NCBI GenBank assembly: GCA_009668945.1
Contig: SBEH01000006.1
Location: 1-64,000 of the forward strand
DNA: 64,000 nucleotides
Source of the DNA: Actinomycetota bacterium
GTDB lineage: Bacteria > Actinomycetota > Coriobacteriia > Anaerosomatales > Anaerosomataceae
Reading direction: 5' to 3'
Under the pieces are notes generated by a model. That model searched no databases. It was not told the DNA's origin and worked only from the letters and a program-made list of their open reading frames with translations. This document shows, piece by piece, positions 1 through 64,000 of the stretch (its first letter is position 1; each line of letters opens with the position of its first letter). The translations under genes were made by a program, and so were the position numbers.

Positions 1-2
1 CC

Positions 3-305
3 CAGACCCCTGCGCCCGTCGCACCGGCGCCCCCACCGGATCCCGCCGTGCAACTCCGCCGCATGATCCGCGACCGGCTCGAAGACTCGGGGCTCAAGGT
101 CATCGAGAACAAGGGCGTGTACTCGGCCAGCCGTGGCAAGGAGTACGAGTGCTCTGTCGCCGTCGACGGCCACAACGGCCGTGTGCTGCTATGGGAGCGG
201 CTACGCGAAGGTCATGACCCCGGCGTGCGCGACGCGGTACGCGCACTCGCCGGCGCGAACTGGACCGTGAAGGTCGTGCTCCGCCAAGAGGACGTCAAGG
301 GATAG
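3..305 (+). CDS. C-terminal part of an unidentified protein (cut by window edge)
   Basis: The reading frame is open to the left edge, so only the last 100 residues are visible. They begin with a Pro/Ala-rich linker (about residues 1-15), followed by a compact mixed alpha/beta domain of about 80 residues ending in QEDVKG. A GTG at 48 could start a short protein, but the uninterrupted linker upstream argues for the tail of a larger one. It lies 14 bases before the next co-directional gene, so the two are probably co-transcribed. No family recognised. Confidence 0.6.
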   Translation, partial: QTPAPVAPAPPPDPAVQLRRMIRDRLEDSGLKVIENKGVYSASRGKEYECSVAVDGHNGRVLLWERLREGHDPGVRDAVRALAGANWTVKVVLRQEDVKG

Positions 306-319
306 CGAGGCTCTAGGCG

Positions 320-3300
320 ATGCCCGCGATCACCATCATGTTCATCGGGCTCTTCGTCCTCGGAGTCCTCGTCCAGGTGCTCACGTACCGCAAGGAGAAG
401 GCGGTCAAGCCCAAGCGCATCCTGATCAGCCAGGCGGCCGCTTTCCTCTCGATGGCCATCTTCTCGCTCGTGACCATGCGACCACCGGGACCGATCTGGT
501 GGGTCGTGCTCCTCTCGGTGGGCTTCGGCGGCGGCATCGTTTACGGCAGCTTCGTGAAGGTGCGGCAGGGTGCCAAGGGCGTGAGCATGAGCTACACGCT
601 GCCGTGGCTGCTCACCTGGGGTGCGCTGATGACGATCACGCAGCTCTCTTCGGTGATCTTCCGCACGGTCCCGGTGATCATCTACGGTCTCGCGATCTTC
701 AACATGGGCGTGAACATCGGCATGAACGCGCGGATACTGCTCGACTACCGCACGGTCGCGGCGTTGGCGACCGCCGGACTCGCGCTCTCGCTCCTGCTGT
801 TGCCGGCCACATCCGCTCAGGCACAGGAGGACCGCGGCTACGACACGGCGCTGCCCGAAGTCATGCAGGGCGAGGTGGACGGCCTGTCGGTCGAGGTACT
901 GGGCGCCGGTGGCATCTACGGTGACTGCATCGAGACGGTCTTCACCAACGAACTCGGCGAGCCGGTGAGGGTGCTCGTGCCGATCGGCACGCGACTGCTG
1001 CCCGAGACGCAGAGCACGCAGATCATGGTGACCGCCGGAAACGAACTCCTCGAAGTCGCGCCCGGTGAGAGCGAGTTCCTGGTCAAGGGCTTCTGTTCGC
1101 TGCATTCAGCCTCGAGCCCCTCCACCGGCGTACGCTTCTCGTTCTTCGAGATGGCCGACGAGGACATGATGCGGGTGCTCCGCAACATCTACGAGGCCGG
1201 CGCATTCGATTCGACCGGCCAGTACGCACTCTGGTACGTCACCGACGGCGGCGATCTCGAGTCGATGGATCCCGCCTCCCGCGCGCTCGTTCCAAACGGC
1301 ATCGACGGCCCCACGAACGACTCCGAGGACTACGCTGCCGTGGGCAGCGAGTACGACCCCGGCGCACTCCTGGATGCGAGCGGCCGACTGCCCCTGAACC
1401 CCTTCCAGACCGGTGCGGCTGTGGGCCTCTCAAGCCTCATCCTCGCCGCCGGCTCGCTCCTGCAGCTCACCGACAAGTTCGATCCGGCCGCCACGCTCGA
1501 GGCGCTCAAGGGGCTCGCAGGCGAGATTCCGGGCAGCGCGCCCGGTGCGCCGGTCGCACCCGTAACTCCACCGCTCCCCGATGAGCTTGCCGGTCTCCCG
1601 CAGAGCGCCGATGGGCGCGTGTACATGCGCGTGCCGTGGGACGAGGCTGGCGAAGCCTGGGTCACGGCCGACGAGGCACGCCAGACGCTGAAGATGCAGC
1701 GGCAGGGCTACGTCTGGGACAACCGCTGGGGCTGGGTCACCGGTGGCGAACGGGCGCAGTACAACGCGACGCTCGAGGCGAACCGGCAGCAGAACCTGGA
1801 GCAGGACCCTGAACTCGCGCGGATCTGCCGCCAGATCCAGCGCGCGCGTGCCGAGGGAGAGGCGAAGGTCGCGTACTGGAAGCAGCAGCAGATCGACGCG
1901 CAGCGCAAGTGGGTGCTGCAAAACGCGATCCGCTCGAACGAGCTGACGTCCGAGGCGCTCGCGTACGACGTGACAGTCGCTGACCTCGCGTACTACCCGG
2001 TCGCCGGCGTACAGCTCGCTGCGGACATGGCCATAAGCGGCATTGCCACCGTACTGACCCCCACCCCGCTCGGCCCACTCGCTCACAGCCTGCGCGCGGG
2101 CTACAACATGGCCAAGGGCGTCGCCACTGCTGTTGGCGAGAACATCGTGGGTATCCCCGTTATCGATCCCGAGACCGGCCTGCAGGCGATCGACCCCGAG
2201 ACCGGCAAGGCGCTGGTCCGACATGCGTTCACCGCCGAGGACCTCGCGCGCGGCACCAAGTACGGCGCCGTGAACACCGCTCTCGACTTCACGATCGACG
2301 CAGGCGCACGCAAGCTCCTCGGCCAGCCCCAGCTCTGGAAGGAGCTCGCACCCGCACCGCCGGTCCCGTCGTCGCTGCTCGTGCCGAAGGCTGCTGTGCA
2401 GCAGCTCACCGCCGGCGTCGACGAGGTCGTTGCGAGCAAGGGCGTGGCAGCGGCGGCCGAGACCGTCGACAAGGCCGCGATCCTCAAGCTCTACGAGAAG
2501 GGCGGCATGGCCAAGCTCGCCGAGCTCGAGCAGCTCGGACAGATATCGAAGGCCCAGGCCGCCGTGATGAATCGCGTGGTAGCCGATCACGTCGACGGCG
2601 CTGTGACCACCGCGGCACAGAAGGCGGTGGTGCAGTGGGACACCGCCGCACAGCGCGTGACCCTCGAGCGCGTGATCATCGGCGACTCGGGCAGCTCGGC
2701 CGGCCGCGCAATGAAGGCCGCCTCGGCCCTCACCGACAACGACAAGGCGGTCGTGGCGATCTTCAATCCCGATGAGCTGGCTGCCGAGGCCTCGCGCCGC
2801 GGCATCTCGCCCGCAGAGCTCTACGAACGGCTCAACAAGCAGGTCACGGAAGACGTGGCCGGCAACGTGAAGCTGCCCGGTGGGCTCTCGCCGAAGGACG
2901 CGAAGGTCGAGCTGTACAGCGGGATGGGCGGCAAGGCCGGACCAAAGGACGCGTACCCGCGCGAGTTCACCGAGATGCGCATGGCCGCACAGGGCAAGGG
3001 AACGGTCGTCGACGGGGAGACTCTCGGCACGTTCAGGACCTCGGGCGAGTCGGTGGTCGATCAGGCACGGATGATGCAGGCCGCCGTGGGAGAGCCGCCT
3101 CGCTTCACCAACCCGAGCTTCCCGGTCTCTGAGTTCCCTGCCGTAGCCGAGCAGCAGGTCCAGGCGCTCGCGAAGCCGGCGCTCGACCCGAAGACTGCGG
3201 CGAAGGCCATGGACCGGCTCCTGCTCATGACCGAGCGCACCGCCGTCGCCGAGACCGGTGTGGTGGCCAACCCGCACCTCGCGCAGATGGCGCGCACGAT

Positions 3301-3448
3301 AGCCGCCAACCCGCAGATGGACAAGGGCACCATCGCCTACCTCGCGAGGAACGGCTACACCCCGGACGAGTTTGCGGCCGCCATCCAGGCCGAGGGCACG
3401 CGACTCGCCGAGCACATCCAGCGCGTGGCCCCCACGCTGGCGAAGTAG
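320..3448 (+). CDS. Large multi-domain membrane protein of unknown function
   Basis: 1042 residues. The first 165 residues hold about six hydrophobic segments. The last of them ends in an Ala-rich signal-like stretch (SAQAQ), followed by a probably extracytoplasmic domain (about 170-360) and another hydrophobic segment (about 365-385). A Pro/Ala linker then leads into a Trp-rich stretch (about 435-475), a charged helical region (about 480-540) and a long Ala-rich C-terminal half. No catalytic motif seen. The start follows the previous gene by 14 bases, and the gene after it begins 13 bases downstream. The layered membrane/linker/helical design suggests a surface or secretion-linked structural protein, but function is unknown. 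Confidence 0.75.
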   Translation: MPAITIMFIGLFVLGVLVQVLTYRKEKAVKPKRILISQAAAFLSMAIFSLVTMRPPGPIWWVVLLSVGFGGGIVYGSFVKVRQGAKGVSMSYTLPWLLTWGALMTITQLSSVIFRTVPVIIYGLAIFNMGVNIGMNARILLDYRTVAALATAGLALSLLLLPATSAQAQEDRGYDTALPEVMQGEVDGLSVEVLGAGGIYGDCIETVFTNELGEPVRVLVPIGTRLLPETQSTQIMVTAGNELLEVAPGESEFLVKGFCSLHSASSPSTGVRFSFFEMADEDMMRVLRNIYEAGAFDSTGQYALWYVTDGGDLESMDPASRALVPNGIDGPTNDSEDYAAVGSEYDPGALLDASGRLPLNPFQTGAAVGLSSLILAAGSLLQLTDKFDPAATLEALKGLAGEIPGSAPGAPVAPVTPPLPDELAGLPQSADGRVYMRVPWDEAGEAWVTADEARQTLKMQRQGYVWDNRWGWVTGGERAQYNATLEANRQQNLEQDPELARICRQIQRARAEGEAKVAYWKQQQIDAQRKWVLQNAIRSNELTSEALAYDVTVADLAYYPVAGVQLAADMAISGIATVLTPTPLGPLAHSLRAGYNMAKGVATAVGENIVGIPVIDPETGLQAIDPETGKALVRHAFTAEDLARGTKYGAVNTALDFTIDAGARKLLGQPQLWKELAPAPPVPSSLLVPKAAVQQLTAGVDEVVASKGVAAAAETVDKAAILKLYEKGGMAKLAELEQLGQISKAQAAVMNRVVADHVDGAVTTAAQKAVVQWDTAAQRVTLERVIIGDSGSSAGRAMKAASALTDNDKAVVAIFNPDELAAEASRRGISPAELYERLNKQVTEDVAGNVKLPGGLSPKDAKVELYSGMGGKAGPKDAYPREFTEMRMAAQGKGTVVDGETLGTFRTSGESVVDQARMMQAAVGEPPRFTNPSFPVSEFPAVAEQQVQALAKPALDPKTAAKAMDRLLLMTERTAVAETGVVANPHLAQMARTIAANPQMDKGTIAYLARNGYTPDEFAAAIQAEGTRLAEHIQRVAPTLAK

Positions 3449-3461
3449 AGGAGAGCGCGAC

Positions 3462-4418
3462 GTGAGATACGACGCCGAGAACGCCCGCATCGAACTGTCC
3501 GCCGCCGAGCTGGCGGGTGCCGTCTCAGGACTCGAGCTGCAGCTCGGGCCGGTCGCGCCAGGACGCCTGGGCGGGGGTGGCGCCGACGCGCTCCGGGCCT
3601 TCGAAGACGGCCTTGCGTCGCTTCCGAGCGCCGCCCGCGATCTCCTCGCGGCCAACCTCGAGCGCCTCGCGGACCCGGCGCGCGCGCTCAAGATCGCGGC
3701 GGCCGCCGGCGACGCGTGGCTCCACCGCGCTGTGTACGCGTTCGACGGCACCGGCGTGAGCGTGCTCGCGAGCGCGCTCGACTCGAACTTCCTCGCATCC
3801 TCGTCCGCGGCGGACATCGCCGCCGTGTTCTCCGCCGCGCTCGTGGGCGAGCCGCCGGTGATCGACAGCGACACCCGGCTTGTACTCGAAGGCCGCGACG
3901 TTGTCACCCTGGTCGCCGCCGCCGACGCGCTGCGATACGGTCGCCTCGCCGCCCTTTCGGCGCACAAGCAGTACCCCGAGGGCCTCGTGTCCTCGGAGAT
4001 CGCCGCTCGTCTCGCCGAGTCGATGATCGACGACCCTCGGTGGAGCTCGAACCTCCTTGCGTCGGTGCTCCCGTTCGACGCGAGCGCCTTCATGGACACA
4101 CCCACCGTCGAGCTCGCGATGGCCAGACTCGCCGAGGTCGGCTTGTTCGCGGTGACCGAGCGCGACGGCGCGCTGCCTGCGATCTACCACCCGACCGACG
4201 CGGGTCTGGTCACGCTACACGCGATCGCCGAGGCCGGTGGCCGCGTAGCGTTCACGCTCTTCGAGAAGCGCCAGGATGCGCTCGCGTACGAATCGGTCCT
4301 ACTCGCCCGCGGACGCGGCATGCTCCTGATGCTGAACGTCGCACCTGAAGGCGGCGGCATGGCGCCGCTGTCATCTGGCGCGCTCGCGCAGCTCATCGCA
4401 CGCGTATCGGAGGCCTAG
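3462..4418 (+). CDS. Hypothetical protein, Ala/Leu-rich
   Basis: 318 residues from a GTG start preceded by GAGGAG (3448-3453), which favours this start over longer in-frame alternatives inside the previous gene. No signal peptide or membrane segment; the composition is mostly helical and rich in Ala, Leu and acidic residues. The C-terminal third looks like a mixed alpha/beta fold. The 13-base spacing to the large membrane protein upstream suggests a cytoplasmic partner of that protein (inference). Family not recognised. Confidence 0.7.
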   Translation: MRYDAENARIELSAAELAGAVSGLELQLGPVAPGRLGGGGADALRAFEDGLASLPSAARDLLAANLERLADPARALKIAAAAGDAWLHRAVYAFDGTGVSVLASALDSNFLASSSAADIAAVFSAALVGEPPVIDSDTRLVLEGRDVVTLVAAADALRYGRLAALSAHKQYPEGLVSSEIAARLAESMIDDPRWSSNLLASVLPFDASAFMDTPTVELAMARLAEVGLFAVTERDGALPAIYHPTDAGLVTLHAIAEAGGRVAFTLFEKRQDALAYESVLLARGRGMLLMLNVAPEGGGMAPLSSGALAQLIARVSEA

Positions 4419-4499
4419 AACCGCACCGGCGTTTCGATGCAACTCCCAGGCAGGACGCGCGCCCGCAAGCGCGAACTTGACCCCTAGGAGTGCTCGCGG

Positions 4500-5495
4500 A
4501 TGTACCGTGACGCGCAGCGGGGGGATGTCATGGACACGCACGGGACGCCGGAGAGGTGTACTGTCCTCATCGTGGAGGATTCGACCACCCTGCGGCAGAT
4601 GGTGAGCATGGCGCTGGAATCGCGCGGCTACCGCGTCCGGGGAGCGGCCGACGGCATCACCGCGCTGCACTCCCTTTCCGAACACCTCCCCGACGCGATC
4701 TTGCTGGACCTCAACCTGCCTGACATCGACGGTTTCGAACTCTGCAAGCGCATGAAGTCCGAGCCCCGCAGCCGGAACATCCCCGTACTCGTCATGACCG
4801 GCCTCGACCAGCCGGGATTCGAGATCATGGCGATCGAGGCCGGTGCCGACGACTTCATCGCGAAGCCGGTCGACCCGCTCGTGCTCGATGCGCGCATCGA
4901 GATGGTGGTCCGCCGCATGCGTCGCGAACGATTCGCGAACGCGCTCACCGGCCTGCCGGGCAACGCACTCACGGAGGAACGGCTCGCCTTCGGCCTCGCG
5001 CGCCGCAAGCCATTCGCGGTTGTGTTCGTCGACATCAACGGCTTCAGGCCGTTCAACCGCCGCTACGGATACGCCCGCGGCGACCTGCTGTTGCGCCATC
5101 TCGCGGAACTGATCCTCGAGTCACTTCGTTTCTCCGGGTGTGAGGAGCCGTTCGTCGGTCACCTCGGTGGCGATGACTTCGTCGTGACGTGCGAGCCGGA
5201 GTGCGCCGAAAGCGTGGCGCACGAGATCACCAAGGCCTTCGACCTTAGCGTCATGGACTTCTACGAGGACGAGGACCGGGACCGCGGCTTCTTCGTCCTC
5301 GCGAACCGATCGGGAGACGTGAGGGAGTACGGGCCGCTTTCCCTCTCGGCAGCGATCGTGCCCGTGATCGAGTCGTATCCAGACTCGGTGATCACCCTCA
5401 TCGACGCCGGCATGGAGCTGCTCGGCTACGCGCGCGAGCAAGGCGAAGGCAGCACCGTCGTCAGCGAGCGTCGGGCCGAGCCTGGTCCTCGCTAG
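4500..5495 (+). CDS. Response regulator with degenerate GGDEF domain
   Basis: 331 residues. An N-terminal receiver domain (about 20-140) has the acidic pair in VEDS, the phospho-acceptor Asp in LLDLNLPD and the conserved Lys in AKPVD. A GGDEF-type domain follows (about 150-315). Its signature reads GGDDF rather than GG(D/E)EF, so the fourth position is Asp instead of Glu, and diguanylate cyclase activity is doubtful; it could be a weak cyclase or a c-di-GMP/GTP sensor. AGGAG (4486-4490) supports ATG 4500; ATG 4530 is an alternative. The tail overlaps the convergent thymidine kinase gene by 4 bases. Confidence 0.85.
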   Translation: MYRDAQRGDVMDTHGTPERCTVLIVEDSTTLRQMVSMALESRGYRVRGAADGITALHSLSEHLPDAILLDLNLPDIDGFELCKRMKSEPRSRNIPVLVMTGLDQPGFEIMAIEAGADDFIAKPVDPLVLDARIEMVVRRMRRERFANALTGLPGNALTEERLAFGLARRKPFAVVFVDINGFRPFNRRYGYARGDLLLRHLAELILESLRFSGCEEPFVGHLGGDDFVVTCEPECAESVAHEITKAFDLSVMDFYEDEDRDRGFFVLANRSGDVREYGPLSLSAAIVPVIESYPDSVITLIDAGMELLGYAREQGEGSTVVSERRAEPGPR

Positions 5496-6082
5496 CCCTC
5501 GGTCTTCTCCGGCCGGCCCGGCACCTCGTGGCAGTCGGGGCAGCGCGCCTCGTAGTAGTCGGCTCCGCCTACGAGTATGAGCGGCGAGCTCCACGGCGCC
5601 GGCCTCCCATCGATGACACGTTGCGTGCGCGTCGCGACGCCATGGCACTTCTGACAGATCGCGGTCAGCAGCGACAGCTCGTCGGCAAGCGACATCAGCG
5701 TGGGCATCACGCCGAACGGTTCGCCGCGGAAGTCCTGGTTGAGACCGGTGACGTACACATGGCGCCCTTCGGCGAGCAGGCGCTGCACCACAGGAACGAG
5801 GCCTTCGCCGAAGAACTGCGCTTCTTCTATCGCGACGACCCGGCAGCCGCCGCCGTCGATTTCCTCCGGCGCCCCCACGACGAGCGCTTCGATTTCCGTC
5901 CCCAGACGCGAGCGCGCCTTGCAGCCATCGCGAGAGTCAACCGAATGCTTGTAGACGACCATCGTGTCGCCGATGACAGTGTGCCTAGAAAGCAAGCGGA
6001 TGAGTTCGCCGGTCTTACCGCTGCTCATGCAGCCCGCGATCACGTGTAGCCTGCCTACCGAGCGTGCCAATCGTCCTCCCAT
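5492..6082 (-). CDS. tdk: Thymidine kinase (type II)
   Basis: Phosphorylates thymidine to dTMP in the pyrimidine salvage pathway, in the cytoplasm. A P-loop (GCMSSGKT) lies near the N-terminus. The middle carries the catalytic-region VAIEEAQFF and TGLNQDFRGEPF segments typical of the family. A CQKC...CPDC zinc site marks the C-terminal lasso domain. Length about 196 residues is normal. The exact start is uncertain: ATG 6082 is used here, GTG 6097 is possible, and a TTG at 6070 has GGAGG just upstream. The stop overlaps that of the convergent response-regulator gene. Confidence 0.93.
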   Translation of the reverse strand: MGGRLARSVGRLHVIAGCMSSGKTGELIRLLSRHTVIGDTMVVYKHSVDSRDGCKARSRLGTEIEALVVGAPEEIDGGGCRVVAIEEAQFFGEGLVPVVQRLLAEGRHVYVTGLNQDFRGEPFGVMPTLMSLADELSLLTAICQKCHGVATRTQRVIDGRPAPWSSPLILVGGADYYEARCPDCHEVPGRPEKTEG

Positions 6083-6216
6083 GCTCCGTCGCGCCACCCA
6101 CTAGGATACCGCTCGCCCGCATCCCCGGGCAGACCGGCTCTGCCGACACGGCGGCACTTCGCGACTCCACCACGCGCAGCAGGCCGCCAGAAGTGGCGGC
6201 CTGCGTCATGAGAATC

Positions 6217-6309
6217 TGGCGGAGAGTCAGGGATTCGAACCCTGGGTACGGTTCAACACCGCACACACGATTTCCAGTCGTGCTCCTTCAACCACTCGGA
6301 CAACTCTCC
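6217..6309 (-). tRNA. tRNA-Ser(GGA)
   Basis: A class II tRNA with long variable arm; CCA is encoded. Acceptor stem GGAGAGT pairs with ACTCTCC; anticodon loop CTGGAAA gives anticodon GGA (reads UCC/UCU). T-arm GGTTCGAAT is intact. It is one of three serine tRNAs within 6.7 kb. Confidence 0.96.
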
Positions 6310-6350
6310 GTAGGCGGCCCCTGCCGCGAAGACGGCCGAAGCGCATTCGG

Positions 6351-6379
6351 AGTATAGCGGCCGTGAGCAGGGCGGGCAA
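6351..6379 (-). promoter_or_regulatory. Putative sigma-70-type promoter for tRNA-Ser(GGA)
   Basis: On the minus strand TTGCCC (6374-6379) and TATACT (6351-6356) are separated by 17 bases. The tRNA begins 42 bases downstream of the -10, leaving a leader of roughly 35 bases. Assigned by pattern only. Confidence 0.5.
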
Positions 6380-6417
6380 CGCGCCGGACGCCGGGTTTCA
6401 GGGCGCGGAAGACGCTG

Positions 6418-6648
6418 CTAGCGCAGCAGGCGCACCCGCTGTGCAGCGGCCTCGGCCATTTCGCGTCCGACGAGGAGGCGAAGCTGCACGGCCAGGTTGT
6501 CCGCAAGTACCGGCAGGTCGAGGATGTCGATCGAATCCGGGCTCTTGCCGATGCGCTTCGTCTCGAGATCCAGCGACACGCCCGCCAGCACGACGCCCAC
6601 GAGCGGCCCCAGCACCTGCTCGATCGACTGCGCGAGATCGTTTGCCAT
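6418..6648 (-). CDS. Small hypothetical protein
   Basis: 76 residues. Starts MANDLAQSIEQVLGPL, with a moderately hydrophobic Val/Leu/Gly stretch (about 13-27) and a charged helical C-terminus ending in RVRLLR. It could be a small membrane-associated or helical bundle protein. It starts 3 bases after the stop of the membrane protein gene at 6652-7104, so the two are almost certainly co-transcribed. No family recognised. Confidence 0.6.
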   Translation of the reverse strand: MANDLAQSIEQVLGPLVGVVLAGVSLDLETKRIGKSPDSIDILDLPVLADNLAVQLRLLVGREMAEAAAQRVRLLR

Positions 6649-6651
6649 GAC

Positions 6652-7104
6652 TCAGTCCTCGACCGGCGCGTCAGGGTCCACAACCGCGACAAGCATCTGC
6701 TCCTCGCCAGTCAGCCGCTTCAAGAAGCGCGACATGGCCAGCCGCACCCGCACGAAGTACACGCCAAACAGCGCCATGCTCGCCACTGAAAGCAGATCGG
6801 CGCCGAGCCGGGCATGCTCGGATGAGAACGCATCGGGTGCCCAACGGCCTATCCAGCCGATGAGGACCGATGCGGCCAGGCAGATGACGCCGAGGATTCC
6901 GAAGTGGATGTTGTCGGCGATGGCGGCGCCTTCGGCCAGCCGCGCCAGAGACAGCATGCCCGCAAGGAGAAAGACCGCCGAGACCAGCGCGAGGATGCCG
7001 GCTCCCGCGGAAAGCGCGGCCGGCAGCGAGCCGGACGACGCATACGCGGCGGACGGCAGCAGCAACACCATGGCGGCCACAAGCGGCGGAACGTGACGAT
7101 GCAT
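6652..7104 (-). CDS. Small integral membrane protein with signal peptide
   Basis: 150 residues from ATG 7104. The N-terminus looks like a signal peptide or first membrane helix (hydrophobic 8-18, then AAYASS). Two further helices follow (about 35-55 and 62-85) and another near 105-120, then a basic C-terminus with FLKRLTGEE. An upstream GTG at 7158 would add 18 polar residues and is less likely, because it falls inside a terminator-like hairpin. Unknown function; paired with the downstream 76-residue protein. Confidence 0.6.
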   Translation of the reverse strand: MHRHVPPLVAAMVLLLPSAAYASSGSLPAALSAGAGILALVSAVFLLAGMLSLARLAEGAAIADNIHFGILGVICLAASVLIGWIGRWAPDAFSSEHARLGADLLSVASMALFGVYFVRVRLAMSRFLKRLTGEEQMLVAVVDPDAPVED

Positions 7105-7157
7105 CGGCGCTTCGCTCTCGTTTGTCGGCTCTATCGGGCGACCGTGCCCGCTCGCCA

Positions 7158-7188
7158 CAAGGAATCGGCTTTCGCGCCCGATTCCTTG
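7158..7188 (-). terminator. Probable terminator after the DUF2207 gene
   Basis: An 11-base perfect inverted repeat (CAAGGAATCGG and its complement) flanks a 9-base loop, 30 bases beyond the stop of the minus-strand DUF2207 gene. The T-tract is short, so termination strength is uncertain. Confidence 0.55.
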
Positions 7189-7217
7189 ATTGGTGGCACC
7201 TGGAGACCGACGAACGG

Positions 7218-9101
7218 CTATCCCGCTCCACCGCCGCCACCGCCGCCGGAGAACCCGCCGCCACCGCCGCCGGAGAACCCGCCGCCGCCGCCGGAGGACG
7301 AGGAGTTGTGGCTGGACGCTACCGCGGATACCGACACCATCCCGGTCGAGAGCGAGCTGATGGGCGACATCCCTCCGGTCGAGCTAGGCGTGGCCATCCA
7401 CATCCACGTGCCCATCGACGGGTCGGCCATGACCTCGGGCACCTTGATCTGCAGGTCCTTGAGCACCTGCTCGGCGATACCGAACACGACCGCTAGCGTG
7501 AGGAAGTGCCGCCAGAGGACGATCGAGGTCGGCGGCTTCTCATCCATCCGCCCGAAGTCCTCCAGGTACTGCTTCACTGCCCCGTACTTGGCGGCGAGTT
7601 CGTTCGCCTCAGGGCTCCGGCGCTTCATGCTTCCGCCGAGGATGGCTATGACCAGGCCGATTACTCCCGTCCACGGCAAGAACCAGCAGCTCTGGATCAC
7701 TATGAGAGGGGCGAGACCAGAGAACATCACCAAGAAGCCGAGCGCCATGAAGCCGCCGACTGCCTTGCCGCCCTTCTCCTCGAGGAAGCCGCGTGCCTCG
7801 ACTTCTTCCTTCACGGCTTTCTTGTACTTCTGGATGCCCGCGAGCCACTCATCCGCACGGGTGCGGCTCTTGTTGATCTCCTTGAGCTCCTCCATGGTGA
7901 AGCTGTTCGAGCGCGCCATCTTGTCGAACAGGAAGGAGATCAGCTCGTTCTCGCTCAGGGACAGCCCGGCGAACTTGTCAGGGACCGTCGTGAGCCGGTA
8001 GCTCTCAACATCCGAGCTCACGAGGCCGAGGAGCGCCTTCTTCTCCACATACTCGCGCTCGATCTTGATCGCGCCGCGGTCGATCAGGTCCATCAGCGTC
8101 GCGGTGATCGCGCGGTCGTCAGGCTCGCCCATCGCCATCAGCGCGGAGACCTCGGCCGGCGGCATGTCCGCCGGCTCCTCGCGGAAATACTCGCCCTGGA
8201 ACTGCGGCGCGTACTCCTTGCCGTGTTTCCGCCAGTAGGTGTACGCCCAGACCAGGGCCACCGGAGGCAGGATGCCGAGGAACAACGCCCAGAACGCGAC
8301 CGCCAGTCGCGCCTTCGCACGGTCGCGGTTGGCCTGGTCCGCCCACTCGGCCTCCTCGTCCAGCACCTGCTGCTCGCGTGCCCGGTTCGCGTACGTCGCG
8401 CTGGGGATCGCCTGTGTCGGGAACAACACCCGTCCCTCGACAAAGTAGCCGACAGGCAGGTCGGCGATGGTGAGATCCGCCGTGCCGTCATCGTTGAGCG
8501 TCACGTCACCGGTGAGCGGACCGTGTGCCCATGCGCGCAGGTCAGCCTTCGTGACACCTGGAGGGAACACGATGTGCACGCTGACGTTCTTCGCGCCGAC
8601 TTCCCACGCGTCGCCAACGAACTGCCAGTACAGCTCGGCAGTGTCCTGCCACTTGATGGCGGCATCGGTGACCCGGTACTTCAGGGTGACGGTATGCTCG
8701 GTGTCCGACGCACGGAAGAACGCCCGCACCTCCACGTAGTCGTAGTAGTCGGTGACCATGTACTGCTGCGGTGGACGACTCTCGATCGCGTTGAAGTCCT
8801 GAGTGAGCGTATAGTCACCCTCTGGCCCCGCCACGCCGAGGACCTCGATCGCGGGATAGATACCGAGTGCCTGCGCGTCCTGGTTGCCTCCCTTGTTGAG
8901 GTCCCAGTAGACGAACGTGTAGTCGCCGCTGAAGTCGAAGGTACGTTGCTCTGTGACGGTCATCGAGCCATCCTCGGCCACCACCGCCTCGATGTCCACC
9001 TTGGTCATCGAGTACGACTTGCCGTACGCCGGTGCGGCGACCAGTGCAAACGCCAGCACAGCCAGCACCAGAACCGCACACCGCAACGCCCATGGCCTCA
9101 T
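7218..9101 (-). CDS. DUF2207 membrane protein with Gly-rich tail
   Basis: 627 residues. A signal peptide (MRPWALRC to AYGKS, about 1-27) leads an extracytoplasmic beta-rich DUF2207 domain (about 28-270). A membrane helix (about 290-312), a cytoplasmic region with a wHTH-like segment, paired helices near 470-515 and a C-terminus ending in repeated FSGGGGGG follow. The Ser/Gly tail is characteristic of DUF2207 proteins, whose role is not established. GAGGGGG ahead of ATG 9101 fixes the start. It is followed by a hairpin at 7158-7188. Confidence 0.85.
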   Translation of the reverse strand: MRPWALRCAVLVLAVLAFALVAAPAYGKSYSMTKVDIEAVVAEDGSMTVTEQRTFDFSGDYTFVYWDLNKGGNQDAQALGIYPAIEVLGVAGPEGDYTLTQDFNAIESRPPQQYMVTDYYDYVEVRAFFRASDTEHTVTLKYRVTDAAIKWQDTAELYWQFVGDAWEVGAKNVSVHIVFPPGVTKADLRAWAHGPLTGDVTLNDDGTADLTIADLPVGYFVEGRVLFPTQAIPSATYANRAREQQVLDEEAEWADQANRDRAKARLAVAFWALFLGILPPVALVWAYTYWRKHGKEYAPQFQGEYFREEPADMPPAEVSALMAMGEPDDRAITATLMDLIDRGAIKIEREYVEKKALLGLVSSDVESYRLTTVPDKFAGLSLSENELISFLFDKMARSNSFTMEELKEINKSRTRADEWLAGIQKYKKAVKEEVEARGFLEEKGGKAVGGFMALGFLVMFSGLAPLIVIQSCWFLPWTGVIGLVIAILGGSMKRRSPEANELAAKYGAVKQYLEDFGRMDEKPPTSIVLWRHFLTLAVVFGIAEQVLKDLQIKVPEVMADPSMGTWMWMATPSSTGGMSPISSLSTGMVSVSAVASSHNSSSSGGGGGFSGGGGGGFSGGGGGGGAG

Positions 9102-9148
9102 CTGAACCCCCTCGGTCGAACCCATCATCGGCGACATCCCCGCAGGAC

Positions 9149-9607
9149 TCATCCGCGGTCGCGCAGATCCTGGAAGAACTCCTTGAGTATCTGCCCGCAC
9201 TCGGCCTCGAGCACTCCGCTCGTCACTGTGAACCGGTGATTGAGCCGGGAATCGGCCGAGAGGTCGTAGAGCGTGCCCGCGGCCCCTGCCTTCGGGTCGG
9301 CGGCGCCGTACACCAGCCGGTCGATGCGAGCGTTCACCATCGCGCCGGCGCACATCGGACATGGTTCGAGCGTGACGTACAGAGTGCATCCCGAGAGGCG
9401 CCACCTGCCGAGCCGCTCGGCCGCCTGGCGCAGGGCGATCATCTCGGCGTGTGCGGTCGGGTCAGAGGCCGACTCCCGAGCGTTGCGACCGTGAGATACC
9501 ACCGCGCCTTCGCATACGAGCACCGCGCCGATAGGCACCTCGCCCTCGTCCGCCGCGAACCGCGCTTGCTCAAGCGCAAGCGCCATGTACAGCTCGTCGC
9601 CTTCCAT
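9149..9607 (-). CDS. tadA: tRNA-specific adenosine deaminase
   Basis: Converts A34 to inosine in tRNA-Arg(ACG), whose gene lies at 12938 in this window. The zinc-dependent cytidine deaminase-like fold is shown by HAEM (zinc ligand His and catalytic Glu) and PCPMC (two Cys ligands). Length is about 152 residues from ATG 9607; a GTG at 9649 would add 14 residues unlike family N-termini. The motif spacing and C-terminal helix LKEFFQDLR match TadA rather than other deaminases. Confidence 0.93.
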   Translation of the reverse strand: MEGDELYMALALEQARFAADEGEVPIGAVLVCEGAVVSHGRNARESASDPTAHAEMIALRQAAERLGRWRLSGCTLYVTLEPCPMCAGAMVNARIDRLVYGAADPKAGAAGTLYDLSADSRLNHRFTVTSGVLEAECGQILKEFFQDLRDRG

Positions 9608-9750
9608 GCATTCGATGCTACACCACCCCGGTTCTCCTGCAGGCGTCACATCGCGTTTCGCTCGCCAACCGACTATCCTCTATCGTGTGAGTACACGTGG
9701 TGCCGTGGGACGTTCCGGGCACCGTCGCGTGCGAGAACCGAGGAGCAGAC

Positions 9751-10710
9751 ATGGCCGAAGCTGACGCCGCGCAAAGCGCACTCCCGACCGATACGCCGCA
9801 ATCGACCCGGAACCAGGGCTCGCTCGGTCGCATCCTGCTGGCGGCGCTCGCCCTCATCTTGCTGGTCGCCCTCTGCGGGATCGGCGGCACGCAGACCGCG
9901 AAGACCCCGGACATCACCGGGATGACGCTCGACGAAGCGCGTGCCGCTTTGGAGGACGCCGGGTTCGATCTGGTCATCGAGGGTGAAGGAACCTCCGGAG
10001 CTGCTGACGGCTCCGCCGGGGGCGATGGCACCACGACAGCCGGCGGCAGCGCGACCGGCCAGACAGGGAGCGGCTCAGGCGGCGGCGAAGGGGATGACGG
10101 CTCCGGCGGGCAGGCTGGATCCACTGACGGGTCGCTGATCGTCGCGACACAGTCGCCCTCTCCTGGATCGCTGGTGCTGAAGGGCACGCGCGTTATCATC
10201 TCACTGTCGAGCGGCACGGCCGCCGACGGTGGCAGCGGGACCGGGGGCGGCTCTGCCACCGGTGGAACCGGCGGCGGGACGGGCGGATCCGGCAGCTCCG
10301 GCGCGACGGGTGGCGCGACCGGCGCGACGGGTGCCGGTGGTACGGGTGGCACCGGATCCGGCAGCAGTTCGACCGGCACCGGCACGGGCAGCGGCGCTGG
10401 TTCGAGTGGCGGTACCGCCGCAGCGGACGACCACATCACGATCGTCCCGTCGACGACTTCATCGCCAACCGACTCGCGGCCGGTCATCCCGTTCGTCGGC
10501 AACATGACGCAGGCTGCGGGCACTGCGCTCCTGCAGGGCGCGGGCTACTCGGTGACCATCGGGTACGGCACGACCACAGCGGGTGTGACCTCGGGACATA
10601 TCTACGCCCAGGAGCCGCCCTTCTACTCGCATGCCTCGCCTGGAACCACGGTCAAGATATGGGTGTCCACGGGCGCCCCTGCGGGCGGCGAGTATCCGAC
10701 CGGCCGCTAG
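9751..10710 (+). CDS. Single-pass PASTA-domain protein with low-complexity inserts
   Basis: 319 residues; AGGAG at 9741-9745 supports ATG 9751. A short cytoplasmic N-terminus is followed by one membrane helix (about 27-46) and an extracellular region. The first PASTA unit begins at PDITGMTLDEARAALEDAG (about 53-71), is broken by about 45 residues of Gly/Ser/Thr-rich sequence, and resumes with the SPSPGSLVLKGT half. About 80 more low-complexity residues lead to a second PASTA-like unit (about 245-310). There is no kinase domain. It may bind peptidoglycan or muropeptides, as PASTA domains do in PknB (inference). Confidence 0.75.
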   Translation: MAEADAAQSALPTDTPQSTRNQGSLGRILLAALALILLVALCGIGGTQTAKTPDITGMTLDEARAALEDAGFDLVIEGEGTSGAADGSAGGDGTTTAGGSATGQTGSGSGGGEGDDGSGGQAGSTDGSLIVATQSPSPGSLVLKGTRVIISLSSGTAADGGSGTGGGSATGGTGGGTGGSGSSGATGGATGATGAGGTGGTGSGSSSTGTGTGSGAGSSGGTAAADDHITIVPSTTSSPTDSRPVIPFVGNMTQAAGTALLQGAGYSVTIGYGTTTAGVTSGHIYAQEPPFYSHASPGTTVKIWVSTGAPAGGEYPTGR

Positions 10711-10755
10711 AGCCGCCCGATTCCGCGCGTGCTATCCTCCACAGTGCCGCTTCGC

Positions 10756-10845
10756 GGAGGGGTGGCAGAGCGGTTGATCGCCCTGGTCTTGAAAACCAGT
10801 AGGCCCGCAAGGGTCTCGTGGGTTCGAATCCCACCCCCTCCGCCA
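10756..10845 (+). tRNA. tRNA-Ser(UGA)
   Basis: A class II tRNA with encoded CCA. Acceptor GGAGGGG pairs with CCCCTCC; anticodon stem CTGGT/ACCAG encloses CTTGAAA, anticodon TGA. Variable arm GGCCCGCAAGGGTC is long, as expected for serine. A TATCCT at 10733 could be the -10, without a good -35. Confidence 0.96.
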
Positions 10846-10877
10846 TATCGGCCCGCCACACGCCCACAGGGAGCCGG

Positions 10878-12029
10878 ATGTTCGCCCTGAGAGAACTGCT
10901 CGGCAGCAAGCTGAAGTTCGGGCTGATCGCGCTCGCGATCGGACTGGTCGTGTCGCTCACAATGGTGACCTCCGCTATGTCCGAGGGGCTGCTCACGGGC
11001 ATGTCGGGCGCCAAGTCATCGCTTGCGGCCGACGGCCTCGTCTTCCAGCGCGACACCTACCCCACGCTCGAGCGCTCGATCATCACCGCCGACGACCTCG
11101 CCACCATCGCGAGCACGCCGGGCGTGAGGAGCGCCTACGGTGTCGGCCACACGTTCGCGAGCGTGGGCTCCACGGACGAGGCTTTCGACATCCGCGTCTT
11201 CGGCCTCGGAGACCGCGCCGACCAGCTTCCGATCGTCGAGGGCACTGGCGACCTGGGACCCGATGAGGCGATCGCCGACGTCACCGCCAAGCTCGAGGGC
11301 ATCGAGATCGGTGACACAGTCACGCTCACGCCGGTGGACGCGGAACTCACCGTTGTCGGCTTCACCGAACACCGCCGGTACGTCATGGTGCCGACGTTCT
11401 TCGTCAGCCTGCCGACGTGGGAGAAGCTGCACGTCGCCTCCGTCCTCGGTCGGGTGAAGGACGAGGGCGGCGTGGATGCGGCGGCGGCGGCGCAGATGGA
11501 GGCCGAGTTCTCCGGAAGCGCCTCGATCGCCGCAATCGACCTCGAGGACGGCGTGACACTTGCCGATGTCCAGGCCGAGTTCGGCGACCGCTACACGGTC
11601 GCAACTCCGGTCGAGGCGGCGCGCGGCGGCAACGGCATGCCCGAGATGATCCTTGCGGTGAGCGGCATCCAGGTGGCATCCATCGTGATCGGCGCGCTGC
11701 TCGTAGGCGTCTTCTTCTACATCACGACGCTGCACAAGACGACCCAGATCGCGGCCGTGAAGGCGATCGGCGCCTCCAATTCGTACCTGTACCTCGAACT
11801 CATCATCCAGATCACTCTGCTCGTGGCCATCGCCACCGTCCTCGGAACGGTCCTGGCACTCGGAGCAGGCGCCGGCATGCCACCGATGATGGCATTCGAT
11901 CCCGACCCGGGCAGATGGGCCATCGCGGTGCTTGCGGTCTTCGGCACGGCCTATCTCGGCAGCCTGTTCTCGTTGCGCAGCATTCTCAAGACGGATCCCG
12001 CCACGGCGCTCGGCAGAACGGAGCTCTAG
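10878..12029 (+). CDS. ABC transporter permease, FtsX/MacB-like
   Basis: 383 residues. One helix at the N-terminus (about 13-33) precedes a large extracytoplasmic domain (about 40-255). Three helices (about 262-285, 313-337, 350-372) form the FtsX permease unit, the architecture of MacB/LolE/DevC-type exporters that act on extracytoplasmic substrates rather than pumping through a channel. A leading GGGAG motif supports ATG 10878. The ATPase gene starts 5 bases downstream, making a two-gene transporter. The substrate cannot be read from sequence. Confidence 0.85.
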   Translation: MFALRELLGSKLKFGLIALAIGLVVSLTMVTSAMSEGLLTGMSGAKSSLAADGLVFQRDTYPTLERSIITADDLATIASTPGVRSAYGVGHTFASVGSTDEAFDIRVFGLGDRADQLPIVEGTGDLGPDEAIADVTAKLEGIEIGDTVTLTPVDAELTVVGFTEHRRYVMVPTFFVSLPTWEKLHVASVLGRVKDEGGVDAAAAAQMEAEFSGSASIAAIDLEDGVTLADVQAEFGDRYTVATPVEAARGGNGMPEMILAVSGIQVASIVIGALLVGVFFYITTLHKTTQIAAVKAIGASNSYLYLELIIQITLLVAIATVLGTVLALGAGAGMPPMMAFDPDPGRWAIAVLAVFGTAYLGSLFSLRSILKTDPATALGRTEL

Positions 12030-12034
12030 GGCGC

Positions 12035-12700
12035 ATGTTCGAGGTCAGGAACATCACGAAGACCTACGGAAGCGGCCGCACGCAGGTGACCGCGCTTGAC
12101 GACGTGTCCTTCACGCTCGACCGGGGTCGCCTGCTCGCAGTCCTCGGACCCAGCGGCTCGGGGAAGACCACGCTCGTCTCGATCATCGCCGGCCTGCTGC
12201 AGCCCACCTCAGGGGAGATCGTCATCGGCGGACAACCCGTGCATTTGCGGTCGGCCGCCGAAGCCGCGCGCTTCCGCCGCAAGGAGGTCGGGCTGGTGTT
12301 CCAGGACCACCACCTGGTGCCGTACCTCACCGCGCGCGACAACCTGCTGCTCGTGCCGCACCTTTCGGGCCGCGTGTCCCGCGCCGATCGCGACCGCGCA
12401 GACGGCCTGCTCGCGGACTTCGGACTGGCAGAGCGCGCCACGCACAAGCCGGGCGTACTCTCCGGAGGCGAGCGCCAGCGTGTCGCGATCGCGCGCGCGC
12501 TCATGAACGTGCCCGAGATAATGCTGGTGGACGAACCCACGGCAAGCCTCGACACGGAGCGCGGCCTCCAGGTCGTTGAGCTGCTGAAACAGCAGATCCA
12601 CGAGCGCGGTATGACCTGCATCATGGTAACTCACGACCCGCGGATGGCCGAGCACGCCGATGAGGAGTTGCGGCTGCTGGACGGGCGAGTCGTGGTCTAG
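12035..12700 (+). CDS. ABC transporter ATP-binding protein (LolD/DevA type)
   Basis: 221 residues with a complete nucleotide-binding domain: Walker A GPSGSGKT, Q-loop VFQD, signature LSGGERQRVAIARAL, Walker B IMLVDEPTASLD and the switch His in VTHDP. Length and motif style fit the LolD/MacB-N/FtsE branch, the partners of FtsX-like permeases such as the gene immediately upstream. It powers mechanotransmission by that permease. The operon ends here; a tRNA promoter follows. Confidence 0.92.
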   Translation: MFEVRNITKTYGSGRTQVTALDDVSFTLDRGRLLAVLGPSGSGKTTLVSIIAGLLQPTSGEIVIGGQPVHLRSAAEAARFRRKEVGLVFQDHHLVPYLTARDNLLLVPHLSGRVSRADRDRADGLLADFGLAERATHKPGVLSGGERQRVAIARALMNVPEIMLVDEPTASLDTERGLQVVELLKQQIHERGMTCIMVTHDPRMAEHADEELRLLDGRVVV

Positions 12701-12740
12701 CGACGGCCCTGATCGGGGGTCACCGGATTCCCGCCGCAGG

Positions 12741-12771
12741 TTGTGACGCTCTCCGCGCGCCCTGCTACAAT
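12741..12771 (+). promoter_or_regulatory. Putative promoter for tRNA-Ser(GCU)
   Basis: TTGTGA (12741-12746) and TACAAT (12766-12771) lie 19 bases apart, 21 bases before the tRNA 5' end. The -10 is good; the -35 and spacing are less so. Confidence 0.5.
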
Positions 12772-12792
12772 GGGCGGCGCTTCTCCTCAAGC

Positions 12793-12886
12793 GGAGAGTT
12801 GGCCGAGTCGGCTGAAGGCGCTCGCCTGCTAAGCGAGTAAGGGGCTAAGAGCCCCTTCGAGGGTTCGAATCCCTCACTCTCCGCCA
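12793..12886 (+). tRNA. tRNA-Ser(GCU)
   Basis: A class II tRNA, CCA encoded. Acceptor GGAGAGT/ACTCTCC, anticodon stem CTCGC/GCGAG around CTGCTAA, anticodon GCT (reads AGC/AGU). The long variable arm GGGGCTAAGAGCCCC is a near-perfect hairpin. Confidence 0.97.
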
Positions 12887-12937
12887 TTTGACATCTCGTG
12901 TGCGAGCAGGCAGGATACATGAGCCTCGCGCACATAC

Positions 12938-13014
12938 GCGCCCTTAGCTCAGCCGGATAGAGCGTCTGACTACGAATCAGAAGGTCGGGGGTTCGAATCC
13001 CTCAGGGCGCGCCA
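12938..13014 (+). tRNA. tRNA-Arg(ACG)
   Basis: Class I tRNA, CCA encoded. Acceptor GCGCCCT/AGGGCGC, anticodon stem TCTGA/TCAGA around CTACGAA, anticodon ACG. Its A34 is the standard substrate of TadA, encoded at 9149-9607. A perfect TTGACA occurs at 12888-12893 between the two tRNAs, followed by a weak GATACA, so this tRNA may have its own promoter. Confidence 0.97.
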
Positions 13015-13025
13015 CTGCTTGAGAT

Positions 13026-13056
13026 CGAAGGCCTCGCCGACCGCTGCGGGCCTTCG
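13026..13056 (+). terminator. Hairpin downstream of tRNA-Arg(ACG)
   Basis: An 8-base perfect inverted repeat (CGAAGGCC/GGCCTTCG) with a 15-base loop, 11 bases after the tRNA. TTGCG follows rather than a true T-run, so it may be a weak terminator or a processing signal. Confidence 0.4.
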
Positions 13057-13186
13057 TTGCGTCTGTGCGCGCCACACCCCGCCAAGGCGCTCCGCAGTCC
13101 GAGAACCCCATGACCGCCGCACGCGTCCAACGGGTATGACACCCGAAAGGGCGCGCATGCGCCCGCGGAATCCGAAAGGGGCAGCT

Positions 13187-13897
13187 ATGAGCAAACGGTT
13201 CATCGTCGCCGTGGTGCTGGTGGTCGTTCTTCTCGCACTCGGCGGATGCCAGACGAAGGTCGTCACCACCGAGGGCGCGGCGCCTCTGTACACCGTGACG
13301 GCATCCGGCAACGGCAAGACCGTCGCCGCTCCAGACATCGCCGAGATGTACTTCGGCGCGACGGTGATGGCCGACGACGCCAAGGCCGCCCTCTCGCAGG
13401 CGAACGACATCGCAGAGCAGGTCGCGAAGGCTGTGAAGGGAGCGGGCGTGGCCTCCGAGGACATCCAGACCGCGAATATCAGCGTCTGGCCGGAACAGAA
13501 CAGCGAGGGCGGCAAGATCGTCATCACGGGCTACCGCGCCAGCATCCAGGTGCGCGCCCGCGTGCGGGACATCGATTCCGTCGGCGATGTCATCGGGGCG
13601 GCGACTGAGGCCGGTGCCAACGAGATCAGCGGTCCGACGTTCACCCTCGACGACGACTCGGACGTGCGCAACGAGGCCATCGAGCTCGCCATCGATGATG
13701 CGCGCAAGCGCGCCGAGGTCATGGCGAAGGCCGCGGGCAAGTCACTCGGCGAGATCATCAGCGTTAGCGAAGCCGGGCTGAGCACGCCTATCTACTACGC
13801 CGCCGCCGACAGCGCGATGGGAGGGGGCTCCGTTGGCGTCGAGCCCGGCCAGCTGGACATCACAGCGAGTGTGACGGTGGTGTTCGAACTCAAGTAG
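13187..13897 (+). CDS. SIMPL-domain (DUF541) lipoprotein
   Basis: 236 residues. A lipoprotein signal peptide ends in the lipobox LGGC (Cys about 21), so the protein should be tethered outside the membrane. The remainder is a SIMPL/DUF541 domain, recognised by VTASGNGKTVAAPDIAEM and the C-terminal VEPGQLDITASVTVVFELK. The biochemical role of this family is unsettled (oxidative-stress links are reported for some members). ATG 13187 follows an A/G-rich GAAAGGGGCAG leader. The PEGA protein gene starts 20 bases downstream. Confidence 0.85.
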   Translation: MSKRFIVAVVLVVVLLALGGCQTKVVTTEGAAPLYTVTASGNGKTVAAPDIAEMYFGATVMADDAKAALSQANDIAEQVAKAVKGAGVASEDIQTANISVWPEQNSEGGKIVITGYRASIQVRARVRDIDSVGDVIGAATEAGANEISGPTFTLDDDSDVRNEAIELAIDDARKRAEVMAKAAGKSLGEIISVSEAGLSTPIYYAAADSAMGGGSVGVEPGQLDITASVTVVFELK

Positions 13898-13917
13898 TAT
13901 GAGCGCCGGGGGTGACG

Positions 13918-15630
13918 ATGGAGGAGTACCGGAGCCGCCGGCGGGGATCGAGAAAGACCTTCAGCGGTAAGTACGGGACGATCGACCCCGCACGGACGAT
14001 CGCGCGGCGAAGCGCGCGCAACGTCGCCCGACCGCGGGCGCAACGCGCCGAGAAACCGCAGTACGTATCGCGCCGCGCGCACAAGCAGCGCGGCGGCCGA
14101 GGCCCGAGGCCGGTGCCCACGGCCGCGGCGCGGCTGCGGCAGATCGGCATCGTCGCAGGAATCGCGGGCGCAGTAGCCCTCGGCGTGTTCTTGTACTCCC
14201 GGCCGGTCACCGTCGAAATAGTCGCCTCCCCTTCGGATGCGATGGTGCTCTTCGACGGTTCGGTTGCCGGAACCGGTACGCTCGAAGTAGCCGACCTCAA
14301 GCCGGGCATGCACGAGGTGCATGTCGAGCGCACCGGCTACCGCTCCGTGACCGAGCAAGTCGAACTCAAGCGGATGCGGACGACCAAGCTGGAGTACCGC
14401 CTCGACCCGCTGCCGCAGACGGTCTCTGTCGTCACGCATCCCGAGGGCGCCAAGGTAACGCTCACGCCCGAGACCGGAGACGCAGTGACGGGCACCGGCC
14501 CGTTCAACGCCGAGGTGCTCTCGGGATCGCTAGTCGTGCGGATCGAGAAGGAGGGCTACAACACCTTCGAGCAGGAGTACTCGATCGACTCCCCTGTCGA
14601 ACTCGAGTACTACCTTGATCCCGAGGGCCAAGTACTCCACGGCCTCGGCTTGATCGCAACGCTCGGTGCGCCGAAGGGCGTGTCGGTGACCCACGACGGC
14701 AGCGAAGCGTGGACGAGCATCCTCGATGGCCCGCCGTCGATCCAGATCTTCAACCCTCGCACCGGCGAGCTGATCGGATCCATCGACCTCGGAGAATATG
14801 GCGCGGTGGAGGTCATCTTCAACAAGGCGGGCACGCTCGCGTACACGAGCCAGATGGAGACGGCCAAGTGCTTCGAGATCGACGTGAAGACCCGCCAGGT
14901 GCTCCGCGAGTTCGATACCGAAAGCGCGTGGACGAAGTGGGTGGAGCTCTCGCCGGACGAGAAGACGCTATACGCCAGCAACTGGTCGGGCGACGATGTC
15001 TCGGTCATCGACCTCAGCACCGGCGAGCTGGTGAAGCGCATCGGCGTGTCGGACACCCCGCGCGGGATGTACGCCACCGAGGACGGGAAGCGCCTGTACG
15101 TCGCCGGCTTCGACTCGGGTGACCTCGAGGTGATCGACCTCAAGACGTGGACGCGCACCACGCTGTTCACCGACGGCGGCGCGCTTCGGCACATCGTGGC
15201 CGACGAGAAGACCGGGCGGCTGTTCATCTCGGACATGAACAAGGACGTCATCTGGGTGCACGACGTGAAGACCGGCGTCACTACGAAGTTCGTGGACACG
15301 GACGAGAAGCCGAACACGATCGACCTCACGCCCGACGGCAAGATGCTCTTCGTGAGCTGCCGGGGTGAGAACAACCCGAAGTCGTACTACATCCCCGGGC
15401 CCGAATGGGGCTCGATCCTCGTGTTCGACACGGCCACAGGGGCGCCTCTGGACGCGCTCATCGCGGGCAACCAGCCCACCGCGCTCGACGTCTCCGATGA
15501 CGGGAAGCTGCTCATCTTCAGCGACTTCCTCGACAACCGCTTGCGAGTGTATGAGATCCCGCCGTACGAGACGTTCGCCAAGGCCGGCGGTGGCCGGTAC
15601 GAGGCTCACTTCGCCGAGATCGCGAAATGA
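13918..15630 (+). CDS. PEGA-domain and beta-propeller membrane protein
   Basis: 570 residues. An Arg-rich cytoplasmic N-terminus (about 1-70) and one membrane helix (about 78-95) are followed by two tandem PEGA domains (about 97-160 and 163-225), where GYRS and GYNTF mark the domain ends. A YVTN/NHL-like beta-propeller (about 240-555) has repeats such as LSPDEKTLYASN and LTPDGKMLFVSC. It probably projects from the membrane as a scaffold or ligand-binding surface protein. The strongly basic N-tail could contact nucleic acid or lipid heads (inference). GTG 13912 is an alternative start. It overlaps the next gene by 4 bases. Confidence 0.85.
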   Translation: MEEYRSRRRGSRKTFSGKYGTIDPARTIARRSARNVARPRAQRAEKPQYVSRRAHKQRGGRGPRPVPTAAARLRQIGIVAGIAGAVALGVFLYSRPVTVEIVASPSDAMVLFDGSVAGTGTLEVADLKPGMHEVHVERTGYRSVTEQVELKRMRTTKLEYRLDPLPQTVSVVTHPEGAKVTLTPETGDAVTGTGPFNAEVLSGSLVVRIEKEGYNTFEQEYSIDSPVELEYYLDPEGQVLHGLGLIATLGAPKGVSVTHDGSEAWTSILDGPPSIQIFNPRTGELIGSIDLGEYGAVEVIFNKAGTLAYTSQMETAKCFEIDVKTRQVLREFDTESAWTKWVELSPDEKTLYASNWSGDDVSVIDLSTGELVKRIGVSDTPRGMYATEDGKRLYVAGFDSGDLEVIDLKTWTRTTLFTDGGALRHIVADEKTGRLFISDMNKDVIWVHDVKTGVTTKFVDTDEKPNTIDLTPDGKMLFVSCRGENNPKSYYIPGPEWGSILVFDTATGAPLDALIAGNQPTALDVSDDGKLLIFSDFLDNRLRVYEIPPYETFAKAGGGRYEAHFAEIAK

Positions 15631-16088
15631 CCGCGATGGGAGTGTGGCGGCGAGCGGGTATCGCGGCAATCGTCGCCCTGATAGCCGCGCTCGCGTACCA
15701 GGCGATCGGCGTGGCGGTGTTCCTGCCGCGGTTCGCCGACGACGACCCGCGGGCAGTGGTCGGCGCGTACTACGAGGCCCAGCGCTGGGGCTATCGCGCG
15801 ATCGCCGAGCAGGCGCTCTCGCCCGAGCTGCGAGAGCTGTACCACGCTCCGAACGCGGTGCGCGGCCTGACCGATGACGCGTTCCTCTCGCACGATCTGC
15901 AGGTGACACAGCCCGCCGAGATAGTGCTCGGCCGCGAGTACGCCGAGGAACGGCAGTTGGTGGCCGAGTACCACTCCGTTTGGAACAGCGGGCCTCTCGG
16001 GCCGCCAGGCGGACGGTATCTCTTTCTCTACGTCGGCCGAGATGCCGGTGAACCCTGGCGGATCACCAGCATCGGCACCGGGCCGTAG
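15627..16088 (+). CDS. Small membrane-anchored protein of unknown function
   Basis: 153 residues whose ATG overlaps the stop of the PEGA protein (ATGA), so the two are translationally coupled. One N-terminal membrane helix (about 9-32) precedes an extracytoplasmic alpha+beta domain containing an AVVGAYYEAQRWGYRAIAEQ helix and closing strands with PWRITSIGTGP. That outline resembles NTF2-like/DUF4878 lipoprotein folds, but no family is assigned. Likely a partner of the propeller protein. Confidence 0.7.
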   Translation: MTAMGVWRRAGIAAIVALIAALAYQAIGVAVFLPRFADDDPRAVVGAYYEAQRWGYRAIAEQALSPELRELYHAPNAVRGLTDDAFLSHDLQVTQPAEIVLGREYAEERQLVAEYHSVWNSGPLGPPGGRYLFLYVGRDAGEPWRITSIGTGP

Positions 16089-16163
16089 CCGCCAGCATCC
16101 GCATGGACGCACGCGCGGTTCGGGAATACGCTCTACGTACGCCAGTCTCTGGGAGGAGACGAG

Positions 16164-17033
16164 ATGAACTGCCCTGCTTGCGGCGCGCTGAACCCTGACG
16201 GCAAGGAGTTCTGCGGCGACTGCGGCGCGCATCTGCCGCACGACGCCGTCGCGGCCGGGCCGGCGGCGGAGACACCGCCGCCGCCTCCCCCCAAGAAGAA
16301 GACGGGCCTCATCATCGGCATCGCGGCCGGAGTGCTCGCCCTCTGCCTGCTCGGCTGCTGCATCACTCTCTTCCTCATCCCGACGGATGACACCACCGAT
16401 ACGACCTCGGCCGATAGCGACACCATCGTCGTCGAGGCCGAAGGCGAGCGCGGCAAGATCGTGATCCACCCGGAGCAGGGGTTCTCGGACTCGATGGATG
16501 CTCTGACGGACGTCGCCGATCAGTACTACCGTGGCGCCGACTGGTGGTACCTCGAGATAGTCATCGAGGGCGAGAAGGAGGAATACTACATCACCCCGGA
16601 CGAGACGACATACGACAAGGGCGTGATTCTCGAGAAGCGCGACGGTGAGTGGTTCGTGACCGACGTGTACACCGTCGACATGAGCCAGATAGCCGTTGAG
16701 GAAGGCACCGATACGACAGCCGATACGACCACGGCCTCCACACCCGAAGAGGGCGCTGCGACTGCCGTGAACGCGCTCCTGTTGGCCATGATGGAAGGCC
16801 GGATCGACGACGCGTACGCGGTTTCGACGCCACCGATGTCCGACTACGACCTCAGCGTGTTCACGGGCGAGTTCACGGACTGGGAGTTCCTCGGAGCCGA
16901 TGTGCAGGACGACAGCAGCGTCGTGGTTCTGTTCACGATGACCTGGTCTGATGCGACGCAGTCAAACGCCGCGGCCGTCGTGATCGAAGACAGCGGAGCC
17001 TGGTACGTTTCGGACATGAGCGATACCGAGTAG
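16164..17033 (+). CDS. Zinc-ribbon membrane protein
   Basis: 289 residues. The N-terminal zinc ribbon (CPACG...CGDCG, residues 3-22) sits in the cytoplasm, followed by a Pro-run, a KKK stop and one membrane helix (about 48-72). The extracytoplasmic part is acidic, Thr/Asp-rich and has two similar domains (about 105-170 and 195-288), each resembling a small DUF4878/NTF2-like fold. GGGAGGAGACGAG before ATG 16164 is a strong ribosome site. Possibly a sensor or envelope chaperone; HtrA is encoded 66 bases downstream. Confidence 0.75.
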   Translation: MNCPACGALNPDGKEFCGDCGAHLPHDAVAAGPAAETPPPPPPKKKTGLIIGIAAGVLALCLLGCCITLFLIPTDDTTDTTSADSDTIVVEAEGERGKIVIHPEQGFSDSMDALTDVADQYYRGADWWYLEIVIEGEKEEYYITPDETTYDKGVILEKRDGEWFVTDVYTVDMSQIAVEEGTDTTADTTTASTPEEGAATAVNALLLAMMEGRIDDAYAVSTPPMSDYDLSVFTGEFTDWEFLGADVQDDSSVVVLFTMTWSDATQSNAAAVVIEDSGAWYVSDMSDTE

Positions 17034-17099
17034 CGAATCCGCGCGCCGGCTGAGCCGGCAACCTGGCACGACCACGAGACCAAGGGAGGGCGTTCGGCA

Positions 17100-18278
17100 A
17101 TGGCGATCGATCCCGCTACCGGGCAGGAGAAGCCGGCGAACAAGTGGCTTCCGGTCATCGTTGCCGCGCTTGTCAGTGGCATCGTCGGAGGGTGTGCGGT
17201 GGCGCTCACCTTCACCCTCTTCGGCGCGCTCGGCAGTTCGGACGGCGGAACTGACTCACTGGCCGGCATCGGCGACGCCACGTGGGCGCGTGTGGCTGCC
17301 GAGAAGGCGGCCCCGTCGGTGGTGTCGATCATCGCCGGCTCCGAACTAGTGGACCCCAACACCGGCTACGCGACCTCCTCACCCGAGGCCACGGGCAGCG
17401 GCGTGATCATCAGCGAGGACGGCTACATCGTCACGAACAACCACGTCGTCACGGAGAACGACCTCATGACGCCCGTCGATGAGGTCCTCGTGCAGCTCGG
17501 CGCCGAGAACGTACCGGCCCGCATCGTCGGGCGAGACGCCGTAAACGACATCGCCGTCATCAAAGTCGAACGCGAAGGCCTGACCCCGATCGAGGTCGGC
17601 TCCTCCGACGACCTCAAACCGGGCGATCCGGTGGTGGTGATCGGCAACCCGATCGGCATCGGCATCTCCGTCTCGAGCGGCATCGTGTCGGCCGTAGGCC
17701 GCACGTTCGGCCAGGAGCTGTTCACCGGCGAGCAGGCCGGCGAGGACGAGTTGGCTCAGCTCGCGGCGGCAATCCAGGTCGATGCAGCGGTCAACCACGG
17801 CAACTCGGGCGGCGCGCTCGTGAACGCCAACGGCGAGTGGGTCGGCATCCCCTCGGCCGGCCTCGGTGACTTCGGAACGCAGGGACTCAACTTCTGCATC
17901 CCCATCGGTGTGGCCAAAGGCATCATCGAGGACCTCATCGCGTACGGGCGTTCGTTCAACCCGTATCTCGGTGCGAACACGGTCACCATCGACCTGGTCA
18001 CAGCGGATGTGTACGAACTCCCGGTCGAGTCCGGCGCGTTCGTGGATACCATCGATGAGGGCTCGCCCGCCGAGGAAGGCGGTCTGCAGCCCGGCGACAT
18101 CATCATCGCGGTAGACGGCGAGACCATCACCACGCAGCTCGATCTTGCAGGCAAGATCCGCACGAAGGAACCCGGGCAGACGGTGAACATCGAGGTCTGG
18201 CGCATGGACCAGGACACCGAGGAGTGGGACACCTACGACGGCGACATCACGCTTGGCGAGGTGGAGGCGCTCCGCTAG
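17100..18278 (+). CDS. HtrA/DegP-like serine protease with PDZ domain
   Basis: 392 residues. A short cytoplasmic tail and one membrane helix (about 18-42) anchor a trypsin-like domain with the catalytic triad His in TNNHVV, Asp in VNDIAVIKVE and Ser in GNSGGALV. One PDZ domain (about 295-385) contains GSPAEEGGLQPGDIIIAVDG. This is the membrane-anchored actinobacterial/Firmicute HtrA form used for envelope protein quality control. A GGGAGGG site (17085-17091) precedes ATG 17100. It lies 15 bases before the LOG-like gene, probably one operon. Confidence 0.93.
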   Translation: MAIDPATGQEKPANKWLPVIVAALVSGIVGGCAVALTFTLFGALGSSDGGTDSLAGIGDATWARVAAEKAAPSVVSIIAGSELVDPNTGYATSSPEATGSGVIISEDGYIVTNNHVVTENDLMTPVDEVLVQLGAENVPARIVGRDAVNDIAVIKVEREGLTPIEVGSSDDLKPGDPVVVIGNPIGIGISVSSGIVSAVGRTFGQELFTGEQAGEDELAQLAAAIQVDAAVNHGNSGGALVNANGEWVGIPSAGLGDFGTQGLNFCIPIGVAKGIIEDLIAYGRSFNPYLGANTVTIDLVTADVYELPVESGAFVDTIDEGSPAEEGGLQPGDIIIAVDGETITTQLDLAGKIRTKEPGQTVNIEVWRMDQDTEEWDTYDGDITLGEVEALR

Positions 18279-18293
18279 CCGGGAGTACGGCGA

Positions 18294-18785
18294 ATGCGAA
18301 CGATCATCGGCGTGATGGGCTCTGGCCGTCCGCTTGACGGGGCGGACCACAAGCGCGCACTCGAACTCGGCAGGCTTGTGGCGGAACACGGGTGGGTGCT
18401 GCTCACGGGCGGTACGGCATCGGGCGTGATGGACGCGGTGTCTCAGGGCGCGCGTGAGGCGGGCGGGCTGGTAGTCGGCGTGCTCAAGAGCGACGACGGC
18501 GCCGAATGCAGCCAGTACGTCGACGTGGCCATCCGGACCGGCATGGGAGATGCGCGCAACGCGATCAACGTGCTCTCAAGCGATCTGGTGATCGCGCTTC
18601 CCGGCGGTTCGGGCACGCTCTCCGAGGTGGCACTCGCGCTGAAGGCGGGCAGAACGGTCATCGTGCTCGGCTGGGACCCGGGCGCGGCCATGCGGGCCTC
18701 AGAGCCCGGCAAGCTGCTCGACGCGGCGTCGCCGGAAGAGGCGGTCACGCTCGCCGCCGGATACCTGAACCGCCTTCATCACTAG
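18294..18785 (+). CDS. LOG-like (TIGR00725-type) nucleotide-binding protein
   Basis: 163 residues, Rossmann-like. GVMGSGRP at the N-terminus and ALPGGSGTLSE in the middle match the lysine-decarboxylase-like/LOG superfamily signature PGGxGTxxE. Short members of the TIGR00725 type are poorly characterised. Phosphoribohydrolase activity on nucleotide monophosphates is possible but not proven. It follows the HtrA gene by 15 bases. Confidence 0.8.
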   Translation: MRTIIGVMGSGRPLDGADHKRALELGRLVAEHGWVLLTGGTASGVMDAVSQGAREAGGLVVGVLKSDDGAECSQYVDVAIRTGMGDARNAINVLSSDLVIALPGGSGTLSEVALALKAGRTVIVLGWDPGAAMRASEPGKLLDAASPEEAVTLAAGYLNRLHH

Positions 18786-18972
18786 AGACTCCCCGGCTTC
18801 CCTTCGGCACCCGAACAGTGACGCCGCTCACACTCTCTGAGGCGCCGTTCAGCGGCTAGTAGCCACAACAAGGCAGGACTGCCCCACTTCCGCCTCGAAA
18901 CCTGCTAGTATTCCTGGCGTCTCGCGCCGGGGTACGCGGCGTGAGACGTGGCATGGAAGGTGTGGGGGAAGC

Positions 18973-19440
18973 ATGCCTATCACGCGACGGACCGACTATG
19001 CGGTTCGCCTCATGTACGAGCTGGCGCAGCTGCCCGCCGAGGCAACGCTGTCGACGCGCGATCTGTGCGAGCTGGCCGACGTGCCCGAATGCTTCGGCAC
19101 GTCGATCGTCCAGTTCCTGGTCGATGCCGGGATGGTGATTGCTGGAGGCTACCGAAACCATCTGCTGTCCCTGGCGGAGCCTGCCACCGAGATCACGATG
19201 GCTGAGATCATCCGCACGTGCGAGCCCGACTTCTTCTTGTCACCATGCACGAGTGAACCCGAGAGCTGCGGTCGGTCGTCCCACTGCGGCGCACACCGGA
19301 TGTGGGGAGAACTGGATGCTATGGTGTGGCTGCACCTCGAGTCGATCACGCTCGCGCAGGTAGCCACCGACAAGTTCTCGGCCGTCGGGGCAGTGAACCA
19401 CATCCCTTCGAGCTTCGCCGGTCTCACGGGAACTGCGTAG
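18973..19440 (+). CDS. Rrf2-family transcriptional regulator
   Basis: 155 residues. A winged-helix N-terminus (ITRRTDYAVRLMYELAQ, STRDLCELADVPECF) is typical of Rrf2. The effector part contains three Cys in CTSEPESCGRSSHC, the arrangement that binds an Fe-S cluster in IscR/NsrR/RsrR relatives. It is probably a redox, NO or iron-sulfur status sensor. The 187-base upstream region has a TAGTAT at 18906 without a convincing -35. Targets are unknown; the Suf-like genes lie 18 kb away. Confidence 0.88.
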   Translation: MPITRRTDYAVRLMYELAQLPAEATLSTRDLCELADVPECFGTSIVQFLVDAGMVIAGGYRNHLLSLAEPATEITMAEIIRTCEPDFFLSPCTSEPESCGRSSHCGAHRMWGELDAMVWLHLESITLAQVATDKFSAVGAVNHIPSSFAGLTGTA

Positions 19441-19469
19441 CCCGGGCAACCATCCGGCGCCGCGCGACT

Positions 19470-20078
19470 CTACCCGCTGACCGTCAGCAGCGTCCCGTCC
19501 GGCGCGATCTCGAGAGTGAACAGGCGCAGGCCCTCCGCAACGTACACGAACCGGTACCCGTGGATGACAACAGCAAACGGGGTCTCCGGGAATGCGTCCC
19601 GCATCGCGGCATCCACTGCTGCTACCGCTACCGTCTCCCCGGGACTCACCGGTGCCGTGGCAGTCTGTGCGTCCTTCGGCGACCAGATAGTCGAGCCACT
19701 GTCGAATGCGCGCTGGTAGCCGTAGATGTTGTGTGCGATGCCGTCGGCGCGCACCTCGAAGAGGGCGACCTGACCGTTCATCTCCACTTCCACCAGGTAC
19801 GCCACGAGCCTGGGACCCGCACTCGCGAGCGCGTCGAAGTCTACGCCTGACCAGCGGTCCTTCGTGCGTTCGGCCGCGAACGCCTTCTCTGCCGCCGCAA
19901 GCGCCGCCGATTCGTTCGCGCCGTCCGTGGAGATAGCGTCTAGACCCTCGAGCGATACGGGGGCCGAGGTCTCGCCCGTCGCCGCGGTGTCGTCGCTCTC
20001 ATCCGTCGTCGCCGATTCGCACCCAGCGAGCGCGAGTCCGAGCGCGAGCACGAGCGCCAGAAGAACTCCGCGCCTCAT
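19470..20078 (-). CDS. Lipoprotein of unknown function
   Basis: 202 residues. A signal peptide with lipobox LAGC (Cys 20) is followed by a Thr/Asp/Glu-rich linker (about 21-50) and a domain of mixed alpha/beta character (about 55-202), possibly two PepSY/NTF2-like repeats. The ATG overlaps the serS stop by 4 bases, so it is the second gene of a serS operon. Function unknown. Confidence 0.75.
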   Translation of the reverse strand: MRRGVLLALVLALGLALAGCESATTDESDDTAATGETSAPVSLEGLDAISTDGANESAALAAAEKAFAAERTKDRWSGVDFDALASAGPRLVAYLVEVEMNGQVALFEVRADGIAHNIYGYQRAFDSGSTIWSPKDAQTATAPVSPGETVAVAAVDAAMRDAFPETPFAVVIHGYRFVYVAEGLRLFTLEIAPDGTLLTVSG

Positions 20079-21361
20079 CGCGCTTCCGCCCGGATCACGT
20101 CCTGGCCGCCCATGTACGGCCGAAGCACTTCGGGCACCACCACGGAGCCATCGGCCTGCTGGTAGTTCTCGAGCACCGCCACGAGCGTGCGCCCGACCGC
20201 CAGCCCGCTCCCATTGAGGGTGTGCACGAAGCGCGAGCCCTTGAACTCGCCGGGCGAGCGGTACTTGATGTTCGCGCGGCGCGCCTGGAAGTCAGTGCAG
20301 TTGGAGCAGCTGGAGATCTCCTTGTAGCCGCCGTAACTCGGCAGCCACACCTCGATGTCGTAGGTCTTGGCGGCGCCGAATCCCATGTCGCCGGTGCAGA
20401 GCACGATCGTGCGATGAGCGATGCCAAGCTGCTGCAAGATGAACTCGGCGTCGGCGACCATCCCATCGAGCGCGTCCATCGACGTCTCGGGCGTGGCGAA
20501 CTTCACCAGTTCCACCTTGTCGAACTGATGAACGCGGATCATGCCGCGCGTGTCGCGCCCGGCAGCGCCCGCCTCCTCGCGGAAGCACGGCGTGTACGCG
20601 CAGTATCGAAGCGGCAGCTCAGCCGCTTCGAGCACTTCATCGCGGTGCAGGTTCGTGAGCTGCACCTCGGCGGTAGGGATGAGGTACAGGCCCTCGTCGG
20701 TGTGGAAGAGGTCGTCGGCGAACTTGGGCAGCTGCCCCGTGCCGAGGAGCGTGTCGGCATTGGCCATCGTCGGCACAGACCACTCGCGGTAGCCGCGCGA
20801 GCCGTGCGTGTCGAGCATGAAGTTGATGAGCGCGCGGTTGAGGCGCGCGCCGTCGCGGCCGAGAACGACGAAGCGGCTCTTGGCGAGCTTCACGCCTCGT
20901 TCGAAGTCGATCGCGCCGAGTGCCGGACCGAGGTCCCAGTGCGCCTGCGGCTCGAAGCCGAACTCCGGCGGCGTGCCCCACCGGTGAGTCTCGACGTTGT
21001 CGTTCTCGTCGGCGCCGACCGGCACGCTCGCGTCGGGGACGTTCGGAATCGTCAGCAGCATCTCGCGCACGTCGGCCTCGGCCTGCGCGAGTGACCCGTC
21101 GAGAGAGGCGATCTCGTCGTTGATCACGCGGGCGCGTTCCTTGGCGGCCTCGGCCTCATCCCTCTGCCCGGCCTTCATCAGCTCGCCGATGCGCTTTGCG
21201 GTCTCGTTGCGCTCGGCCTGCCGGCTCTCAACCTCGCTGATGAGTCGCCGACGCTCGTCATCAAGCTGCACGAAGCGGTCGAATTCCCAGCCGCCCGCGC
21301 GCGCTCCAAGAGCGGCACGGACGGCCTCGAGGTTGTCGCGGAGATAGCGGCCGTCGAGCAT
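20075..21361 (-). CDS. serS: Seryl-tRNA synthetase
   Basis: 428 residues, class II aminoacyl-tRNA synthetase charging tRNA-Ser. An N-terminal coiled-coil arm (about 28-105) contacts the long variable arm of tRNA-Ser. Motif 2 appears as FREEAGAAGRDTRGMIRVHQF and motif 3 as LNGSGLAVGRTLVAVLENYQ. Length is normal for the bacterial enzyme. Three tRNA-Ser genes are in the same window, all in the preceding 14 kb. I saw no T-box leader; a TATACT on the minus strand (21433-21438) may be the -10. Confidence 0.96.
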   Translation of the reverse strand: MLDGRYLRDNLEAVRAALGARAGGWEFDRFVQLDDERRRLISEVESRQAERNETAKRIGELMKAGQRDEAEAAKERARVINDEIASLDGSLAQAEADVREMLLTIPNVPDASVPVGADENDNVETHRWGTPPEFGFEPQAHWDLGPALGAIDFERGVKLAKSRFVVLGRDGARLNRALINFMLDTHGSRGYREWSVPTMANADTLLGTGQLPKFADDLFHTDEGLYLIPTAEVQLTNLHRDEVLEAAELPLRYCAYTPCFREEAGAAGRDTRGMIRVHQFDKVELVKFATPETSMDALDGMVADAEFILQQLGIAHRTIVLCTGDMGFGAAKTYDIEVWLPSYGGYKEISSCSNCTDFQARRANIKYRSPGEFKGSRFVHTLNGSGLAVGRTLVAVLENYQQADGSVVVPEVLRPYMGGQDVIRAEAR

Positions 21362-21500
21362 GCGGGCCTCCGGGGCAGCAGCGGTTGGATGGCGTTCAGA
21401 TGCCGGTGATCGCGCGTTTCACTTCGCCTGCGAGTATAGCCGAGGTGTGCAGCGGTGCGCGCAGAAGGGGCGGTGTTGTGAGAGGAGGCGCCGGTGGGTA

Positions 21501-21515
21501 GTATCATTTCGATAC
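21501..21515 (+). promoter_or_regulatory. Putative antitoxin operator/promoter
   Basis: GTATC and GATAC form an inverted repeat with a 5-base spacer. It contains TATCAT, which could act as a -10, 27 bases ahead of the antitoxin start. Autorepression by the ribbon-helix-helix antitoxin is the usual logic of such modules. A TATCATT is also found before the second module (28976-28982). Confidence 0.45.
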
Positions 21516-21541
21516 CACTTCGGCGAAGGAGGCCGAGTGCC

Positions 21542-21772
21542 GTGACGGACTTCCTCATCCGCGACATCGACCAGCACGTGCTGGACCAGCTGCGCTCGCG
21601 CGCCGAGCAGCATGGGAGGTCGCTGCAGGCCGAGATCAAACAGACGCTGAAGAAGTCGGTGCGCCTGAGCAAGGAGGAGTCTCTCGAGCTGCTGGAGCGC
21701 ATGCGCGACAGACTGCCGCACTTCGATGACGATTCGACGCCCCTGATCCGCGAGGACAGGGACAGCCGGTGA
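21542..21772 (+). CDS. FitA-like ribbon-helix-helix antitoxin
   Basis: 76 residues. The N-terminal strand DFLIRDIDQHVLDQL and following helices match FitA/VapB-type Arc/MetJ folds, and the C-terminus (PLIREDRDSR) would thread into the toxin active site. AAGGAGG (21526-21532) precedes GTG 21542. The stop overlaps the toxin start (GTGA). It is a paralogue of the antitoxin at 29019, with the same LIREDRDxR ending. Confidence 0.85.
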   Translation: MTDFLIRDIDQHVLDQLRSRAEQHGRSLQAEIKQTLKKSVRLSKEESLELLERMRDRLPHFDDDSTPLIREDRDSR

Positions 21773-22185
21773 GTAGCACCGTGTGGGATGCCAGCGCAGC
21801 AGTGAAGCTGGTAGTAGATGAGCCAGGGTCACCGACAGCGCTGGGCCATTTCCGCGCCCCGTCCCGGCATCTCATCCTCGATTGGACCTCGATTGAGGTG
21901 GCGAACGTGCTCTGGAAGCGAGTCATGCGCTCAGGGGCCGATCCTGTTGCTGCCGCCGAGGCATTCCACGCCTGGGAGAGTCTGTCGTTCGAGACGGCGG
22001 ACGCCGGTGATCTCGCCTCCGCGGCGCTTCGGCTAGCACTCGAGTACTCGCATCCGACCTACGACTGCCTGTACGTCGCCCTCGCGCTCTCCGAAGACGC
22101 CGCGCTCGTCACCGCCGATGCGCGGCAGCGCGAGGTCGCTGAGGCGGCCGGAATCGAAGTCCTCTGGATCGAATCGAGCGGCTAG
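21769..22185 (+). CDS. PIN-domain toxin (VapC/FitB-like)
   Basis: 138 residues. The PIN ribonuclease fold has the acidic residues in WDASAAVKLV (Asp), the Glu in SIEVANVLWK, and Asp in TYDCLYVALA and VTADARQ. Such toxins cleave specific RNAs (often tRNA or rRNA) using Mg2+. Translationally coupled to its antitoxin by a 4-base overlap. The AlkA-like glycosylase gene follows after 20 bases. Confidence 0.88.
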   Translation: MSSTVWDASAAVKLVVDEPGSPTALGHFRAPSRHLILDWTSIEVANVLWKRVMRSGADPVAAAEAFHAWESLSFETADAGDLASAALRLALEYSHPTYDCLYVALALSEDAALVTADARQREVAEAAGIEVLWIESSG

Positions 22186-22205
22186 CCTCGCGCTACAATC
22201 GCCGC

Positions 22206-22853
22206 ATGCCGAAGACGCTCGCCTACACGCTAGATTCTGCCGAAGTGCGCCACTTGTCGGCGGTCGACGCCACGCTCGGCGCGCTGGTCGCACGCGTCGG
22301 GCCGATCGAGCAGCGGCTCGAGACGGACCTGTACTCCTCGCTCGCGAGTGCGATCGTCGCGCAGCAACTCTCCGACAAGTCCGCCGCCACGATCTGGAAC
22401 CGGCTCGTCGCCGCGCTCGGCGGGGACGTTGCGCCAGCCCACATCCTTGGCGCCGAAGACACGACGCTCCGCGGCGCCGGCCTCTCCGGGAGCAAGGCCT
22501 CGTTCCTCCGCGACCTCGCCGCGCGCGTGGCCGACGGCTCGCTCGACCTCGACCGCATCGCCACCCTGCCCGACGACGATGTCATCGCCGAACTCACGGT
22601 GGTGAAGGGCATCGGCCGCTGGACCGCTGAGATGTTCCTGATCTTCTCGCTCGGCCGCCCGGACGTGCTCGCCATCGACGACGGCGCGCTGCGCTCGGCG
22701 GTTGCGTGGCTATACCGGCTCGACGGCGAGGACAGTCGTAATGGCATCGCGCGCGTGGGCGAAGCGTGGGCGCCGTATCGCACCTGCGCGTCGCTCTACC
22801 TCTGGGAGGGGCTTGCGCTCAAGCGTGCCGAAGGTTGGGAGCCGCCCCGATGA
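22206..22853 (+). CDS. DNA-3-methyladenine glycosylase II (AlkA-like, HhH-GPD)
   Basis: 215 residues. The helix-hairpin-helix is seen in VVKGIGRWTAEMFLIFSL, and the catalytic Asp lies in LAIDDGAL. It removes alkylated purines to start base-excision repair. It is shorter than E. coli AlkA because the N-terminal beta domain is absent, as in many bacterial and yeast MAG1-type enzymes. It overlaps the next gene by 4 bases; endonuclease V, another base-damage enzyme, is encoded convergently just beyond. Confidence 0.9.
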   Translation: MPKTLAYTLDSAEVRHLSAVDATLGALVARVGPIEQRLETDLYSSLASAIVAQQLSDKSAATIWNRLVAALGGDVAPAHILGAEDTTLRGAGLSGSKASFLRDLAARVADGSLDLDRIATLPDDDVIAELTVVKGIGRWTAEMFLIFSLGRPDVLAIDDGALRSAVAWLYRLDGEDSRNGIARVGEAWAPYRTCASLYLWEGLALKRAEGWEPPR

Positions 22854-23209
22854 GCCGAGACCCGTCCCTGGATCCCGCTATCGCCCTCGCCATCTTCGGT
22901 GGGCAGGATGCGAGCGACATAGCCGGTGCGGCTGCGCTCTCGCTCGTGATGCAGACACTCGAGCCATGGCACCCGCCTACCGGGCGTGCGCTCGCGCAGG
23001 CGCGCAAGACGGCCGCAAAGCACAAGCTCTCGGAGGACCTGGCGGCCTTCGTGCCGAAGAAGCGCGCGGGCGCCTCGGTGCTGCGGTCGTACCGCGACGC
23101 CTATCACGGCGTGATCATCGCGCTCAAGCGGCTCGATGCGCTCGAGGGCGACGAGCGCGCGCAGGCGATCGAGGATCTCAGGGCGCTGTTGGGAGCCGGG
23201 CTGGTCTAG
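22850..23209 (+). CDS. Hypothetical protein coupled to the glycosylase
   Basis: 119 residues; ATGA overlap with the AlkA-like gene indicates translational coupling. No signal peptide. Mostly helical with a Lys/Arg-rich middle (RKTAAKHKLSEDLAAFVPKKRAG) and a C-terminal helix. A nucleic-acid contact or a role with the glycosylase is conceivable from charge and context only. Its end overlaps the convergent endonuclease V gene by 4 bases. Confidence 0.65.
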   Translation: MSRDPSLDPAIALAIFGGQDASDIAGAAALSLVMQTLEPWHPPTGRALAQARKTAAKHKLSEDLAAFVPKKRAGASVLRSYRDAYHGVIIALKRLDALEGDERAQAIEDLRALLGAGLV

Positions 23210-23907
23210 CTCGCCGCGCTCCGCGTCTTCACGCCGAGAGTGTGCGCGGCCGAGAGCGGGTCAGGCACGCGATGGCGTCCGCTCGACCACGCCAGCGCGA
23301 GCGCCAGCGCGCTGTCGAGATCGGTGAGGTGACCCGGCGAGATGTACACCTGCTTCGAGCCGGCCTTGAGCCGCACCGACGCGCCTTGCGCGCCCCACTC
23401 CTTCGTGAGGACGTAGAAGTCGCCGCGACGCGGGCCGGGCGGGTGGTCGACGCTGTGAAACGGCGTCTTCGGCACGCCGACGGTCGGCACGCCGAGCAGC
23501 ACGCCCACGTGCGACGCGAGCCCACAGCCCCGCTCGTGGACCACGCCGTGACCGTCGCAGAACACGAGATCGGGCTCGATGCCGAGGCTCATGAGGACCT
23601 CGATGGTCAGCCTGCCCTCACGGAACCCCAGGTACCCACGCTTGTACGGGATGTCGGGCTCGCCCTCCACCACCGAAGTGGCGAGCGTACGGAACTGACG
23701 GTCCATCACCACCGCCACCGCCCATGCGTGCGTGCCGTCCTTGGTGTAGGCGACGTCCACGCCTGCGGCGAGCTTCGGGCTGCCGGGACCGTCGACGGGC
23801 ATCGGCCGCAACTCGACCGCGCTCGCCAGCCGGTGCTGCACCGCGTCGGCCTCGCCGTGGGTGATGATCCACGGGTGCGCAAGACTGGTGCGGAGACGAA
23901 GCGGCAT
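23206..23907 (-). CDS. nfi: Endonuclease V (deoxyinosine repair)
   Basis: 233 residues. Cleaves the second phosphodiester bond 3' of deoxyinosine in DNA. Family blocks are intact: GVDVAYTKDG (metal-ligand Asp), the YKRGYLGFREG wedge/strand region, DLVFCDGHGVVHERGCGLASHVGV (Asp and His), and VGVPKTPFH. CAGGAGG lies 7-8 bases before ATG 23907. Overlaps its convergent neighbour by 4 bases. With the AlkA-like enzyme it makes a small DNA base-damage cluster. Confidence 0.94.
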   Translation of the reverse strand: MPLRLRTSLAHPWIITHGEADAVQHRLASAVELRPMPVDGPGSPKLAAGVDVAYTKDGTHAWAVAVVMDRQFRTLATSVVEGEPDIPYKRGYLGFREGRLTIEVLMSLGIEPDLVFCDGHGVVHERGCGLASHVGVLLGVPTVGVPKTPFHSVDHPPGPRRGDFYVLTKEWGAQGASVRLKAGSKQVYISPGHLTDLDSALALALAWSSGRHRVPDPLSAAHTLGVKTRSAAS

Positions 23908-23954
23908 GGGTACGGCCTCCTGAGGAGAACGTACCCGAGGATGCGGCAGAGCGG

Positions 23955-24299
23955 CTACCTCCCGAGGACGATATCGATGCCGTAGAGCACGAGGTCGAGC
24001 TTGTGCCCCGGAAGAACGCCGACGCGCTCGGCGAGCTGCGACCGGTCGAGCGTGGTCACCTGCGATACGTTCGCCACCGAGGACTTCGGCAGGCCTGTCA
24101 TCGACACGTCGAGCACGACGTTTCCCGGAGCGTCGGCCCAGCGCAGGTTGCTCGTGAGCGGAACGCACACGACCGTGCCAATCTGGCTGCGGTTGAACGA
24201 GTCGCTCTGCACGATCACCACGGGCCGACGGAGTCCGGGCGCCGATCCCACGGGCTGCCCGATGTCGGCCCACCAGACCTCGCCTTGTGCGATCACCAC
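23955..24299 (-). CDS. MazF/PemK-family endoribonuclease toxin
   Basis: 114 residues. The N-terminal QGEVWWADIGQPVGSAPGLRRPVVIVQSD contains the conserved Arg of the RPVV segment, and VPLTSNLRWADAPGNV carries the Thr/Ser of the active-site TSN loop. MazF enzymes cut single-stranded RNA at short motifs, leaving 2',3'-cyclic phosphate and 5'-hydroxyl ends. Overlaps the antitoxin stop by 7 bases. rtcB, encoding an RNA ligase that uses exactly those ends, is upstream on the same strand. Confidence 0.92.
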   Translation of the reverse strand: MVIAQGEVWWADIGQPVGSAPGLRRPVVIVQSDSFNRSQIGTVVCVPLTSNLRWADAPGNVVLDVSMTGLPKSSVANVSQVTTLDRSQLAERVGVLPGHKLDLVLYGIDIVLGR

Positions 24300-24547
24300 T
24301 CGGTCCGTTCGAGCGTACGCCGGGCAGCCTCGGCGATGAAGGACCGGTCCTCGTCGGCAACGTCAGTCCACACAGCGTCGAGCGCCTCGGTGATGCCGTC
24401 AGAGGAGTGGCGCGCGAGATACTCGCGCACCGCCTGCGCGTAGAGGTGGCTCCGTGACTGGCCGAGCTCGCGCGCCAGCGCATCCGCTGCCGCGAATAGC
24501 TCGTCGGGTATTGAGATTGCGGTCTTCATACCGAAAGTATAACCCAT
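24293..24547 (-). CDS. MazE-like antitoxin (ribbon-helix-helix)
   Basis: 84 residues. KTAISIPDELFAAADALARELGQSRSHLYAQAVREYLA is a typical ribbon-helix-helix DNA-binding unit, followed by an acidic toxin-binding tail (VWTDVADEDRSF). GGAGG on the minus strand sits 8 bases before ATG 24547 and decides for this start; the internal ATG at 24529 has no ribosome site. It overlaps the MazF gene. An ATAC/GTAT repeat at the start codon region might be the operator. Confidence 0.88.
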   Translation of the reverse strand: MGYTFGMKTAISIPDELFAAADALARELGQSRSHLYAQAVREYLARHSSDGITEALDAVWTDVADEDRSFIAEAARRTLERTEW

Positions 24548-24635
24548 GCGCGCACCTCCGCACCCGATTGTGCCGGGTACGCTTCAACAGGATTCGACCA
24601 GAATCTTGCGCGGAGCTGAACACGTGAGGGGCGTT

Positions 24636-25796
24636 TCAGCCCTTCACCACGCCGAACGGAATCAGCCGCACGCGCGGCTCCACGAGATCGCGCTGCCATC
24701 GCATGACGTCCTCGATGTCCTTGTAGGCCTCGGGCGCCTCCTCGGCCACGTCGCCCTTGTGCGTCTTGGCGAGTGCGACGTCGAGTTCCTCGAGCTCGCG
24801 AAGCACGCGGTCGCGCGGGAGCGCGCGCAGGGCGGCCTTGCGCCCCATCGCGCGTCCGGCGCCGTGGCTGCACGATTCGAACGAGTCCGGGTTGCCGAGG
24901 CCTTCGGCCACGTACGAGGCCGTGCCCATCGAGCCGGGGACGAGCACGGTGCCCACCGCGTGCACCGCGCCCTTGCGATGCACGACGACTTCGGTGCCGA
25001 AGTGCGTCTCGACCGCCGCGTAGTTGTGGTGGATGTCGGTCTGCGGGTCGGGCGTGGCACTGGGGAAGAGCCGCGAGAGCGCCTGCTGCGCCGCCTCGGC
25101 GATCAGCCGGCGGCTCTCTCGCGCGAAGCTGAGGCACCAGCCCATCACAGCGAGGTACTCCCGCCCCGCCGGCGTGTCGGTGCCGAGGTGCGCGAGGCCC
25201 CATTCGAGCGGCACCGGCGAGCCCTGGTCGCGATTCACGTCGCGCGCGAGACGGTCGTAGTGCTCGGCCATCTGCTTGCCCACGTTGCGCGAGCCGGTGT
25301 GCACCATCACCCACGCCACGCCGTCCGAATCGGCCTGCAGCTCGATGAAGTGATTGCCCCCGCCGAGTGAGCCCACTTGCCGTTCGGCCTTCTCGATCTC
25401 GTCGTGCAGCACGGGGACGTCGGGCACGCTGTCGAAGAGATCCGTGCGGTGCGTCTGGCTCGCCTTGTGCCAGTCGAAGCCCTGCGGCACGTCGCGCTGG
25501 ATCTGGTGGAGCACCGCCTCGCGATGCTGCTTCAGGTCGGCGACCGGGATGTTCGTGCGCCATGCCCGCACGCCGCAGCCGATGTCGAGGCCGACCGCGT
25601 GCGGGATCACCTGCCCGAGGGTGGCGAGCACGCCGCCGATGGGCATGCCGTAGCCCACGTGCGCGTCGGGCATGAGCGCGATGTGACGGAACGCGAACGG
25701 CAGGTTGGCGAGATTGCGCGTCTGCGCCAGCGTGGCCTCGTCGGCCGACTCACCCCACACGAGGATGGGGACGCGCTCGGTGGTGATGGCGAACAT
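24636..25796 (-). CDS. rtcB: RNA 3'-phosphate/5'-OH ligase RtcB
   Basis: 386 residues, short RtcB form. Joins 2',3'-cyclic phosphate or 3'-phosphate RNA to 5'-OH ends with GTP and Mn2+. Visible motifs are the metal-site Asp/Cys in GLDIGCGV, the GGGNHF segment, the metal His in HHNYA, and the guanylylated His (near 311) in SCSHGAGRAMGR. No archease or rtcA gene is next to it. On the same strand, 88 bases downstream, come mazE and mazF, with no clear terminator between. Confidence 0.95.
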   Translation of the reverse strand: MFAITTERVPILVWGESADEATLAQTRNLANLPFAFRHIALMPDAHVGYGMPIGGVLATLGQVIPHAVGLDIGCGVRAWRTNIPVADLKQHREAVLHQIQRDVPQGFDWHKASQTHRTDLFDSVPDVPVLHDEIEKAERQVGSLGGGNHFIELQADSDGVAWVMVHTGSRNVGKQMAEHYDRLARDVNRDQGSPVPLEWGLAHLGTDTPAGREYLAVMGWCLSFARESRRLIAEAAQQALSRLFPSATPDPQTDIHHNYAAVETHFGTEVVVHRKGAVHAVGTVLVPGSMGTASYVAEGLGNPDSFESCSHGAGRAMGRKAALRALPRDRVLRELEELDVALAKTHKGDVAEEAPEAYKDIEDVMRWQRDLVEPRVRLIPFGVVKG

Positions 25797-25917
25797 CGCG
25801 GGTGCCCTCCGAAGGAGTGTGTACCCGGGGAGACTAGGACAATGCCGCTACCAGATCTCCCGGCCTTGTGGGGGACCCCAATCGACCTCGCGCGGAGCCT
25901 CCGCCGAAGCGTGAGCC

Positions 25918-27219
25918 CTAGATCAGAAGAACCTCTTCAGGACGGCGATGCGCGACAAGCTGCGGATGCTGTTCGACCGCGGACCGCAGAAGCACGCTGA
26001 CATCGCCCCCGTAGTTCTCGTACGCCATGAGTCGAACTTCCTTGGCAAGTCGAAGCCCATGTACAAGCACCACGGGGTAGTCGTCCTCTATCATCTCAAG
26101 CTGAGCGCCTTTGCTGTACGTGCCGGTGGTCACGTAGGCGCCAATCCACCCTCGCTTCAGTCGAGCAACCACGCGGGAGAGCTGTTCAGCCGAGACGCTG
26201 CTTGTTGGCTTGATGCACTTCGCCTGCCCAAGTACGACCAGGTGAGTCGAGGCGTCCTCGCTTCCCGCATCGAGGCGTCCTACGAAATCGATCCCCCTGT
26301 CACTGCTCGGTTGCGTCAACCACCCCTCATGATACCTTCCGGTCCCGGCGCCTATCACCCGGCCGGCGACGGCAGACGCCAGAGACTCGAATGTGGCTTT
26401 CCTGCCATCAAATGCTCGGTAGACCGCGTCCAGGACTTGGCCTTCCGGCGATGATGGGGCCGGCAGTTGTTCTGCCTGCGTCATGATTCGGTTTCGGGCC
26501 ACCTGGCGCCGGATACGACGAAGCGCTGTGTTGCCCTCACGCACCCACGTTTGCCAACTCAGTGGCGCCATTCGCAGAACCTCTGAGTCAGTGCGCGTCG
26601 AGTCGCGACGCGCGTTGATCCACGCCCAATCGAGCGTCTCGTCCTCCGCTGCCAGATCGAGCAATGCGACGTCGAATACGTAGTTTGGATACGAGCGCTT
26701 CTCGCGTTCGTCCCACTGCACAATGAGCTGAGCCTGTTCAATCACGCCCAGACCGCAGAACTCAAGGTGGCCCTTCTGGACTCCCGCAACCGTTACCGCT
26801 CGGAAGATGACGAGGGGCGTAGCGCGAGCCCTGTCGAAGATCGATGCACTCTGGTGTAGCTGCAGCTCGCGATAGAGGGCGGCATTCCCTCGGGTCTCTC
26901 CGAGGGGTTTGGACGTAACGGCCTTGTGATCCCCAAAGTAGCGCACGTAACCGTGATCCAGGTCGAACACGTCGTGCCACGGCGTCGACGCGCTTCCGGC
27001 CTTCCAGGGGCTTGATCGAATGAGGATCGCCGGACAACGCACCTGCTCACCAACCGAAACGGCAGCTATCGGATTGATGCCAGCCTCAAGCGAAACAAGG
27101 CGTCCTCCTCCATACGTCACCGCGAAAATGTTGCGGAAGTCGCCGATTCGCTCCCGGAGCTTGCCCTCGTTTGGCTGCCGGAATGTCTCGTGCATTCGCA
27201 GACGTGTATCCACGCGCAC
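25918..27219 (-). CDS. AspBHI/MspJI-like modification-dependent restriction endonuclease
   Basis: 433 residues. The N-terminal half (about 25-230), including WHDVFDLDHGYVRYFGDHKA, resembles the SRA-like hemimethylated-DNA reader of AspBHI. The C-terminal half is an Mrr-type nuclease with Asp 311 (GIDFVG) and Gln332-Ala-Lys334 (GQAKC), the D-xn-QxK active site used by MspJI/Mrr enzymes. It would cut 5-methylcytosine-containing foreign DNA, as a stand-alone type IV/IIM defence. No methylase is adjacent, as expected. GTG 27219, 27213 and ATG 27195 are possible starts. Confidence 0.8.
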   Translation of the reverse strand: MRVDTRLRMHETFRQPNEGKLRERIGDFRNIFAVTYGGGRLVSLEAGINPIAAVSVGEQVRCPAILIRSSPWKAGSASTPWHDVFDLDHGYVRYFGDHKAVTSKPLGETRGNAALYRELQLHQSASIFDRARATPLVIFRAVTVAGVQKGHLEFCGLGVIEQAQLIVQWDEREKRSYPNYVFDVALLDLAAEDETLDWAWINARRDSTRTDSEVLRMAPLSWQTWVREGNTALRRIRRQVARNRIMTQAEQLPAPSSPEGQVLDAVYRAFDGRKATFESLASAVAGRVIGAGTGRYHEGWLTQPSSDRGIDFVGRLDAGSEDASTHLVVLGQAKCIKPTSSVSAEQLSRVVARLKRGWIGAYVTTGTYSKGAQLEMIEDDYPVVLVHGLRLAKEVRLMAYENYGGDVSVLLRSAVEQHPQLVAHRRPEEVLLI

Positions 27220-27339
27220 CCCCCGCCCGAGCCAACTCGACCTGCTGCAAGTATGTCACTTAGCCGCACGCCGCTGCGACAGGGGGAACCCGACTTGGGG
27301 ATCATCCGAACACGACCCTGGACAACTCGGAGGTGCCGG

Positions 27340-27537
27340 ATGCGGTGCTTGAAGTGTGGAGCCGACCTCCACGTCAACAACTCGCTTACATACACCGAGC
27401 ACTACCAGGCGCGGCTAAGTGACGATGGCGCCAGCCGCGCGACCGTGGAGCCGCACTCGGACTCAATCGAAAGCTCGGCCTGCTGCGCAAAGTGCGGCGC
27501 CGCCGTGGAGTATGAGGACGTCGACTTCATGAGCTGA
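27340..27537 (+). CDS. Small double-CxxC zinc-ribbon protein
   Basis: 65 residues from ATG 27340, with GGAGGT (27329-27334) 5 bases upstream. CLKCG near the N-terminus and CCAKCG near the C-terminus could bind one zinc ion; a His and acidic residues lie between. Function unknown. It is divergent from the restriction enzyme and 51 bases before a lipoprotein gene. Confidence 0.65.
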   Translation: MRCLKCGADLHVNNSLTYTEHYQARLSDDGASRATVEPHSDSIESSACCAKCGAAVEYEDVDFMS

Positions 27538-27588
27538 GTAGCGCACTCGCATGACTGCGGGTACACACTCCCGCAGGGGGTGTTCGCC

Positions 27589-28116
27589 ATGCCGCGTCGT
27601 CGTCTGCTGTTCGTCCTTCTCGCGCTCGCTCTCGCCGCCTTCTCTTTCGGCTGCTTCGTCACGGATTCCGGTCCTGAGAGGACCCAACCCCCTCCGGTCC
27701 GGGTCCGCGACGAAGCCGAGGGACCCGTCGAGGACGTCGACTTCTCCCACCTCAACGGCCGCTGGGCCTCTGAGACCACGCTCATCGACATCGACAACGA
27801 GGAGTTCTGGTTCCTCGGCGACAAGCCGAGCGCACAGTGGGAGTGCACGGTGAATGGCGCCGAGATGCAGATGCAGACCGTGGACAACCTCTACACCGGC
27901 GTCCTCAAGCCGCGCGGCGACACGCAGTGGGTGTACGAGGGGCTCGCCCAGTACACCGACGAGGACGGCGCCAGCTGGACGAGCACGATGCTGATCAACG
28001 CCGTGCAGCAGGACGACGACCACTTCTCGGGCGAGTTCGAAGCGTCGATCGACTCGGACGCAGACGGCCACCTCTACACCGGCAGGTGGGAGTTCACCGC
28101 GGAGCGGATGGAGTAG
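27589..28116 (+). CDS. Putative lipoprotein of unknown function
   Basis: 175 residues. An Arg-rich N-terminus, a hydrophobic core and FSFGC (Cys about 22) suggest a lipoprotein signal. A proline-rich linker (about 30-45) follows, then a beta-rich domain with repeated Trp, Gly and acidic residues (FSHLNGRW-type opening, GRWEFTAERME close), possibly a lipocalin-like barrel. A GTG at 27580 is an alternative start. No specific function assigned. Confidence 0.7.
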   Translation: MPRRRLLFVLLALALAAFSFGCFVTDSGPERTQPPPVRVRDEAEGPVEDVDFSHLNGRWASETTLIDIDNEEFWFLGDKPSAQWECTVNGAEMQMQTVDNLYTGVLKPRGDTQWVYEGLAQYTDEDGASWTSTMLINAVQQDDDHFSGEFEASIDSDADGHLYTGRWEFTAERME

Positions 28117-28142
28117 CCGAGTGCCTCGGGTACATTCTCCGC

Positions 28143-28883
28143 ATGGACCATTCCGCCGCAATCGTCGAGATCGCCGGACGTGACAGCGTCGCCGCAGCTG
28201 TGCTCGCCGCGCGCGAGCACAGGTTCCGCACGCTCGTGCCCACGATCGCGTTCACGGGCACAGAGACCGGCGACCGCGAAGCGCCGCTGCGCGCCGTCGA
28301 TGTCCTGCGAGCGATCCTCGGCGAGCGTGTAGACGTCCGCGATCCGGTTGCGCTTTCGGACACCGCGCTCTGGTCCGCGATGAACGCGCGGCCCGCCGGC
28401 GAGCTGCTGCAGCGGTTCGGCGTGTGCTCGCCGTGCCTCGCCTGTCACCTCTACCTGCACCTCCTGCGCGTGCCGCTCGCGTGGTCGCACGGAAACGCGC
28501 CCGTGATCTCGGGCGAGCGCGACTCGCACGACGGCCGCATCAAGCTCTCGCAGACGCCTGCGAGCATCGACGCGGCCACGCGCGTGATGGCGCACGCGGG
28601 CGTAGAGCTGCTGCAGCCGGTGCGCGCTGCTTCCGGCGCCGAGATCGCCGAACTCGTCGGCAGCCTCTGGAATGACGATGCCGAGCAGCTAGGCTGTCAG
28701 CTCTCCGGCAACTACATGGACTTCGACGGCAGCGTCAACTACGACGAGGCCGGCTATTCGCGCTACCTTGCCGGGTACTTCGAGCCTGTCGGGCGCGCGG
28801 TGATCGACGCGTGGCGCGCCGAGCGCGACGGGGCGCCGGCGACCGAATTCAACGCCGTCGTGCGGCGCGTGCTCGAGGGGTAA
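28143..28883 (+). CDS. PP-loop-like protein with CxxC motif, function unknown
   Basis: 246 residues. The N-terminus VEIAGRDSVAAAVLAA resembles the PP-loop (SGGxDS) of ATP pyrophosphatases, with AGRDS in place of SGGxDS. CSPCLACH (about 98-105) could hold a metal or carry thiol chemistry, and HGNAPVISGERDSHDGRIKLSQ follows. The layout recalls tRNA-thiolation or nucleotide alpha-hydrolase enzymes, but the family is not recognised. There is no strong ribosome site near ATG 28143. Confidence 0.6.
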   Translation: MDHSAAIVEIAGRDSVAAAVLAAREHRFRTLVPTIAFTGTETGDREAPLRAVDVLRAILGERVDVRDPVALSDTALWSAMNARPAGELLQRFGVCSPCLACHLYLHLLRVPLAWSHGNAPVISGERDSHDGRIKLSQTPASIDAATRVMAHAGVELLQPVRAASGAEIAELVGSLWNDDAEQLGCQLSGNYMDFDGSVNYDEAGYSRYLAGYFEPVGRAVIDAWRAERDGAPATEFNAVVRRVLEG

Positions 28884-29018
28884 GAACAGCCCGTTTCACT
28901 CCGGTTCGGCTCGCGTTCGACTCCGATTGCACTCCATCTGCAATGCTGCACTCGCCGGCTCGCAGAAGGAGGTGCTATCATTATGCAATCATCGGTCGCC
29001 GCAAGGAGTCGTGACATC

Positions 29019-29255
29019 ATGGCCGACCTGCTGGTTCGCAACGTCCCCGCAACCCTGATGGAACGCCTGAAGGCGCAAGCGCAGCGCAATGACCGCTCGG
29101 CGCAGAAGGAGGCACTGGCAGTCCTAGAGTCGGGCACGCGGCTGACGAAGAGCGAGTGGTTGAAGCTCGCGGACGAACTGCGAGAAGAGTCCAAGGAATG
29201 GGGACCGCTCGCTGACAGCACGGAACTCATTCGCGAAGATCGCGATACTAGATGA
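29019..29255 (+). CDS. FitA-like antitoxin, second module
   Basis: 78 residues: MADLLVRNVPATLMERLKAQ is a FitA-type ribbon-helix-helix start and the tail STELIREDRDTR closely matches the antitoxin at 21542. AAGGAG (29003-29008) precedes ATG 29019; an in-frame ATG at 28983 with AAGGAGG upstream is also possible. Stop and toxin start overlap (ATGA). Confidence 0.85.
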   Translation: MADLLVRNVPATLMERLKAQAQRNDRSAQKEALAVLESGTRLTKSEWLKLADELREESKEWGPLADSTELIREDRDTR

Positions 29256-29665
29256 ATGCGGTCGTCCCGGACGCATCGGTTCTGATCAAGACGGTTGTGA
29301 TCGAGCGCGGCTCCGAGGCGGCCACTCGGCTGATACGCGAAGCCCCGTTGTTGGTGGCTCCCGCGCACGTCTACGCCGAATGCGCTAATGCCCTGTGGAG
29401 GCGCGCTCACCGGCGCCTGGCTTCGAGTGATGCCGTGATGGCCAGGTTGGCCGGCATCTTCGCACTTCCGATGGAGGCGGACGACCTCGAAGACATGACG
29501 CCCACCGCGCTGTCGCTCGCCCTCGAGTTCGACCACCCGGTCTACGACTGCTACTACATTGCGGCGGCCGTCCAGAACGACGCCACGCTCGCCACGGCAG
29601 ACGAGCGCCTGTACGACCTCGCGCAGCGCGTGGGTCTTGGCGACCGCGCAATCCTAGTGCGCTAG
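29252..29665 (+). CDS. PIN-domain toxin, second module
   Basis: 137 residues with the PIN acidic set: VPDASVLIKTV (Asp), AECANALWR (Glu), VYDCYYIAAA (Asp) and ATADERL (Asp). An Mg2+-dependent RNase toxin paired with the preceding antitoxin. Only about a third of residues look identical to the toxin at 21769, so the two pairs are distant paralogues rather than a recent duplication. Confidence 0.87.
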   Translation: MNAVVPDASVLIKTVVIERGSEAATRLIREAPLLVAPAHVYAECANALWRRAHRRLASSDAVMARLAGIFALPMEADDLEDMTPTALSLALEFDHPVYDCYYIAAAVQNDATLATADERLYDLAQRVGLGDRAILVR

Positions 29666-29677
29666 AACGCTACGCCG

Positions 29678-30115
29678 CTACAGCTCGCTCGTGCACGCCG
29701 GGCAGCGAGAGGCCTCGAGCGCGATCTCGGACTTGCAGTACTGGCACTCCTTGACAGTGGCCGCTTCCTCCTCCTGCCTGCGAAGCCGGTTCATGACCTT
29801 CACGACCATGAAGATCGCAAACGCCACAATCAAGAAGTTGATGATGGTGTTGATGAACGCACCGTAGCTCATGACCACCGCGCCGGCCTCGGCCGCTGCC
29901 GCGGGCGTCGCGTAGGGCGCCGCGGTGACGCCCTCTTTGATGACCCACATCTTGCTCGCGAAGTCGACTCCGCCGAGCAGCGCGCCGACTGGCGGCATGA
30001 TGACGTCCTTCACCAGCGAGTTCACGACGCCGCCGAATGCGCCGCCCATGATCACACCGATGGCGAGGTCGATCATGTTGCCCTTGATGGCAAACTCCTT
30101 GAACTCCTTGAACAT
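29678..30115 (-). CDS. mscL: Large-conductance mechanosensitive channel with zinc-ribbon tail
   Basis: 145 residues. [37 protein letters not shown] is the MscL N-terminal helix and first membrane helix, and the second helix (about 83-110) is followed by [12 protein letters not shown]. The channel opens at high membrane tension to release osmolytes. Oddly, the C-terminus continues into [18 protein letters not shown], a zinc ribbon not found in ordinary MscL, where a helical bundle is usual. GGAGGAGGGGCG precedes ATG 30115. Confidence 0.95.
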
Positions 30116-30139
30116 CGCCCCTCCTCCATACGGAAGACA

Positions 30140-30925
30140 TCACGGCTTACGTGCGAGCACCACCAGGTGCCGGTTGCGGAACGCGACAAGCTCGCCGTCC
30201 TCCCACTCGGGCTCGAGCCAGCGGCGCATGCCGGCCGGCGCCTCGTCCATCATCTGGCACAACTCTCCGATACACGCGTCATCGCAGCCCTGGCGTTGCG
30301 TCCACTCGGCGAAATCGAGCTGCTTGTCCACAAGCTCGTGCCGCTCGACGTGCAGACCGGCGCGCTCGATCAGCGTGATCCAGCCCTCCTTGCTGTACGA
30401 CTGGTTGTGACTCGCGTCCCGCACGCGCTCGAACGTGTCGTTGAACACCGCCGACGTAGGCTCCGGCGGTAGCGTCTGGTCCTGAAAGCCGAATCGCCCG
30501 CCGGGCTTGAGCACGCGCATGACCTCGGCGAAGAACGCCGGCGCGTCGGGGAAGTGGTGTGCGGCGATTCGGCAGGCGACGATGTCGAAGCTGGCGTCCG
30601 CGTACGGCAGAGCGTCGGCCTCGCCGACTGCGAAGGCAGCGGTGCAGTCGTTGGCGGCGAGCAGTGCGGCAGCCGCGTCCAACATCTCGGGCGTGAGATC
30701 GCACGCGTCCACATCAGCGCCGGTGCGCGCGAGCGCGAGCGCCACGTGCCCGCCGCCGGTGGCAACGTCGAGCGCATGCTCGGCGGGCTTGGGCTCGAGC
30801 CACGCGACGAGGAGATCGAGGTCGGGCCCCGCTGCGTGAGGAGCGCTCTCGCGGTAGTCGCTGGCTCTCGGCGCGAATCGCTCGCGAGAGAGCGCTTTCT
30901 GCTCGTCGACCGATCTGTCCGCCAT
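30140..30925 (-). CDS. SAM-dependent methyltransferase (UbiE/type 11 fold)
   Basis: 261 residues. Motif I ALDVATGGGHVALAL, an acidic residue at the end of strand 2 (VDACDLTPEML), and post-motif II ALPYADASFDIVACRIAAHHFPD define a class I methyltransferase. It is closest to ubiquinone/menaquinone-type or 7-class cytosolic enzymes; the substrate is unknown. An ATG at 30976 or 30964 is possible but lacks conserved sequence. Confidence 0.85.
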   Translation of the reverse strand: MADRSVDEQKALSRERFAPRASDYRESAPHAAGPDLDLLVAWLEPKPAEHALDVATGGGHVALALARTGADVDACDLTPEMLDAAAALLAANDCTAAFAVGEADALPYADASFDIVACRIAAHHFPDAPAFFAEVMRVLKPGGRFGFQDQTLPPEPTSAVFNDTFERVRDASHNQSYSKEGWITLIERAGLHVERHELVDKQLDFAEWTQRQGCDDACIGELCQMMDEAPAGMRRWLEPEWEDGELVAFRNRHLVVLARKP

Positions 30926-31023
30926 GCCGGATCCCCCGTCGTCGCTCCGCACATTCGCCCCCATCCCCTGTGACATACTAGCCCCAGTGGTCCTGCGCGC
31001 GCACGCGCGGCATGGAGGTGAAC

Positions 31024-32331
31024 GTGGGCGGATACGAAGGCGCGCGACGGCCAATCGTACTCGTGGTGCCCGACGGCGCCGGCGACCGCCAGCACGCCTC
31101 TCTCGACGGGCTCACGCCGATCGAGGCCGCCGAAACGCCGAACCTGGATGCACTCGCTACTCTTGGCCGCTGCGGGCTGCTGTATCCGGTCGGCCCCGGC
31201 CTCGCCCCAAGCTCGCATCAAGCGCACTTCGCGCTCTTCGGGTACGCCGAGAGCGAGTTCCCGGGCCGCGGACTGCTGGAAGCGCTCGGCGAGGACATGC
31301 CTCCCGCCCCCGGCGAGGTCGTGTTGCGCGCCAATCTCGCGGGCGTGAGCGAGCGCGACGGCCTGCTCTGGATCGACGATCGCCCCGACCCGCGCACGGG
31401 CGAGGCCGGACTCGGCAACATCTCGCTCGACGCCGAGCTTGCGGGCGTGGACTTGCGCTTCGTGCACACCGGCGCGCTGCAGGGCTTGCTGTTTCTGCAC
31501 TCTGCCGACGGCGCGCCGCTCTCCCACCACGTCAGCGACGCCGACCCGCTGCATGCCGACGCCGCCGTCCTCGAAGTGCTGCCGCTCGAGGAGGCGCCCG
31601 ACCGCGAGGCCGCCTCGCGCACCGCCCGTGCGGTCAACGCGTGGATCCGCCACTCGCGCACCGTCCTCGCGGGAAGACCGCTCGACGCGATGCTCGCGAA
31701 GTGGGCGGGCTCGCCAGCGACGTTCACGCCCTTCACCGCGCGCTTCGGCATGCGCGGCGTCTGCCTAGGCAGCGGGCCGCTCTACCGCGGGCTTGCCGCC
31801 GCCATCGGGCTGGAGCACCGCGAATTCGGGACAGCGAGCGACGCCGAGGCCGACGTGCGCGTACGCGTTGAGGCCACGCTCGAGCTACTCGCCGAGGGCT
31901 ACGAGTTCGTCCACCTGCACACGAAGCGCACCGACATGGCGGGCCACAAGAAGGACCCGGCCCGCAAGACCGAGATCGTCGCCGCGGTGGACCGCGCTCT
32001 CGCGCCGCTCGTGCCGCTCGTGGAGCGCGGCGATATCGTGGTCGCGGTGTGCCCGGACCATCAGACTCCGTCGGCGGGGCCGCTCTACCACGGAGGCGGC
32101 TCCGTGCCGCTGCTGATCGCCGGAGGCGCGGCCGGCACCGACGACGTCCAAGCCTACGGCGAGACCACGTGTTCGCGCGGGTCGCTAGGCGTGCTTCGCG
32201 GAACCGACGTGCTGCCGCTTGCGCTCGACGCCGCCGACCGCTCGGCGTTCCTCGCGGACCGCATCACGGGCGTACGTGCCCTCGGCGTGCCGCGGCCCGA
32301 AGACCTGCGAGGCCTCCGGGCCGCAGAGTAG
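31024..32331 (+). CDS. apgM: Cofactor-independent phosphoglycerate mutase (archaeal ApgM type)
   Basis: 435 residues. Interconverts 2- and 3-phosphoglycerate in glycolysis/gluconeogenesis. Alkaline-phosphatase-superfamily metal and nucleophile sites are seen in VVPDGAGD (Asp), SSHQAHFALFGY (Ser region), HLHTKRTDMAGHKKD and CPDHQTPS. This is the ApgM branch common in archaea and found in some anaerobic bacteria, not the longer GpmI. GGAGGTGA (31014-31021) favours GTG 31024; ATG 31012 is the alternative. Confidence 0.9.
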   Translation: MGGYEGARRPIVLVVPDGAGDRQHASLDGLTPIEAAETPNLDALATLGRCGLLYPVGPGLAPSSHQAHFALFGYAESEFPGRGLLEALGEDMPPAPGEVVLRANLAGVSERDGLLWIDDRPDPRTGEAGLGNISLDAELAGVDLRFVHTGALQGLLFLHSADGAPLSHHVSDADPLHADAAVLEVLPLEEAPDREAASRTARAVNAWIRHSRTVLAGRPLDAMLAKWAGSPATFTPFTARFGMRGVCLGSGPLYRGLAAAIGLEHREFGTASDAEADVRVRVEATLELLAEGYEFVHLHTKRTDMAGHKKDPARKTEIVAAVDRALAPLVPLVERGDIVVAVCPDHQTPSAGPLYHGGGSVPLLIAGGAAGTDDVQAYGETTCSRGSLGVLRGTDVLPLALDAADRSAFLADRITGVRALGVPRPEDLRGLRAAE

Positions 32332-32363
32332 GCCGATCGCCTGCAGCAGGTGACTCGCCGAGG

Positions 32364-33074
32364 TTACCCGGTGATGCGCGCAGCGCGGAACGCCGCTCGC
32401 AGCCCCTCGAACGAGAGCTCCGGCATCTCGAGAGTGGCCGTGCGGCGGCCGATCTCCTCGAGCGAATGCGAATCGGAGGAGGCGATGTGCGCGATGGCGA
32501 GTCCGTTCCGGAAGTTGCCTCGGCTGGAGTGGTCGATGAGCTCGATTGCGGAGATGTACTCGCACTCGGCCAGATGGTGAACGAGATCGGAATCGATGAA
32601 GCGGTACTCACCGAACGTGCGATCCACGTGGCCGAGGTGACAGAGGCCGCCGGCGTCGTGGACAAGCCGCGCGACATCGCACGGATCGCGGTCGATGCCG
32701 AAGAACGGCAGTTCGTCGAGCGGCGCTACGGGCGCGCGCAGACCGAGCGCGCCCAGCAGCGCGTCGAAGCGCGCGGTTTCGCCCCCGGGCGGGAAGAGCG
32801 CCACCAGATGCGTCTCTTCCCCCGCGTGGCGTACGCGCAGCTCAGCCCCGGGAACCACGAACAGCGTGCGGCCGGTCTCGGCGGACACCTCTTGGGCCGC
32901 CGCGACGACCAGCTGCCCGTACTCGACACTCCAGTGGTCGGCGATGCCCCATACGTCAATCCCGCATGCCAGCGCGCGCTCGACGATCTGCCGGGGCGTG
33001 GTGGCAAGATCGCCACGGTAGTCGCTCGGGATGAAGGGGGTGTGGTTGTGCAGGTCGACGACGTAGCGGGGCAT
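32364..33074 (-). CDS. PHP-domain phosphoesterase
   Basis: 236 residues. Metal ligands typical of PHP domains are present: DLHNHTPF (HxH), GIADHWS, GAELRVRHAGEETHLVALF (Glu, His), LCHLGHVDR and ASSDSH. Related proteins include RNase AM/TrpH-type 5'-3' exonucleases and histidinol phosphatase, so the substrate is uncertain. The stop of pheA lies 8 bases upstream, so the three genes from the cyclase onward form one minus-strand operon. Confidence 0.85.
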   Translation of the reverse strand: MPRYVVDLHNHTPFIPSDYRGDLATTPRQIVERALACGIDVWGIADHWSVEYGQLVVAAAQEVSAETGRTLFVVPGAELRVRHAGEETHLVALFPPGGETARFDALLGALGLRAPVAPLDELPFFGIDRDPCDVARLVHDAGGLCHLGHVDRTFGEYRFIDSDLVHHLAECEYISAIELIDHSSRGNFRNGLAIAHIASSDSHSLEEIGRRTATLEMPELSFEGLRAAFRAARITG

Positions 33075-33081
33075 TCGGTTC

Positions 33082-33903
33082 CTACCGCGCCACGGGGTAG
33101 CTGCCGAGGACCTTCACTTCGCGGAGCTTCAGGCGCAGACAGTCGAGTGCCAGGCGAACCTCGGGGTCATCGACATGCCCCTCGAGGTCCACGAAGAACA
33201 TGTAGTCGCCGAGCTGGCGCTTGGTGGGCCGGCTCTGGATCTTCGTGAGGTTGATGTCGGCGTACGCGAACTCGGAGAGGATCATCAGCAGCGCGCCAGG
33301 CTTGTCCTTCTTCATGAACAGCGCGAGCGAGGTCTTGTCCTTCCCGCTACGCGGCTGGAGGCCGTGCCCGATCACCACGAAACGCGTCTGGTTCCCGGCG
33401 TAGTCCTGCACGCCATCTTCGATCACCTCTGCGCCGTAGATCTCCGCGGCGAGCACCGGACCGAGTGCGGCGACGCCAGGGTTGGCGACTGCGGTCTGGA
33501 CCGCCTCGGCGTTGCTGTTCGCGGCGGTCACGGGGCGGCCGGGCAGGTTCCGTTCGAGCCACCGCCGGCACTGTCCGCCCGCCTGCGGGTGGGCAACGAC
33601 GCTCGTGATTCCCGCGAGCTTGGTGCCGGGCGCTGCGACGAGCGAGAAGTGTATGTCCAGCACCAGTTCGCGCTGGATCTCGAGCGTTGTATCGAAGACG
33701 AGCGCATCGAGCGTGGCCACGACCGAGCCTTCGATCGAGTTCTCGATGGGCACCACACCGAGCACTGCCTTGCCCCGCTCGACGGCCTCGAAGACCTCGG
33801 GGATGCTGACGCACGGCAGCGGCTGAACGTCATCGATGCCGAGCGACAGAGCTGCCACTTCGCTGTACGTCCCTGCCGGCCCCAGGTACGCGATCTCGGT
33901 CAT
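33082..33903 (-). CDS. pheA: Prephenate dehydratase
   Basis: 273 residues, phenylalanine biosynthesis: prephenate to phenylpyruvate. IAYLGPAGTYSEVAA starts the catalytic domain, GVVPIENSIEGSV and NQTRFVVIG (catalytic Thr in TRF) follow. An ACT regulatory domain (about 195-265, LALFMKKDKPGALLMILSEFA) should bind phenylalanine as feedback inhibitor. No chorismate mutase domain is fused. GGGGGGT precedes ATG 33903; the previous gene ends 4 bases upstream. Confidence 0.95.
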   Translation of the reverse strand: MTEIAYLGPAGTYSEVAALSLGIDDVQPLPCVSIPEVFEAVERGKAVLGVVPIENSIEGSVVATLDALVFDTTLEIQRELVLDIHFSLVAAPGTKLAGITSVVAHPQAGGQCRRWLERNLPGRPVTAANSNAEAVQTAVANPGVAALGPVLAAEIYGAEVIEDGVQDYAGNQTRFVVIGHGLQPRSGKDKTSLALFMKKDKPGALLMILSEFAYADINLTKIQSRPTKRQLGDYMFFVDLEGHVDDPEVRLALDCLRLKLREVKVLGSYPVAR

Positions 33904-33907
33904 TCGG

Positions 33908-35464
33908 CTACCCCCCGACCTCTTCGGACTGTGCGGGCAGCCGTCGCAGTCGCAGCCTCGGCGCACGCACGCGGTCCTTGCCCGTCTCTTTCGCATGGTA
34001 GACAGCATCGTCCGCCGAGCGGAGCAGCGACTCTTTGTCAGGCGCATGCACCGGGTAGCTGGCAAGCCCGATGCTCACCGTCAGATGAACGCGGCGTCCG
34101 CCGTCAGCGTCCGGGAAGCGGTGCATGCTGATGGCCTCGCGAATCTTCTCGGCAACGATGAACGCGCCCGAGGCGTCGGTTTCCGGGAGGATGATCGTGA
34201 ACTCCTCACCACCGTAGCGGGCCACGACGTCGACCTCACGCACGGTGCTCTTCAGCACCTGCGCGACTTCGGCGAGCACGGCGTCGCCGACCAGGTGGCC
34301 CTGGGTGTCGTTGACGTGCTTGAAGTCATCGATATCAAGCATCAGCAGCGACAGGCGCTTGTTGTAGCGCGCCGCGCGTCCGATCTCCTCGTCGAGCCGC
34401 TGCTGGAGGTAGCGGTAGTTGTGGAGATCGGTGAGCTCGTCGGTGATCGCAAGGCGCTTGGTGAGCCTGTACAGCCTCGAGTTCTCGACGGCCACTACGA
34501 GTTCGGAGGCCACCGCCTGCAGCACGATACGGTCGTCCGGCTGCAGGCTCTCGACCGCCTCGGTCTCCGCGCAGAACACCACTACGGTCTGGTTGTGGTC
34601 AACCAACTCTATGCACGACAGCGCGCCGTCCGCGTTCCCGGAAGACACGGTGCCTGCAAGCTCGAGACCGGAATACGCGCGCGCTGAAGCCGCTCCGACG
34701 ACACTGCTCGCAGTGAAGATCGTCTCCTGCTTCGATTTGTCGATCACGTATAGCGAGCCTGCCGGTATGTTGATCACCTTCTCGAGGATATCGAGAAGCG
34801 TGGGGCCGACGTTCTCGACCTCGAGAGTCGAGTGGATGAGCTCTGTGATCTCGGTGAGCGCTCGGAGTTCCGCGACACTGCGCTCAAGCTGGTCGTTGAG
34901 TTTGAGGACTTCGGCCCTATGCGTCTCGGCGGCAGCACGGCGCTGCTCGTGGCCGCCGAGCACGAGCGCCACCGCGAAGCTGACCGCCATCAGGACACCG
35001 ACGTTGAGCACGACGAAGATGTACTCGAGACTGCCCATCATGTGCGCGCCGAGCACGTGGCCAGCGAAGTACGAGAAGCCGAGCAACCCTCCCAGAAGCC
35101 AAGCGTGTCGCCGCTTGAGCATCACCGAGAACGACGCCGCCTCGGCCATATACCACGCGAAGAAGGGGTCCCGGAACTCGTAAGTCGCCTGCGTGAGCAA
35201 GCACAACGCTACTGCGTCGACGACTGCGGTCGCGGTCAGCATCGCTACGAGCGGCCCCTCCGGAGCGCGGACGGTGCGCACGACCCAGACAAGGGTCCAT
35301 GCAGCGAAGATCGTGGTGCCCAGCATGTACGCGAACGGGATACGGAGCCCTACGGCCGCGATCGGGAACGGCACCAGGAACAGCACAACGCTGGCCAGCA
35401 GGCGTGCCGACGCCATGATTCGCGTCGGCACATCCATGTGCGCTATGACTTCAGAGAAACGCAC
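33908..35464 (-). CDS. Membrane-bound diguanylate cyclase (GAF-GGEEF)
   Basis: 518 residues. About five or six membrane helices (about 15-170), a short coiled coil (175-215), a GAF-like domain (about 215-345) and a GGDEF domain (about 350-505) with intact RYGGEEF and metal Asp in MLDIDDFKHVND. Makes c-di-GMP. No obvious RxxD inhibitory site immediately before GGEEF. GTG 35464 is chosen because GAGGGGAG lies 9 bases before it. First gene of the operon that continues into pheA. Confidence 0.9.
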   Translation of the reverse strand: MRFSEVIAHMDVPTRIMASARLLASVVLFLVPFPIAAVGLRIPFAYMLGTTIFAAWTLVWVVRTVRAPEGPLVAMLTATAVVDAVALCLLTQATYEFRDPFFAWYMAEAASFSVMLKRRHAWLLGGLLGFSYFAGHVLGAHMMGSLEYIFVVLNVGVLMAVSFAVALVLGGHEQRRAAAETHRAEVLKLNDQLERSVAELRALTEITELIHSTLEVENVGPTLLDILEKVINIPAGSLYVIDKSKQETIFTASSVVGAASARAYSGLELAGTVSSGNADGALSCIELVDHNQTVVVFCAETEAVESLQPDDRIVLQAVASELVVAVENSRLYRLTKRLAITDELTDLHNYRYLQQRLDEEIGRAARYNKRLSLLMLDIDDFKHVNDTQGHLVGDAVLAEVAQVLKSTVREVDVVARYGGEEFTIILPETDASGAFIVAEKIREAISMHRFPDADGGRRVHLTVSIGLASYPVHAPDKESLLRSADDAVYHAKETGKDRVRAPRLRLRRLPAQSEEVGG

Positions 35465-35502
35465 GTGCGGCAACTCCCCTCAGCCGTGCCTGAACAGTGT
35501 AT

Positions 35503-35518
35503 AACCTTCACGAAGGTT
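35503..35518. promoter_or_regulatory. Palindromic operator candidate between cyclase and larB
   Basis: AACCTTCACGAAGGTT is a perfect 6-base inverted repeat with a 4-base centre. It lies 44 bases before larB and 39 bases before the divergent cyclase gene, with TATAAC overlapping its left edge. Likely a repressor or MerR-type activator site for one or both units; the regulator is unknown. Confidence 0.5.
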
Positions 35519-35561
35519 TGTACGATGCGAGCGCCGCCGAAATGCCCTGCAGGAGGGCCGA

Positions 35562-36320
35562 ATGGACCCAACTACGCTGCGAGAACTGCTGGAATCGGTC
35601 GCCCGCGGGGAGGCGAGCACGCAAGATGCGTTCGACGCGCTTGCCAGACTCCCCTTCGGCGACATAGAAGAAGCGAAGGTCGACCACCACCGTGCGCTTC
35701 GCTGCGGGTTCGCCGAGGTCGTCTTGTGCGAGGGCAAGTCGCCGTCGCAGGTGCGGTCCATAGCCCGCGAGATCCTCGAGCACGGTGACGTGTTCTTGGG
35801 CACGAGGGCGAGCGCCGCGCACTTCCAGAAGGTCGCGCAGGTAGCCTCCGACGCCCGCTACTTCGAGGAGCCGCGTATTCTCCTGGTGGACCGCCGGGCC
35901 GAGCGGCCCGCACTCGGACACATCGTGGTCGCCACGGGCGGCACTGCCGACCAGCACGTGGCCGAAGAGGCAGCGATCTCCGCGGAGGTCATGGGCAACC
36001 GGGTCACACGCCTCTACGACGTTGGCATCGCCGGCGTGCACCGTCTGCTCGCGCACATCGACGTCCTGCGCGAGGCCAACGCGATCATCGCGGTGGCGGG
36101 CATGGAGGGAGCCCTGCCCTCGCTTGTCACCGGCCTAGTGTCGTGCCCGGTGGTCGCCGTTCCGACGTCGGTGGGCTACGGCGCGAATCTCGGCGGAATC
36201 GCAGCTCTGCTCGGAATGCTGAACGCCTGCGCGTCAGGCATGGCGGTTGTCAACATCGACAACGGCTTCGGCGCGGCAGCCCTGGCCAGCCGCATCAACC
36301 AGATGGTCGCCAAGGCCTAA
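35562..36320 (+). CDS. larB: Nickel-pincer cofactor biosynthesis protein LarB
   Basis: 252 residues. Carboxylates and hydrolyses nicotinic acid adenine dinucleotide to pyridinium-3,5-biscarboxylic acid mononucleotide, the first step to the nickel-pincer nucleotide. The C-terminal PurE-like fold shows VVATGGTADQHVAEEA, GVHRL and VAVPTSVGYGANLGG. Length matches LarB. Starts at ATG 35562 after GCAGGAGGG. One base separates its stop from larC. No larA or larE in the window. Confidence 0.95.
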   Translation: MDPTTLRELLESVARGEASTQDAFDALARLPFGDIEEAKVDHHRALRCGFAEVVLCEGKSPSQVRSIAREILEHGDVFLGTRASAAHFQKVAQVASDARYFEEPRILLVDRRAERPALGHIVVATGGTADQHVAEEAAISAEVMGNRVTRLYDVGIAGVHRLLAHIDVLREANAIIAVAGMEGALPSLVTGLVSCPVVAVPTSVGYGANLGGIAALLGMLNACASGMAVVNIDNGFGAAALASRINQMVAKA

Positions 36321-36321
36321 C

Positions 36322-37509
36322 GTGATCGCCTACCTCGACTGCTCCACCGGCGTGTCCGGCGACAAGCTGCTCGGCGCGCTCGTCGACGCCGGCTTCGAAC
36401 CCGAAGTGCTTGCCGGGGCGCTTCGCGCGATGGGGCTGCAGCGCGTGCGCGCTTCCGCGAAGCGGCTGGTCTCGGGCGGCGTCACGGGTACCGGAGTGCA
36501 AGTGACCGAGGACGGCGCGCCTGCCCGACATTGGCCGGAGCTGCACGAGATGCTGGAGACCGCCCCGCTGCCCGAACAGGTGCGCGACGGCGCTCAGCAC
36601 GCGCTCGGCATCCTTGCGGGCGCCGAGGCGGAGGTGCACGGCATCGAGCCTGAAGACGTCCGCTTTCACGAGCTGGGCGCCGCCGACACGATCGCCGACA
36701 TACTCGGCGTCTCGCTCGCACTTCACCAGCTCGGGGTGCGTGATCTCGTGGTATCCCCTGTGGCCGTCGGCAGCGGCGTCGTCGCGACCGCTCACGGCGA
36801 TCTGCCCGTACCGGCGCCCGCAACCGCGCTGCTCCTCCGCGGCATGCCCGTAGTCCCGGGATCGGCACGCGGAGAGCTCACGACGCCGACGGGCGCGGCG
36901 CTGCTTGCGACGTTCGCGACCGGCTTCGGCGCGGTCCCGCCGATGACCCTCCGCCGCGTGGGCATCGGCTGCGGCACGCGCGAGACCGGCGTGCCCAACG
37001 TGTGCATGCTTCTCCTCGGCGATTCCGAGTCCGCACAGCCGGGACGCGACGATGTCGTGCTTCTCGAGACGAACATCGACCACCTCACGCCCGAAGAGCT
37101 CGCGACCGCGGCCGAGCGGATGAGACAGGCCGGGGCCCTCGACGTCTGGCAGACGCCGATCGTGATGAAGAAGGGCCGCGCCGCCGTGCTCGTATCGGCA
37201 CTCGTGCCCGCAGCCGAAGCATCCGGCCTCGCCGAGCGCATGATGGCCGAAACCGGCACGCTCGGAGTGCGGCTGCTGCCTGCCGAACGCCGCGTCGCAG
37301 AACGCGACGTCGCCGAGATCGAGACCTCGCTCGGCACTGCGCGCTTCAAGGTCGCGGTCCTTCCAGGAGCCGGTCGCGTTCTCCGGGTGGAGAGCGACGA
37401 CGCGGCCCGGATCGCGGCCTCCACCGACAGGCCGGTGGCCGAAGTGGCAGCTGCTCTCGAGGACGAGGCGGCGCGCATGACCGGCGTTCCGCCGATGCGC
37501 CAGCGCTAA
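36322..37509 (+). CDS. larC: Nickel insertion protein LarC
   Basis: 395 residues from GTG 36322. CTP-dependent insertion of nickel into pyridinium-3,5-bisthiocarboxylic acid mononucleotide. IAYLDCSTGVSGDKLLGAL opens the chain, and EDVRFHELGAADTIADILG and ELTTPTGAALLA are family blocks. Here it is one unbroken frame, unlike the two-part larC1/larC2 of Lactobacillus, which needs a programmed frameshift. Nearly abutting larB implies co-translation. sufC starts 51 bases after the stop. Confidence 0.95.
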   Translation: MIAYLDCSTGVSGDKLLGALVDAGFEPEVLAGALRAMGLQRVRASAKRLVSGGVTGTGVQVTEDGAPARHWPELHEMLETAPLPEQVRDGAQHALGILAGAEAEVHGIEPEDVRFHELGAADTIADILGVSLALHQLGVRDLVVSPVAVGSGVVATAHGDLPVPAPATALLLRGMPVVPGSARGELTTPTGAALLATFATGFGAVPPMTLRRVGIGCGTRETGVPNVCMLLLGDSESAQPGRDDVVLLETNIDHLTPEELATAAERMRQAGALDVWQTPIVMKKGRAAVLVSALVPAAEASGLAERMMAETGTLGVRLLPAERRVAERDVAEIETSLGTARFKVAVLPGAGRVLRVESDDAARIAASTDRPVAEVAAALEDEAARMTGVPPMRQR

Positions 37510-37560
37510 GGGGTAGTATGACGTCTCAGACCCGCTCACCCGCACGGATCGAGGTACCCG

Positions 37561-38328
37561 ATGACTCCGGAACGGCCAGTGCTGCTCGAGATCGAAGACC
37601 TGCACGTCTCCGTCGGCGACCGTGAGATACTCCGCGGCGTCGATCTCGAGATCGCCGAGGGCGAGACTCATGTTCTGCTCGGCCCGAACGGCAGCGGCAA
37701 GTCCACGCTGCTCAACACGATCGTGGGCATGCCGGGGTACCGCATCACGCGTGGCAGTATCCGCTTCAAGGGCGCCGACCTCGCCGGGCTTGAGATCGAC
37801 GAGCGGGCGCGCCTCGGCATCGGCATCGCGTTCCAGCGCCCACCCGCGGTGCGCGGCGTCCGGCTGCGGCAGATGCTCGACGTTGCCGCCGGCGGGGAGC
37901 TCTCGGGAGCGGAGGTGTCGGCCCTCGACGACGACCTCAGCCTCGGTCACATGCTTGAGCGCGACGTGAACATGGGCTTCTCCGGCGGCGAGGCCAAGCG
38001 CTCGGAGATGGCGCAACTCCTAGCGCAGATGCCCGAGCTGTCGCTGTTCGACGAGCCGGAAAGCGGCGTGGACCTGGACAACATCGCCGTTGTCGGCGGC
38101 GCGATGAACACGCTGCTCAAGAGCGAGGAGCGCATCGCGGAACGCAAGCGCGCCGGGCTCATCATCACGCACACCGGCCACATCCTGGAATACGTCAACG
38201 CCGACGTGGCGCACGTGCTCTACGCCGGCCGGCTCGCCTGCAAGGGCAACCCGCTCGATCTTATCGAGGAGATATCCAGCCACGGCTACGACGCATGTGT
38301 GGGGTGCAAGCTATGCCAGAGTCTCTGA
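37561..38328 (+). CDS. sufC: SufC-like Fe-S assembly ATPase with Cys-rich tail
   Basis: 255 residues. ABC-type ATPase with Walker A GPNGSGKST, signature FSGGEAKRSEMAQLL and Walker B SLFDEPESGVDLDN; the SGGE(A/K) and ESGLDxD-type forms are characteristic of SufC. It powers cluster assembly on SufB. The last residues, CVGCKLCQSL, form a CxxCxxC motif that E. coli SufC lacks and that could bind a metal or cluster. It overlaps sufB by 16 bases; only these two suf genes are present. Confidence 0.93.
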   Translation: MTPERPVLLEIEDLHVSVGDREILRGVDLEIAEGETHVLLGPNGSGKSTLLNTIVGMPGYRITRGSIRFKGADLAGLEIDERARLGIGIAFQRPPAVRGVRLRQMLDVAAGGELSGAEVSALDDDLSLGHMLERDVNMGFSGGEAKRSEMAQLLAQMPELSLFDEPESGVDLDNIAVVGGAMNTLLKSEERIAERKRAGLIITHTGHILEYVNADVAHVLYAGRLACKGNPLDLIEEISSHGYDACVGCKLCQSL

Positions 38329-39581
38329 AGCCCGAACTCCAGGCGCGCCTGGACGAGATCCGCATCGCCGCCGAATCGGCCGTCGACAAGCCTGCGGCGC
38401 TCGGCCCGGACGTGGACATCAGGCGCTTCCGCACAGTCTCCGAGCAGCAGAAGATCGAGACGCTCGAATCGCTGAAGAAGCAGGTCAAGGAGACCGTTAT
38501 CCACTCGGGGTTCGTGGCCGATGAGGCCGAGCGCAGCGGGTCGTACTTCCAGATGGACCGCACGCCCATCTACGAGCGCGTTCAGAAGGCCTTCGACGAC
38601 GCGATAGAGATCATGAGCACCGAAGAGGCGCTCCGGAAATGGCCGGAGGAGATGCTCGAGAAGTACTGGTGGCGTGCGGTGATGCCGGACAAGGACAAGT
38701 ACACGGCGATCGTGGCGCTGCACCAGACCGAGGGCTACTTCATCCGCGTGAAGGCCGGCCGCAAGGTCGAGAAGCCGATTCAGGCATGCCTGTTCGTGAG
38801 CGAGAGCAACGTCAGCCAGAACGTGCACAACATCATCATCGTGGAGGACGGCGCCGAAGCGAACGTCATAACGGGCTGCAACGTGCATGTCGACGTGAAG
38901 GAGGGCCTGCACGCCGGCATCTCGGAGTTCTACATCGGCAAGGGTGCAAAGCTCACCTTCACGATGGTGCACAACTGGGCCGAGGACTTCAGCGTGCGCC
39001 CGCGCACGGCTGTGGTCGTGGATGACGACGGCGTGTACATCAACAACTACGTGCTGCTCACGCCGGTGAAGTCCATCCAGGCATTCCCGGTCGCTAAGCT
39101 CGTCGGCGAGCGCTCCACCGCCGTGTTCAACACCATCGTCTACGGCCTCAAGGACTCGATCATCGACCTGGGCAGCGAAACGCAGCTCATCGGCGAGGGC
39201 TCCCGAAGCGAGGCCGTGGCACGCACCGTCACGATGGACCGGTCGACCGTGACCTCGCGCGGCCGCCTTGTCGGCCGCACCAACGACTGCAAGGCGCACC
39301 TCGACTGCCGCGGCATCGTGCAGTCGCCGGAATCGACACAGTGGGCGATCCCCGACCTCGCGAGCGAAGGCGCGCCGGGAGCGGAGCTCTCGCACGAAGC
39401 GGCGATATCGCCGATAGCAGCGGAGGAGATCTACTACCTCATGACGCGCGGGCTTCCAAAGGACGAGGCCGTCTCGATGATCACCCGCGGGTTCGTGAAC
39501 ATCGACATCCCCGGCCTTCCGGACGTGTTGCGCCGCCAGATCGACAAGGCCATCGAGGAAACGAGCAAGGAAGCGATGTAG
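38313..39581 (+). CDS. sufB: SufB/SufD-family Fe-S scaffold protein
   Basis: 422 residues. Parallel beta-helix core with the family blocks EDGAEANVITGC, TRTVTMDRSTVTSRGRL and CKAHLDCRG; the C-terminus LSHEAAISPIAAEEIYYLMTRGLPKDEAVSMI is the SufB/D signature. It partners the SufC-like ATPase, probably as a homodimer because no sufD is adjacent. It starts inside sufC (16-base overlap). SufS, SufU and SufE genes are not in the window. Confidence 0.93.
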   Translation: MPESLKPELQARLDEIRIAAESAVDKPAALGPDVDIRRFRTVSEQQKIETLESLKKQVKETVIHSGFVADEAERSGSYFQMDRTPIYERVQKAFDDAIEIMSTEEALRKWPEEMLEKYWWRAVMPDKDKYTAIVALHQTEGYFIRVKAGRKVEKPIQACLFVSESNVSQNVHNIIIVEDGAEANVITGCNVHVDVKEGLHAGISEFYIGKGAKLTFTMVHNWAEDFSVRPRTAVVVDDDGVYINNYVLLTPVKSIQAFPVAKLVGERSTAVFNTIVYGLKDSIIDLGSETQLIGEGSRSEAVARTVTMDRSTVTSRGRLVGRTNDCKAHLDCRGIVQSPESTQWAIPDLASEGAPGAELSHEAAISPIAAEEIYYLMTRGLPKDEAVSMITRGFVNIDIPGLPDVLRRQIDKAIEETSKEAM

Positions 39582-39626
39582 GGGACACGCGGAGTAGTCG
39601 CCCCCGCCTCACGGAGTCGAACAGCG

Positions 39627-39839
39627 CTACTCGAAGTGGATGTAGTACCGGCAGTGCTTGTTCTCGGGGCAGTCGCGCGGCACCTCGTCTTCGGTGTAGA
39701 CCCACCGGTCGCCCTCGACGAAGCACGAACACTCGACGCGCCGCTGGCCCTTCTTCACGCGAGTGTCGTAGATGTCGTCATCGTTCATATGCTCGCGCCA
39801 GTAGAAGCACTTGCCTCGTATCGGCTCGTATTCGCTCAT
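39627..39839 (-). CDS. Small Cys-rich protein of unknown function
   Basis: 70 residues from ATG 39839; GGGAG lies about 8 bases upstream. Five Cys (11, 37, 39, 57, 63), many Tyr/Trp and charged residues; EPIRGKCFYWREHM and CPENKHCRYYIHF suggest a small metal-binding fold. It is convergent with sufB, 45 bases away. No family recognised. Confidence 0.65.
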   Translation of the reverse strand: MSEYEPIRGKCFYWREHMNDDDIYDTRVKKGQRRVECSCFVEGDRWVYTEDEVPRDCPENKHCRYYIHFE

Positions 39840-39952
39840 CGTGCATGCTCCCGGGCCGCGGAATCTCTGCTCGCCTGCGCATAGGATGCTGCGACATGAT
39901 TGTCCTCTGCGCTCGTTGTTATGCCAAGCGCGGAGTCTCCGCCCGCCGCGAA

Positions 39953-41326
39953 TCAGCTGACGACCGAGAACTCCTCGACAGAGGATTGGGCAACGACGAC
40001 CGGCGTCGGCTCGTGGCCCGATGGGCCGCAGCGCAGCGGTCCATCGTCCTGGAGCAGCAGCTTCTCCTCGGCCGGCAGCAGCTCCCGCTGGTGGTCGCGA
40101 TGGTCGTTGGAGGCGGCGAGCGTCTCGCGCATCATCACCAGGAGGAGATACCGGCCCTTCGGCGTCAGCGTGACCTCCTCGGCGGTGTTCGTCGCAATGC
40201 CTCCTGCCATCTTCAGGAACGCGAGTTCCATCCAAAGGCCCGCGTCGGCCGACACGCCGAAGTCGCGACGGAACCGCTCCTTGTCCAGCCGAAGTCCGAA
40301 CAGGTCGGTCACGAACCGGTAGCGCATGCGCGCCTTCGGGCCGTACGCGCGGCCCATCTGGGCGATCGCCGTCCGACCGTCGGCGATCCGTGCCCGATAG
40401 TCAGAGAGCGAGAACGTGTTGTTGTAGATGCGCCCGCCGACGAAGGAAAGCGCGCCGGATCCCAGCCCGACGTATTCGTCGTAGTCGACAATGTACTCGT
40501 CGATCATCCCGCCCTTCTCCTTCGAGAAGGTCCACGCCGAAGCCGCTTCGAACTCCGGCGCCAGCCCGTCGCACACGGTGCGGTAGTACTCGGCCTCACG
40601 CGCGTAGTCGATCGCGCCGATCGTGCGCGCGAGCTCGCGCCGGTTCTTTGGCGACGCCATGAGCGGGTAGAACGTCGTCTGGTTGGCGCCGGTGGCGCGA
40701 ACCATCTCGATGTCGCGCTCGAGCATCTTCCGGCTCTGGCTCGGGAAGTTGAAGATCATGTCCACATTGAGCGAGTGGAAGTGTCCGACCGCCCGCTGGA
40801 CCTGCTCGAAGACCTGCTGGCCGCATCCGTACTTGTCGTAGCGAGCCATCTGCTGGAGCAGCGTGTCGTCGAAGCTCTGCACGCCCACGCTGAAACGATC
40901 CACACGCGACTTGAGCGCCGCGATCGTCGCGTCCGTGATGTGGTTCGGGCTGGTCTCGGCGGAGACTTCGCGGATCTCGGGGAACAGACGCCTCGCCAGA
41001 TCGATCGTCTCGCACAGCTCCTCGAGCAGGATCGTCGGCGTACCGCCACCGATGTAGAGCGTCGCGAAGTGATAGCCGAGGTCTGCCGTGCGCGTCAGCT
41101 CGGTCCTCAGGGCAGTGAAGTACTCGCGCGCGCGCTCCTCGCCGTACAGGAAACGATTGAACGAGCAATACGGACAGAGCCGCTCGCAGAACGGCACGTG
41201 AAGGTAGAGCGTGTACGGTTTGCCCGCCAAAGGGTCGGGCAAATGCGTCACGTCGGCCGGATACTGGCCAAGATAGCGCCTGTTCAGTATGCGCAGCGCA
41301 CCGGTGACGATGCGTTCGGAAAGCAT
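39953..41326 (-). CDS. HemN/HemW-like radical SAM protein
   Basis: 457 residues. VPFCERLCPYCSF is the CxxxCxxC radical-SAM cluster site with HemN-family context; GGGTPT and EVSAETSPNHIT follow. The C-terminal domain (about 320-430) resembles the HemN/HemW wHTH tail. It may act as coproporphyrinogen-related oxidase, heme chaperone or heme-degrading methyltransferase. It has two Cys before the C of the third ligand as in HemN, but catalytic details cannot be settled. ATG 41326 is preferred because upstream sequence does not look conserved. Confidence 0.85.
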   Translation of the reverse strand: MLSERIVTGALRILNRRYLGQYPADVTHLPDPLAGKPYTLYLHVPFCERLCPYCSFNRFLYGEERAREYFTALRTELTRTADLGYHFATLYIGGGTPTILLEELCETIDLARRLFPEIREVSAETSPNHITDATIAALKSRVDRFSVGVQSFDDTLLQQMARYDKYGCGQQVFEQVQRAVGHFHSLNVDMIFNFPSQSRKMLERDIEMVRATGANQTTFYPLMASPKNRRELARTIGAIDYAREAEYYRTVCDGLAPEFEAASAWTFSKEKGGMIDEYIVDYDEYVGLGSGALSFVGGRIYNNTFSLSDYRARIADGRTAIAQMGRAYGPKARMRYRFVTDLFGLRLDKERFRRDFGVSADAGLWMELAFLKMAGGIATNTAEEVTLTPKGRYLLLVMMRETLAASNDHRDHQRELLPAEEKLLLQDDGPLRCGPSGHEPTPVVVAQSSVEEFSVVS

Positions 41327-41437
41327 GTGCCTGCACGTCCTAACGAAGAGCGGGCGCCAAAGTGCCCTCACGGGACAGTACGACGCCGGGGTCGGTATCC
41401 CTGCCGGCATGCCCCGATGCGGGGGTGTTCCCCTGCC

Positions 41438-41980
41438 TCAGAGCCGGGACTCGATGACCTCGGCAAGCTGACGCAACTGCTCCACGCTCAGGATGGTCTC
41501 GCCGTTTGCGTCGAAGTACGTGTCGATGACAACGCCGACGTCGCCCTTCCTGAACCCGAAGATGTAGATCGTAGCCGACGTATCGGGATTCGGCCCGATG
41601 AACGCTTCGTCCCCCACCGGAGGGGTCACCGGCTCGCTGACGGTGTACCCGTCGGTGAGCCACGCGTCCCACGTCTCCGGTCCCTCGACCACCAACATCG
41701 CGACCAGCTGGCCGTCGGCCGTAGCGATGTTCACATTGCCGCCAGCGCCTACGGCCGGATCGTAGGGAACGACCTGCAGGCCGGTGAGACCCGACACCGT
41801 CTCGACGTCTGCGGGGGTGAGGAGTGCGGCGGGATCCACGCCGCCCACGTCACCGGACGGTGCACCGACGTCCGTGCTGACGTCCGTACCGGCGTCCGTG
41901 CCACTCGTGGTTTCGTCGCACGCTGCTACCGTGAGCGCGAGCAGGAGGGTGAGCATGGCGGTGGCGATGCGGCGGGACAT
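41438..41980 (-). CDS. Lipoprotein of unknown function
   Basis: 180 residues from ATG 41980 with GGAG 9 bases upstream. A signal peptide ends in the lipobox VAAC (Cys about 21), followed by a Thr/Asp/Gly linker (about 22-45). The globular domain (about 50-180) has a DUF-like mixed fold and ends in LSVEQLRQLAEVIESRL. Probably binds a small ligand outside the membrane; family not recognised. Confidence 0.72.
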   Translation of the reverse strand: MSRRIATAMLTLLLALTVAACDETTSGTDAGTDVSTDVGAPSGDVGGVDPAALLTPADVETVSGLTGLQVVPYDPAVGAGGNVNIATADGQLVAMLVVEGPETWDAWLTDGYTVSEPVTPPVGDEAFIGPNPDTSATIYIFGFRKGDVGVVIDTYFDANGETILSVEQLRQLAEVIESRL

Positions 41981-42079
41981 TGCGGGAACTCCTATCGCGA
42001 AACGTCCACGCACATACTCCACTCCTTGCGCGCCGAATACAACCATCAAGGTGCGGCAGCTTGGCCAGGGAGAAGACCA

Positions 42080-42106
42080 ACGGCCCCCCGAAAGCCGGAG
42101 GGCCGT
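42080..42106 (-). terminator. Terminator after tRNA-Leu(CAG)
   Basis: On the minus strand an 11-base stem with one G-U pair and a 5-base loop (GCTTT), 12 bases past the tRNA 3' end. TTGGTCTTCT follows, a broken T-tract. A convincing intrinsic terminator by shape. Confidence 0.7.
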
Positions 42107-42118
42107 CTGTGCAATCGC

Positions 42119-42204
42119 TGGTGCGGGCGAAAGGAGTTGAACCTTCACGGGGTTGCCCCCACATGGACCTGAACCATGCGCGTCTGCCATTCCGCCACGC
42201 CCGC
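42119..42204 (-). tRNA. tRNA-Leu(CAG)
   Basis: Class II tRNA, CCA encoded. Acceptor GCGGGCG/CGCCCGC; anticodon stem CATGG/CCATG around TTCAGGT, anticodon CAG. Long variable arm GTGGGGGCAACCCCGT. A TAGTAT (42224-42229 complement) could be its -10. Confidence 0.96.
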
Positions 42205-42354
42205 TTGCGTGGTGCAGGTGAGGATACTACCACAGATGCACCGCGTCCCGTTCGCGCGAACAGAGCGCCGTTCGCTTGGCCTATCCCGGCACACCTCGGT
42301 GATACCATAGGCGCGAGCCAACCACGTCCCGGCACCGGCATCGCGGAGGTCCGT

Positions 42355-43665
42355 TTGCCGTCTCGACCCTCCTTTGGTTTCAACGTGCACGGATGCGCGT
42401 CGGGCAACTTCGGTGAGGCCGTAGTGCTCCGAAGCACCATTCGCGTGCTGCTGGAGCGCGGATATCCCGTGGCGATTCGCAACTTCGAGACCGGTGACGG
42501 CCGCAGCGGCCAGGACCTCACGTACCAGGACCTGTACATCAGGTCTCGGCGCGACCAGCCGTATGCGGTCAACCTCTTCGGCTTCAACCCGCCGACGTTC
42601 ATGACGCTGCTCGGGCTCGAGTGGCTCGCCGTACCGTTCGAGAAGCGCATGAACGTCATGCTCCCCGCATGGGAGCTCGACGTCTTGCCGCCGCTTTGGG
42701 CCGAGGTCTTCGACGCGATGGACGTTGTGCTGACCTCAAGCGAGTTCGTGGCGGAGACCGTCCGCAAAGCACTCCCGGACCTGCCGGTCTTCCGCGTGTA
42801 TACCGCGGTCTACCTGCCGGAGACCATCGCGCCTGACCGCGCACGTTGGGGCGTCACCGACGACGAGGTCGTGTTCTTCTCGGCATTCGACGTCACGAGT
42901 GACATGCGGCGCAAGAACCCATGGGCGGCCGTGAGGGCGTTCCAGGCGGCGTTCGGAGCGCCGGATGCAGCCGCAAACGACCCGCATGTCAGGCTGCTGA
43001 TCAAGCTGAGCAACGCGCGCCTCGACCCGGCATACGACGGGCTCGTCGACGAGCTCGAGGCGATCGCCGCCGCCGACCCGCGCATCACGCTGATCTCCGA
43101 GCAGCTCACCTACACAGACGCGCTCTCGCTTTACGCCTCGAGCGACGTGTTCGTCTCGCTCCACCGCGCCGAAGGCCTCGGCCTGGTGCTGCAGGAGGCG
43201 ATGTCCCTCGGCAAGCCTGTGATCGCCACGGCGTACTCGGGCAGTATGGACTTCACTACACCGGAGAACGCGGCGCTGGTGGACTTCGAACTCGTGCCGG
43301 TCGAAGGCCTCCACTACGAGTACCAGGACGAGCGCACCGGCGGGAACGCGAAGTGGGCCGAGCCGAGCGAGGAGCATGCCGCCGAGTGGATGGTGAAGCT
43401 GGCCACCGACTCGGCACTACGCGAGCGCATCGGCGCACAGGCCGCCGCGGACATGGACGCGCGCCGGGCGGCACACATGGCAGGCGCGGGATTCGAGGAG
43501 CTGCGCCGCTTCGCCGAGGCCTACGACCCGCGCGGGCCCGTGCATCGCGCCAAGGCCGCGCGTATCCGTCACATGCGGATGACGGCCGCCGCGCGGATAC
43601 CGGGCCGGGCCGTTCGTTCCGCGTACAGGCGTGTGCGCCGCGCCCTGACCTCGCGCAGCATGTGA
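42355..43665 (+). CDS. Glycosyltransferase, GT4-like
   Basis: 436 residues. GT-B fold: the N-terminal Rossmann half carries GCASGNFGEAVVLRSTIRVLLERG, and the C-terminal half has HRAEGLGLVLQEAMSLGKPVIATAYSGS, the E-x7-E motif that binds the sugar-nucleotide. The C-terminus is basic and Arg-rich. Transfers a sugar to a lipid, polysaccharide or protein acceptor; specificity unknown. The likely start is TTG 42355, because GGAGGT (42345-42350) precedes it by 4 bases and no ATG/GTG start fits better. Confidence 0.87.
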   Translation: MPSRPSFGFNVHGCASGNFGEAVVLRSTIRVLLERGYPVAIRNFETGDGRSGQDLTYQDLYIRSRRDQPYAVNLFGFNPPTFMTLLGLEWLAVPFEKRMNVMLPAWELDVLPPLWAEVFDAMDVVLTSSEFVAETVRKALPDLPVFRVYTAVYLPETIAPDRARWGVTDDEVVFFSAFDVTSDMRRKNPWAAVRAFQAAFGAPDAAANDPHVRLLIKLSNARLDPAYDGLVDELEAIAAADPRITLISEQLTYTDALSLYASSDVFVSLHRAEGLGLVLQEAMSLGKPVIATAYSGSMDFTTPENAALVDFELVPVEGLHYEYQDERTGGNAKWAEPSEEHAAEWMVKLATDSALRERIGAQAAADMDARRAAHMAGAGFEELRRFAEAYDPRGPVHRAKAARIRHMRMTAAARIPGRAVRSAYRRVRRALTSRSM

Positions 43666-43726
43666 CCCGGGACACGGCACCGGCAGCAGATCGACCGACG
43701 GGGACACGACAGACAGGAGAAAGACA

Positions 43727-44155
43727 GTGAGGCCGCAGACCGGCGAGACCGTCAGGATCCACTACACCGGGACCCTCGCAGATGGTACCGAGTTCGACAG
43801 CAGCTCGGGCCGCGACCCGCTGCTGTTCACGATGGGCGAAGGCGCCGTGATCCCCGGCTTCGAGGCCGCTGTCGCTGACCTCGAGGCGGGCGAGTCGGTG
43901 ACCGTGACCATTCCGGCCGACGAAGCATACGGCCCCCGCCACGAGGACGGCGTGCAGACCGTGCCCCGTGAGGCGTTCGGTGAGACGGTCCCGCTGGCCG
44001 GCTGGGTGGTCACGATGGAGGGTCCGAGTGGCGAGCAGATCCAGGCTACGATCATGGAGGCGGATGACGACTTCGTCGTCATGGACTTCAATCACCCGCT
44101 TTCCGGCCAGGACCTGACGTTCGCACTCACACTCGTGGAGATCGTCGGCAGGTAG
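43727..44155 (+). CDS. FKBP-type peptidyl-prolyl isomerase (SlyD-like)
   Basis: 142 residues. FKBP core HYTGTLADGTEFDSS and FTMGEGAVIPGFEAAV, with an inserted chaperone (IF) domain (about 70-125), as in SlyD. The metal-binding His-rich tail of E. coli SlyD is missing. A cytoplasmic folding catalyst. GTG 43727 after AGGAGAAAGACA. It is followed after 3 bases by the Ser/Thr kinase gene, so it heads the wall/signalling cluster. Confidence 0.9.
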   Translation: MRPQTGETVRIHYTGTLADGTEFDSSSGRDPLLFTMGEGAVIPGFEAAVADLEAGESVTVTIPADEAYGPRHEDGVQTVPREAFGETVPLAGWVVTMEGPSGEQIQATIMEADDDFVVMDFNHPLSGQDLTFALTLVEIVGR

Positions 44156-44158
44156 CCC

Positions 44159-45868
44159 GTGGAGCAGCCGCTCATCCTCGACAGGTACCGGCCGCTGACC
44201 GACCTCGGGTCCGGGGGTCACGGCTCGGTCGTGTTGGCCTTCGACACGAAGATGGCTCGACGCGTGGCCATCAAGCGCCTGCCGCTGCCGCGGGACCGTC
44301 GCGGCCTGCCCACTGCGCCCGCCGGTCTTGCCGAAGCACGCACGGCGGCGCTGCTGAACCATCCGAACATCGTCACCGTGCACGAGTGGGACACGGACGC
44401 CGACGAGGCGTTCATCGTCATGGAGGCGCTCGACGGCGCGTCCGTCGCCGACCTGCTCGACGAGACCGGGGAGCCCTTCACGCCCGATGAGGCGGCGGCG
44501 ATCGTCGCGGGGGTGTCCGCGGCACTGACCTTCGCGCACGACAACGGCGTGTTGCACCTCGACCTCAAGCCCGCCAACGTCCTTCTCACCCGCGACGGCC
44601 GCGTGAAAGTCGCGGACTTCGGCGTCTCGGCTCTCACCGACGTTTCCGGACGCGCGAGTGCAACCGCAGGTACGGTCGGATACATGCCGCCGGAGCAGAT
44701 CCGCGGCCAGCAGCTCGACGAGAGCACGGATGTCTGGGCGCTGGGTGCACTCGTCTACGAGGTGCTCGCGAACGCGAACCCCTTCGATGCCGATTCGGCT
44801 GAAGGCTCGCTGTTCAAGATCGAGGTCGCCGAGGTTCCAGCACCCTCCGAGTTCGAGCCGTCGGTCGGCCCCGCGGTTGACGACATCGTCCTCCGGGCGC
44901 TCGCTCCCGCTCCGTTCGAGCGGTACGCGACGGTCGCCGAGTTCGCGCGCGCGCTGCTGCCGACCCTCGGAGATCCGGAGGCCGGACGCCGATCGCTTGC
45001 CGGGCTCGTCGAAAGCTACGCAGCCGAAGAGGAGCCGGCGGCATTCGCACCGCTCGGCCTGTGGGACCGCCTCGCGCCGCACGCCACGCTCGCCCGCCAC
45101 GCGGCCGCCACCCTCGCCTGCGCCTGGCTCGCGTGGTCCGGCTCCGGCGCGCTGCCGCTCGGACCCGCGGCCCGCCTCGTCACCACCGCGCTCGTCGCCG
45201 TCGCGGGCGCGTTCGCGCCCGCCCTCGGCGCTGCGCTCGGGTACGCGGCGTTCGCGCTCGGGGCAGGGTTCGCGTTCGGCTGGCCTGTCGGCGCCATCGT
45301 CGGCGTGCTGCTGGCGGCCTTCTGGCTCGCGCTCGGGCGCCGTGGCACCGCCGACGGCTACGCGCCGGTCTTCGCACCCGCCCTCGGAATCGTGCACGCA
45401 GCGCCTGCGTCGCCACTGCTGCTGGGCTTCGTCTTCGAGCCGCTGCCCGCCGCACTCGCCTCGGGCGTGGCGGCGCTCGCCGCCGCCGCCGCATCCGCGC
45501 TCACCGGGCGCGGCGCGCCGTTGCTCTCGGTCGGCTGGCGGTTCGTCGCCGCGCCCTACACCGTGACCGCGGCTGCCACATCGCCGCTCGAGAGGCTGGG
45601 CCAGCCGGGTACCGGCATCGCGGTCCTCGCGTGGATGGCGGCCGGTGCGGCGTGCTCGCTCTTGAGTCGCCGCGCGACGCGCGCAAGCGCGTTCGCGGGC
45701 ATCGCTGCGGGCGCGGTAGCGCTCGCGTTCGGGTACGTCGGCTGGCGCTGGCTTGCCGGGCCGGACTCCATCAGCGTCGAGAGCCTCGCCCTCGATCTCA
45801 CCCTCGGCAGCGGCTTGGCACTTGTCGTCGCCGCACTCGGCGCGCCGACTCGTTCAGAGGAGGAGTAG
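44159..45868 (+). CDS. Ser/Thr protein kinase with HLD motif and polytopic C-terminus
   Basis: 569 residues. The kinase domain (about 10-270) has the glycine loop GSGGHGSVV, VAIK lysine, DFG and an APE-like PPEQ. The catalytic loop reads HLDLKPAN (133-140), so the usual HRD arginine is replaced by Leu. An activation-loop Arg-binding pocket is thus absent and control may differ from PknB. Residues about 290-569 contain roughly eight hydrophobic helices instead of PASTA repeats, possibly a membrane sensor or transporter-like module. GTG 44159, 3 bases after slyD. Confidence 0.9.
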   Translation: MEQPLILDRYRPLTDLGSGGHGSVVLAFDTKMARRVAIKRLPLPRDRRGLPTAPAGLAEARTAALLNHPNIVTVHEWDTDADEAFIVMEALDGASVADLLDETGEPFTPDEAAAIVAGVSAALTFAHDNGVLHLDLKPANVLLTRDGRVKVADFGVSALTDVSGRASATAGTVGYMPPEQIRGQQLDESTDVWALGALVYEVLANANPFDADSAEGSLFKIEVAEVPAPSEFEPSVGPAVDDIVLRALAPAPFERYATVAEFARALLPTLGDPEAGRRSLAGLVESYAAEEEPAAFAPLGLWDRLAPHATLARHAAATLACAWLAWSGSGALPLGPAARLVTTALVAVAGAFAPALGAALGYAAFALGAGFAFGWPVGAIVGVLLAAFWLALGRRGTADGYAPVFAPALGIVHAAPASPLLLGFVFEPLPAALASGVAALAAAAASALTGRGAPLLSVGWRFVAAPYTVTAAATSPLERLGQPGTGIAVLAWMAAGAACSLLSRRATRASAFAGIAAGAVALAFGYVGWRWLAGPDSISVESLALDLTLGSGLALVVAALGAPTRSEEE

Positions 45869-45982
45869 CCGCGAGACGCCGGTCCGGGCATTCAACGGGC
45901 CGCTGACGTGCCCGCAGACGGTGCACACCCCCTGCTATCATTAGGAGTCCGCAGACCGCCGCCGACACCATTGCGCAGGCAG

Positions 45983-46696
45983 ATGGGCATTCTCTCCGAC
46001 TTCGAAGATCGCATCGCCTCGGGCATCGAGGGCCTCTTCGCCGGTGCCTTCCGTTCGCCGGTGCAGCCGGTCGAGATCGCCAGGGCACTCACGCGCGCCG
46101 CCGATGATGGACGCGTGCTGGGCGTCGGCAGCGTCTACTGCCCCACCTCGTACACGGTCGCCCTCTCGGCGGAAGACGACGGGGAACTCGGCGCGTTCAA
46201 GACCGTGCTCGCGGGAGAACTCGCCACCTACCTGGCCGACCACGCGCGCGAGCAGAACTACCACCTCCCATTGCGACCCCAGGTCACCTTCGTCGTACAC
46301 GACGACCTCAGGCTCGGGCGGTTTCGGGTGAGCGCTGCGCTCGCCGAGCCCGAACCCGAAGACAGTGGTCCTGCGGTGCGCTTGCCCGATGCGCCGAAGG
46401 GTCCGAGCGGTCTGGCAACCGTTACCGTCGGGGACATCGCTCATGACGTTGCGCTTCAGGGAGACGAGGTCCTCGTCGGCCGGCTCGTCGAGTGCCAGGT
46501 GCGCCTGACCGACGCGAACGTCTCGCGTCGCCACGCGGCGTTCATCCGGCTTGACGACGGCTGGGCGATCAGCGACCTCGGCTCGACGAACGGCACGCGG
46601 GTCAACGGCAAGTCGATAGAGCACGCGAAACTCAGCGACGGGGACGTCGTGGAAATCGGCCTCACGAGACTCGTCTATCACTCTCCGGGGAGCTGA
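45983..46696 (+). CDS. fhaA: FHA-domain protein FhaA (DUF3662 N-terminus)
   Basis: 237 residues. The N-terminal DUF3662 region (about 1-125, MGILSDFEDRIASGIEGLF) and C-terminal FHA domain (about 145-232) with VGRLVECQVRLTDANVSRRHA and DLGSTNGTRVNG match mycobacterial FhaA. The FHA domain binds phosphothreonine made by PknA/B-type kinases. FhaA in Mycobacterium recruits MviN. Two bases separate it from fhaB. Start ATG 45983 within the 114-base gap after the kinase. Confidence 0.94.
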   Translation: MGILSDFEDRIASGIEGLFAGAFRSPVQPVEIARALTRAADDGRVLGVGSVYCPTSYTVALSAEDDGELGAFKTVLAGELATYLADHAREQNYHLPLRPQVTFVVHDDLRLGRFRVSAALAEPEPEDSGPAVRLPDAPKGPSGLATVTVGDIAHDVALQGDEVLVGRLVECQVRLTDANVSRRHAAFIRLDDGWAISDLGSTNGTRVNGKSIEHAKLSDGDVVEIGLTRLVYHSPGS

Positions 46697-46698
46697 CG

Positions 46699-47118
46699 AT
46701 GGCAGACGTGGCGCTGCTGTTCGGACGCATCGTCTTGATAGCGCTGCTCTACCTCTTCCTCTTCGCGGCGGTGAAGACCGGCATGGGCATGGTAGTCGGG
46801 GCCGGGCGAAAGGCGTCGCAGCGGATGCTGGCCTTGCGCGTCGTGCGAGGGCCAAAGGAGATCACGGGGGTCTCCGTGCCACTCACCGGGCCCGTCATCA
46901 TCGGCCGCTCGCCCGGCGCCGACCTCGTGATCGCCGATGACTTCGTCTCGTCGACGCACGCCAAGGTCGTGCCCGCGGGTGACGGCCACATGCTCGAAGA
47001 CCTCGGGTCCACCAACGGCACGCTCGTCAACGGCCAGCCTGCTACCCGGCCGCTCCCGGTGGTTGCGGGCGACGTGATAGAGCTCGGCCAGAACCGCCTC
47101 GAGGTGGTGCGCCTGTGA
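46699..47118 (+). CDS. fhaB: FHA-domain protein FhaB (FipA-like)
   Basis: 139 residues. One N-terminal membrane helix (about 5-33) then a basic linker and an FHA domain (about 50-135) with IIGRSPGADLVIADDFVSSTHAKV and DLGSTNGTLVNG. Mycobacterial FhaB/FipA links the kinase system to FtsZ/FtsQ. Overlaps the phosphatase gene by 4 bases. Confidence 0.93.
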   Translation: MADVALLFGRIVLIALLYLFLFAAVKTGMGMVVGAGRKASQRMLALRVVRGPKEITGVSVPLTGPVIIGRSPGADLVIADDFVSSTHAKVVPAGDGHMLEDLGSTNGTLVNGQPATRPLPVVAGDVIELGQNRLEVVRL

Positions 47119-48194
47119 GCGCGCGCCACGATGAGACGTTCGCGGGCGACAGCCACGTCGGGCTGGTGCGCACCGACAACGAAGACGCGTTCCTCGTAGC
47201 GCCGCCGCTGTTCGCCGTGGCCGACGGCCTCGGGGGACATCAGGCTGGCGAGATCGCGAGTTCCGCCGCGATAGACACGTTGCTCGAGGAGGCGCCCCGC
47301 GTTGCAGACTGCAAGGCGCTCGGAAGGGCCGTGCGGCGTGCGAATGCCGCGGTCATCGAGGCAGCCGAAGTCGGACGCGGCAGGGCGGGCATGGGCACCA
47401 CTCTGACCGCCGCGATGATCGACGGAAGCCGGATCGCGGTCGCACACGTCGGCGACAGCCGTGCGTACCTGCTCCACCTCGGCGAACTCGAGCAGCTCTC
47501 ACAGGACCACTCGATGGTCGCCGACCTCGTACGACAGGGGCAGATCACCGTCGAGGAGTCACGCAGTCACCCGAACCGCAGCGTTATCACGCGCGCGCTG
47601 GGCTCCGACCCGAACATGCTCGTCGACACCTTCGAGGTCGAGGCCGCACAGGGCGACCGCCTGCTGCTTTGCACCGACGGGCTTACGAGCATGGTGTCCG
47701 ACGCCGAGATCGCACGCGTGCTCGGTTCGGCAGCAAGCGCTCAGACTGCCGTCGACACCCTCGTAGACATGGCCCTTGCAGCCGGTGGACACGACAACGT
47801 CACCGCGGTGGTCGTCGACATCGGCCGCGCCCCGCGCCGTCAGCCACAGCCCGCGGGTACGCCCGGCTGGACTCTGCGACTGCTGTGGGTCCTCGCGGCG
47901 ATCCTGATCGTGGCCGGGGCGGCGTGGGCGGCGAACTCGTACGCGCGCTCGCGGGCGTACCTGATCGCCGAGAACGGGCTCATCAGCGTCTACCAGGGCG
48001 TACCCGGGTCACTCGCAGGAGTGCGCCTGGCGTGGCTCTCCGAGGAGACGACCGTCGCCGTGTCGTCTCTCGATGTGGTCACCGCCAACCGGCTTGCGGA
48101 GGGAATCAGGGCGGACGGGCTGACGGAGGCGCGCGCCCTGCTCGAAGTCTACCGGTACCGTGCGGCCGAGGCTTCCGCGACGGTAGCACCCTAG
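47115..48194 (+). CDS. pstP: PP2C-type Ser/Thr phosphatase PstP
   Basis: 359 residues. PP2C core (about 8-240) with metal Asp in RTDNEDAF and VADGLGGH, plus HVGDSRAYLL, CTDGLTSMV and GGHDNVTAVVV. One membrane helix (about 257-278) and a small extracellular domain (80 residues) follow. It removes phosphates placed by the nearby kinases and their FHA/PBP substrates. The GTG start overlaps fhaB by 4 bases; the RodA-PbpA gene follows after 9 bases. Confidence 0.94.
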   Translation: MSARHDETFAGDSHVGLVRTDNEDAFLVAPPLFAVADGLGGHQAGEIASSAAIDTLLEEAPRVADCKALGRAVRRANAAVIEAAEVGRGRAGMGTTLTAAMIDGSRIAVAHVGDSRAYLLHLGELEQLSQDHSMVADLVRQGQITVEESRSHPNRSVITRALGSDPNMLVDTFEVEAAQGDRLLLCTDGLTSMVSDAEIARVLGSAASAQTAVDTLVDMALAAGGHDNVTAVVVDIGRAPRRQPQPAGTPGWTLRLLWVLAAILIVAGAAWAANSYARSRAYLIAENGLISVYQGVPGSLAGVRLAWLSEETTVAVSSLDVVTANRLAEGIRADGLTEARALLEVYRYRAAEASATVAP

Positions 48195-48203
48195 GGGGCT
48201 TGC

Positions 48204-50945
48204 GTGCGCACCCGTCGGGACAACGAACTCCTCCTGCTCTTGGCCGCATCCCCGGTCGTGGTCCTGCTCTTCGTGCTGGTTCACGGCGCGCAAGCACGCA
48301 CCCTGGGGTGGTCTGACATCGTCATCCCCGTCGGGCTGTTCGCGTGCTTCCTTGGCGCGCACGTCGCCGCCCGGTTCCTTGCCCGCGGCGCGGATCCCGC
48401 GCTGCTCCCACTGACCTTCCTGCTCTCGGGTATCGGTCTGGCGGTCATCACGCGATTGGACAGCGAGCTCGCGGCCAGCCAGGTGCTGTGGGTACTCGCG
48501 GGCGTCGTCGCCCTGATCGCGATCCTCGCTGCGGTACCGTCCATAGAACGGCTGGGGCGGTTCAAGTACACGATCGCGCTCGCGGGCATCGTCTTGCTCG
48601 TGCTGCCGGCGCTGATCGGCGTGGAGGTCAACGGCGCGAAGCTGTGGCTCCGCTTCGCCGGCTTCTCGTTCCAGCCTGCCGAGATCGCCAAGATCCTCAT
48701 CGTTCTCTTTCTCGCCGCATACCTCGCCGAGAAGCGCGAGGTACTGTCGGTCGCCACCAAGCGCACTCTCGGTGTCTGGATGCCCCCCGCGAAGCATCTC
48801 GGACCGCTGCTCTTCATGTGGGCAATCAGCCTCGTGGTCCTGATCGCCGAGAAGGACCTCGGCTCGAGCCTGCTCTTCTTCGGCGTGTTCCTGGTCGTCC
48901 TCTACGCCGCTACAGGACGCCCGGCGTACGTCTTCGTCGGACTCGGGCTGTTCGCGATCGGCGCCGCTGGAGCATACGCGACGTTCGGCCACATCCAGTC
49001 GCGCATCGCTATCTGGCTCGACCCGTTCGCCGACGTCGCAGGCCGGGGCTACCAGCTTGCACAGTCGCTCTTCGCCCTGGCGGCCGGCCGAGTTCTCGGA
49101 GTGGGGATCGGCAACGGGCTTCCCGGACGCATCCCGTTCGTCGAGACGGACTTCATCTTCACGGCGGTCGCCGAAGAGCTCGGCTTGCTCGGCGGCGCGG
49201 CGCTCATTGTCACGTACCTCGTGTTCTGCCTGCGCGGACTAGCCACCGCTTCGCGAGCCCGCTCGGACGTCGCCGCGCTAGCAGCCACCGGCCTTGTGGC
49301 GACCTTCGGCCTCCAGGCGTTCGTCATCATCGGCGGCGTCACGCGCCTCATCCCCCTCACCGGCATCACGCTGCCATTCGTGAGCTACGGCGGAAGCTCC
49401 ATCGTCTCGAACTTCGTGCTGCTCGGGCTGCTGATGCGCGCCGGAGACACCGGGACAGGAAGCGAGACTGAGATCCTGGTGAGCGGAGGAACCGGCCTGC
49501 TGGGCCGCATCGCGCTCACGCGCCGGCTTGCGCGAGTCGGCTGGCTCGTCGTCGCACTCATGACGGCGCTCGTGGCGAACCTCACGTACGTGCAAGCCGT
49601 CGCCGCGGATGAGCTCACCGCCAATCCGGCGAACACACGCGGGCTGACGGCCGAGATGCGCCAAGAGCGCGGGGCTATCATCTCGGCCGACGGCGTGGTT
49701 CTCGCGGAGTCGGTGAAGAGCGGCGATGTCTACGCGCGCCGATATCCGGACGGTACGACAGCCGCCCATGTCGTCGGATACTACAGCGCCAGGTACGGCC
49801 GCGCAGGCGTAGAAGCGGCCGCCAACCAAGCGCTCGCCGGCAAGAGCGACTTCTCCACGTTCGCCGACATGATCGAGGCTGCTGCGGGCGTGCCTGTAGC
49901 CGGAAACGACGTCCGGTTGACGATCGACACGCGCGTTCAGCGGGCTGCCGCGACCGCACTCACCGGCAACCGCGGCGCGGTCGTGGTGCTCGACCCTCGA
50001 ACGGGCGCCGTTCTGGCCATGGCGTCCAGCCCCGCCTACGACCCCGGGACTATCGACGCCCAGTGGCCGTCACTCTCAGCTGACGGAGCAAACGCCGCGC
50101 TGGTGAACAGGGCTGCGACCAGCCTGTACCCGCCCGGATCGACGTTCAAGGTGGTCACTCTGACTGCCGCGCTGAAGTCTGGAGTAGCCAGCGAGGGTAC
50201 GACCTATGCCGGTCCCGCGAGCATCGAGATCGGCGGCGCCCCCGTGACGAACTACGGCGGCGATTCGTATGGCGAGATCGACTTGCGCAAGGCGACCGCG
50301 AGCTCAGTCAACACCGTCTTCGGACAACTGGCGCGCGACCTCGGCGCCGAGGCGCTCGTCGCGCAGAGCGAGGAGTTCGGCATCAACTCGGCGGTGCCGT
50401 TCGACCTGCCGTCGGTCACGTCGCTCATGCCCGACCCGCGGGAGATGACGGTGTGGGAGACTGCGTGGGCAGGCGTCGGACAGCCGGTCGGCGAGCACCA
50501 GAGCCCGCCCGGACCGCAGGTCACCCCGCTGCAGATGGCGCTCATCGCCTCCGGCATCGCCAACGACGGAGTCGTGATGCGCCCGTACGTCATCGGCGCG
50601 GTGAGCGACCGCGCCGGACAGGTCATGAGTTCCACCACACCGCGCGAGTGGAAGACCGCGCTCGACGCACAGACCGCCGACAGGGTCACGGACATCATGG
50701 TCGGTGTGATCACGAGCGGGTCCGGGACGCGCGCCCAGATCCCCGGCGTCACGGTAGCGGGGAAGACAGGTACGGCTGAGGCCGGGAAGTCGGTCGAGAC
50801 GCACGCTTGGTTCATCGCATTCGCGCCTGCCGAGGAACCGAGAGTCGCCATGGCGATCGTGTTGGAGAACGCCGGGGTGGGCGGACGCGTCGCCGCACCT
50901 GCGGCGAAAGGCGTGCTCGAAGCGGCCCTGCAAGCGACCCGGTAG
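48204..50945 (+). CDS. RodA-PbpA fusion: SEDS glycosyltransferase joined to class B PBP
   Basis: 913 residues in one frame. Residues about 1-415 are a SEDS polymerase with about 12 helices: VETDFIFTAVAEELG (catalytic-site Asp) and LPFVSYGGSS. A basic loop (RIALTRRLARVG, about 433-445), a further helix (447-467) and a transpeptidase follow, with S646-T-F-K649, S701-V-N703 and K854-T-G856 all intact. With 12 helices the SEDS C-terminus is inside, so the extra helix delivers the PBP domain outside, as required. In Mycobacterium these are two genes, rodA and pbpA. Polymerises and cross-links elongation peptidoglycan. GTG 48204. Confidence 0.95.
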   Translation: MRTRRDNELLLLLAASPVVVLLFVLVHGAQARTLGWSDIVIPVGLFACFLGAHVAARFLARGADPALLPLTFLLSGIGLAVITRLDSELAASQVLWVLAGVVALIAILAAVPSIERLGRFKYTIALAGIVLLVLPALIGVEVNGAKLWLRFAGFSFQPAEIAKILIVLFLAAYLAEKREVLSVATKRTLGVWMPPAKHLGPLLFMWAISLVVLIAEKDLGSSLLFFGVFLVVLYAATGRPAYVFVGLGLFAIGAAGAYATFGHIQSRIAIWLDPFADVAGRGYQLAQSLFALAAGRVLGVGIGNGLPGRIPFVETDFIFTAVAEELGLLGGAALIVTYLVFCLRGLATASRARSDVAALAATGLVATFGLQAFVIIGGVTRLIPLTGITLPFVSYGGSSIVSNFVLLGLLMRAGDTGTGSETEILVSGGTGLLGRIALTRRLARVGWLVVALMTALVANLTYVQAVAADELTANPANTRGLTAEMRQERGAIISADGVVLAESVKSGDVYARRYPDGTTAAHVVGYYSARYGRAGVEAAANQALAGKSDFSTFADMIEAAAGVPVAGNDVRLTIDTRVQRAAATALTGNRGAVVVLDPRTGAVLAMASSPAYDPGTIDAQWPSLSADGANAALVNRAATSLYPPGSTFKVVTLTAALKSGVASEGTTYAGPASIEIGGAPVTNYGGDSYGEIDLRKATASSVNTVFGQLARDLGAEALVAQSEEFGINSAVPFDLPSVTSLMPDPREMTVWETAWAGVGQPVGEHQSPPGPQVTPLQMALIASGIANDGVVMRPYVIGAVSDRAGQVMSSTTPREWKTALDAQTADRVTDIMVGVITSGSGTRAQIPGVTVAGKTGTAEAGKSVETHAWFIAFAPAEEPRVAMAIVLENAGVGGRVAAPAAKGVLEAALQATR

Positions 50946-51045
50946 GCGTCGCAAGGCGGCCGGCTACGCACGCCGGGCGTGGCCATGGGATAGAATGTAG
51001 GACGCGAAAGCGCGTCGCCGCAGGTGAGAGAGGGCAGGGCTGGAA

Positions 51046-52881
<1,836 letters not shown>

Positions 52882-52907
52882 GCTACCGTCTCAACGCCCG
52901 AGTCACG

Positions 52908-52932
52908 CAGGCCCGCCGGCTAGGCGGGCCTG
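52908..52932. terminator. Bidirectional terminator-like hairpin between pknB and PRTase gene
   Basis: A 10-base perfect G+C-rich stem (CAGGCCCGCC / GGCGGGCCTG) with a 5-base loop, between two convergent genes, 26 bases after pknB. The T-tract is minimal. Confidence 0.6.
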
Positions 52933-52933
52933 T

Positions 52934-53560
52934 TCAGGTCCGGACTCGTGAGGCCTTCAGAAGCGCCATCACCTCGGCATCCGGAGTCTGGGAGAAGTCG
53001 CGGTAGAACTGCCCCACCGCTGAGAACCAGCGCGGCACCTCGAGCGCCACGAACTCATCGGCCATCTCGGCGATGCGCTGCGCGGCGTCCGGAGCCGCGA
53101 CGGGAGCGGCCACGACGAGACGTCCGGCCTCGCGACTGCGCAGCGACTCCAGCGCCGCCAGGAGTGTGAAACCGGTGGCGATACCGTCGTCGACGACCAG
53201 CACGGCGCGACCGGCGATGCGGGGCGCCGGCCGGTTACCACGGTAGGCGGCGAGACGGCGGGCGATCTCCGCCCGTCCCTCCGCAGCCGCCGCCGCGAGG
53301 TACTCGTCGCTCACGAGCGCGCTGCGGCCCCCGACGACGTGCCCGTCCTCGTCCACCGCACCGACCGCGTACTCGGGATTGCCGGGTGCGCCGATCTTGC
53401 GCACCACGATCACGTCGAGCTCGAGCGAGTGGGCCCGGGCGACCTCCGCGGCCACCACCACGCCGCCTCTCGGCACGCCGAGCACGAGCGCGCCGGGGCG
53501 CACGCTGCCGGCAAGCGCCACCGCCAGACGCCGTCCGGCCTCCACGCGGTCTGCGAACAC
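52934..53560 (-). CDS. Phosphoribosyltransferase-family protein
   Basis: 208 residues. The PRPP-binding loop VLVVDDGIATGFT and the N-terminal GVPRGGVVVAAEVA loop define a type I phosphoribosyltransferase. This broad group is often annotated only as PRTase or erythromycin-esterase-associated; substrate is unknown. GTG 53560. Divergent from the aldo/keto reductase gene 44 bases away, convergent with pknB. Confidence 0.85.
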   Translation of the reverse strand: MFADRVEAGRRLAVALAGSVRPGALVLGVPRGGVVVAAEVARAHSLELDVIVVRKIGAPGNPEYAVGAVDEDGHVVGGRSALVSDEYLAAAAAEGRAEIARRLAAYRGNRPAPRIAGRAVLVVDDGIATGFTLLAALESLRSREAGRLVVAAPVAAPDAAQRIAEMADEFVALEVPRWFSAVGQFYRDFSQTPDAEVMALLKASRVRT

Positions 53561-53604
53561 GCGACCACCCCCCTGTGGGTATCATGCCCAGAAGGAGGCC
53601 GCCT

Positions 53605-54435
53605 ATGCTCGCCGACATCAGCGCGACCGTTGCTCTCGCCAACGGAGTCGAGATGCCGAGGCTCGGACTCGGCACTTACAAGTCCGCCGAAGGCGGCGAC
53701 GTGGAGCGGGCGGTAGAGACAGCGCTCTCCCTCGGCTACCGAAGCATCGACACCGCGTCACTCTATGGCAACGAGACCGGTATCGGCAGGGCGATCGCGG
53801 CAAGCGGCGTGGCGCGTGATGACCTGTTCCTCGCGAGCAAGGTCTGGAACGACGAGCAGGGCTATGAGTCCACCCTGACTGCCTTCAGACGGAGCCTTGC
53901 CCGTCTCGGCACCGACTATCTCGATCTGTACCTGATCCACTGGCCGCGTCCCCAGACGCGGGAGTCGTGGCGCGCGCTCGAGCACCTGTACTCCGAGGGT
54001 ACGGTGCGGGCGATCGGCGTGTGCAACCACCTCGTGCATCATCTCGACGCCCTGCTAGAGGTCGCGGACGTGACGCCGATGGTCAACCAGTACGAGTTCC
54101 ACCCCTGGCTCCAGCAGCCCACCCTCCGAACGTACTGCCAGTCCGCCGGGATCGTCGTCGAGGCGTGGGCGCCGCTCATGCGAGGACGCGCCGGCGAGGT
54201 CCCCGAGATCCGAGCGATCGCCGAGGCGCATCACGCGACACCAGCGCAGGTCGCCCTGCGCTGGCTGCTGCAGCTCGGGGCGGTGGTGATTCCGAAATCG
54301 GTGCACCCCGAGCGAATCTCGGAGAACGCGGATGTCTTCGGCTTCGAGCTCACCCCGACCGAGATGCGCGCGATCGACGGCCTCGACCGCGGCGTGCGCT
54401 TCGGCCCGGACCCGGACCGCGGCGGCGAGCGCTAG
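53605..54435 (+). CDS. Aldo/keto reductase
   Basis: 276 residues. NADPH-dependent carbonyl reductase, (alpha/beta)8 barrel. Tetrad residues Asp and Tyr (SIDTASLYGNE), Lys (ASKVWN) and His (LIHWP) are intact; IPKSVHPERI binds the cofactor 2'-phosphate region. AAGGAGG (53592-53598) sits before ATG 53605. Probably a diketogulonate-reductase-like member with broad substrate range. The stop overlaps the convergent CapA gene by 4 bases. Confidence 0.93.
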   Translation: MLADISATVALANGVEMPRLGLGTYKSAEGGDVERAVETALSLGYRSIDTASLYGNETGIGRAIAASGVARDDLFLASKVWNDEQGYESTLTAFRRSLARLGTDYLDLYLIHWPRPQTRESWRALEHLYSEGTVRAIGVCNHLVHHLDALLEVADVTPMVNQYEFHPWLQQPTLRTYCQSAGIVVEAWAPLMRGRAGEVPEIRAIAEAHHATPAQVALRWLLQLGAVVIPKSVHPERISENADVFGFELTPTEMRAIDGLDRGVRFGPDPDRGGER

Positions 54436-55700
54436 GACGCGGGCTTGTAGCCCTCGGCTCGATAGAACGGCACGCTCGCCGGATCGGTGGAACTCGCATC
54501 GATGCTGCCGAGGTGGGTCGTCGTGTCATCCCACGCCTGCTTCGCCTTGGTCCGCTCAGCTCCGGTCACTCCGGGATACGACGTATCGGCCAGGACGTCG
54601 GCGATTGGGAGTACCCGCTGTTCCTTGCCGCTGGCGCCCGTGTCGTCGACCCACACCGGCACGTAGGACACCGCCAGCAGCGTGGTGGCGCCTGTCTTCA
54701 GGTTCTTCTCGAACTCGAGCTGCAGAATGAGCCCCGTGTCGCGGTATCGCTCGCGCTGGTTCGACACGAAGTTGCCGAGCGAGTGGATGATGAACGCGGT
54801 GCGTGGCGACCCATCGGCGCGCACGGCCTGGACGGTCTCCATAGGTTGGATCACGTGGGGATGACTGCCGAGCACGACATCGGCGCCGGCGTCTACCATC
54901 GCCCGCTCCACCGCCACCTGGGCTGCCGACGGCTGCCGCTGGTACTCGACCCCGTTGTGGATGCTCACGATGACCAGATCCGCTCCGAGCGATCGCGCCT
55001 CGTTCACGTCGGTCGCCATCTGCTTCTGGTCGATCGTGTCGACCATCCACGGCTTGCCCGACGGCGCAGTGAAGCCGTTCATGCCGTAGGTGTAGGCGAG
55101 CACGGCGACCTTGACTCCGCGGACGTCAGCAACGAGCACCTTCCCCGCTTCAGCCGCGGTGCGCGCAGTGCCCGTGTGCATGACGCCGAGGCCGTCGAGC
55201 ACGTCGAGGGTCCTCGAGAGTCCAGCCGGACCGCGATCGAGCGTGTGGTTGTTGGCGTTGGTTAGCACGTCGAAGCCGGCAACGACTGCTGCCTGGACGT
55301 ACTCGTCAGGTGTGTTGAACGTCGGGAAGCCCGTGAAGCCGCTCGCGCTTCCCGCCACGACCGTCTCGAGGTTCCCGATCGCCAGATCGGCCGCCGATAG
55401 CCTGGGTGCAACGGGCGCGAAGCAGGACTTGAAGTCGTAGCCGGAGGCGGTCTTCGCCGCAGCGATCTGGCCCTGGTGGCACATGAGGTCGCCAACGGCC
55501 ACGATGGTGAAACGCTCAACGGGGTCGGGCGGCCTCGGAACGGTGCGCTCGTTCGTGGCTGTCGGCCACGTCACAGGATCGTGTGCGGCCAGGGCGAACT
55601 GCGGCAGCACGACCGGCCACCAGCTGAGGACGGCGATCGTCACCGCAGCCGTGGAGGCGGCTGCGATCACCAGCTTCCCGAGCATCCGCACCGATCGCAC
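54432..55700 (-). CDS. CapA-like metallophosphatase-family protein
   Basis: 422 residues. One N-terminal membrane helix (about 8-28) then a CapA/PGA_cap domain: VAVGDLMCHQGQ, IGNLETVV, NANNHTLDRG, SIHNGVEY, GSHPHVIQ and HSLGNFV carry metal-ligand positions of calcineurin-like enzymes. CapA proteins of this type take part in poly-gamma-glutamate or other envelope polymer synthesis; no capB/capC is next to it. GTG 55700, with GGAGAG 6 bases upstream, is the best-supported start. Confidence 0.9.
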   Translation of the reverse strand: MRSVRMLGKLVIAAASTAAVTIAVLSWWPVVLPQFALAAHDPVTWPTATNERTVPRPPDPVERFTIVAVGDLMCHQGQIAAAKTASGYDFKSCFAPVAPRLSAADLAIGNLETVVAGSASGFTGFPTFNTPDEYVQAAVVAGFDVLTNANNHTLDRGPAGLSRTLDVLDGLGVMHTGTARTAAEAGKVLVADVRGVKVAVLAYTYGMNGFTAPSGKPWMVDTIDQKQMATDVNEARSLGADLVIVSIHNGVEYQRQPSAAQVAVERAMVDAGADVVLGSHPHVIQPMETVQAVRADGSPRTAFIIHSLGNFVSNQRERYRDTGLILQLEFEKNLKTGATTLLAVSYVPVWVDDTGASGKEQRVLPIADVLADTSYPGVTGAERTKAKQAWDDTTTHLGSIDASSTDPASVPFYRAEGYKPAS

Positions 55701-55895
55701 CCGCGTCTCTCCGTCCTCGCATCCGATGCCGAAGGGGTCGGCACCGTGCATTGTACGGGCCGCGGGCACACACTGCGAGTTGCGGTCCCGGTCCTCCGCC
55801 ACAGCCGCGCGGTTCCGGAATCTCGACCGGGGTTCCGCGCCGCCGGTGGGTATATTCCAGCCGAGAGGCAGACCAAGAGCGATCAGGGGGACGCC

Positions 55896-56117
55896 ATGGA
55901 CTGCAGATGCCTGCCCGACTGTCCGTTCTTCAACGACCGCATGCAGAACATGCCGTCGTTCGCCGGCGTACTCAAGCAGCGCTTCTGCCACGATGACTGG
56001 GCCTCATGTGCGAGGTGCATGATCGCGACGGAGTTGGGACGCGAGGCGGTCCCGCCGGACTTGTTCCCCGATGAACGAGAGCGCGCCCAAGGTATACTGG
56101 ACTCTGCGCGCGTGTAG
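55896..56117 (+). CDS. Small Cys-rich protein of unknown function
   Basis: 73 residues from ATG 55896 after CAGGGGG. Six Cys (3, 5, 9, 31, 38, 41) in CRCLPDC and SCARC, plus a His, suggest an iron-sulfur or zinc site. The Phe-rich middle is followed by a charged helix. A similar-sized Cys-rich protein is at 39627 but is not clearly homologous. Function unknown. Confidence 0.65.
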   Translation: MDCRCLPDCPFFNDRMQNMPSFAGVLKQRFCHDDWASCARCMIATELGREAVPPDLFPDERERAQGILDSARV

Positions 56118-56148
56118 TCTCCAGTCCCCGTCTGCGTCGGGCCACACC

Positions 56149-56430
56149 ATGATCAAGCCGAGTGAGTTCCAGATCGTGCTGTTGGCAGTCACCTTACTGC
56201 CTCTCATCTGGTGGATGTACAGGGGAATCGAGTGGCCAGAGAAGCCCTGGCTAGCGTCGGCGCTGGTGGCGCTCTTGGCAGCATACGCTGCAACCGTTCT
56301 CGAGGGGTTCTTCGCCCAGACCACCATCAACGCGATCGAGCACGTGCTGTTCCTCGTAGCGGGGGTCTGCTTTGCGATCGCGAGCACCGGCTTCCTGCGC
56401 CGGAGACCGTCGAACGAGGACGTCGTATGA
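56149..56430 (+). CDS. Small three-helix membrane protein
   Basis: 93 residues from ATG 56149. Three hydrophobic segments (about 8-25, 35-52, 60-82) with a WPEKPW loop and a basic C-terminal RRRPS. It overlaps the start of the HD-GYP gene by 4 bases, so the two are coupled. It may be a sensory membrane partner of that enzyme (inference). ATG 56071 would add 26 non-hydrophobic residues and overlaps the previous gene. Confidence 0.7.
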   Translation: MIKPSEFQIVLLAVTLLPLIWWMYRGIEWPEKPWLASALVALLAAYAATVLEGFFAQTTINAIEHVLFLVAGVCFAIASTGFLRRRPSNEDVV

Positions 56431-57368
56431 CTATTGGCCTGATCGACCTCGCCGCAGCGCTGAGCTTCCTTGGCGCGTTCGGAATCGCGCTGTACGCCCT
56501 CATCGCGGTCCGCGACCGGGTGTTCACCGCTCCCGCTGCCGTGTCGCTAGGCGTGTGCGCCGTGCTGGCGACGGTCTGCGTCGGAAACGCTCTGAACAAC
56601 CTCGATGTCACACACGTGCTCCATGACTCGGAAGAGTACTTCGAGATCCTCTTCACGCCGCTCATCGTCTACATGATGTACGGGATGTACAACCAGAGTC
56701 AGCGGACGCGGGTCGAACTCGAGCATGGTGCAGCTGACCGGCTCGGTCGGCGACTCGCGGAGTCTCTCAGTCAACTCGGGGAACAACGACTCGACATGCT
56801 GAAGGCCCTGAGTGCGGCGGTCGACGCGAAGGACCACTACACGGCGCTGCATTCTCTGCACGTCGCGGACTACTCTTGCGCCATCGCATACCGCCTCGGC
56901 ATACACGATGATCTGCAGCAGTTCGAGCAGGCCGGTCTGCTGCACGACATAGGCAAGATCGGCGTTCCCGACGCGGTGCTCCTGAAGCCGGCACACCTTA
57001 CCGAACCGGAGTACGCGGTCGTCAAGCAGCACGTGACCACCGCGTCGAACATCGTCGGCACCATTCCGTTCCTCGAGGACATCGTTCCGGCGATCCTGCA
57101 TCACCACGAGCGCTGGGACGGCAAGGGCTACCCGAACGGCCTGAAGGGTGATGCGATACCGCTCGCAGCCCGAGTGCTGGCCGTCGCGGACGCATTCGAT
57201 GCCATGACGACCGACCGTCCGTATCGGAAGGCCATGCCGGTCGACGTGGCGCGGTGGAACATGACCGAAGGTCGGGGCGGACAGTTCGATCCGCGGGTCG
57301 TGGATGCGATGCTCGACCTGCTCGACGAATCGCTGATCGCGGTCGAGTCGTTGGCAGCGACGGCCTGA
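56427..57368 (+). CDS. Membrane HD-GYP domain c-di-GMP phosphodiesterase
   Basis: 313 residues. Three membrane helices (about 5-27, 35-55, 70-90), a coiled linker and an HD-GYP domain (about 125-300) with LLHDIGKIGVPD, HHHERWDGKGYPNG, and DAFDAMTTDRPYRKA. All main HD and GYP residues are present, so hydrolysis of c-di-GMP to GMP is likely. It may oppose the cyclases at 33908 and possibly 4500. Overlaps the small membrane gene by 4 bases. Confidence 0.93.
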   Translation: MTIGLIDLAAALSFLGAFGIALYALIAVRDRVFTAPAAVSLGVCAVLATVCVGNALNNLDVTHVLHDSEEYFEILFTPLIVYMMYGMYNQSQRTRVELEHGAADRLGRRLAESLSQLGEQRLDMLKALSAAVDAKDHYTALHSLHVADYSCAIAYRLGIHDDLQQFEQAGLLHDIGKIGVPDAVLLKPAHLTEPEYAVVKQHVTTASNIVGTIPFLEDIVPAILHHHERWDGKGYPNGLKGDAIPLAARVLAVADAFDAMTTDRPYRKAMPVDVARWNMTEGRGGQFDPRVVDAMLDLLDESLIAVESLAATA

Positions 57369-57429
57369 CCCATTGGTGGCGCCGTCGGTCGTCGTGTAGA
57401 CTCTCTCAGCGGCGTCTCGGACGCCATCG

Positions 57430-57505
57430 GCCCTCGTAGCTCAGGGGATAGAGCACAGGTTTCCTAAACCTGGTGTCGCAGGTTCGAATCCTGCCGGGGG
57501 CACCA
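57430..57505 (+). tRNA. tRNA-Arg(CCU)
   Basis: Class I tRNA, CCA encoded. Acceptor GCCCTCG/CGGGGGC (one T-G pair), anticodon stem CAGGT/ACCTG around TTCCTAA, anticodon CCT (reads AGG). TTGGTG (57373-57378) and TAGACT (57397-57402), 18 bases apart, are a plausible promoter. Confidence 0.96.
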
Positions 57506-57513
57506 TTGAAGAC

Positions 57514-57546
57514 AAGGGGTGGAGGGCAGATGGCTCTCCGCCCCTT
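57514..57546 (+). terminator. Terminator-like hairpin after tRNA-Arg(CCU)
   Basis: An 11-base stem with one G-U pair (AAGGGGTGGAG / CTCCGCCCCTT) and an 11-base loop, 8 bases after the tRNA. There is no T-run. Confidence 0.5.
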
Positions 57547-57615
57547 CCGCGTGTGCAGACCTCTGTCCAGTCTGTCTGCCGTTTCGAGTGTCTATTGATT
57601 TCTTTAAGCGTGTGC

Positions 57616-57644
57616 TTGACTTTCTTAACTCTTGGGTCTATCTT
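57616..57644 (+). promoter_or_regulatory. Sigma-70-like promoter of the DUF2089-type operon
   Basis: TTGACT (57616-57621), 17-base spacer, TATCTT (57639-57644), 35 bases before the first gene. The surrounding 57590-57665 stretch is unusually A+T-rich for this window. Confidence 0.7.
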
Positions 57645-57678
57645 CGGTGTACATTCACATGAAGGCGGTGTCGCGGTG

Positions 57679-58047
57679 ATGCGAAACGAATGGCACGAAC
57701 TGACTGACCTCACGGGCGAGCGCGAGTTCGTCGTGACCGGTATCCGACTCGACAGCGGCGTCGAGATCTCCGGCGAATTCGAGCTCCCGCCGCTCGGGCG
57801 CCTGCGCTACGAAGACCAGGTCTTCGTGTGCGAGTTCATCCGCAACCACGGGTCGATCAAGGACATGGAGAAGGCGTTCGGCGTTAGCTACCCCACGGTG
57901 AAGAACCGCCTGAATCGGATCAGCGCGCAACTCAATCTCGTTGCGGTCGAAATCGCAGAGGCGCGAGGGTCCAAGGACGACATCCTCGGAATGCTCGAAC
58001 GCGGAGAGATATCGGTGGATGAAGCAACCGCGAGATTGGGCAGCTGA
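57679..58047 (+). CDS. DUF2089-like helix-turn-helix protein
   Basis: 122 residues. GEFELPPLGRLRYEDQVFVCEFIRNHGSIKDMEKAFGVSYPTVKNRLNRI is the DUF2089 HTH core: a helix-turn-helix with a conserved GVSYPTVKNRL recognition helix. The C-terminal half ILGMLERGEISVDEATARL is an SHOCT-like oligomerisation helix. Probably a transcription factor for its own operon (inference). GTG 57676 and ATG 57679 are adjacent possible starts. Overlaps the next gene by one base. Confidence 0.82.
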   Translation: MRNEWHELTDLTGEREFVVTGIRLDSGVEISGEFELPPLGRLRYEDQVFVCEFIRNHGSIKDMEKAFGVSYPTVKNRLNRISAQLNLVAVEIAEARGSKDDILGMLERGEISVDEATARLGS

Positions 58048-58325
58048 TGCTTCCGCCCATGCTCATGCGCCTGCACGTGGGCGCCGGCGAGACGGGCCCC
58101 GGCATCTGGCTGCCGCTCTTCCTCGTGTGGCTGCTCCTCCTGCCGCTGCTGGTTCTGGCGTTGTGTATCACGCTGATCCTCGATCTCGTTCTGTTCCTCG
58201 CAGGCCAGGCATACCACCACTACACGCTGCTGATGCTTCGCGCGGCCGGTCTTCTGGGCGCCACGCGCGGCATGGTAGTGCACGTGCACTCGATCGACGC
58301 CGACGTCGACATCGACTTCGTCTGA
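58047..58325 (+). CDS. Small membrane protein of DUF2089 operon
   Basis: 92 residues. Two long hydrophobic stretches (about 19-50 and 58-74) with a His/Tyr-rich turn (GQAYHHYTLL) and a polar C-terminus with VHSIDADVDIDFV. ATG overlaps the previous stop (TGATG). May sense membrane state for the HTH partner; no family recognised. Confidence 0.7.
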   Translation: MLPPMLMRLHVGAGETGPGIWLPLFLVWLLLLPLLVLALCITLILDLVLFLAGQAYHHYTLLMLRAAGLLGATRGMVVHVHSIDADVDIDFV

Positions 58326-58339
58326 AGGGAAGTACGACC

Positions 58340-58786
58340 ATGAGTGAAGACCGCGCCAGAATCCTGAACTTGCTTGCCGCCGGCAAGATAACCGCCGCGG
58401 AGGCCGAGCGCTTGCTCGACGCCCTGGACGGGCGCCCCGCCGGCGACAGCGTCACGCCAGACGCCGGCCCGGTGATCAAGGGCGACCCGACACCACTGCT
58501 CAATGCGCTACCCAAGTTCCTCTACGTGAACGTCCTGGGCGACAAAGGCGAGAAGGTCAACGTGAAGGTCCCGCTCGCACTCGTGCGATCGGGCCTCAAG
58601 CTCACCTCGCTCATCCCGCCGCAGGCGATGGAGCAGATCAACAGTGAGCTGGCCGGCAAGGGCATGAGCATCGACTTCACGAACTTGAAGCCCGAGGACA
58701 TCGACGAGCTCGTCGACGCTCTGCGCGAGATGGAAGTCAATGTGGACGGCGCCGAAGGCGAGAAGGTCCGCGTCTACGCCGAGTAG
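58340..58786 (+). CDS. SHOCT-like/DUF4097-N-type domain protein
   Basis: 148 residues. The N-terminus SEDRARILNLLAAGKITAAEAERLLDAL is the SHOCT-like helix found at the start of YvlB/DUF4097-type proteins and also echoes the C-terminal helix of the HTH protein two genes upstream. The rest is charged alpha/beta with two similar halves. Probably interacts with the HTH protein through the shared helix. AAGGGAAG site before ATG 58340. Confidence 0.72.
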   Translation: MSEDRARILNLLAAGKITAAEAERLLDALDGRPAGDSVTPDAGPVIKGDPTPLLNALPKFLYVNVLGDKGEKVNVKVPLALVRSGLKLTSLIPPQAMEQINSELAGKGMSIDFTNLKPEDIDELVDALREMEVNVDGAEGEKVRVYAE

Positions 58787-58830
58787 ACCTAGGACCTGCT
58801 GCTTTCGCCGGACGAACCCGCCGCGCGACT

Positions 58831-59508
58831 CTACTCTCGCCAGGTGCGGCGATCGACTCTCCGGACACCGGACTCCGTCCCGACGACGAGCACGTCTGCG
58901 GGTCGCCGCGCGAACAGCCCGCACGCCACCACTCCTGGAATCGCATCGATCGTCCGCTCGAGATCCTCGGCATCCTCCAGTGCGATCCCGGAAACGTCCA
59001 CGACCGCGTTGCCGTTGTCCGTCACGAAGCCGCTGCGGATCCAGGACGTGCCGCCGAGCATCCGCATCTCGCGCTCGACGGCGTGTATCGCCATCGGCAG
59101 CACCTCGACCGGGATCGGCGCCCTTCCCACGTGATCCGAGAGTTTGGACTCGTCCACTATGCAAACGAACAGGCTGGACGCGGCGGCAAGGACCTTCTCG
59201 CGCGCCAGCGCTCCGCCGCAGCCCTTGATCAGTCTTAGGCCCGGATCGACCTCGTCTGCGCCATCGATGTAGACCGGCAGCGGCAGCGCATCTTCGCTCA
59301 GCCCGACCACCGCCACACCGTGGGCCTCGAGCAACGCGCGCGTCGCATCGGATGCCGCGACCGCGGCTCGCACGCGGGTGTCTGACTCCGCGAGCGCACG
59401 GACGAAATGCTCCACGGTGGTTCCCGCGCCGACGCCGATCAGGCTTCCCGCCTCGACATAGCCGAGTGCGGCCTCGGCAGCCTCCTGTTTGAGAGCCTCG
59501 CGATCCAC
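58831..59508 (-). CDS. rpiA: Ribose-5-phosphate isomerase A
   Basis: 225 residues. Interconverts ribose-5-P and ribulose-5-P in the pentose phosphate pathway. IGVGAGTTVEHFVRAL binds substrate; DGADEVDP and KGCGGALAREKVLA contain the catalytic Asp/Glu/Lys positions; VEVLPMA follows. Length is standard. Divergent from the hybrid kinase gene, 115 bases apart. Confidence 0.95.
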   Translation of the reverse strand: MDREALKQEAAEAALGYVEAGSLIGVGAGTTVEHFVRALAESDTRVRAAVAASDATRALLEAHGVAVVGLSEDALPLPVYIDGADEVDPGLRLIKGCGGALAREKVLAAASSLFVCIVDESKLSDHVGRAPIPVEVLPMAIHAVEREMRMLGGTSWIRSGFVTDNGNAVVDVSGIALEDAEDLERTIDAIPGVVACGLFARRPADVLVVGTESGVRRVDRRTWRE

Positions 59509-59623
59509 GCCATCACCCCTGCGTCAGCATACCCCTGCCGGCGCGCGCTGGCAGGATTCCCGCCGGCCTACCACGAATACCAAGACACATGCGGCTGCGT
59601 TCCCGCGACGGAGGTGTAGAGCT

Positions 59624-61783
59624 GTGCCAGAGCGTGACGAACGGCGCGCCTACTCGCACATCAGGGCACTGATGGCTGAGACCGGCGAGGGGATGATCGC
59701 AGTCTCTCCCGACGGCACCGTCCGCATGGTGAACGAGGCCGGCCAGAAGCTGCTAGGACTATCACGGTCCGAGTGCGTCGGCCAACCCATCGCCAAGCTC
59801 GGGGTGTGCGGACTTGGAGCGTCGCTGGAGAGGTCGCTTTCGGAGCACACCTCGGCAAGCTCCTCGTGCGAGCACGGTGGACGCGACCTCAGCTTCACTG
59901 TCACCCCCTACGATGACCAAGGGCAGTGGGGCGCGGTCGTCACCGTGAGGGACAACACGGAACTGATCGCCGTTCGGCGGCGGTCTGAAGCCATCCTCAT
60001 GAGCACCAGCGACGGTCTGATGGTATTCGATGCGAACGATCGGATCACGTTCGTCAATCCGACCGCGGAGCGCATCCTCGGCAAGGGCGCCGAAGCACTC
60101 GTCGGGCTTGTTACCGACACATGGAAGGTGTTCGGTCTGGCCCCCGACCCGGAGGGCACAGTCGCCGAAACCGGCGCGCAGCTACGCGAGGTGCGCATGG
60201 AAGAACCCGCGCATCGGATCGTGGACGTGCGCGTCGATCCGGTGATCGACGATTCGGGCACCTACCTCGGAGCGGTGACGAACATGCGTGACGTTACCGC
60301 CGAGCGCGAGGCCGCGCAGATGAAGAACGAGTTCGTGTCCACCGTCAGCCACGAGCTCCGCACGCCACTCACGTCAATCAAGGGCTACATCGATTTGATC
60401 CTCGACGGCGAGGCCGGCGAGATCAACGAGATCCAGCAGGAGTTCCTGTCCATCGTGAAGGAGAACTCGGACCGCCTCGTCGACCTCATCAACGACATGC
60501 TCGACATCTCCCGCATCGAAAGCGGGCGCATCGTCCTCAAGGTCCAACCGCTCGACGTGGCCGAGCGGATCGCCGGCGCCGTCAACACCTTCCGCGCGGT
60601 GCTCGACCAACAGGGCCGGGAGATACATGTCGACGTCCCCGACGATCTACCGCTTGCGGCCGGGGACCCGGACCGCGTCGGACAGGTGCTCATCAACTTC
60701 ATCAGCAACGCCATCAAGTACTCGCCTCAGGGCGGTGACGTCAGAGTGAAGGCTTCGGTCGAGGACTCCATGGTTCGCGTCGACATCACCGACGAGGGCA
60801 TAGGCATCGCCCTGGAGGACCAGGCCAAGCTGTTCACCAAGTTCTACCGCGTCGACTCCTCGCTCACCCGCGAGATCGGCGGCACCGGGCTCGGACTGTC
60901 GATCTGCAAGAGCATCATCGAACTGCTCGGCGGCGAAGTCGGTGTCGACAGCACGGCCGGCGAAGGATCAACGTTCTGGTTCGCGCTGCCCTTCGCCTCA
61001 GACCGCCACGTCCGGACCCCGTCTCTCGAGACACCGCTAGGCTCGCCCGGTGGCCGAGTATTGGTGGTGGACGACTCCGAGGACGTCGCCAACCTCGTCG
61101 CGACCTACCTCGCCCGCCGCGGCTATGAGGTCGTCAAAGCGTTCAACGCCCGCGAGGCCAGAGAGTACGCGCTCGAGTTGGAACCACGGGTGATCACGCT
61201 GGACGTGATGCTCGACGAGGGCGCGGGATTCGAACTCCTGCGGGAACTGAAGGGCGACCCGGCGACCAAGGACATCCCGGTCGTGGTGCTCTCCATCATC
61301 TGCGACCAGGGTAAGAGCGAGCGCCTGGGCGCAGCCGGCTACCTGGAGAAGCCCATCGACCGCGACCGCCTCATCAGCCTCATCGACGAGCTCGTAGGCT
61401 CCGTCGTAACGCCGGTCGTCCTTGTCGTCGATGACGACAAGGACATCGTCGAGCTGCTGTCGATCACGCTCAAGCAGCGCGGCTACGCGGTCATGGCCGC
61501 GTTCGACGGGCGCGAGGCGATGGCAGCCGTAGAGCACACGAAGCCGCATCTGATCCTGCTCGACATGCGCATGCCGGGCATGGACGGCTACGAGGTGCTG
61601 GAGACGCTCAAGGGCGACTCGGCGACGTCGGAGATCCCGGTCGTCATCATGTCCGCATTCCCGCTCGACAGGGAGCAGGCGGACATTCTCGAACTCGCGG
61701 CAGTGTGTGTCTCCAAGCCGTTCTCGGCAGACCAGTTCGTGAATCTCCTGGAGTCGGTGATAGGCGACGAGGGGGACAGGTGA
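59624..61783 (+). CDS. Hybrid sensor histidine kinase (PAS-PAS-HisKA-HATPase-REC-REC)
   Basis: 719 residues, no membrane helix seen. Two PAS domains (about 5-120 and 125-235), HisKA with the phospho-His in FVSTVSHELRTPLTS, HATPase_c with NAIKYSPQGG, DEGIGIA and GGTGLGLSI. Two receiver domains follow (about 475-595 and 600-715) with LDVML and LDMRMP phospho-Asp sites. GGAGGTG (59610-59616) and 7-base spacing fix GTG 59624. A cytoplasmic sensor, perhaps for redox or a ligand bound in PAS. Overlaps the next REC gene by 4 bases. Confidence 0.95.
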   Translation: MPERDERRAYSHIRALMAETGEGMIAVSPDGTVRMVNEAGQKLLGLSRSECVGQPIAKLGVCGLGASLERSLSEHTSASSSCEHGGRDLSFTVTPYDDQGQWGAVVTVRDNTELIAVRRRSEAILMSTSDGLMVFDANDRITFVNPTAERILGKGAEALVGLVTDTWKVFGLAPDPEGTVAETGAQLREVRMEEPAHRIVDVRVDPVIDDSGTYLGAVTNMRDVTAEREAAQMKNEFVSTVSHELRTPLTSIKGYIDLILDGEAGEINEIQQEFLSIVKENSDRLVDLINDMLDISRIESGRIVLKVQPLDVAERIAGAVNTFRAVLDQQGREIHVDVPDDLPLAAGDPDRVGQVLINFISNAIKYSPQGGDVRVKASVEDSMVRVDITDEGIGIALEDQAKLFTKFYRVDSSLTREIGGTGLGLSICKSIIELLGGEVGVDSTAGEGSTFWFALPFASDRHVRTPSLETPLGSPGGRVLVVDDSEDVANLVATYLARRGYEVVKAFNAREAREYALELEPRVITLDVMLDEGAGFELLRELKGDPATKDIPVVVLSIICDQGKSERLGAAGYLEKPIDRDRLISLIDELVGSVVTPVVLVVDDDKDIVELLSITLKQRGYAVMAAFDGREAMAAVEHTKPHLILLDMRMPGMDGYEVLETLKGDSATSEIPVVIMSAFPLDREQADILELAAVCVSKPFSADQFVNLLESVIGDEGDR

Positions 61784-62145
61784 AACGGATCCTGGTGGCA
61801 GACGACGAACCGCATATCCGCAGGCTCGTCTCGTTCACCCTCAAGAGGTACGGCTACGAAGTGCTGGAGGCATGCGACGGCGGACAGGCGTGCGAGATGG
61901 TGCGTGCCGAGGTGCCTGACATGGTGCTGCTCGACGTGATGATGCCGGTCATGACCGGGTATGAGGTCTTGAGCACGCTCAAGTCTGACCCCGCAACGGC
62001 AGGAATCCCTGTGATGATGCTGTCTGCCAAAAGCCAGCAGACCGAAGTGCAGGCAGGACTCTCGGGTGGCGCAGCAGAATACATCTGCAAGCCGTTCACC
62101 CCGAAGGACCTCGTGCAGCGGGTCGGGGACGTTCTCGGCGCGTAG
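61780..62145 (+). CDS. Stand-alone receiver protein 1
   Basis: 121 residues, a single REC domain (CheY-like): acidic pair in VADDEPH, phospho-Asp in LLDVMMP, Ser in MLSAKS and Lys in CKPFTP. No output domain, so it must act by protein contact or phosphotransfer. GTG start overlaps the kinase stop by 4 bases, so it is co-translated with it. Confidence 0.93.
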   Translation: MKRILVADDEPHIRRLVSFTLKRYGYEVLEACDGGQACEMVRAEVPDMVLLDVMMPVMTGYEVLSTLKSDPATAGIPVMMLSAKSQQTEVQAGLSGGAAEYICKPFTPKDLVQRVGDVLGA

Positions 62146-62163
62146 GAGGAAGGAAGCGAAAGC

Positions 62164-62622
62164 ATGAAGAGGATCCTCGTTGTCGACGATGAGTCGTCGA
62201 TCCGTCGCCTTCTCAAAGTGGCTCTGACCGGCCGCGGATTCGAGGTCCTCGAGGCCCAAGACGGGCTAGAGGCGATGGGGATGATCGCCGCCGAGAATCC
62301 CGATCTCGTCGTGCTGGATGTCATGATGCCCGGCCTGACGGGCCATCAGGTCCACGACAAGGTACGCCAGAACCCGGCGACCAAGGAGCTGCCGATCCTG
62401 TTCCTGTCGGCGGCCGGCACGTTCGAGGAGCAGTATCACGAGATCGCCGCGGACCCGAACAGCGACTACCTTCCCAAACCGTTCAAGCCTTCGGAGGTCG
62501 CCGAGCATATCGATGCCATGCTCGACCCAGCGAAGCGCGCGGAATTCGAACGTGAGCGCGGGCGCAGGGAGGCCAAGCTCAGCAAGATCGTCGAGATCAT
62601 GCATCGGGACCGCGACCTGTAG
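62164..62622 (+). CDS. Stand-alone receiver protein 2 with charged tail
   Basis: 152 residues. REC domain (about 1-120) with VVDDES, LDVMMP, LSAAG and PKPFKP. A highly charged helix (FERERGRREAKLSKIVEIM) extends it by 30 residues, a possible dimerisation or partner-binding helix. AGGAGGAAGG lies before ATG 62164. Confidence 0.93.
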   Translation: MKRILVVDDESSIRRLLKVALTGRGFEVLEAQDGLEAMGMIAAENPDLVVLDVMMPGLTGHQVHDKVRQNPATKELPILFLSAAGTFEEQYHEIAADPNSDYLPKPFKPSEVAEHIDAMLDPAKRAEFERERGRREAKLSKIVEIMHRDRDL

Positions 62623-62651
62623 CTGCAACTACCTCGCGAACCAGGGGCGCC

Positions 62652-63026
62652 GTGGCGGACGAACGAACCATTCTCGTCGCAGATGACAACCAGCAGATCC
62701 GGATGCTGGTGAAGGCGGCACTGCGCTCGCTCGGCCACGAGCTCGTGGAAGCCGAAGACGGCGAGCAGGCGCTTGAGCAGGCGATCGCAAGCCCGCCGGA
62801 TCTCATCCTGCTCGACGTAACGATGCCCCACCTCGACGGCTGGGAAGTCCTGCACTTCCTGCGCAAACGGCCCGAGACCGCCGACGTCCGGGTCATGATG
62901 CTGACGACCGCTGCTCAGAAGGTCGACCTGGAGCGCGGCGCGTCACTCGGCTGCAACGACTACCTCATCAAGCCGTTCTCCCCGAGTGACTTGCGGACTC
63001 ACGTCGAGCGCATGCTCGCTGGCTAG
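62652..63026 (+). CDS. Stand-alone receiver protein 3
   Basis: 124 residues, REC domain with VADDNQ, LLDVTMP (phospho-Asp), TTAA and IKPFSP. GTG 62652 start; 29 bases after the second receiver gene. Third CheY-like protein in the same transcription unit, suggesting a branched relay. Confidence 0.93.
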   Translation: MADERTILVADDNQQIRMLVKAALRSLGHELVEAEDGEQALEQAIASPPDLILLDVTMPHLDGWEVLHFLRKRPETADVRVMMLTTAAQKVDLERGASLGCNDYLIKPFSPSDLRTHVERMLAG

Positions 63027-63089
63027 CGCACTCCGGCCGCGTTCGCCGAAGCAGCGGCAACGGCGTGCATGCCATGCCGGCCCAGCCCG

Positions 63090-63695
63090 TCAGGCGGGTC
63101 CGACGGAACGCCTGAGCCGCATCTCGTCGCGCACGGGAATGCCCGAGAAGCCCGGCTCCGCCGAGCCGTACTTGTCGGCCAGAAGCCCACGCGCCACCGA
63201 CTCGATGACGAATCCGCACCTCTGGTAGAAGGAGAACGACGGGATGTCGTCGTTGCTGATGCCGACCTTCACCGCCGGCAGTCCACGGGATGCGGCGTTC
63301 TCAACGGCCGCCGCGACCAACGCGCGACCCACGCCATAGCCCTGGAAGTCCGGGTATACGCTCAGCAGCACGATGGCGAGGTCGCCTCCGTCGACCGCGA
63401 GCGAGATCAATCCGGCGAAACGTCCTTCGGAGACGGCGACGAGGTTCTCCTGCTTCAGCACGTCGAACGAGCGCCCGAACACATCGACCTCGGTCTCACC
63501 GAGTGCCTGGTCGCAGATGTCCTCGATGTCGTGCTGGTCGTTGCGCGTAGCCGGCCGCACTTCAACGGCCACGTCCGCGCGTCCAGGCTGGTGTTGGTCG
63601 CAGGTCACCGTGAGACGCGCGTCGGTGAGCGGAAGCTCCCTGCCGCACTCACCGCAGCGGTAGTGCGGGAACGGCACGTCGATCTTCTCGGGCAC
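63090..63695 (-). CDS. GNAT acetyltransferase with N-terminal zinc ribbon
   Basis: 201 residues. An N-terminal zinc-binding segment YRCGECGRELP...TCDQHQ (about 13-37) is followed by a GNAT domain (about 45-190), with the acetyl-CoA loop YPDFQGYGVGRALV (V-x-x-x-x-G-x-G-x-G/A). The C-terminal helix FYQRCGF is typical. The substrate is unknown. AAGGAGG precedes GTG 63695 by 8 bases, which decides the start. Confidence 0.88.
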   Translation of the reverse strand: MPEKIDVPFPHYRCGECGRELPLTDARLTVTCDQHQPGRADVAVEVRPATRNDQHDIEDICDQALGETEVDVFGRSFDVLKQENLVAVSEGRFAGLISLAVDGGDLAIVLLSVYPDFQGYGVGRALVAAAVENAASRGLPAVKVGISNDDIPSFSFYQRCGFVIESVARGLLADKYGSAEPGFSGIPVRDEMRLRRSVGPA

Positions 63696-63789
63696 GCGGA
63701 CCCCTCCTTGAGACGACCCCACGGACTCTGGATGCCCAGTATAGACCCTCCACTGCACAACGCCGTCGGTTGTGCGGCGAAGTGTATGC

Positions 63790-63809
63790 ATATGCCCCCG
63801 GGGGTATAT
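63790..63809. promoter_or_regulatory. CsoR-operator-like palindrome
   Basis: ATATGCCCCCGGGGGTATAT is a 20-base near-perfect palindrome (one G-T mismatch) between the divergent GNAT and secreted-protein genes, 66 bases before ATG 63876. C5-G5 cores flanked by A/T are typical of CsoR/CstR (DUF156) operators. No such regulator is seen in the window. Confidence 0.5.
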
Positions 63810-63875
63810 ATGTAGCGGCTGTACGTAGAGACCGGGCGATCACATGATCCCCGACGCGCCAGATTGGAGGAGACC

Positions 63876-64000
63876 ATGAAGCGAACGACGCTGATCATCG
63901 CACTGACCCTCGTGCTCTTGCTCGCCGTGGCGGCGCCGGCGTTCGCGGTGAGCGGTGCCGATGGTGCCGGCAGGACGTTCGGGCAGGTGCACGCCGACCA
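63876..64000 (+). CDS. N-terminus of a secreted protein (cut by window edge)
   Basis: Only the first 41 residues are present. GGAGGAG (63866-63872) precedes ATG 63876. A typical signal peptide, with a hydrophobic core and AAPAFAVS cleavage region (about 20-25), starts the chain; the mature part begins SGADGAG. No function can be read. Possibly under the palindrome at 63790. Confidence 0.75.
   Translation, partial: MKRTTLIIALTLVLLLAVAAPAFAVSGADGAGRTFGQVHAD

Follow-up and report, generated by a model that had tools for sequence, protein, structure and literature searches.

The locus and the fused gene

The window, by which we mean the whole stretch of DNA analysed here, is 64,000 nucleotides long and comes from a genome of the class Coriobacteriia. 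SEDS polymerases partner class B PBPs, and the pairs have been studied as two-chain complexes or as engineered fusions. In the window both partners are encoded by one gene, a single frame of 913 codons that runs from GTG to TAG with 0 internal stops (Table 1). This reading of the frame and the Pfam domains found in it confirm the 913-residue RodA-PbpA fusion claimed by the initial annotation. Its location between pstP and pknB holds up as well, since profile matches identify pstP upstream and pknB downstream. Nearly every actinobacterial locus that is complete has the order PstP-[SEDS-PBP]-PknB, whether the two middle parts are fused or split. A scan of the operon for promoters and terminators gave hits no more numerous than in shuffled sequences. 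Open frames of about 1290 codons suggested a still larger PstP-SEDS-PBP fusion, which we reject because no frame has both PstP and SEDS matches.

Table 1. Features of the fused gene and its operon in the window.
Feature	Position	Strand	Evidence
Ser/Thr kinase without PASTA (PknA position)	44159..45868	+	Pfam, NCBIfam
FhaA-type protein (FhaA_N + FHA)	45908..46696	+	Pfam
FhaB-type FHA protein	46699..47118	+	Pfam, NCBIfam
PstP-type PP2C Ser/Thr phosphatase	47115..48194	+	NCBIfam Stp1 equivalog, above cut-off
SEDS-PBP fusion gene, 913 aa	48204..50945	+	Open frame, Pfam, alignment, model
SEDS glycosyltransferase part, residues 1-413	48204..49442	+	Pfam PF01098 87-413; model helices; FtsW/RodA structure matches
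Codon of D316, equivalent to catalytic Asp262 of E. coli RodA	49149..49151	+	Alignment to 8tj3_B; invariant
GDxxTG anchor at linker start, residues 414-419 (GDTGTG here)	49443..49460	+	75/77 in-class fusions
Cytoplasmic linker, TM12 to PBP helix	49443..49490	+	Model: disorder 418-430
13th membrane helix, residues 430-466, from cytoplasmic linker to exported PBP	49491..49601	+	Model, mostly pLDDT >90
LGRxxLxxRL anchor, residues 433-442, cytoplasmic start of PBP helix	49500..49529	+	75/77 in-class fusions
PbpA dimerisation/pedestal domain PBP_dimer_2, residues 489-570	49668..49913	+	Pfam
Transpeptidase domain, residues 591-905	49974..50918	+	Pfam; fold similar to 4mnr and M. tuberculosis PbpA 3un7/3upp
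SxxK motif S646-K649 (S646-T-F-K649)	50139..50150	+	Sequence, homologue alignment
SxN motif S701-N703 (S701-V-N703)	50304..50312	+	Sequence, homologue alignment
KTG motif K854-G856 (K854-T-G856)	50763..50771	+	Sequence, homologue alignment
PknB-type PASTA kinase	51046..52881	+	Above equivalog cut-off

Three Pfam domains are found in the fusion, all beyond their family thresholds: FTSW_RODA_SPOVE (E 2.9e-73), PBP_dimer_2 (5.1e-21) and Transpeptidase (1.6e-61). The SEDS domain scores 247 bits against a cut-off of 26.4 and has the catalytic Asp (D316) expected in periplasmic loop 4, which makes it a member of the family. The PBP half is a class B PBP of the PbpA type, with the SxxK/SxN/KTG fold, PBP_dimer_2 and one N-terminal TM helix, and without GT51. 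The three transpeptidase motifs named by the initial annotation are all present, and their key residues (S646, K649, S701, N703, K854, T855 and G856) are invariant in an alignment of 32 homologues. So are D316, W148, Q157, E160 and D218 of the SEDS part, which alignment to 8tj3_B equates with Asp262, Trp102, Gln111, Glu114 and Asp159 of E. coli RodA. Asp262 has a catalytic role in the E. coli enzyme (PMC10449877).

An AlphaFold model built on a 32-row alignment (pLDDT 88.9, pTM 0.79) gives the SEDS part 12 helices long enough to span the membrane, followed by disorder at 418-430, one long helix and the PBP ectodomain. The 12 predicted helices correspond to the 10-helix RodA core plus 2 extra at the N-terminus. 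Because the count is even, the C-terminus of the SEDS part is predicted to return to the cytoplasm, and the 13th helix would carry the PBP out. The model thus bears out the topology first proposed for this protein, a 12-helix SEDS domain with one more helix placing the PBP outside. The modelled PBP half resembles the Eggerthella lenta structure 4mnr (TM 0.95 of target) and also M. tuberculosis PbpA.

The fusion is fixed in the Coriobacteriia

Far from being confined to this genome, the fusion is the fixed ancestral state of the class as a whole. All 200 genomes drawn from the class match it. The match is uninterrupted across the join in about 100 of them; in families with long linkers it comes in two pieces, yet there is one frame of at least 938 codons in each case listed. 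Frame by frame reading of 77 distinct in-class sequences found the fused single frame in every one. The set includes Collinsella, Eggerthella, Atopobium, many MAGs and single-contig genomes, and among its named records are Collinsella aerofaciens, Atopobium deltae, Candidatus Olsenella stercoravium, Candidatus Coprousia avicola and several Coriobacteriia MAGs. These fusions come from many sequencing projects and diverge to about 48% identity. The initial annotation had proposed checking the join (49440-49620) for a sequencing error and comparing the protein with close relatives. All in-class relatives read have a homologous join that keeps the frame, the nearest of them being 84% identical overall, and the comparison turned up no split pair in the class.

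Loss of the fusion was considered for some in-class genomes. We searched again 13 of those that gave no full hit and found no split rodA/pbpA pair. G064, G092, G100, G116 and G142 have fragments of the fusion on contig ends or small contigs, and the others have paralogues only. On these 13 genomes we reject loss.

Two other genomes deserve mention. The complete single-contig genome G031 (L057) has a frameshift past the equivalent of residue 769, with the KTG-bearing remainder of the PBP in another frame; this is either a sequencing error or a pseudogene. The MAG G090 has lost about 78 residues in frame within the last SEDS helices (L058:3549-6215). Given these two cases the fusion is perhaps not indispensable everywhere, and it may be dispensable in some members of the class.

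The linker and its two anchors

Among the 77 distinct in-class fusions, 47 to 106 residues separate SEDS helix 12 (residue 413) from the conserved end of the PBP helix. The variable part is bracketed by GDxxTG, directly after helix 12, and by LGRxxLxxRL at the base of the PBP helix. The longest linkers belong to the Coriobacteriales (Collinsella and Atopobiaceae; L040-L043, L113, L116, L118, L126 and L131), which have 80-106 residues of variable sequence between the same anchors. No comparable GDxxTG tail was found on the separate RodAs of the loci read. Separate PbpAs start with a sequence like MNKRIRRL instead of LGRxxLxxRL, and the latter anchor is characteristic of the fusions.

Some of the linker may be inherited. 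Separate RodA tails in L103, L078 and L091 end in ...T(A/G/E)EILIGGR, which resembles ...ETEILVSGG in the linker of the window, so part of the linker may have descended from the C-terminal tail of RodA.

The Thr of GDxxTG, judged from its conservation, is a possible phosphorylation site. A bolder reading takes the anchors as a putative docking or phosphorylation site for the kinases or FHA proteins of the operon, through which PknB signalling would switch the coupled synthase class-wide. The same reading would make the linker a regulated hinge built on the anchors, a mechanism absent from two-chain RodA/PbpA. We regard this joint proposal as unlikely.

Origins of the fusions

Outside the class, the survey covered 397 genomes drawn from the phylum. 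In the out-of-class loci read, rodA and pbpA are adjacent and in the same order but occupy two frames, with one exception. In many of these split loci the ends of the two genes touch or overlap, as in L093 (CTCATGAATAAACGC, where the pbpA start lies over the rodA stop) and L091 (TGATG). The fusion probably arose when the ancestor of the Coriobacteriia lost the rodA stop, together with a small shift of frame wherever the two frames were different.

Whether built from the SEDS part, from the PBP part or jointly from the two, the trees unite the in-class fusions in one clade (support 100). These are quick trees, rooted with this genome's own RodA and PBP2 as outgroups, and they have some long branches, to which the in-class clade is not close. 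The fused and split states require three changes on them. A single common origin for all fusions is rejected (AU p 3e-50). The trees give one fusion event for the class, and independent ones in the Chloroflexota and in one other actinobacterial lineage.

The other actinobacterial case is G471, of family f65, which has an independent RodA-PbpA frame (L089:3123-6419) with an unrelated linker (SAPPPAHAPVRGRG...); its closest relatives are split. In the Chloroflexota, L152, L175 and L188 (including Anaerolineaceae UBA6107) carry independent single-frame SEDS-PBP fusions with linkers of 32-35 aa. FhaA/FhaB-like genes lie upstream of these fusions, and no PASTA kinase was found downstream of the three. 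Long SEDS frames hinted at fusions in the G247 family too, which we reject, since the extra length is upstream open frame and PbpA lies in another frame. The best matches of 121 genomes in an actinobacterial family that we judge to be Mycobacteriaceae, with long upstream frames excluded, contain no fusion.

A third synthase

Which RodA is this? We count three SEDS and six transpeptidase genes in the genome, and the fusion sits outside its mre and dcw clusters. A complete mreB-mreC-mreD-PBP2-rodA cluster lies elsewhere, its RodA and PBP2 both above their equivalog cut-offs. In the dcw cluster are mraY, a class B PBP and an FtsW candidate, which lies close to mraY on contig 7 and scores slightly below the cut-off. 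Neither half of the fusion reaches the corresponding equivalogs: the SEDS half scores 210.5 vs 336.7 for RodA (TIGR02210) and 237.9 vs 337.5 for FtsW (TIGR02614), and the PBP half 302.7 vs 455 for PBP2 (TIGR03423). Since the halves fall below these cut-offs, the case for orthology rests on synteny, PBP_dimer_2, the trees and similarity to PbpA. The PBP half matches M. tuberculosis PbpA at 3.6e-62, against 1.8e-39 for the best MrdA, and the nearest kin on the trees are the RodA and PbpA of the operon rather than the MreB-linked RodA and PBP2. The label RodA given by the initial annotation is therefore right in the sense of the actinobacterial PknB-operon RodA and wrong in the sense of the MreB-linked RodA, for which there is a separate mre cluster.

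Three SEDS genes are present in nearly all in-class genomes of good completeness. Because this holds class-wide, and because unfused MreBCD-PBP2-RodA and dcw PBP/FtsW sets are present, the fusion adds to the usual synthases. It is a third synthase beside the elongation and division sets and replaces neither.

One chain or two

We believe the gene encodes a single-chain peptidoglycan synthase in which the PknB-operon RodA and PbpA of actinobacteria have been joined, and we give this reading a probability of roughly 0.88. A very different explanation would be that two neighbouring genes have been misread as one frame through a sequencing or assembly error. Where out-of-class ends touch or overlap, one lost stop or indel would indeed be enough to join them. 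However, the 77 in-class sequences from many projects, single-contig genomes among them, are all fused with the linker aligned and the anchors kept, and the E. lenta half known from its crystal structure aligns at 100% identity with a portion of a fused frame. An error of this kind is practically out of the question. Only slightly less far-fetched is the idea that the fusion has replaced the RodA-PBP2 of the Rod complex and become the elongasome synthase of the lineage. The domain types are the same as those of RodA and a class B PBP, but the intact mre cluster, the three SEDS genes of nearly every good in-class genome and the scores under the RodA and PBP2 cut-offs make this very improbable.

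The alternative we take most seriously accepts the single frame but has it yield two proteins, by cleavage of the linker or by an internal PbpA start, so that the product is an ordinary two-chain pair. The linker is disordered in the model and variable in length, and in a few relatives it has a start codon preceded by a purine-rich stretch. Such a start codon with a ribosome-binding site is not conserved among in-class linkers, though, and the linker of the window has none. The linker is also predicted to be cytoplasmic, which would put it beyond the reach of signal peptidase, and both anchors are kept, as expected if the join is maintained. We consider a two-protein outcome improbable.

How would a single-chain synthase work? 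By homology, the SEDS half would polymerise lipid II, and D316 would act as the catalytic base. From the cytoplasmic C-terminus of this half the chain would lead through the linker to the PBP's own membrane helix. That helix would pack on the SEDS bundle as in two-chain RodA-PBP2 and hold the transpeptidase outside, where it could crosslink the strand made beside it. Joining the halves would fix their stoichiometry at 1:1 and would block mispairing with the FtsW-FtsI and the Rod-complex RodA-PBP2 of the same cell. Because the gene sits in the PknA/PknB/PstP/FHA operon, the fusion is probably the synthase under control of PknA/PknB, PstP and the two FHA proteins, as in mycobacteria.

A pair that nature has fixed in a single chain would serve biochemistry and cryo-EM as a ready-made 1:1 synthase, one half of which has its structure from E. 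lenta already. The presence of this chain across a class is a natural experiment on the importance of stoichiometry and pairing. The fusion is also a clean molecular marker of the Coriobacteriia, and in common gut bacteria (Collinsella and Eggerthella) it puts the PknB-operon synthase in one beta-lactam-binding protein.

Comparison with known systems

The initial annotation guessed that such fusions had been noted elsewhere, and this was a good guess. PMC10449877 mentions examples of a SEDS and a PBP encoded in a single ORF, with reference to the Rhodococcus RHA1 genome, and one half of such a fusion is in the PDB as 4mnr. We found no description of the Coriobacteriia fusion in the literature searched, which covers the relevant papers in part. 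Single-ORF fusions as such are already known; class-wide fixation and the linker anchors are the new points, along with the finding that the host retains its unfused elongation and division sets beside the fusion. The structure 4mnr, a D,D-transpeptidase of E. lenta, aligns over 449 residues and at 100% identity with positions 476-924 of a class member's fused frame (L072), and 4jbf matches the PBP half of in-class fused proteins at up to 68%. These and the other structures titled peptidoglycan glycosyltransferase from E. lenta and Atopobium parvulum (4n1x, 4r1g and others) hold the transpeptidase half only, and going by the entry titles the fusion was apparently not their subject.

The closest counterpart is the pstP-rodA-pbpA-pknA-pknB operon of Mycobacterium, Corynebacterium and most actinobacteria, a linkage kept throughout the Actinobacteria (PMC6554272). 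It has the same domains in the same order, FhaA, FhaB and PstP upstream and the PASTA kinase downstream. Mycobacteria transcribe pstP together with rodA and pbpA, and their PknB has PbpA among its substrates (PMC6554272, PMC3989709). The PBP half of the fusion resembles the M. tuberculosis PbpA structures 3lo7, 3un7 and 3upp. The difference is that the RodA and PbpA of this operon are two proteins, whereas the Coriobacteriia have one chain with a linker and its anchors. The fusions of the Chloroflexota and G471 also run SEDS then PBP in one chain, but they are of independent origin and have other linkers without the anchors of the class.

The RodA-PBP2 (6pl5, 8tj3) and FtsW-FtsI (8bh1, 8p1u) complexes have catalytic residues, half-by-half homology and the order of membrane elements in common with the fusion. 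They consist of separate chains with a 10-helix SEDS protein, in contrast to the covalent link and 12 SEDS helices found here. When RodA and PBP2 of E. coli were fused by engineering, the product showed lipid II polymerisation and bocillin binding and gave a cryo-EM structure, and the PBP2 helix stimulates RodA (PMC10449877). The natural fusion has its parts in the same order as the engineered one.
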